Both the position numbers and the translations under genes were made by a program. Of a DNA stretch of 25,681 nucleotides, positions 1-25,681 are shown in pieces. How positions within the stretch are numbered: position 1 is the first letter of the stretch; each line of letters opens with the position of its first letter. Location of the stretch: the IMG/VR virus record IMGVR_UViG_3300025880_000096, positions 1 through 25,681 of that record; one strand, written 5' to 3'. This DNA is from a virus. The notes beneath the pieces were generated by a model. That model searched no databases and was not told the DNA's origin. It saw nothing but the letters and a program-made list of their open reading frames with translations.

Positions 1-3000
1 ACCTGAGCCTCTTTACTAAAGTTTGTTCGTAATACTTTTCGAGTCATAACTAAAGCTTGTTTAGCTCTAACCACACCTCTTACTTGAAGGTCTTTTATCT
101 GGTCTAATACTCTCTGTTGAGCCGCTTTATATGAAGCTTCAGATTCTTTCGCTGCTTTTGATTCAAGTTTTATTTGAGTAACCAATCCGTCAGCGTCTAT
201 CACAAGAGTAGATTTCTTTTTCTTTCCTTGAGTTATTCTCTTTGGGTTTATACCTCTTTTTCCTTTAGTAAATACTCCAGGTTCAGAAGCTGCTTTTCTG
301 TTTGCTTCTTTGTTTTTTGTATCCGTTAATGTATTCGGTTCTCTGTTTGGATCAATTGAAACAACAGTGTCTATATTTCTTTTTGTTGGTTTAAGTCCAG
401 TTAGTTTTTCAAATTTAATTTCTAAATCTACTAAACCAGGAGATTTTCCAGTCTGCGCCTTTACTTTTCCAGTATCATTTTGTATTATAAACTCAACAAC
501 CTGCTGAATGTAGTCGCTTTCTCTTTCTTGAGTATATCCATCAAGCTCCATTACTAAATCATCTAAACCACGAGTATCTGTATCCTGTCCAGTCTCTTTG
601 CCAAACATATTTTTTTGTTTCTTGGCAAACCAATAACGTCTCATATTGGGAGTAACATTGTTAGCGTCATTCGCATCTATAAATTGCTGTTCAGTTATTT
701 TACCTACTAATGAAGATATACCTAAAGGATCAGCTAATTCTTGTTTTTCTGATTTACTAAGCTCTTTTGATCTCTTTCTTTCTAAATCAATAGTCTCAGC
801 AACTTCTTTTATGTTGGTAGAGTTTTCTGCAATCTCAGAAGTGTATTGCTCTGGTGTTAAATTAGTAGACTCATCCAGCTGCAAAGGAGTACCCTCATTA
901 ACATCTATGACGTTTTCTAAAATAAACTCTTGAGCTTTTAGAGGAGTCTTTTCTAAAGGCCTCCCAGTCTTTCTATTTACAGCATAAGCCTTTCCTTCTG
1001 CATCTACTTCTACATCAACAGTTCTGCTCCCTGGAACTCTAAATCTTTGAGTACCTCCTTTACGTTGAGATGGAGGTATCGTTTGAAAATTTTTAGGAGC
1101 TTTTGGAGTTTTAACTAAAACTGGCAACTCTAAATCTATAGTATAAGTTTTTTTACCCCTCTTTGATCCTTGTCTTTTTATTTTAACCTCAATTCCTGGG
1201 TATGCCTTTTTTATTTTATCAACCTCAGCCTCAGCTTTAACTTTGTCATCAGTTCGGAAAGAACTAAAAGCTGCTTCATTACCTTTTTCTTTTACAGATT
1301 GCTGTGTTGCATCGCTGTACCTTGTTGTTTTTGTGACAACATTTCCATCTGAATCCACCTTTTCATTTAAGGTTTTAGATGTGTTGTATGTTTTTAAACC
1401 ACCTATAGATATAGTAGTTGTCTCTACTACTTCCGCTCCGTCTGGCAAGGCGTTTTCTGCCTCGGTAATCATGTTTTTAAAAACATCTCCAGTAGACTCC
1501 ATTTTAGCGGTAAACTTATTTGTAGGCTTTCCATTCTCGTAAACTCTCGTGAAACCAACAAAATTAGCAGAATCACCGCTACTACTTATAATAACATCTA
1601 ACTCTCCTGTCTGGGGATTATTATACTTAGCTGTTTGTACACCCTTAGAATCTGGACTTGTTATATCAGAGATAACAGCTTTACCATAAGGTAGTTTTTT
1701 GTCAGTATGAGATTTACCAAATATTTTTGGAGCTTTATTTATTCTATCTTTTCTATCTACTTCCGCTTCCTCTTGCGTGGTAGGTTCGGAACTCTCTTGT
1801 TCATTTTTGGCTGGACTCTCTTCGGTAATTTCTTCTTGGACGTTGACCTCTCCCACTCCTTCGCCATCTCTGGAAGATTCTTGTACATCCACCTGCGTTG
1901 TGCTTGACTCTTGAATGGCATCTACTTTCTCTTTTATTAATGATTGTTTTGCGTTATCAAACTCCTTGTCTGTGTACGTATCTTTATTTATTTTATCCTG
2001 AACTTCTTGATCAGTAATACTTTCCTCTACTTCTTTTTTTATGTCATCAGCTATTTTTTGATCCGCAATAATTGCTTTTTCAGCTTGTGTATCAGAGTTT
2101 TTAAGCTGTTCCATCATGGCTTTCTGCATATCAGAAACTTGACCTTCTGTTGCGGACTCTATTCCTTCTTCTTTTAATTTAGATCTTGCTTCAGCTCTGG
2201 AAACAGATAACACCTCTGTAAAGGTATTTCCATCCCTGGATATTTCTACTGTTTCTGTTATAGTAGATGATTCACCTATAAGAAAATTTATTTCTTGATC
2301 TATCTGACTTCTTCTTTGTCTTGTAGCCTCAGACCTTGCATCAGGCAGTTTGCTTTTTTCTAATTCTAATTTAACAATAGCATCTCTTTCTGGCCCTGGA
2401 GGAACACCTAAAGCTTGTAAGTCTGCATCAAATTGACTTGTAGCTTTTAAGTCTGTTATTACAGACTGCATTTTTTTATCGTTTTTTATTTCGATATCCA
2501 TACCAGCAATTTGATCTGGAGTTGCAGTTCCTATTGTTGCCAACATATAATCCTTGGTAACAAGGTCACCATTTAAATTATATCTTGGAGTAGTATAAAT
2601 ACCTCTTGCTAAAGATATAGGAGCATTACCTGCACCTGCAAAACCCTCAAGACCTATTTCAGCCACGTCCATTTCCTGACCAGCTAAAGCTCTTGCGGTT
2701 GCTTCACCCAAACTACCTCCAGCAATTTCAACACCTAAACCAGCGGATATCTCAATTCCTTTATTTACCATAGCTCTGGTTACAGTTCCTTTGCCTCCAG
2801 CAGCTAATTTTTTTGCTGTTGCTTTTGCCAGGGCTTTTCCTGTACCTCCAATAGCTTTTCCAGCAACACCTGCTGTCATGGCATCAATCATACCTATAGC
2901 AAGACCTCTTGTAGCAGCTCTATTTCTAATTCTTTGTAGTGCTTGATCGTCATTTAAAACCATCCTTATCCCTTCAGCATCAAACTTACCTCCTTTAGCC

Positions 3001-4064
3001 TCTACTTCTTCTTTCATAAATTCAGTATAAGACATACCAAATTCTAAAGCTGCCGAAGCTCCTCCCATAGCACCACCTACAGCACCTGCTCCTGTTCCAA
3101 ATAAAGCACCAGGGCCAGACACTGCTGTTAAGGCTGCACCAGCTGCTGCACCAGTTGCTGCACCTGCTCCTGCCGCTGCTGCGGAGGCTGGGTTAATCAT
3201 AGACGAAAGTGAGTCAATAAGTAATTCTGGAGCTATTGAAAGATTCGATCCAAAGCCAAGAATAAAGCCAAGAATACCACCACCATTTTCATCATAAATT
3301 TTCTGAAAGCTTTTCATTTCATCAGAAACAGTTACGTTCTCTGATCTCTTAACAGCAGCTATGTATTCTTGTAAGTCTTGATCTGAAATATTTTTTCCTT
3401 TCGCAAACAAAGCAATAGAGTCATCTACTGATTGACCTTTGGTGTATCCGTTACCAATAGCACGATACATATCTCCCCAAAAATCAGCACTAAGAACACC
3501 TAAAATTGGAACATCATCAAACGCCCAATCCATTGCTTGACCAAGCCAGCTTTCTTCAAGCCAAGTCTCGTCTTCCTTGTCGTTTTTAGGTATTCCATCG
3601 TCACCTAAAATAACAATCTCGTCATCTACAATTTCATATAATTTTTTTGCATTAGAAGTAGGATCTAATATACCAGGAAGCTCTTCCTGCTCAATGTTTG
3701 GTGTAACATTAACATTGGTTTCTTCTACATCTACTTGAGGAACATCTGCTTGAGGTACTTCTACTTGAGGAACATCAACTGTTGTTGGTGAAGAATCCGA
3801 AGATCCAGCCCCTTCCACTTGAGGAGTTTGTGTATTTGATTCCGTATTTTCCTCTGGAGAAATAATAGGAGTATCTCCAGTTTCTTCTTTTTTTTTTTGA
3901 AGCTCACCAAAGTAAGACAAATAACCTTCCATTGTAGGAAATGCATCTGGATCAATCTCATCGTACAAAACTTCTAATCCTTCTGAGTCAATTATACCCT
4001 GAAGTGTTTCTTTGTCATCTACAATACCCTCTAATAATCCTAATAAATCGTCTAATAATTCCAT
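1..4064 (-). CDS. Giant internal virion / ejection protein candidate (T7 gp16-like position), C-terminus cut by window edge
   Basis: An open frame of 1354 codons runs from ATG at 4064 off the left edge. I checked the frame at several points and saw no break. Residues 1-130 are acidic and low in complexity, including a VPQ(V/A)(D/E) repeat near residues 97-112. Residues about 262-340 and 386-495 are Ala/Gly-rich and hydrophobic, the kind of segment that could insert in or cross a membrane. The later part is charged, with helical acidic stretches and Lys/Arg-rich stretches. I saw no lytic transglycosylase signature, unlike T7 gp16. It is the last and largest gene after GNAT-like, Ala-rich and 675-aa genes, which matches the place of T7 gp16 (1318 aa), the DNA-ejection core protein. 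That role is inferred from order and size. An alternative is a phage polyvalent protein, a very large multidomain protein delivered with the genome. Confidence 0.6.
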   Translation of the reverse strand, partial: MELLDDLLGLLEGIVDDKETLQGIIDSEGLEVLYDEIDPDAFPTMEGYLSYFGELQKKKEETGDTPIISPEENTESNTQTPQVEGAGSSDSSPTTVDVPQVEVPQADVPQVDVEETNVNVTPNIEQEELPGILDPTSNAKKLYEIVDDEIVILGDDGIPKNDKEDETWLEESWLGQAMDWAFDDVPILGVLSADFWGDMYRAIGNGYTKGQSVDDSIALFAKGKNISDQDLQEYIAAVKRSENVTVSDEMKSFQKIYDENGGGILGFILGFGSNLSIAPELLIDSLSSMINPASAAAAGAGAATGAAAGAALTAVSGPGALFGTGAGAVGGAMGGASAALEFGMSYTEFMKEEVEAKGGKFDAEGIRMVLNDDQALQRIRNRAATRGLAIGMIDAMTAGVAGKAIGGTGKALAKATAKKLAAGGKGTVTRAMVNKGIEISAGLGVEIAGGSLGEATARALAGQEMDVAEIGLEGFAGAGNAPISLARGIYTTPRYNLNGDLVTKDYMLATIGTATPDQIAGMDIEIKNDKKMQSVITDLKATSQFDADLQALGVPPGPERDAIVKLELEKSKLPDARSEATRQRRSQIDQEINFLIGESSTITETVEISRDGNTFTEVLSVSRAEARSKLKEEGIESATEGQVSDMQKAMMEQLKNSDTQAEKAIIADQKIADDIKKEVEESITDQEVQDKINKDTYTDKEFDNAKQSLIKEKVDAIQESSTTQVDVQESSRDGEGVGEVNVQEEITEESPAKNEQESSEPTTQEEAEVDRKDRINKAPKIFGKSHTDKKLPYGKAVISDITSPDSKGVQTAKYNNPQTGELDVIISSSGDSANFVGFTRVYENGKPTNKFTAKMESTGDVFKNMITEAENALPDGAEVVETTTISIGGLKTYNTSKTLNEKVDSDGNVVTKTTRYSDATQQSVKEKGNEAAFSSFRTDDKVKAEAEVDKIKKAYPGIEVKIKRQGSKRGKKTYTIDLELPVLVKTPKAPKNFQTIPPSQRKGGTQRFRVPGSRTVDVEVDAEGKAYAVNRKTGRPLEKTPLKAQEFILENVIDVNEGTPLQLDESTNLTPEQYTSEIAENSTNIKEVAETIDLERKRSKELSKSEKQELADPLGISSLVGKITEQQFIDANDANNVTPNMRRYWFAKKQKNMFGKETGQDTDTRGLDDLVMELDGYTQERESDYIQQVVEFIIQNDTGKVKAQTGKSPGLVDLEIKFEKLTGLKPTKRNIDTVVSIDPNREPNTLTDTKNKEANRKAASEPGVFTKGKRGINPKRITQGKKKKSTLVIDADGLVTQIKLESKAAKESEASYKAAQQRVLDQIKDLQVRGVVRAKQALVMTRKVLRTNFSKEAQ
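3732..3776 (-). repeat. Three tandem 15-base units encoding DVPQV-type pentapeptides
   Basis: Three in-frame 15-base units read DVPQV, EVPQA and DVPQV in the acidic N-terminal region of the giant protein. It looks like a flexible linker grown by unit duplication. No function is evident. Confidence 0.75.
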
Positions 4065-4076
4065 AAATATTTATTA

Positions 4077-6104
4077 TTACTGAGTCTTACGCCATGCTTT
4101 ATAGTCTGCAAAGTTTTTCCCTGGATTTGATCGTTTCCATATTTTAAAACTCTGAACAGATTTGTTTTCTCTTTTCTTGTTAACTTTCTTAGTAGCTTCA
4201 TTGACCGCGTCAACTATTTTGTTTGCAATATTTGTTTTTGTTTCTCCACCACTAATTCTAATAGATGTCTCTTTACCAGCTATTTTTATTTTATAATACT
4301 CTTCACCACCAACTGTAACAACCTCTGTTGTTGGACTACCAAAACCTTGTTTTGCAAGCTCTCTTTTAAGCTCACCACCCATGGCGTTAACTACAACATC
4401 ATCTACAACCTCTTTAACTGTACTGTCAAAATTACCTTTGGTACTACCTCCAATTGCATCCTCTATTGTTTTTATAACTGTCTTACCAGAAGGCAGTGTA
4501 GACGTGTTAGTTATCACGTTAAGAGGAGGTTTCGATACCGATGTTTTTAATTCTCTATTTATACGAGGTTGTATATTTATTTTTTGAGATGTAATTAAAT
4601 TCCTAACCCTTCCTCTGCTATAACCCTTACCTGGAGTTAATATGTCAATAGCTGACATAATATCAGTCTCAGTATCAAGAATGTTTAACGACTCATCTAT
4701 ATCAGGAGTCGCTGGATCATCAGGAGTACCGCTATCGGATACTCTATCTATAATAAGATCATCTTGTCCTCCACCTCTTTTTACAACAATCATTGAATCT
4801 AAAATATCAAAAGATATAATTTTATCTTCTGGCCTTGTAGCTTCAGCATTTCTGGAATCAATAAGCCTCTTAAGAATAGCTTTTGATGAAGCAGCATTTG
4901 GACTTGTAAACACATCATTTAATTCAGATATATAACCTGCATCATCAACGTCCTTATTATTACCTGTAACAGCAGCTGTATTTGGCTGTTGCCCACTAAG
5001 ACCTTTAGCTTTTTTAGTTGACTGACCAAACTGCGTAAGAATTTCATCTTTTATAAATTGCTTAGCAGCAGCCTCTTGACCATCTACTAATGTAACGCTT
5101 GGAGGCTGAGTTGTATAATCAGCTTGAATCCATTTACTTAAATCCGTACCTCCTTTATTTACGAACTCTTGCTCTGTTTGAGCAATAATATATCTATCTG
5201 CCCCTGCTGATCTGCCTACTAAAATATTAGCAATAGACAATTCATCTCCCATAACAGTTTCTGATATAGTCTCAACAAGGGTGTTAAATCTTGTTTGACC
5301 ATCTTTTCCCTTCAAAGCATCTTCCATTTCTCTCGCTCCTTCACGAGTAACAACAACATTACCGCCATCAGTTACTGTGTATCCACTAATAGTGGATGTA
5401 ATAAAAGCACCAACATTTTTAACTTCATTTGCAACAATAGTGCTTACATCGTACTTTGCTCCATCATCTTGGTATAATAGTAAATTATTAAGATTATTAA
5501 AACTTTGATATGCGTCCCTCTGTGTATCCCACTCAGGCATACTTCCGTCTTCATTTAAACGAACCAGGTATGAATTACCTGTTGGTGAAGTAAATGGAAC
5601 TACATTGTCTAAGTTATTAAAAGCTAAAGTAGATTCCTTTATAGCTGTCTCCATTCCAGAAGCTATAACCTTACCATTAGGGCCTAACTTCTGTCTTGCT
5701 TCAGATTCAACAAATTTTGTATTCCAATCTTTGGCAGCGATACCCCAGTTAGCCATATCGTCTTTAGCTGTTTGAAGAGTAGCCATAAAATCAGAAGGTT
5801 TTATTTTACCTTTCTTCATTAACTGAGACTGCATTAAAAGAGTTTCTTTTAATCCCTTCGCAGCCAACAAAACTGTTTGACCTAAAGTCTGGTTTTGAAA
5901 AGAATCAGCTTTTTCTAACTGAGCAATTACATCGTCTGTATCTGCCTGTATCTTTGCTTTCTTCCCCTCCCTTGCAGTAGCTATAGCATTTACACCAGTT
6001 GTAATTTTTGCCGCCTCTTCAGCAAAGTTTAATTGAGATCCTTCACGACCTTGATAAACTTCATAATCCGATACCGACTCTTGTCTGCTAAATTCGTTTG
6101 CCAT
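4077..6104 (-). CDS. 675-aa internal virion protein candidate (T7 gp15-like position)
   Basis: A full-length ORF from ATG at 6104, starting MANEFSRQES. I recognise no catalytic motif. The N-terminal 150 residues are largely helical and rich in Ala, Lys and Gln. The middle is mixed alpha/beta, and the C-terminal 40 residues are strongly basic with Trp and Tyr (FKIWKRSNPGKNF...YKAWRKTQ), suggesting contact with nucleic acid or a partner virion protein. There is no signal peptide or obvious membrane span. It lies 12 bases upstream of the giant gene and 12 bases downstream of the Ala-rich 206-aa gene, so the three are probably co-transcribed. Size and order match T7 gp15 (747 aa), the internal core protein that forms part of the ejection channel. 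This function is inferred from context only. Confidence 0.6.
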   Translation of the reverse strand: MANEFSRQESVSDYEVYQGREGSQLNFAEEAAKITTGVNAIATAREGKKAKIQADTDDVIAQLEKADSFQNQTLGQTVLLAAKGLKETLLMQSQLMKKGKIKPSDFMATLQTAKDDMANWGIAAKDWNTKFVESEARQKLGPNGKVIASGMETAIKESTLAFNNLDNVVPFTSPTGNSYLVRLNEDGSMPEWDTQRDAYQSFNNLNNLLLYQDDGAKYDVSTIVANEVKNVGAFITSTISGYTVTDGGNVVVTREGAREMEDALKGKDGQTRFNTLVETISETVMGDELSIANILVGRSAGADRYIIAQTEQEFVNKGGTDLSKWIQADYTTQPPSVTLVDGQEAAAKQFIKDEILTQFGQSTKKAKGLSGQQPNTAAVTGNNKDVDDAGYISELNDVFTSPNAASSKAILKRLIDSRNAEATRPEDKIISFDILDSMIVVKRGGGQDDLIIDRVSDSGTPDDPATPDIDESLNILDTETDIMSAIDILTPGKGYSRGRVRNLITSQKINIQPRINRELKTSVSKPPLNVITNTSTLPSGKTVIKTIEDAIGGSTKGNFDSTVKEVVDDVVVNAMGGELKRELAKQGFGSPTTEVVTVGGEEYYKIKIAGKETSIRISGGETKTNIANKIVDAVNEATKKVNKKRENKSVQSFKIWKRSNPGKNFADYKAWRKTQ

Positions 6105-6116
6105 TATTTATGTTTT

Positions 6117-6737
6117 TTATTGACCAGCTGCTTTAGCATTAGCTAAATTATTGAAGTATGCTTGCTCGGCAGCAGTAAGTTGTTTACCTCCAAATAAAGG
6201 AGCTAATTGAGCTGCTGATCCAACTGTACTTACCACTCCGCTTATCCCTTGAGACAAAGCTGTCGCGGAAGCTGCCGCTGATTCTTTAGCAACTTTCTCT
6301 TGATCTTTTGCATAACCTAAATCTATACGCTTTAAGTCTTGATTAATAGCGTCTTTAGCATCTGCTTTCATTTTTGCATTTGCCTCTAAATCTTTTTGTA
6401 AACCTAAACGAGTAGCTTCGGTAGTAGCGTCAGAAGCTTGTTGAACTAACCCAACACCAGCTGCTAAGTTACGAGGATCTCCTTCTTGAAGAGCTTGTAT
6501 GTTTTGAGTTTGTGCTTGTAAATTATTTTCAAAAGCCCTATCGTAAGCTTCGGTAGAAACATTTAATCCAGCATAAAAATTCTTTTCTGCTTTCTTTTTA
6601 GCCTCAGCCATAGCTTTTTTTGAAGCTGCCGCGGCCTTTTCAGCCATCCTTCCTTGTTTTGCAGATTGACTAAAGGAGTTTATTGCTCCTCCTGCTGAAG
6701 CTGCTACCCCTACTACTGCTGCTGTTGTTACTGCCAT
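6117..6737 (-). CDS. Ala-rich 206-aa internal virion protein candidate (T7 gp14-like position)
   Basis: A small, very Ala-rich protein (MAVTTAAVVG...). The first 22 residues form a hydrophobic Ala/Gly/Val segment. About 120 residues of Ala/Lys/Glu/Gln-rich helix that could form a coiled coil follow, then a second Ala/Gly/Val/Ser-rich hydrophobic stretch near residues 155-185. This layout of amphipathic helix between hydrophobic Ala/Gly segments is what is known of T7 gp14 (196 aa) and P22 gp7, small ejected proteins that form or line a channel in the outer membrane. The gene ends 12 bases before the 675-aa gene and starts one base after the GNAT-like gene stops, so expression is probably coupled. 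The role is inferred from composition, length and order together. Confidence 0.68.
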   Translation of the reverse strand: MAVTTAAVVGVAASAGGAINSFSQSAKQGRMAEKAAAASKKAMAEAKKKAEKNFYAGLNVSTEAYDRAFENNLQAQTQNIQALQEGDPRNLAAGVGLVQQASDATTEATRLGLQKDLEANAKMKADAKDAINQDLKRIDLGYAKDQEKVAKESAAASATALSQGISGVVSTVGSAAQLAPLFGGKQLTAAEQAYFNNLANAKAAGQ

Positions 6738-6738
6738 A

Positions 6739-7149
6739 TTATATTTTTTTAATCATTTCAATAGAATACGTAGAAGCTTCTTCATATCCTATTTTTTTAT
6801 ATACGTTAATTAAAGGTTTATTTTTAATTAAAGCATATACATATTTTTTATTTAGGTCTTCAGCTTGCTTGGTAATAGTTCCAACTAATAAAGCTAAGGC
6901 CTCTTTTCTTTTATTCCTATCTTTGTAATGCAAATTAGATATTATCCAATCACACCACACCGCTGTAGAGTTAGTTGTGTACATAAATCCTGCACATATA
7001 GGCGTATCCTGGTCGTATACTATATAACCTCCTGTACCATTTTCAGGAAGAAAGTCTCTTGATGGAGCTGTCCATCTCCAGTCCGCCCACCAACCTACAA
7101 GTATATTGTCATAGTCGCTTACTTCTAATGGTCGTATATTTAATTTCAT
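6739..7149 (-). CDS. GNAT-fold acetyltransferase-like protein (T7 gp13-like position)
   Basis: A 136-aa protein with the outline of a GNAT N-acetyltransferase: an N-terminal beta strand with an acidic turn (LNIRPLEVSDYDNI), central strands (GGYIVYDQDTPICAGFMY), a helix after WCDWIISNLHY, and a C-terminal NKPLINVYKKIGYEE segment typical of the last helix-strand. The acetyl-CoA loop, normally (Q/R)xxG(G/A), is degenerate here (RNKRKEA), so catalysis is doubtful. T7 gp13 (138 aa) belongs to a family placed in the acetyltransferase clan and is needed in virion assembly. The length and the position just before the gp14/15/16-like genes are the same here. It may therefore be a structural or assembly derivative of the fold. 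The alternative is an active acetyltransferase acting on a host or virion protein. A TAnnTTTG promoter candidate lies immediately upstream. Confidence 0.72.
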   Translation of the reverse strand: MKLNIRPLEVSDYDNILVGWWADWRWTAPSRDFLPENGTGGYIVYDQDTPICAGFMYTTNSTAVWCDWIISNLHYKDRNKRKEALALLVGTITKQAEDLNKKYVYALIKNKPLINVYKKIGYEEASTYSIEMIKKI

Positions 7150-7155
7150 TTACAA

Positions 7156-7163
7156 CAAAGATA
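7156..7163 (-). promoter_or_regulatory. Bacteroidota-type -7 promoter element TATCTTTG before the ejection cassette
   Basis: TATCTTTG matches TAnnTTTG exactly and lies in the 21-base gap between the 276-aa tail gene and the GNAT-like gene. Only six bases separate it from the ATG at 7149, so a start site at the usual distance would give an almost leaderless mRNA. I see no clear -33 TTTG partner. Confidence 0.5.
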
Positions 7164-7170
7164 GTAAATT

Positions 7171-8001
7171 TTATGGAAAACTTTTCATCACGCTACTCCC
7201 TACTGAAAAGAGTTCAACTGGTGATGTTGAGTCGTTTTTTAACTCAAACTCTAAGTAATAACCTCTTGCTCCATGTGACTCCGCAACTGCATTTTTAATA
7301 AACATAATAAACTGTCCAACTGTTGGCACAGAACCGCCTGCTACTGTAGTGTCTACAGTAATACTTGTGCTTGTTTTAGCTGTTACTTGACCAATAAAAA
7401 TTGGAGCTGTAGTGGCTACACCAGCTGTTAAAGTTGCGGCATATACATTATCTCCAATATTTAATATAGAACCAATAGCTCCTGCAAAATCAATTAAAGT
7501 AGCAGCTGCTGTTCCACTAACTGCTGTACATACACCTACACCATTTGCTGATCTCATTTGCCAATTAACAGTGCCTGAATTAGTTCTTAAAAAACTAAAC
7601 CATTCACCTTCTTTTTGCACAAAATAAGTATCAAGCATTGATCCTGGTAAACCATCTGTTAGGTCTGTTTGAAGAGATGTACAAGCCCATCGAGCTTCAT
7701 TTGTATCCGCTACTGTTGTTGTTGACTCATAAGATAAAGTTTTAAATAACTTAATAGATAAAGTCGGCTCAGGATTAAAAACGCTTCTTATAGAAGATGC
7801 TGTAAATGATCCGTAATAAGTGTTTCGTAAAGGATTAGTATTATGTCTCCATAAATTACCTCCTTTAAAGCTGTAAAAAAAACTATTCATTCCTATCATA
7901 AAGTCAGGAAAAAAAGAATAAAAAGAAGGCCACCCTCCTTGCCCCCCAAACCTTGGTAGTGAAGAAGAATCTTTATTGTATGTTAATGTTTTATTTGCCA
8001 T
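7171..8001 (-). CDS. 276-aa tail (nozzle-associated) structural protein candidate
   Basis: A full-length ORF starting MANKTLTYNK. Residues 17-65 are rich in aromatics and Gly (GGWPSFYSFFPDF, IGMNSFFYSFKGGNLW), a pattern I associate with blades of tail-nozzle (muzzle) proteins of short-tailed Bacteroidota phages. Residues about 155-236 form a separate Val/Thr/Ala-rich beta module containing IGDNVY and STSITVD. It resembles inserts in the 325-aa connector and in the capsid protein. The C-terminal 35 residues return to the tail-protein style. The gene lies 13 bases downstream of the 347-aa tail gene and shares its A/T-rich leader (AAATAAAACTAT) just before the ATG. I infer a virion protein of the tail tip or nozzle; a precise role is not established. 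Confidence 0.6.
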   Translation of the reverse strand: MANKTLTYNKDSSSLPRFGGQGGWPSFYSFFPDFMIGMNSFFYSFKGGNLWRHNTNPLRNTYYGSFTASSIRSVFNPEPTLSIKLFKTLSYESTTTVADTNEARWACTSLQTDLTDGLPGSMLDTYFVQKEGEWFSFLRTNSGTVNWQMRSANGVGVCTAVSGTAAATLIDFAGAIGSILNIGDNVYAATLTAGVATTAPIFIGQVTAKTSTSITVDTTVAGGSVPTVGQFIMFIKNAVAESHGARGYYLEFELKNDSTSPVELFSVGSSVMKSFP

Positions 8002-8014
8002 ATAGTTTTATTTT

Positions 8015-9058
8015 TTAAGTTGGATTACAAGGCCCTGAAGACACAACAACTCCGTTTCTAATTCCTAAAGCAGTTGTTCCAGATGGCCCAGGATTTCCTA
8101 TTATAACGTATTGAAGTGTATTGGTATCATTTAGGTACGCTGAACCATCAGACGCTGTAAAAACAAAATTACCTATCTCTGGCAACGTATTAGTTCTCAC
8201 AGTATAAGGAACTGTAGTTCCAGTTGCATTTCTAACAAAATAGTAAGTTGTATTTGGAGTAAAACAACCAACTCCTCCTTGAAGAGGTGAGCCTGTAAAA
8301 GATGGTAACGCAACAGGACAATCTATCTCCCAATTAAATGCAGTGCCGCAAAGTGGTGCAAATATTTGTAAACCTAAAACTGTTGGGGTTACAGATGTTT
8401 TTGGAACAACCATAGTAAATACAGGAGAATCAGGATCTGAAGCATAACCTATAGCATTAGAAGCAATTGTAACATTTTGAGTTGTTCCTTGATCCACGTA
8501 TGCTCCAGAAACTAAGGAGAAATTTGATGGAGAAGTACCCTGTGTTGGGCAAGATCCAGCACTATTGTAAGGGCTATTGGTTAATAAATTTGCGTTTTGA
8601 TTACCCACATAAGTAGGTAAACCTGTTCCTTGATTAAATATGCCAGCATAATCCACCTGTACTCCAGCTCCGTCAATTAATGTAACTCCATTATGATTAT
8701 CTGCTGCGGTTAATCTATTGTAATGTGTTCCATTCCATGTTACATCTACACCATCTGGGATTGAAGATCCCATAAAAAAACGTATTACCACAGCCCCTGT
8801 ATCATTTGCTAAATCAATATTAGCATCAAAAACTCCATTTTGATTATTTATTGAAGCAGAAAGTCCTGAACCACAAGGAACGAGACAAGCGCTACATGGT
8901 TGAGCATTAAGCAATATTCCGTTTAACTGCTGTCTAACTATCAAGCCTTGTCCATAATAACCATCAGGAGCTAAAGTGCTTAATGAAGAATCTGTATATA
9001 AAGATGTTGCTGACGAAAAATTTACGCCATCGAAACAGTATGTTCCTAATGTTGCCAT
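8015..9058 (-). CDS. 347-aa secreted-style tail protein with Cys-flanked modules
   Basis: A Ser/Thr/Asn/Gly-rich, almost Lys-free protein (MATLGTYCFD...) with the composition of a beta-rich fibre or tip protein. Residues about 8-62 contain LYTDSSLSTLAPDGYY followed by a Cys cluster (C55, C58, C62). Residues 272-344 carry a YY...TLPEIGNFVF...GIRNGVVVSSGPC module resembling the C-terminus of the 1616-aa neighbour. I recall this YY-GTGT-P-GD-V-GYY-VVxxxxC pattern from surface and tail proteins of Bacteroidota and their phages. The middle part (100-260) has no recognisable family. It lies 12 bases downstream of the nozzle-like gene. A receptor-contact or tail-tip role is inferred from composition and position. 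It could equally be an accessory nozzle subunit. Confidence 0.55.
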   Translation of the reverse strand: MATLGTYCFDGVNFSSATSLYTDSSLSTLAPDGYYGQGLIVRQQLNGILLNAQPCSACLVPCGSGLSASINNQNGVFDANIDLANDTGAVVIRFFMGSSIPDGVDVTWNGTHYNRLTAADNHNGVTLIDGAGVQVDYAGIFNQGTGLPTYVGNQNANLLTNSPYNSAGSCPTQGTSPSNFSLVSGAYVDQGTTQNVTIASNAIGYASDPDSPVFTMVVPKTSVTPTVLGLQIFAPLCGTAFNWEIDCPVALPSFTGSPLQGGVGCFTPNTTYYFVRNATGTTVPYTVRTNTLPEIGNFVFTASDGSAYLNDTNTLQYVIIGNPGPSGTTALGIRNGVVVSSGPCNPT

Positions 9059-9070
9059 AGTTTTATTTAT

Positions 9071-12000
9071 TTAAGGGCAAGTTACTAATTCTATTACTAA
9101 CCCATTTGATTGTACTCTAATATATTTAGTTGGTTCTGACTTATAATATCCTGCTGTTAAAGGCACTGCTTGACTACTGTTACAAACAGAAGATGAATAA
9201 ACAAAATCATTTAAAGCAGGGAATGTTCCTGATCCAGTATGATAGTATGTTTGAGACAATGGTTGATTACATACGTCTTGCAATGACTGATTTGTACTTG
9301 CTGAAAAAGAAACACAAGTAAATGAGCAATCACAACAAGCCTCATCAGCAGAAGTTGCGTCATAGCAAAACTGCTGACACGATGTCTTTCTGTAGTCGTA
9401 TATCAAATATAAATATTGATTATTAACAGGCAGAGACAAAGAAGTTATTGTAGACTCGTACAAGCCCTCTGACGGATTAACAACACTTCCATTTGGTATA
9501 GTTGCAGATGCAGTTAATAATGCTGCTATATCTGATTGGTTGTTTTGATATAAGGTGTTGCTTGATAAGTATTTAAAATTATCATCAGGATAACCCCAGT
9601 CATAATCATCAAAATTAATTTTATTAGATCTTATGGTTAAATCTACTCCATCATTTGGAAAAACACCTAAAGATCTTATTCCAACTTGAGCATCATAGGT
9701 AGACGCGATTAAATGAGAATTACCAAACTGACACAAGTCACTATCAATTGGACTTACAGTTGTTGTGTTTTCCCAAAAATATTCTGCATGAATATATTTG
9801 TTAGCATCCACAGCCGAGTTCATAACAACTTTTACAACAGTTATGTTTACTTGATCAGGACAATTGTAATCTACTGTAAAACTTGAAGAAGAACCAACAG
9901 CGGTTACTTTTACAACTGCATTACTTGGAGTGTTTAAAGATTTACTCCAAGTGTAAGATCCTGAGCCAGTTAAAGTGCTACTTGTAAATGTAGTTCCATT
10001 CCATAATACAGAAATTGTAATACTTCCTGAAGTTACACTATATCCAATTGGTACATCTCCAATTACATTTCCAAAATCTACTGTAGAAGAGAAAGCTGTA
10101 CCAGCTTGTAATCCATTTTTAGTAACAGACGTACCACATGGAAGTACTTGAGGAGGTATAGGAACTGGCTTATCATTCATTGCTAACACGTATTCATCCA
10201 TATAAGGATCAAACGCTCCTAATTTTTGATTATTTAGATTTTCATAAAACTCATCTCTAAAAAAAGATCTCATACCAGACTCGGAGATTACAGTTAAGCT
10301 TTCTCCACCGCCTCCTTCCGAAGCGCCTCCTGATAACATTAAAACAGCTCCTCTTTTTGAATCTGTAAAATAAGTATCAAACCCATGAGTTATAAAACTT
10401 TCAGGATTAAAACTAATTCCATACTCTTCAATACGAGCAATTTGAGTTCCTAATATTTGAGGAACTGAAGTAACCACACCGCCACCAGTTGAGTCGGTTA
10501 ATTGGTTTTTACTTGCTAAAACATATGAAATTTTATCCTCTTGCAAAACTAATATATCTGTTTTACGAGCGTGCATTTTTTGAATAGGCCCATAAGAAGT
10601 TTCTAAATCCTTAAAGTTTACTAAACCTAAATTAAATTCATTTAAATTGTTTGTTCCAGAATTACTGCTATAAACACCGCTGTAAGTCATTCCTTCAAAC
10701 CTATCAGCTTCCTTATAGTCTTGATTAGAAACAGCTAACGTTCTTTCTCCTAACTGAAAACTTTTAGCAGCTAATCTATCTTTAATTTTATAGCTTTCAA
10801 CACCATTTCCAAATGTGTAAACATCAGAAAAATTTAACTCAACAACTGCATCTTGTGAAGAAGTTTGGTCTTGATCATAATCTCCTGTTCCTGATAAATG
10901 ATTATAGTTGGAGTCAATATCATACATTTCACTTGCATCATAATATAAGTCTGGATTTGCGTCTAAAGGCTCTGATTCAAAAATCATCAAGGTATTAGCT
11001 CTAAATACAACGATGTCAGCAGCTATACTTGATTGTCTGTCAGAAGCAAAAGCTCTTTCAGCTCCAGGAACACCACTATTTATACCAAAGTATAACGGAG
11101 AAGTTGCATCACCTGGAACGTCTTGAACAAAACCAAGCTTTACATCAAATCTTGTACATGGAAGATTACCAGCAAAACCATAAGGATTTCCTGAAATAAA
11201 AGGAGGGAATCCACTGTTTGGAACTGAAACATTTACATATCCAGCATCATAAGTAGCAACAACATCATCAGCACCAAAACCATTTACACTTCCTGGAGAA
11301 GCTAAAAGAACATTTACATTGTCTCCATCGTACCATCTTTTCATATCAGCATAATCTCTGCTGGCAACAAATTGCTGTTCCCATTCCCAAGTATATTCTT
11401 TCGCTCCACCTGGCCAACCAGTTGCAGATCTTTGAGCTTTAAATTTTAACTTTATAATAGAACCACCTGGAACAGTATAGTTTGTTGTAGAAAGTACAGC
11501 TCCTGTTGTTGGATCATATTCTGTTGTAAAACAAGGATATCCTACTTGTCTGTTTGAATCACATCCAAGTCTTGCAGATGAAGCTTTTTGTTCTCCGTAA
11601 TCTATAACCGAATCGTCAGGAATTGTAACATTAAAATTTTGATTTTTAACATTCATGTATAAACCTGGTAATTGACTTATATCTTCAAAACCAATTTCTC
11701 CAGCTTCTTGTAAGAAATCTGTAGACTCTGCCGTTATATCTAAGACAGTAACTTTCTCTACCCTTGGTAAAGCTCCATCTACATCTCCTTTTACTATTAG
11801 CGTTTGCCCCTTTGTAACCTTATTAGCGTTATCACCTTCTAATTTAAAAAAGATCATATTGTCGCTTGGTCTTACATAATAGAAATTAGTAAATATAGTT
11901 TCATAAGTACCTAAACTTGGCTTGACAACAAACTTGTATTTTTTAGCCCAATAAGGAGCAATGCTATTTATTTGAACTAAAATGCTATTTACACTAACTG

Positions 12001-13921
12001 AATTTGCTGGTTCAATATAAACTGTGTTATATTCAGAAACCAATACTGTAGAGGCACGAGCATACTCGTCCATATAAACAATTCCTGTTTCATAATCTCT
12101 GTTACTATGTAAGCTCGTAGTATCATTATCTGAAGTGAATGTAATTTCTCCAGAAATAAATCTAAAAAACTCAAACATATTTGTTGTTATCGGAGCATTT
12201 GGATCTGTAGAATCTATGGATTGATAATTCATTGCAATTACCTGCAACTCAAATGTATCAGATCCTGGAGAAAAACCTGTTAATGCAAACCCTTGCTGTG
12301 CAGTTGCGTCTGTTATGCTACTATTAAACTTAGTAAATGTACAGTCTATTGCTGGAGAAGATAACGTATTATTAAATAAATCTGTTAAAGAATTTCCTGT
12401 GTCTGCTAATGGTAAAGTTTCAAATCTACCATCTGATAATATACCTGTTCCTATTGCATCTTGAAACTGAGCTGAACTTACAAAATCATAAACAGAAGAA
12501 TAATCTTCACTTAATGTAATAGATATTGTTAGTGGAAAAATTGCGTTTTTAAACTCATTATTAGAAATGTAACAATCAGTAGTGGTTGTTCCTGTTAATT
12601 TAGCGTGTTCAAACCTAAAAGACAAACCTATTACAGCCCCTGCTTTTAGCTTGTTTGAAATTTCAGCTAAGTTTATAGTAATTTTACTATTATCTATATT
12701 TTCAGTTGTTCCAGAAAGAGTATAAGCGATACCATTACCTGGTGATGGAAGTGCTAAAGTTATAAAATCTACGTTTTTAGAAACGTAGGTAGTTGAATAA
12801 TTTAAAGCAATATTTGAACCTTCAGCACTATTTCTTCTAAAGTTATATCCATCTACAAAGTTTCCGTAAAACAATCTGTTACTCATGATTGTTTGAGCTT
12901 TTGCTAATCTTGGAACATTGTCGTATTGTCTTAATAACTCATCTCCACCTATTGTTGTGTATATTTTACTATTTGTAAAAGAATAAGTTTTAGATGTATT
13001 ATCTGCCCACCCATAATCTTGTTTTTTAAATCGCTCTATTACAAAAATAGAATTTGACGTTGTTTCTTTATATAGTAAGTCAATTTCTAAAACACGTTTA
13101 CTACCAGTATTAAAAGTTATAACTGCTCCGTTATACCTATTAACCATTCCGCCATTTAAATAATTTCTTGTGTCAAAAGTAAATGTGCTTGCCGCAAAAG
13201 CTGGTTTTGTAAATAATGAAGTAGCGCTATATTGATTATCCTGATACCTGTATCTATAAGCAAAACAAACAAATCTTTCTTTTAGATAATTTTCATTACC
13301 AGGTAAATTTACAAGCTGAACTAATGGAGCAGGTAAGTTTACATTTGATCCAACCACATCTTCAAATCCAGGAGGTTTAACTATTACAGATATGTCTTCT
13401 TCAACAATTTGATCTGTATTTCCAACTGGAAAAGGATAATTTCTTCCTATATTTATCATTCGAGGAGGATTTAAATCATCTGTAAAAAACAGTAATTCTC
13501 CATCTACTAAATCAACTGCTGTTATTAAATACTCAGGATCAAAATTTAATACTGAAGTAGAAACCACATGGTATCTAACAACTTGATTTTGAGTGTTAAA
13601 GGAAACTATTAAGTCAATACCTCCAGTTTTTCCAGGGAAATTTACATCGTGTATAAACCAATAAATATTTTCCCTCATACCATCTTCATAAGCCCCTATG
13701 CACACCGCAGATGAGGATAAAGAAGTTCCCTCAAAACCAATTGAAGTAAGCTGTTCATTACCTCTTGAGTTTTCAACAGCGCCTATTTCAGTCGTTTCTG
13801 TAGATCCTAAGCGAACATTCATAGCGTCAATATACTCCCCAGGAGGAAGCAATCGTTCGTCTATGGATTTATTCATTCTACCTGCAATAAAATTAGTTGT
13901 AACTATTTCAGACTTCCCCAT
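9071..13921 (-). CDS. 1616-aa tail nozzle / tail tubular protein B-like (muzzle) protein
   Basis: The N-terminus carries NFIAGRMNKSIDERLLPPGEY, then DAMNVRLGS, EIGAVENSRGN (about residues 9-55). This GGxNxDxDxRxLPxGEYxxAxNVR...GxxEN-GN type start is what I know from phage stabilisation or nozzle proteins related to T7 gp12 and the crAss-like muzzle. The body is repetitive beta-strand sequence rich in Asn, Ser, Thr, Tyr and Gly, consistent with a propeller. Near residues 1080-1290 there are further nozzle-like strands (YGPIQKMHARKTDILVLQEDKISYVL, FDTYFTDSKRGAVLML). The C-terminal 100 residues hold a Cys cluster (C1515-C1536) and a YYHTGSGTFPALNDFVY module. At 1616 aa it is twice T7 gp12 (794 aa), so it carries extra domains. 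It starts one base after the 307-aa connector gene stops, the same order as T7 11-12. Confidence 0.75.
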   Translation of the reverse strand: MGKSEIVTTNFIAGRMNKSIDERLLPPGEYIDAMNVRLGSTETTEIGAVENSRGNEQLTSIGFEGTSLSSSAVCIGAYEDGMRENIYWFIHDVNFPGKTGGIDLIVSFNTQNQVVRYHVVSTSVLNFDPEYLITAVDLVDGELLFFTDDLNPPRMINIGRNYPFPVGNTDQIVEEDISVIVKPPGFEDVVGSNVNLPAPLVQLVNLPGNENYLKERFVCFAYRYRYQDNQYSATSLFTKPAFAASTFTFDTRNYLNGGMVNRYNGAVITFNTGSKRVLEIDLLYKETTSNSIFVIERFKKQDYGWADNTSKTYSFTNSKIYTTIGGDELLRQYDNVPRLAKAQTIMSNRLFYGNFVDGYNFRRNSAEGSNIALNYSTTYVSKNVDFITLALPSPGNGIAYTLSGTTENIDNSKITINLAEISNKLKAGAVIGLSFRFEHAKLTGTTTTDCYISNNEFKNAIFPLTISITLSEDYSSVYDFVSSAQFQDAIGTGILSDGRFETLPLADTGNSLTDLFNNTLSSPAIDCTFTKFNSSITDATAQQGFALTGFSPGSDTFELQVIAMNYQSIDSTDPNAPITTNMFEFFRFISGEITFTSDNDTTSLHSNRDYETGIVYMDEYARASTVLVSEYNTVYIEPANSVSVNSILVQINSIAPYWAKKYKFVVKPSLGTYETIFTNFYYVRPSDNMIFFKLEGDNANKVTKGQTLIVKGDVDGALPRVEKVTVLDITAESTDFLQEAGEIGFEDISQLPGLYMNVKNQNFNVTIPDDSVIDYGEQKASSARLGCDSNRQVGYPCFTTEYDPTTGAVLSTTNYTVPGGSIIKLKFKAQRSATGWPGGAKEYTWEWEQQFVASRDYADMKRWYDGDNVNVLLASPGSVNGFGADDVVATYDAGYVNVSVPNSGFPPFISGNPYGFAGNLPCTRFDVKLGFVQDVPGDATSPLYFGINSGVPGAERAFASDRQSSIAADIVVFRANTLMIFESEPLDANPDLYYDASEMYDIDSNYNHLSGTGDYDQDQTSSQDAVVELNFSDVYTFGNGVESYKIKDRLAAKSFQLGERTLAVSNQDYKEADRFEGMTYSGVYSSNSGTNNLNEFNLGLVNFKDLETSYGPIQKMHARKTDILVLQEDKISYVLASKNQLTDSTGGGVVTSVPQILGTQIARIEEYGISFNPESFITHGFDTYFTDSKRGAVLMLSGGASEGGGGESLTVISESGMRSFFRDEFYENLNNQKLGAFDPYMDEYVLAMNDKPVPIPPQVLPCGTSVTKNGLQAGTAFSSTVDFGNVIGDVPIGYSVTSGSITISVLWNGTTFTSSTLTGSGSYTWSKSLNTPSNAVVKVTAVGSSSSFTVDYNCPDQVNITVVKVVMNSAVDANKYIHAEYFWENTTTVSPIDSDLCQFGNSHLIASTYDAQVGIRSLGVFPNDGVDLTIRSNKINFDDYDWGYPDDNFKYLSSNTLYQNNQSDIAALLTASATIPNGSVVNPSEGLYESTITSLSLPVNNQYLYLIYDYRKTSCQQFCYDATSADEACCDCSFTCVSFSASTNQSLQDVCNQPLSQTYYHTGSGTFPALNDFVYSSSVCNSSQAVPLTAGYYKSEPTKYIRVQSNGLVIELVTCP

Positions 13922-13922
13922 A

Positions 13923-14846
13923 TTATTTTATCCATTTATTCTGGCCTCGTAAATTCATTAATAGTCTACCAGGATGTATATTGCTTAATCTTATTTTTGC
14001 ATTTCTTAATAAAGAAGATTTATCTTTTCTCGCTCTATTAACAACATATTCTGTTACTCCAACTCTTCCGTTTAATATAGAGTATCTAATATATGCATAT
14101 ATATATTGTTCAAATAGTTTATTTACGTGAACGTCAGTATCAACACCATTTTCCATTCCATCAGATACATATTCTAAAACAACTGAAGAAGAAGCTATCA
14201 TATTACTAAAGTTTATAACTCCTGATTGCTTATCAATAGTAAAAGTTGGATTAGAATTAGCTGTTTCAGTATTTAAACCAAAACGAGATCCAATAGAATA
14301 ATTAAAACACCATACCCCATTTATATTCCACCCTTCAGATCCATTATACGGACTACTTGAATTTAAGTAAATACTTGGAGCTGTTGTTGACATCTGATTT
14401 AAGTTAACCTCAGACTCTTGAGGGCTTAATGCATTTCCGTCTTGATCAAATAAAATATTAGAATTATTGTCCTGAAGGTATGCTGAAGACCAATTAGTTT
14501 GAATATTTTCTGATAAAGGATGTAAAACACCATTTACCATTTGAGAAATTCTAACCCAGTTTACATAGTCAGGAGGTAGAACAAATCGCAATTGATTAGT
14601 AACGTCTAACTGAAGAATTTTTATCTCCTTCATTGCATCATAATTTAATTCTTGTATTCCTCTTTTTGCATGAAATAAAACTTGGTATCTTTCTATATTA
14701 TTTATAAGCTCATGATTCCCTTGATACATTAACATAAAATTGTTAACTATATCTGACAAAGAAACAAACTGATAAGAACCCCAGTTAGCATCGGTAGGGT
14801 TATTCCCTGAATTTTGATAATATGCGTAATCGTTTATATATGCCAT
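13923..14846 (-). CDS. 307-aa head-tail connector / ring protein (T7 gp11, P22 gp4-like position)
   Basis: The helical N-terminal half (VSLSDIVNNFMLMY, NNIERYQVLFHAKRGIQELNYDAMKEIKIL) leads to FVLPPDYVNWVRI (LPPDY at residues 90-94), a strand-turn that I associate with the ring proteins under the portal in crAss-like and related phages, comparable to LP-x-x-Y in T7 gp11. A Ser/Asn-rich beta region follows, and a basic helical C-terminus (VNRARKDKSSLLRNAKIRLSNI) ends with GQNKWIK. It sits between a 325-aa protein with a similar LPSDY motif and the nozzle-like gene, the expected place for a gatekeeper or adaptor. Gaps to its neighbours are two bases and one base, so translation is probably coupled. 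The specific ring position cannot be set from sequence. Confidence 0.65.
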   Translation of the reverse strand: MAYINDYAYYQNSGNNPTDANWGSYQFVSLSDIVNNFMLMYQGNHELINNIERYQVLFHAKRGIQELNYDAMKEIKILQLDVTNQLRFVLPPDYVNWVRISQMVNGVLHPLSENIQTNWSSAYLQDNNSNILFDQDGNALSPQESEVNLNQMSTTAPSIYLNSSSPYNGSEGWNINGVWCFNYSIGSRFGLNTETANSNPTFTIDKQSGVINFSNMIASSSVVLEYVSDGMENGVDTDVHVNKLFEQYIYAYIRYSILNGRVGVTEYVVNRARKDKSSLLRNAKIRLSNIHPGRLLMNLRGQNKWIK

Positions 14847-14848
14847 AA

Positions 14849-15826
14849 TTATGATTGTTGTTGGTTTTCAGTTATTTCTAAATTTTGACCAAAAGCTAAT
14901 ACATCAGCTTCTCTTATTTCAAGCCCTACATATTGACATATTTTAGCAACAAGCATAGGTTCGTCAGATAGCGGTAGTTCAAAATCTTGATAATCTGCCG
15001 CTGTTGGATCAAATAAAGGCTCTCCTGCTAATAATGTAGCATAAGTCCAGTTTGGAGGAAGAGGATACCTTACATACTGAGATGTAAATTGACCTATTTT
15101 ATTTATTGTGTTTGGATAAGCTTGAGCTGCTAAAGCATCTTGAGTATATGCAGGATATCCAATATTTGGTCTTGTTAAAACAGAATTGTTTAACATTGTA
15201 ATTTTACTTTGAGCAACTCTTTCGGCTTCTATAATGTTATTAGCAGAATATATGTTATATGTTTTTCCTATAGCATTCCATACAATTACTCCAGGTGTTG
15301 TAAATACTAAAAGATTAGTTGCACTAACTACTTGTGAAACTATAGTATTATAAACCACTCCGCCTGTAATAGTTGAGACTATATCTCCAACCGCTACTCC
15401 TGCTGCAATAAAGTCTGCTGTAGTATCAGCTACAGACACACCTCCACCATTGGTTGAAGTTGTAGTGCCTGCCGCTAACTCTTTTGTATATACCATCATC
15501 TTATTAATTAAGTAATAATCAGAAGGTAATGTATATAGGTTAGTCTGTATATTCCCTAACTGAGTTGTTGCAGAGTTTAATAAAGGAGTGTTTACATAAA
15601 AAGTATCAATAACCTCAACTAAACCTTTTGATATATCAGCATAACCAGATCCTGATTGTCTAAGATTTTCTTTAAGCAATTGATTGTTGTATTGATAAAA
15701 ATAATCTTCAAACATATCCATTTGAGCCTGTTGGGCGTACAGATTAAAATCTGCTGGAGATATGTATCCGTAATTATTTTTATTGGCTAAGGCTAATACA
15801 GTATTTCGTACTTCATTTATAGGCAT
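14849..15826 (-). CDS. 325-aa connector / ring protein with an inserted beta module
   Basis: Starts MPINEVRNTVLALANKNNYG, then a helical region (ADFNLYAQQAQMDMFEDYFYQYNNQL) and YTLPSDYYLI with LPSDY at residues 100-104, matching the LPPDY of the next gene. Residues about 127-193 are a Gly/Thr/Val-rich beta insert containing ADFIAAGVAVGDIV and ending GKTYNIY. Without it the two halves read as one all-helical adaptor. The C-terminal part is helical (MLVAKICQYVGLEIREADV) with a Gln-rich end. I infer a portal-adaptor or ring protein, possibly paralogous to the 307-aa protein. A TATCTTTG promoter candidate lies 15 bases before the ATG, behind the terminator of the 92-aa gene, so this gene probably begins a new transcript into the tail genes. 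Confidence 0.6.
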   Translation of the reverse strand: MPINEVRNTVLALANKNNYGYISPADFNLYAQQAQMDMFEDYFYQYNNQLLKENLRQSGSGYADISKGLVEVIDTFYVNTPLLNSATTQLGNIQTNLYTLPSDYYLINKMMVYTKELAAGTTTSTNGGGVSVADTTADFIAAGVAVGDIVSTITGGVVYNTIVSQVVSATNLLVFTTPGVIVWNAIGKTYNIYSANNIIEAERVAQSKITMLNNSVLTRPNIGYPAYTQDALAAQAYPNTINKIGQFTSQYVRYPLPPNWTYATLLAGEPLFDPTAADYQDFELPLSDEPMLVAKICQYVGLEIREADVLAFGQNLEITENQQQS

Positions 15827-15840
15827 AATTAATTCTTTTC

Positions 15841-15861
15841 ACAAAGATAGCAAAAAAAAAG
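15841..15861 (-). repeat. 21-base repeat, copy 1 (T9 tract plus GCTATCTTTGT)
   Basis: On the minus strand a C, nine T and GCTATCTTTGT are identical to the copy at 16224-16244. The T tract belongs to a terminator and TATCTTTG to a promoter candidate, so the repeat is the joint between the two. Confidence 0.85.
15842..15849 (-). promoter_or_regulatory. -7 promoter element TATCTTTG for the connector/tail block
   Basis: An exact TAnnTTTG match, 15 bases upstream of the ATG of the 325-aa gene and directly behind a strong intrinsic terminator. Context favours a genuine promoter because a downstream gene would otherwise be cut off. No -33 TTTG at the usual spacing; the T tract occupies that side. 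Confidence 0.6.
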
Positions 15862-15886
15862 AGGCTACTTTTTTTTGTAGCCTCTT
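15852..15886 (-). terminator. Intrinsic terminator after the 92-aa gene
   Basis: A perfect 10-bp stem (AAGAGGCTAC with GTAGCCTCTT, 15859-15886) with an A8 loop on the minus strand, followed by a run of T (15852-15860). It lies 26 bases after the stop of the 92-aa gene. Confidence 0.9.
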
Positions 15887-15912
15887 AAGGTATTGGTTAG
15901 TTAATTTGCTTA

Positions 15913-16191
15913 TTAAGCATTAACAATACTTGTAACAGCTTTTGGTAATAAAACCTCATAGTAAGGTTTTTGCCAAGACGTAGCTAAAGCTTGTTCCATT
16001 CCGTCCATGATAGAATCATAAACATCATGACCTACTTGAGCTGCTGTTGTTACTGTAGTTGTAGTTCCGTCAACATAATCAATTGTTACAGTTGTTGCTG
16101 TAGCTGATGCAGTAGCAAGAGCTTTAACTCCGTCAATACTAATTAATTGACCTGTAATTGGAGCATTTGTAATTTTAAGAAATTTTGCCAT
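15913..16191 (-). CDS. 92-aa beta-rich virion protein candidate (capsid decoration?)
   Basis: I chose the ATG at 16191 (MAKFLKITNAPITG). The frame stays open to an ATG at 16248, but that start lies upstream of the promoter element at 16225 and inside a terminator hairpin, and would add an unlikely peptide. The protein is rich in Val, Thr and Ala, with alternating strands (ATTVTIDYVDGTTTTVTT) and an amphipathic helix (HDVYDSIMDGMEQALA). I do not recognise the family. It lies between the capsid genes and the connector genes, with its own promoter and own terminator. A short, separately and probably strongly transcribed gene next to the capsid gene suggests a high-copy product such as a capsid decoration protein. 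That is an inference; a small regulatory or assembly protein is also possible. Confidence 0.7.
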   Translation of the reverse strand: MAKFLKITNAPITGQLISIDGVKALATASATATTVTIDYVDGTTTTVTTAAQVGHDVYDSIMDGMEQALATSWQKPYYEVLLPKAVTSIVNA

Positions 16192-16223
16192 TTTATAAAA
16201 AGTTTTTAATGGGTTAATAAAGT

Positions 16224-16244
16224 ACAAAGATAGCAAAAAAAAAG
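16224..16244 (-). repeat. 21-base repeat, copy 2 (T9 tract plus GCTATCTTTGT)
   Basis: Identical to 15841-15861. The two copies are 383 bases apart and bracket the 92-aa gene; sequence on both sides diverges at once, including the terminator stems. Confidence 0.85.
16225..16232 (-). promoter_or_regulatory. -7 promoter element TATCTTTG for the 92-aa gene
   Basis: An exact TAnnTTTG match, 33 bases upstream of the ATG at 16191, immediately behind the terminator of the 254-aa gene. It also argues against the upstream start at 16248. Confidence 0.6.
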
Positions 16245-16262
16245 CCACCTTTTTAGGTAGCT
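16235..16262 (-). terminator. Intrinsic terminator after the 254-aa gene
   Basis: On the minus strand AGCTACC pairs with GGTGGCT (7 bp, one G-U) around a TAAAAA loop (16243-16262), followed by T9. It begins 23 bases after the stop of the 254-aa gene. Confidence 0.85.
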
Positions 16263-16285
16263 AATTTTTCGTTAGTTAGTAGTTA

Positions 16286-17050
16286 TTACTTTTTATTTTT
16301 TAACTTATTTTTTAAAAGCTTATAAACCTCAAGCCCTTCATCTGATTGTAAAAAAGAACCGATAATATAATTTGGATCTTCTCCATAAGGAACTGTAAGC
16401 ATTTTCTTTTTATTATTAGGTAAGTTATAGTAAACATCTTTGTTATTATTTCTGTAAGCAATAAATCCAGCCATTATAAACTGATGAATAGTATCCATTA
16501 GTTCTAACATTGGATCATTTATTGTAGCCATAAAATCTTCTGGCCTTGCTTTTGCATATAAAAGAATGTCTCTTTTTAATTCTGGAACAGTCATGTTGTC
16601 TACCCCATTACCCATTAAAACTCTACAAACTGATGTTAGTTTATGAATATCAGATGTTATTTTTTTAGCCTCTATTTGAGCCTCCAACTCTGCTTCTACA
16701 TATTCTAACTCTTCAGCTGCATCTTTTGAGCTGTTAATTTCCTCAAATACCATCCCATTACTTGGGTGATAGTGTAAGAATTTTTGTAAAGATTGATTTT
16801 GTTTTTCCACTATAAGCATTCCGTCTTCAAAAACGATTGGCTCTAAAATTGCGTTTCCATCTTGTTCATCTTCAAAAGGAGATTTTTGATTACGAGCATA
16901 ACGCAAAGGCCTATTCACGCCTTGTTGTTCGTCAAAATGTAATAAAGGTGATCTTTGTGAGTGTCTTGATGCCAACATATATGAAAGTGGATGTTGGTTA
17001 CCTGTAAGCCTATAGGCTTTGTTTTCGTACTTTTCTTTTTGTTTTGCCAT
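16286..17050 (-). CDS. 254-aa hypothetical head-associated protein
   Basis: Starts MAKQKEKYENKAYRLTGNQHPLS. The N-terminal 60 residues are basic and polar with HSQRSPLLHFDE and RPLRYARNQKSPF. The middle contains EPIVFEDGMLIVEK and FLHYHPSNGMVFEE, then an acidic helix (AAEELEYVEAELEAQIEAKK), and the C-terminal 120 residues are helical with a Lys-rich end. I have seen this layout in Bacteroidota phages directly after the capsid gene but cannot name a function. No catalytic motif, signal or membrane segment is visible. It lies between the capsid terminator and its own terminator and has no TAnnTTTG element upstream, so it is probably expressed by read-through at a lower level than the capsid protein. 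Candidate roles are a minor head or vertex protein or an assembly factor. Confidence 0.65.
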   Translation of the reverse strand: MAKQKEKYENKAYRLTGNQHPLSYMLASRHSQRSPLLHFDEQQGVNRPLRYARNQKSPFEDEQDGNAILEPIVFEDGMLIVEKQNQSLQKFLHYHPSNGMVFEEINSSKDAAEELEYVEAELEAQIEAKKITSDIHKLTSVCRVLMGNGVDNMTVPELKRDILLYAKARPEDFMATINDPMLELMDTIHQFIMAGFIAYRNNNKDVYYNLPNNKKKMLTVPYGEDPNYIIGSFLQSDEGLEVYKLLKNKLKNKK

Positions 17051-17073
17051 TATAATATAATTTAATTTGATTT

Positions 17074-17111
17074 AAAAAAAATAATTACCCTCGTCATTAT
17101 AACGAGGGTAA
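17074..17111 (-). terminator. Intrinsic terminator after the major capsid gene
   Basis: A perfect 10-bp stem (TTACCCTCGT with ACGAGGGTAA, 17085-17111), 7-base loop, then TTATTTTTTTT on the minus strand. It follows the capsid stop by 16 bases. Confidence 0.88.
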
Positions 17112-17127
17112 CTATTACTACTATTTA

Positions 17128-18621
17128 CTATGCATCTTGGAATAAGAAGAAGTTGTTTGCACCTAAAGTACATACAGCTCTTTCACTCAAGAAGTTTACT
17201 TCCATTGCATCAAGATCGCTATTTCTTGCTCCACCAGCAGAACCAGTGATCCAAGTTTTGTAACGTCTATCTTCAGTTTCAGAAGCTCTATATCTTACGT
17301 GTAAGAAAGGACGTTTAGCGTTCTTTCCTAAGATTTGATCATAAACTGTAGTTGAACCAGCTGGAACTAATAGTCCGTTGATTGCCCCTGCGTTTACACC
17401 ACCTCTCATTGTAGGATCGTTTAAGTATTTCCAGTCAGACTTGTAAAAGTCATATCCTCTACGGAATCCTGTAAAACCTAAGTTTAAAGCCATGTCTTTA
17501 TCATTGTCAAATAAACCATAAGAAGTACCACCTGCTCCATAAGAGTTTTGTGCTGCTAACATATCGTCAATGTCGAATGAGAATTGTCTGTTTACAAAAA
17601 TTACATTTTCTTCAATAGAACCTTGCTTATCAAGACGTTGGATTACTTGATCAAACTGAGCTAATGCAACTGGGTTTCCACCTCCGAAAACATTTCCTCT
17701 TGTTGATACACTATAGAAAATTCCATCAGATCCTGAAAGATTAGCTGCACCTGCACCTACTCCTACACCTTGTAAGAAATCTGCTGCACCTGAAGCTGCG
17801 TCTGCTGGAACTGCTTCCACCATTGCTGTCTCTAAGTAATCTTCAAAACGTAATCTTGTATCGTGTTCAGACTTTAGATACCATAAGTATCCGCTTACTC
17901 CGTCTTCACCTGTTACTTCAATCCATCCAATCTGAGCCATATCAGAACCAGAAACAGTATATTTGTCTTTGATAATAATTGGCTTGTTGTCAAAAATAAA
18001 GTCATCAGCCTCATTAGATCCTACCATTCCATTAGTTCCTTTTGCAAATTCAGAACCATAGATAAAGATATCACATGATGTTGCTGCTACCATAGCTTGT
18101 CCACCAGCTTCATAGTAAGCTACTGTAAAAGTCCCTGGTGCTGCTGGTGTTGGAGCTACTTTTACAATTGCTTTGTTTTGTAAAGTAGATCCTGGTGTGT
18201 TGTCCGAAATCATAACTGTTTGTCCAACTCTTAATGAAGCTAAAATTCCAGAGTTAGCATTTAACTGTGGGTTAAAGTTAGCTGGGTTGTTCGCTCCTGC
18301 GCCTGGTGCTGCTCCAACTCCTGGAATAGTCCATACGCCATCTACAGCTCCTGCTGCTGATGCTGAGGTACAGTTTTGATATTTAGTGTGTAATCTTCCT
18401 TGCTCTGCCCATTTAATAAGGTCAGAGTTAGAAGGCATTTCAGCACCTACCATTCTTAAGAATGATGCTACTGATCTGTTTCCATAACGCTCAAATTCCT
18501 TTTCATAAGTATCAGGTAGATACTGGTTCAAGAAATCAAAGTTGTTTATGTAGTTTGTTGATAGTGGAGTTTGCTGCGCACTTGGCTGCAAGTCAAATCC
18601 TGGTGTCAAATTTACTGCCAT
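17128..18621 (-). CDS. Major capsid protein
   Basis: A 497-aa protein placed directly after portal and acidic scaffold genes and followed by a strong terminator, the standard location of an HK97-fold capsid gene. The N-terminus (residues 21-80) has NNFDFLNQYLPDTYEKEFERYGNRSV-type helix followed by FLRMVGAEMPSNSDLIKWAEQGRLH, which I recall from capsid proteins of marine flavobacterial phages. Residues about 128-190 form a Gly/Ala/Val beta insert containing LRVGQTVMISD. The C-terminal half contains long loop-rich stretches such as FGGGNPVALAQFDQVIQRLDKQG, typical of the capsid A and P domains. Length is near the roughly 490 aa of crAss-like capsid proteins and above T7 gp10 (345 aa). No maturation protease was found, so cleavage is not indicated. 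Identity is inferred from context and recalled motifs. Confidence 0.8.
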   Translation of the reverse strand: MAVNLTPGFDLQPSAQQTPLSTNYINNFDFLNQYLPDTYEKEFERYGNRSVASFLRMVGAEMPSNSDLIKWAEQGRLHTKYQNCTSASAAGAVDGVWTIPGVGAAPGAGANNPANFNPQLNANSGILASLRVGQTVMISDNTPGSTLQNKAIVKVAPTPAAPGTFTVAYYEAGGQAMVAATSCDIFIYGSEFAKGTNGMVGSNEADDFIFDNKPIIIKDKYTVSGSDMAQIGWIEVTGEDGVSGYLWYLKSEHDTRLRFEDYLETAMVEAVPADAASGAADFLQGVGVGAGAANLSGSDGIFYSVSTRGNVFGGGNPVALAQFDQVIQRLDKQGSIEENVIFVNRQFSFDIDDMLAAQNSYGAGGTSYGLFDNDKDMALNLGFTGFRRGYDFYKSDWKYLNDPTMRGGVNAGAINGLLVPAGSTTVYDQILGKNAKRPFLHVRYRASETEDRRYKTWITGSAGGARNSDLDAMEVNFLSERAVCTLGANNFFLFQDA

Positions 18622-18639
18622 TTTTTAATTTTTAATTGT

Positions 18640-19794
18640 TTAACTTTTTTTAATACTTCTAATTTTGAGTCCTCTTCCATGTTCGTTTCTACTATTACTC
18701 ACTGGGCGTATCTTCATTCCGTCTTTTGAGACTGTTTGAGATTGTTGTCTAATATCCATATTAATGTTTTTAGATTTTCTTGAAACATTGTCTACAGCGT
18801 TAGCAACACCCTGATCATAAAAGTATTGAGCAAATTTATCAGGATTCATAGCTACCGATAAAGCTTTATGGTAACCTACAGCGTCAGTAATTAATCCATC
18901 TTTACCTACATATTGACTAATAAAATTACCAACATTAGATTGTTTATTTTTTAATTCCTCCGCAGTCCCTGGTTTAAAGGTTAGTTTACTATCCGATACA
19001 TTGAAATCAAAACCTTTGAAATCACTGTTAAAAACATCATTTGTTTTTTGAACAAAAAACTCAGCCTTCTTGCTGTTTGCTTCTTCTAAACTTTTAGATT
19101 CTTCGATGTAACTCTTATAAGCATTAAGATTTTTTTCTTGATCTTCAGATAACCCACCCCCACTTGACTCAAGAGGAATATTATATTTATCTTTTTGTTC
19201 ATTTAAAAACTTCTTTGCCTTAGCAAGTTCACGTTTTTTTGCTAACTTCAACTTCTTGATTTCTCTTGCTTCATCCAGCTCTTCGTCATAACTGAATTTA
19301 TCTTCGATTAAATCTTGAATATCTATTTCATCTAAACCTTCTTCGACAGATGAATAGTAGTTAGCCAGTACAGCATTATCATCCATAGAATCAAAGTCTT
19401 TTTGTAAATTATAAAAGTCTTCAATTCCACGACCAGTTTCCTGCTTGTACTTAAAATACGCTGATACATCCTCTGGTAAATCTAAATTTGCCTCTTTTTC
19501 CGCAAACAAATCATCAACAGACTTTATATCTTTGTCGTATCTATTTTTAATATATGAAAGAACGTCTTCGTCTTTTAAACCGATATTTTCATTTATCGGT
19601 TCTTCAACAACTTCTTTAGACTCTGGCGTAGAAGAGTTAACTTCTGGACTATCCCCAGACACATTAACTTTATCTACATCAACTTTCTCGTCACCTGAGT
19701 CTTCAAATTTTTCTTCGTGTTTTTTTAGTAATTCGTTTTCTACTTCAACACGAGATTTTTCTTCTTTTGTTACTTCTTTTACTTTAAATTCCAT
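18640..19794 (-). CDS. Capsid scaffolding protein candidate (T7 gp9-like position)
   Basis: A 384-aa protein, extremely acidic and Lys/Glu-rich. Residues 1-80 are disordered and charged (VTKEEKSRVEVENELLKKHEEKFEDSGDE-type composition), residues 160-220 and 225-250 form likely coiled coils, and the last 40 residues turn basic (RQQSQTVSKDGMKIRPVSN, GRGLKIRSIKKS). An acidic coiled-coil body with a basic C-terminus that docks on the capsid shell is the known design of T7 gp9 and P22 gp8 scaffolds. The gene lies between portal and capsid genes, exactly as in T7 8-9-10. It ends 18 bases before the capsid start. A TAACTTTG promoter candidate lies 16 bases upstream of its ATG. Confidence 0.8.
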   Translation of the reverse strand: MEFKVKEVTKEEKSRVEVENELLKKHEEKFEDSGDEKVDVDKVNVSGDSPEVNSSTPESKEVVEEPINENIGLKDEDVLSYIKNRYDKDIKSVDDLFAEKEANLDLPEDVSAYFKYKQETGRGIEDFYNLQKDFDSMDDNAVLANYYSSVEEGLDEIDIQDLIEDKFSYDEELDEAREIKKLKLAKKRELAKAKKFLNEQKDKYNIPLESSGGGLSEDQEKNLNAYKSYIEESKSLEEANSKKAEFFVQKTNDVFNSDFKGFDFNVSDSKLTFKPGTAEELKNKQSNVGNFISQYVGKDGLITDAVGYHKALSVAMNPDKFAQYFYDQGVANAVDNVSRKSKNINMDIRQQSQTVSKDGMKIRPVSNSRNEHGRGLKIRSIKKS

Positions 19795-19810
19795 TTGATT
19801 TTATTTTTAA

Positions 19811-19818
19811 CAAAGTTA
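19811..19818 (-). promoter_or_regulatory. -7 promoter element TAACTTTG before scaffold and capsid genes
   Basis: An exact TAnnTTTG match in the 53-base gap between portal and scaffold genes. The preceding bases AAAATAAGTAT are nearly the same as those at 22327-22334 upstream of the portal gene. No clear -33 TTTG. It would drive scaffold and capsid expression, the genes needed in the largest amounts. Confidence 0.5.
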
Positions 19819-19847
19819 ATACTTATTTTAATTAAATTTTTAGCTAT

Positions 19848-22283
19848 TTATCGTGGATTAAATTCAGAAAAATCAAAACCATCTAAACTATCCTCGTTTG
19901 ATTCAAAATTAATAGAAGGTAAATTACGTTTTCTTTGTTCAATCATTTTAGATTGATTAGTGGATTGTTGGTTTATTCTTTTATTTTTTTCAGACTCTCT
20001 GTTTTTTTCTCTTTCATCTATTTGAGACTGCTCAACTCCTTTTAATTGCATTTGATAATTAAACTCAACCTCCATTAATTTAGATTTTAACTGAGCTTCC
20101 ATCTGCATTTTTTGAATTGCCATTTGAGATTCAGCAGTCATTGTTTCCATTTTAGTTGCAGCTGCTTGTTGAGTTATTTGCATTTGCTGTTGAGCCGCAG
20201 CTTCTTGAGCTTGCATTTGCTGTTGAGCTTGCATTTCTTGTTGCTGCATTGCTTGTTGCTGTTCTCTTTCTTCTTTTTGTTTACGTTTTAGTTTCAGTAA
20301 TTGATTAGCCATTTTTAAATTATGTATCTCTCTAATATCAATAGCGTCTTCTAAACTTATATTTCCTTGAGACAAAGCCATTTGTATATTTTGCTCTAAC
20401 ATAGCTTTTTCTTCTTCATCTGGAGACATTTCTATAAATATTCCAAAATCATATAAATAAAGATTTTTTATTTCATCAATAATCTGTAAATTATATTTAC
20501 CAATTTGCATAGCAAACTCATCTCTAAAATCAGCATATTCTAATATATCTGCCATTCTTATTGATAAGCATTCCGCTAAACTTCGAGTCATATATAAACT
20601 TGCTTGTAAAATATGTCTTGTCGCTGTATTAGAATTTAATGCCGCTAATTTATTTACGCCAACTAAAGAGTTGGGATCTGGACTTGAACCATCACGAGCT
20701 TCGTTAAGTCCAGTAACTGACCTGATCATATCTAAATAATGATTATAATTACCTATAAGCATTTGCATTTTACCTGCTCCGCTTGAAGCAGTTAATTGAG
20801 TTATAGGAACTTTAGCGTTATTAAACTCTCCGTCTTGAGTAAAACTTCTACCAATAACGCTACCTGTTTGAAAGTAAAGCCTTAAAGCATCTTCTGGATT
20901 ATAAGCACTTCCAGTTCCTAAGTCCACTTCATTTAATCCATCAGCATCAATAAAAACCCCATCAGGAACTACCCTTGAAACTACTTGCTGTATTTTCAAA
21001 TGAGTCATTTGGATTAAATCAGCAAACGGAATCATTCTTCTTACTAAAGATTCTACAGAACCTTTATACATTCGTGGAGCGCAGGCTATGTAGTTCGGCC
21101 TTGCATATTGATTGGCTGATTTAGGTCTAACCATATTTTCACTTAGTTTCCACTGAAGCATTATATTAGTACCCATAACCATCACTCCATCATACCAAAC
21201 ATCAATTCTTTTTGTAACTTTTTCAAACTTACCCTCTTCCTGCATTTCAACAGGAGGATTAAATTGATCATCTTTTTCTACAGTCTTAAAACTTCCATCT
21301 GACATTCTTTTCTTTTTATAAACAAAAGAGTGAGTAGACTTGTAGTTAAAGTATAATAATGTAGCGGTATCTCTATGAAACATACTATTATTATAAGCTT
21401 GAGCGTTATTATAATATTGATACCAAGATTGACTGTATTTAGAAATTTCATCTAAATCAGAAAGAGTTAGGTCTGGATCTATTTTAATTAGCTCCCCAAT
21501 AGGAACTGTTTTTATTTCTCCCCAATAAAAATTATCCTTAAAATAAGGATCTTCAGTGTAACTATAAACTACATTTGCTGGATCTACATAGTCAACTTTA
21601 ACTCCAGTTCCAGGCAAAAACATATGTTTACATATTCCTATACCTAAAACAGTTTGATCATAATCAACTCTTTTCCTTATGTCTTGGTAATGATTTTCAT
21701 CCAACAAAGTATTTATTCCAACTTCTTGAGCAATCTCAATAGCTGGCTTGTACTTCATTTGCATATATAACTCAAGCTCTTCATCACTTCCAGGAAGCTC
21801 TTCTTCAGCAACACTAAAAACAGGTATTTCAAAATCTTTTTCTAACTGCCTTAAAACTGGCGCTGCTACCATGTCAGCTTGAACCATGTCTTGAAAAACA
21901 CTACGTTTTTCAGCAGACATAGCGTCCTGAGCGTAAGTTTTTACTTTAAAAAGCCTATCAGACATTCCGTTTACAACTATGTCTACAAACTTTGGTATTA
22001 TAGGAACTGGAGTCCAGTCCAAATTTAAGTGACTTAAATCTCCATCTACTGCTATTTCATTTTTATATTTAGCTATAGACTGTTCTCCTCTGGCGTATAG
22101 CCTAAGTCTATTAAAGTCAGCCCATTGATTATAAAACCTACACGAACCACTATCCTTTCTAAACCACTCGTACTGAATCGCTTGACCTACTTGCAAGCCA
22201 AACTCCATAGTATCTTTAACGGAATCTGATTCAAATTGATCAGGAAAAGCAGCCGAGTTAACTTGTATTTTTACATCTTTCAT
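19848..22283 (-). CDS. Portal protein with long Gln-rich coiled-coil C-terminus
   Basis: An 811-aa protein encoded directly after the large terminase with an ATGA overlap. The core (residues about 30-620) has portal-like features: a wing region (YEWFRKDSG, YARGEQSIAKYKNEI), long helices around ADLIQMTHLKIQQVVSRVVPD, and a crown-side segment with TQLTASSGAGKMQMLIGNYNHYLDMIRSVTGLNEARDG. That last pattern, a long helix then TGLNEARDG, I recall from portals of crAss-like and other Bacteroidota podoviruses. Residues about 664-811 are Gln/Met/Lys-rich coiled coil ending in an acidic FDFSEFNPR tail. P22 portal (725 aa) carries a comparable helical barrel reaching into the capsid, whereas T7 portal (536 aa) does not. 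It forms the dodecameric DNA channel and docks with the terminase. Confidence 0.85.
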   Translation of the reverse strand: MKDVKIQVNSAAFPDQFESDSVKDTMEFGLQVGQAIQYEWFRKDSGSCRFYNQWADFNRLRLYARGEQSIAKYKNEIAVDGDLSHLNLDWTPVPIIPKFVDIVVNGMSDRLFKVKTYAQDAMSAEKRSVFQDMVQADMVAAPVLRQLEKDFEIPVFSVAEEELPGSDEELELYMQMKYKPAIEIAQEVGINTLLDENHYQDIRKRVDYDQTVLGIGICKHMFLPGTGVKVDYVDPANVVYSYTEDPYFKDNFYWGEIKTVPIGELIKIDPDLTLSDLDEISKYSQSWYQYYNNAQAYNNSMFHRDTATLLYFNYKSTHSFVYKKKRMSDGSFKTVEKDDQFNPPVEMQEEGKFEKVTKRIDVWYDGVMVMGTNIMLQWKLSENMVRPKSANQYARPNYIACAPRMYKGSVESLVRRMIPFADLIQMTHLKIQQVVSRVVPDGVFIDADGLNEVDLGTGSAYNPEDALRLYFQTGSVIGRSFTQDGEFNNAKVPITQLTASSGAGKMQMLIGNYNHYLDMIRSVTGLNEARDGSSPDPNSLVGVNKLAALNSNTATRHILQASLYMTRSLAECLSIRMADILEYADFRDEFAMQIGKYNLQIIDEIKNLYLYDFGIFIEMSPDEEEKAMLEQNIQMALSQGNISLEDAIDIREIHNLKMANQLLKLKRKQKEEREQQQAMQQQEMQAQQQMQAQEAAAQQQMQITQQAAATKMETMTAESQMAIQKMQMEAQLKSKLMEVEFNYQMQLKGVEQSQIDEREKNRESEKNKRINQQSTNQSKMIEQRKRNLPSINFESNEDSLDGFDFSEFNPR
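20150..20290 (-). repeat. CAA/CAG-rich low-complexity tract in the portal gene
   Basis: Irregular CAA, CAG, GCA and ATG codon runs encode a Gln/Met/Ala-rich helix (QQAMQQQEMQAQQQMQAQEA). Imperfect repetition of 'gagcttgcatttgctgtt'-like units on the plus strand suggests expansion by slippage. Confidence 0.75.
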
Positions 22284-24529
22284 TTATTAATTAATTGACT
22301 AACCGAAGCTGTGTTATTATATCTTGCAAAGTTAATGCTTATTTTCGATTTTTGTTTAGACGGAGTGTATAGGTGTTTTTGATTTGCCATTATAGCTAAA
22401 CCTGAACTAATAGACGCATCAAATTTAGTTCTATTATTTATATCAAACTTAGCCCAATCCTCTAAGGTTCTTTGAAAATGCATTATTCCCATATCATCTT
22501 GATCTCTATATGATCCCTCCATGTCTAATCCTACATATTTTTCTATATAAGATTCTATAGCAGAAGCGTGAGATTGTTTTACATCCTCACTTGAATTTGG
22601 TATTCCACCTAATTCTTTTTCTGTTTTTGACAACTTATTAAATCTTTTGTCAGGCCTGTTTACACTAAACTGCCTATATCCTCTATTTTTTAAATGATAT
22701 AATAAACGTGGTTTATTATTTTCACACAAAATAGGCATTCCATAAAAAACCATAGCCATTAAAACATCTTCAAAAAACAACTCAGCAGTTTGAGGACGCG
22801 CTATGTATTCTAAAAAAAACTCATTACTTGGAGCATTATCCATATTAAATTTCGTCAATCCATGTAAAGATCCATTAGATCCTTTCCCAACAACAACCCC
22901 TGATATATCATATGAGTCACACCCAAATGTACCTACGTGTTCATTCCCTGGGTATTTTACTCCATTCTTTGTTATAATATTATTTTGCAATGCTTTTTCT
23001 GGTAACCAAGTTACAAAAAATCTTCCTCTTTTATTAGGTGACCAAATAACCCTGGTATCTTTAATTCCGTTCTCCCAAGAAAAAGATCCTTGAGTCACAT
23101 ATCTTGCAGTAATTAAAGAATCATTATAGTCAATCTGTTGATATATTTTAGTTAAATTAAATATAGATTGTTTACTTTCATCTCTAAAAGCGTGAGACTC
23201 AGATCTTGGAAACTGTCTGTAAAACTCGTTCAAGGCATCAGGATCTTGCTTTAACGAATCAACTTCGTTTTCCCAATAATCTAAAGCTCCTTGATTTATC
23301 ATCTCTCCATCAATACCAAGTATTGGTGATTTAGGTGATCTAAAAACAGGCATTCCATACCTGTCAATAAAACCTTCCATGTTCCATTCCATTGGGATGA
23401 AAAGTGAATATAGCCCACTTTTAGTTTGACCATTTGAGTTTCGTTTTCCACAATCAGAATCAATGTATAATTTTTTAAAATTACTACCACCTTTGTCAAG
23501 CGCATTTGAAGTAGATCCCATCATACATTTACCAATAACTTTACTACCTAATCTAAGACAAGTCTTAGTAACCCTCCAGTTATTTAAAATATTGTCAGGC
23601 TTTTCCCATTTTCCACTTTCATCGTGCAGTAACAATTGTAGTTTTTCACCATCATAACTGTTATCTCCAGTATTTTTCCAGTCAATAGTAGTATCAAGAC
23701 CTTCAAGTTCCTGTTCTTCAGTTAAATACATATTCTTTTTAGTAATTTTTGAAGCAGGTACTCTATAAGCTAATTCTGTTTTTGGTTTATCCATACCGTC
23801 TTGTATGGGTTTAAAAAAGAAAGGGTAGTTGTTGGATATAGGAACTATCTTGTCAGTAAACATTTTTTTTGCATCAGATCCTGTTTTAGATAAAACGCCA
23901 ATACGAGCATCTTTTGTTATTGTACCAGTATTTACTCCTTCACATGAAGCCATAAAAGAAAACCCTGAACGTCTAATTTTCAAGTAATCCATTCCAAAAC
24001 TTCTTTTATCTGCTTTGCAAGCTTCCCAGAATATATAAAAAACCCTATTAGCCTCCCTGTAGTCAGGAAGCCCTACATCTATCTTCGTCCATTGAAGATA
24101 CATATAATGAGTTCCTGTAATATAAGTAGGAACTCCATTATTGTAAAACCAACAACCCAACTCTCTGTAGTTAAATTCATTTTCAATATAATCAATCCAC
24201 TCATTTTTAAAACTTAAAGGAGCTTCGTGCCATTGAAAAATAGATTTTATTTTTTTTAATTGCTTAGGTAATTCTTTAGATTCCCAAAACTGATCTTCTT
24301 TTTTTTTTGATCTTTTAATTATGTCTTTTGAAGGTTTTGGAAGAGCTATATTAAGACCACTGATATTTATTATTTCATCAATTTGGCCTGTTTTTGATAT
24401 AACAACGAAATTGTATTTTTCATTATAGCCATAAGCCCATGATTTAGATTTGTTTTTTATAGACAAAACATTTTTAGGAACTATATTTTTAAGTTCAGTG
24501 TATAATTTATTTTGATCTTGATTCTGCAA
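22280..24529 (-). CDS. terL: Terminase large subunit
   Basis: The packaging motor ATPase and nuclease, 749 aa. Conserved early segment FYNNGVPTYITGTHYMYLQW and DYREANRVFYIFWEA (residues 128-170) precede a deviant Walker A/adenine region KIRRSGFSFMAS (184-195). RIGVLSKTGSDAKKMF follows (209-224). Walker B with catalytic Glu is LQLLLHDES (297-305, D303 and E304). A coupling-type motif may be KCMMGST (334-340). The nuclease half has acidic residues GCDSYD (D538), CENN (E603) and KFDAS (D704). I know this sequence style from large terminases of marine Bacteroidota podoviruses and crAss-like phages. It overlaps the 91-aa gene by 23 bases upstream and the portal gene by four bases downstream, so translation is probably coupled. 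Confidence 0.9.
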   Translation of the reverse strand: MQNQDQNKLYTELKNIVPKNVLSIKNKSKSWAYGYNEKYNFVVISKTGQIDEIINISGLNIALPKPSKDIIKRSKKKEDQFWESKELPKQLKKIKSIFQWHEAPLSFKNEWIDYIENEFNYRELGCWFYNNGVPTYITGTHYMYLQWTKIDVGLPDYREANRVFYIFWEACKADKRSFGMDYLKIRRSGFSFMASCEGVNTGTITKDARIGVLSKTGSDAKKMFTDKIVPISNNYPFFFKPIQDGMDKPKTELAYRVPASKITKKNMYLTEEQELEGLDTTIDWKNTGDNSYDGEKLQLLLHDESGKWEKPDNILNNWRVTKTCLRLGSKVIGKCMMGSTSNALDKGGSNFKKLYIDSDCGKRNSNGQTKSGLYSLFIPMEWNMEGFIDRYGMPVFRSPKSPILGIDGEMINQGALDYWENEVDSLKQDPDALNEFYRQFPRSESHAFRDESKQSIFNLTKIYQQIDYNDSLITARYVTQGSFSWENGIKDTRVIWSPNKRGRFFVTWLPEKALQNNIITKNGVKYPGNEHVGTFGCDSYDISGVVVGKGSNGSLHGLTKFNMDNAPSNEFFLEYIARPQTAELFFEDVLMAMVFYGMPILCENNKPRLLYHLKNRGYRQFSVNRPDKRFNKLSKTEKELGGIPNSSEDVKQSHASAIESYIEKYVGLDMEGSYRDQDDMGIMHFQRTLEDWAKFDINNRTKFDASISSGLAIMANQKHLYTPSKQKSKISINFARYNNTASVSQLINK
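22327..22334 (-). promoter_or_regulatory. Possible promoter element TAACTTTG inside the 3' end of the terminase gene
   Basis: TAACTTTG lies 43 bases upstream of the portal ATG, within codons for ISINFAR. The preceding bases (AAAATAAGCAT) match the element before the scaffold gene except for one base. Because it is coding sequence, chance is a serious alternative. Confidence 0.3.
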
Positions 24530-24782
24530 ATCCTTTTGGTGTATTATTTTTTTTAGTATCTACTCCTTCTATTTGATCTTTTTCTTCTTGAATTTTTTTT
24601 AGTATTTCAAAAGCATCCATAATACAAAGCTTTTTTGTAGCAGCTGCATTTTTTAATCTATCAGCAGCCAGCTCATCATCTTTATCATACTTAATAATAT
24701 CTTCTTTTGCAACTTTTATTAATTGCAAAACAGCTGACTCACCAGCTTTTATAATCTCTTTTTTTATGTTTTTTATATCCAT
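24507..24782 (-). CDS. 91-aa protein in the small-terminase position
   Basis: A helical, Lys/Ala-rich protein (MDIKNIKKEIIKAGESAVLQL). The central segment YDKDDELAADRLKNAAATKKLCIMDAFEILKKI reads as two helices with an Ala-rich turn, and the C-terminal 20 residues are polar and unstructured. It directly precedes and overlaps the large terminase gene, where a small subunit would be expected. However, I see no helix-turn-helix, and at 91 aa it is shorter than most small terminases. The conserved-looking middle suggests a real gene. It could be a packaging cofactor or an unrelated head-assembly helper. Its start is overlapped by the 42-aa ORF in another frame. Confidence 0.7.
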   Translation of the reverse strand: MDIKNIKKEIIKAGESAVLQLIKVAKEDIIKYDKDDELAADRLKNAAATKKLCIMDAFEILKKIQEEKDQIEGVDTKKNNTPKGFAESRSK

Positions 24783-24867
24783 CTTTATTTCGATTATATT
24801 TAAGTTTTAATTTATCTACTTTCTCATACCATTCGGTATTATTTTTTTCAATTTTTTTATTACTCAT
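24739..24867 (-). CDS. 42-aa basic small ORF between oxygenase and 91-aa gene
   Basis: An ATG at 24867 overlaps the end of the oxygenase gene by eight bases and opens a frame that continues to TGA at 24739, 44 bases into the 91-aa gene. The product begins MSNKKIEKNNTEWYEKVDKL and is Lys/Asn/Tyr-rich and strongly basic (YKKHKKRDYKSW end). It fills what would otherwise be a 77-base gap in a region where every junction overlaps, which favours a coding role. High A content makes open frames with Lys/Asn common by chance, so support is moderate. No function can be named. Confidence 0.45.
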   Translation of the reverse strand: MSNKKIEKNNTEWYEKVDKLKLKYNRNKDGYKKHKKRDYKSW

Positions 24868-25441
24868 AATCAGAAACCTTGTAAAACATAACAAAAACTT
24901 TTCTTCCCTCTTTCCATGATATGTTTGGATATTTACTATGAAAATAACTTGAAGGGTAAGAAACTAATCTATTTTCTTCATAACCAACAACTGTACTTAA
25001 TCTCCACCTATCTAAGTTGTTAGCATCTAATTTAATCATTTTATCGTAATCTTCATCAGTTATTTCTTTAGGAATCTCTCTTCCATAAATATCATGTTCC
25101 CATAAAGCAGTTCCATGAAGATCTTCCTTTTCTCTTGGAGACAAATAAAGAACTAATGCTCTATCTGGTTTTTCACCATTAATATTTAAATCAGAATGAA
25201 TCCTCCAGGAAACATCCAAGGTGTCTGTAGATACTCTAAAAAAACTTAAAATATTTTTTATCTCTTTACCCTCTACCATAGACAGCCTTGAAGTAACATA
25301 CTTATCAAACTCTTTATTTGATTTCTGTATGTGAAAATCTTTATCTCCTGCTTTTATTTTATTAAAAGTATTTTTATCTAAATAATCATTAGCTATTTTA
25401 AATAAGTTTTTTTCTACAAAGTCATCTAATATATAAATCAT
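24860..25441 (-). CDS. 2OG-Fe(II) dioxygenase-like protein
   Basis: A 193-aa protein with the double-stranded beta-helix signature. RIHSDLNI supplies the HxD iron ligands (H82, D84), YFHSKYPN supplies the distal His (H168), and EGRKVFVMFY supplies the Arg that would bind 2-oxoglutarate (R180). Between them lie RALVLYLSP and HGTALWEH, typical strands of phage members. The family oxidises a substrate with O2 and 2-oxoglutarate. Phage versions may hydroxylate proteins or modify nucleotides, and the substrate here is unknown. The gene overlaps the co-chaperonin-like gene by an ATGA junction and the small ORF by eight bases, so it is part of an operon leading into packaging genes. All ligands are present, so activity is plausible. 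Confidence 0.82.
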   Translation of the reverse strand: MIYILDDFVEKNLFKIANDYLDKNTFNKIKAGDKDFHIQKSNKEFDKYVTSRLSMVEGKEIKNILSFFRVSTDTLDVSWRIHSDLNINGEKPDRALVLYLSPREKEDLHGTALWEHDIYGREIPKEITDEDYDKMIKLDANNLDRWRLSTVVGYEENRLVSYPSSYFHSKYPNISWKEGRKVFVMFYKVSDYE

Positions 25442-25681
25442 AAAGAAAAAGTTATGTTGTTGGTAAACATTCTGTAGAGTCTTTCTCCATCTATATTAAA
25501 CTCATATTCGCTGTCTGGCTGGTAAGATATTTCATCACCAACTTTCAAGCCCATGCTTAACAACTGATCGTTAATATATTTTATTGTTCCAAACAAAGGT
25601 TCTTCTGTAATTGATTTTTTTATAAAAGATTTTTTAGTTGGAGATGGTTTTATAAAACAATACTTATTATAGCCTTTCCAT
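25438..25681 (-). CDS. GroES-like co-chaperonin, N-terminus cut by window edge
   Basis: The last 80 codons of a frame entering at the right edge and ending in TGA that overlaps the oxygenase ATG (ATGA). The visible C-terminal part reads LFGTIKYINDQLLSMGLKVGDEISYQP, then SEYEFNIDGERLYRMFTNNITF. This matches the GroES pattern GxVxxV...VKxGDxVxF...G-x-E-(x)-IDGExYLIxRxxDI strand by strand, with the mobile loop expected further upstream outside the window. Phage co-chaperonins such as T4 gp31 work with host GroEL to fold the capsid protein, and a position just before packaging and head genes would suit that. No start is visible. Identification rests on the C-terminal half only. Confidence 0.55.
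   Translation of the reverse strand, partial: WKGYNKYCFIKPSPTKKSFIKKSITEEPLFGTIKYINDQLLSMGLKVGDEISYQPDSEYEFNIDGERLYRMFTNNITFSL

Follow-up and report, generated by a model that had tools for sequence, protein, structure and literature searches.

The stretch of DNA analysed here (the window; the whole linear IMG/VR record IMGVR_UViG_3300025880_000096, 25,681 bases) probably encodes the ejection proteins of an uncultured marine podovirus related to Pachyviridae, Pervagoviridae and Elemovirus, which would provide a pore, a conduit and a delivery protein. These are the products of four consecutive ORFs of 136, 206, 675 and at least 1354 aa, all on the minus strand (Table 1), for which a sequence-only reading had proposed a one-to-one correspondence with T7 genes 13-14-15-16 and a remote ejectosome. 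An ejection cassette with the T7 order and a gp14-like member stands, the link to gp13 is weak and marginal, and gp15 and gp16 find no match. The best reading is therefore a diverged podovirus ejectosome, the largest member of which also carries an exchangeable payload.

Table 1. Features of the cassette and of the neighbouring tail genes (window coordinates).
Feature	Position	Strand	Evidence
Tail nozzle, crassvirus muzzle family, 1616 aa	9071..13921	-	Pfam crAss_MUZ E 3.4e-12; phrog_14478 E 8e-223
276-aa protein, crassvirus muzzle C-terminal domain	7171..8001	-	Pfam crAss_MUZ_C E 7.6e-9
136-aa GNAT-like protein, T7 gp13 position	6739..7149	-	Pfam Acetyltransf_3, FR47 E 0.011; phrog_17252 E 1.9e-37
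206-aa Ala-rich helical protein, hydrophobic N-terminus	6117..6737	-	hhalign to T7 gp14; phrog_13764 virion protein
GxxR site, codons of G86-D-P-R89, between predicted helices of the 206-aa protein	6471..6482	-	
675-aa alpha/beta virion protein, gp15 position	4077..6104	-	Homologues 449-773 aa; MS/MS annotation of phi18:3 gp121, phi40:1 gp100
Giant protein, N-terminal 1354 aa, cut by contig end	3..4064	-	phrog_32588 E 2.1e-61, residues 193-544
Conserved giant region, residues 165-600	2265..3572	-	Homologue alignment; hydropathy
Exchangeable giant segment, about residues 772-989	1098..1749	-	Unrelated segment of about 92 aa in L008

ORF analysis places all main genes of the window on the minus strand. 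They include TerL (749 aa), the portal (811 aa), a 384-aa gene in the scaffold position and a 497-aa capsid-type virion protein; 254-aa and 111-aa genes and then two ring-type proteins (325 and 307 aa) precede the 1616-aa nozzle. The components of the upstream order that had been likened to T7 genes 8 to 12 (portal, scaffold position, capsid, ring, nozzle) are thus present, but this order is common to many podoviruses and not specific to T7. Comparison of TerL and the nozzle puts the phage close to MW202828, with Cellulophaga, Flavobacterium, Tenacibaculum and Maribacter podophages as more distant kin; TerL identity to named relatives reaches at most 72% (MW202828). Near TerL lies a fragment of a GroES-like co-chaperonin gene (25438-25680; phrog_13932 E 6.9e-8), and such a gene near TerL is also found in phi38:1, phi18:3 and elemo. 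Small genes of 193 aa and 91 aa separate the fragment from TerL, the former (24860-25441) matching phrog_1644 (minor coat protein, E 2.9e-9) and DUF6445.

Its crAss_MUZ match, which spans residues 9-459, makes the nozzle a crassvirus-type muzzle rather than a counterpart of T7 gp12, to which no relation is detectable. The muzzle is seemingly split, its body being the 1616-aa protein and its C-terminal domain the 276-aa protein. Between the two pieces lies a 347-aa gene (8015-9058), the length of which ranges from about 284 to 844 aa across relatives, with constant genes on either side; it possibly encodes a receptor-binding tail-tip protein. Since the 347-aa and 276-aa genes intervene, the cassette does not directly follow the nozzle, as had been supposed. 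With these two genes inserted, the locus shows the order of the T7 core (nozzle, small GNAT-like protein, a protein of about 200 aa, one of about 500-900 aa, large protein). A small, medium and large gene behind the nozzle are also found in T7, SP6, phiKMV, P-SSP7 and epsilon15, in agreement with reviewed ejectosomes (PMC8954989; PMC10925440).

The same cassette order occurs in Cellulophaga phages phi38:1 and phi40:1 (Pervagoviridae; near-identical in the layout of this region) and phi18:3 (Pachyviridae), in the Flavobacterium elemo phages (Elemovirus) and in MW202828, all of which share homologous 136-aa and 206-aa proteins, muzzle, portal and TerL, but differ in the 347-aa and 276-aa genes. 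In four cultured or complete relatives the sizes are 132-136, 200-302, 449-644 and 1691-3859 aa. A search of viral contigs with the 136-aa profile returned 244 relatives, and among the best 80 of these the order is 136-139, 200-334, 500-773 aa and giant wherever the sequence suffices, with one fragmented exception (L107). Its recurrence in about 80 IMG/VR contigs as well as in cultured phages puts the order far beyond chance.

Homology to the four cultured or complete relatives was tested with profiles built from environmental sequences only. The 136-aa profile finds homologues in MW202828 (E 8.6e-46), phi18:3 and elemo, down to phi38:1 (E 3.6e-7). The 206-aa profile matches MW202828 (E 2.2e-28) and phi38:1 (E 4.8e-5) and is weak on elemo and phi18:3 (E 0.2-0.3), yet these four homologues are its top four hits. 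With the 675-aa profile, MW202828 scores E 4.4e-55 and phi38:1 E 0.0055, and elemo and phi18:3 give no match. The profile of the giant N-terminus matches MW202828 (E 3.8e-22), where only the N-terminal part of the giant is recognisable, and also gp122 of phi18:3 (L004:23310-23621; E 8.4e-5), a small gene just upstream of the giant, so that this piece is a separate gene there; the giant of phi38:1 was assigned by position.

Mass spectrometry of virions had been named as a check, and the public records of two of these relatives carry such annotation. In phi40:1 the counterparts of all four proteins (gp098, gp099, gp100 and gp101) are annotated from experimental MS/MS, and in phi18:3 so are gp120, gp121 and gp123, the 136-aa gene not being marked in this way. 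It is through these record notes on cultured relatives that packaging into virions is seen. Given the recurrence of the cassette and the MS/MS annotation of the phi40:1 counterparts, it is very probably an internal-virion (ejection) set.

The closest link to T7 is that of the 206-aa protein. When its family was compared with T7 proteins 8-16 by hhalign, gp14 was the best pair (E 0.002-0.004, colinear from the N-terminus), against E 0.25-0.41 for a reversed-gp14 control, and the profile-profile score (25.8) exceeds those of all 100 block-shuffled controls (maximum 23.7). Pfam T7_gp14 (PF24072) is matched by more of 44 homologues than any other family (16 of them at E<=1, best 0.0012), although none of the 44 reaches its cut-off and the window protein itself has no match. 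Six-frame searches of 50 related records (13 + 37) gave ten T7_gp14 matches at E<=1, and all of them fall on the 206-aa gene, as checked against the locus table, the best (E 1.0e-5) being in contig L033. Additionally, R89 of the GxxR site is present in 45 of 45 homologues and G86 in 42 of them, T7-type gp14 proteins carry G79 and R82 at the same spacing in six of six cases, and the two arginines align in hhalign. A plain HMM of nine gp14 sequences separates real from shuffled homologues only weakly (means of -4.2 and -8.9 bits; maxima alike). For comparison, phiKMV gp35, which is accepted as a gp14, obtains E 0.0073 with the T7 gp14 profile and does not surpass the 206-aa family. The reverse search with the 206-aa profile recovered no gp14 in T7, SP6, phiKMV or P-SSP7, and likewise misses the homologue of phi18:3; P22, N4, epsilon15 and crAss001 yielded nothing. 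The AlphaFold2 model (pLDDT 53) is too poor for a fold search, and tblastn searches of phage records with the 206-aa and giant proteins gave no hits, which shows how far both have diverged. Collectively, these signals, sub-threshold but specific, support a credible remote relation to T7 gp14, and the 206-aa protein is predicted to be an outer-membrane pore component. Peptidase_S74 (endosialidase chaperone) is matched as well by five of the 44 homologues, at best with E 1e-4; the matching part is probably their longer C-terminus.

For the 136-aa protein, the proposed GNAT likeness is retained in weak form, with Pfam matches below cut-off (E 0.011), one of them across nearly the full length. Its family aligns full-length and colinearly with the T7 gp13 profile at E 0.011, close to unrelated controls (0.015-0.02), which leaves the gp13 link marginal. 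The acetyl-CoA loop motif in its usual form is not evident in the family alignment, and this suggests a non-catalytic role; the product is probably a chaperone or a minor virion protein. The T7 gp13 profile strongly matches epsilon15 gp13, labelled GNAT-like by its depositors, and a P-SSP7 protein (E 1.9e-8 and 6.3e-8), both encoded between the nozzle gene and the gp14-position gene, immediately after the former. Other phages therefore already show the order nozzle, GNAT-like, gp14, gp15, gp16. The reverse search with the 136-aa profile in T7, SP6, phiKMV, P-SSP7, P22, N4, epsilon15 and crAss001 found nothing.

The 675-aa protein, a candidate periplasmic conduit or cargo protein, was modelled with AlphaFold2 at moderate confidence (pLDDT 70.9, pTM 0.43) as long N-terminal helices followed by an alpha/beta part. 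Foldseek against the PDB gave nothing at E<=0.001; the top match, the N4 mini-vRNAP (E 0.094, probability 0.14), is noise. Against viral predicted structures the strong matches are unnamed proteins of similar length. Tenacibaculum phage Gundel_1 is matched at E 3.8e-4, and Cellulophaga phi17:2 and crass-like proteins (the latter at E 0.006-0.05) are weak neighbours.

The giant protein is truncated by the contig end, and hence the agreement with the size of T7 gp16 (1318 aa) is an artefact: complete giants measure 2283-2435 aa in the nearest relatives, and 1691-3859 aa when the comparison is broadened. Hydropathy shows Gly/Ala-rich hydrophobic segments near residues 264-315, within the conserved region. 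Farther along, the giant gene of the window and that of contig L008 are 97.1% identical in DNA over nt 1-2315 and 95.5% over nt 2968-4062, and between these flanks 652 nt of the window stand against 275 nt in L008 with no similarity. The L008 segment shares about 45% identity with the distant L101 and L097, and that of the window is related to L006, L007, L033, L035 and L081. Near-identical phages thus differ by the clean exchange of one segment at about residues 772-989, a pattern that a payload slot would be expected to show. A second divergence point is seen after residue about 1250, where the identity of the window and L007 giants falls from about 76-90% to 36-50% (window 3-300, giant residues about 1255-1354).

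How far the likeness to T7 extends is the main point on which other explanations differ. A fully homologous gp13-gp14-gp15-gp16 set, inherited from an ancestor shared with T7 and with gp15 and gp16 changed too far to be recognised, would account for the shared gene order, the gp14 signal and the full-length, colinear alignment with gp13, the E-value of which is only 0.011. Sequence dissimilarity by itself is not sufficient to dismiss common descent, since the accepted gp15-like proteins of P22, SP6, phiKMV and P-SSP7 are likewise missed by the T7 gp15 profile, in line with reports that such proteins are hard to match by sequence (PMC8954989), and accepted gp15 and gp16 relatives in P22, P-SSP7 and phiKMV are mostly unrecognisable to T7 profiles too. 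Nevertheless, the T7 gp13, gp15 and gp16 profiles matched nothing in 13 related genomes (searches run without a positive control), the gp15 profile does not match the 675-aa family, and gp15 is absent from the 50 listed PDB matches of the moderately confident 675-aa model, although the PDB copy includes gp15 structures. The giant, about twice as long as gp16, lacks an SLT transglycosylase domain in every homologue scanned, and an hhalign match to gp16 (E 0.0025 with a 9-sequence alignment) vanished once the alignment was enlarged to 35 sequences, and also when a cleaner subset was used. The equations of the 675-aa protein with gp15 and of the giant with gp16 are thus not upheld, and complete homology appears unlikely. 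The crassvirus-type muzzle would instead fit a cargo set like that of crAss001, the muzzle of which also precedes cargo proteins of 842, 534 and 2341 aa (PMC10172136), the T7 likeness then being a coincidence of size and order; the crass-like Foldseek neighbours of the 675-aa model point the same way. We consider this quite improbable: in hhalign comparisons with the single crAss001 sequences, gp45, gp46 and gp47 gave no credible match to the 206-aa, 675-aa and giant profiles, apart from a 33-column hydrophobic stretch (E 0.0022), and genome-wide searches place the gp14 signal specifically on the 206-aa gene.

A further question is whether the giant serves mainly as a polyvalent effector that is injected for anti-defence or host takeover and has no structural role in the conduit. 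Polyvalent proteins typically adjoin virion genes and are rich in zincins (PMC5512222). Most relatives outside the window clade carry an aligned HExxH in the context INxxxAxxxTIAHExFHA (zincin), and single relatives contain ART-PolyVal (E 1.3e-7), LPD23 or DUF3293, a combination that reads as the signature of polyvalent proteins; the clean segment exchange agrees with it. Against this, giants of the window clade have neither HExxH nor a named Pfam domain, the N-terminal region is conserved and contains hydrophobic segments, and a giant is always present at the gp16 position. An effector with no conduit role is hence a possibility of some weight, though not the one we favour. Comparably tentative is the picture of a hybrid injection machine that would combine a crassvirus muzzle, a T7-type gp14 pore starter, an unrelated conduit and a giant with a swappable payload slot.

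Under the preferred reading of a diverged podovirus ejectosome, the 136-aa GNAT-fold chaperone-like protein would aid the loading of the 206-aa membrane protein into the head. Upon adsorption the crassvirus-type muzzle would open, the 206-aa gp14-like protein would exit first to form an outer-membrane pore, and the 675-aa protein may lengthen the conduit across the periplasm. The giant would leave last, its N-terminal hydrophobic region anchoring it at the inner membrane, and could thereby deliver its variable C-terminal modules.

The same division of labour among ejection proteins is documented in T7 (PMC8954989) and in Schitoviridae, where the third member is a giant RNA polymerase (PMC10925440). 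The cassette resembles the T7 internal core in order, in three of the four sizes and in the gp14-like and GNAT-like small proteins, and differs from it in the undetectable gp15 and gp16, the missing SLT domain, the crassvirus-type nozzle and the length of the giant; T7 also has a T7-type RNA polymerase, whereas none was found in the relatives searched. Schitoviridae (N4; DEV gp73-gp72-gp71) likewise place small and medium ejection proteins beside a giant multi-domain virion protein, and N4 gp50-gp52 show no sequence similarity to the cassette proteins. In Crassvirales, crAss001 gp44-gp47 comprise a homologous muzzle followed by medium and giant proteins, as here, with cargo proteins carried behind the muzzle (PMC10172136). 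Polyvalent proteins (Iyer et al., 2017; PMC5512222) are similarly giant, modular and linked to virion genes, and the window's relatives share their zincin, ART and LPD domains, but recognisable enzymatic domains are absent from the window clade.

In the literature found, the coverage of which is incomplete, the cassette of this lineage seems not to have been described as an ejection set. The functional class is already known, and what is new lies most strongly in the relation to gp14 and in the exchangeable giant. No other part of the podovirus virion is as hard to recognise as its ejection proteins, and the present analysis offers an assignment, open to test, for a family that occurs often in marine viral contigs and includes culturable phages. 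It connects a crassvirus-type tail with a T7-type gp14, and the swappable segment of the giant could reveal new phage effectors.
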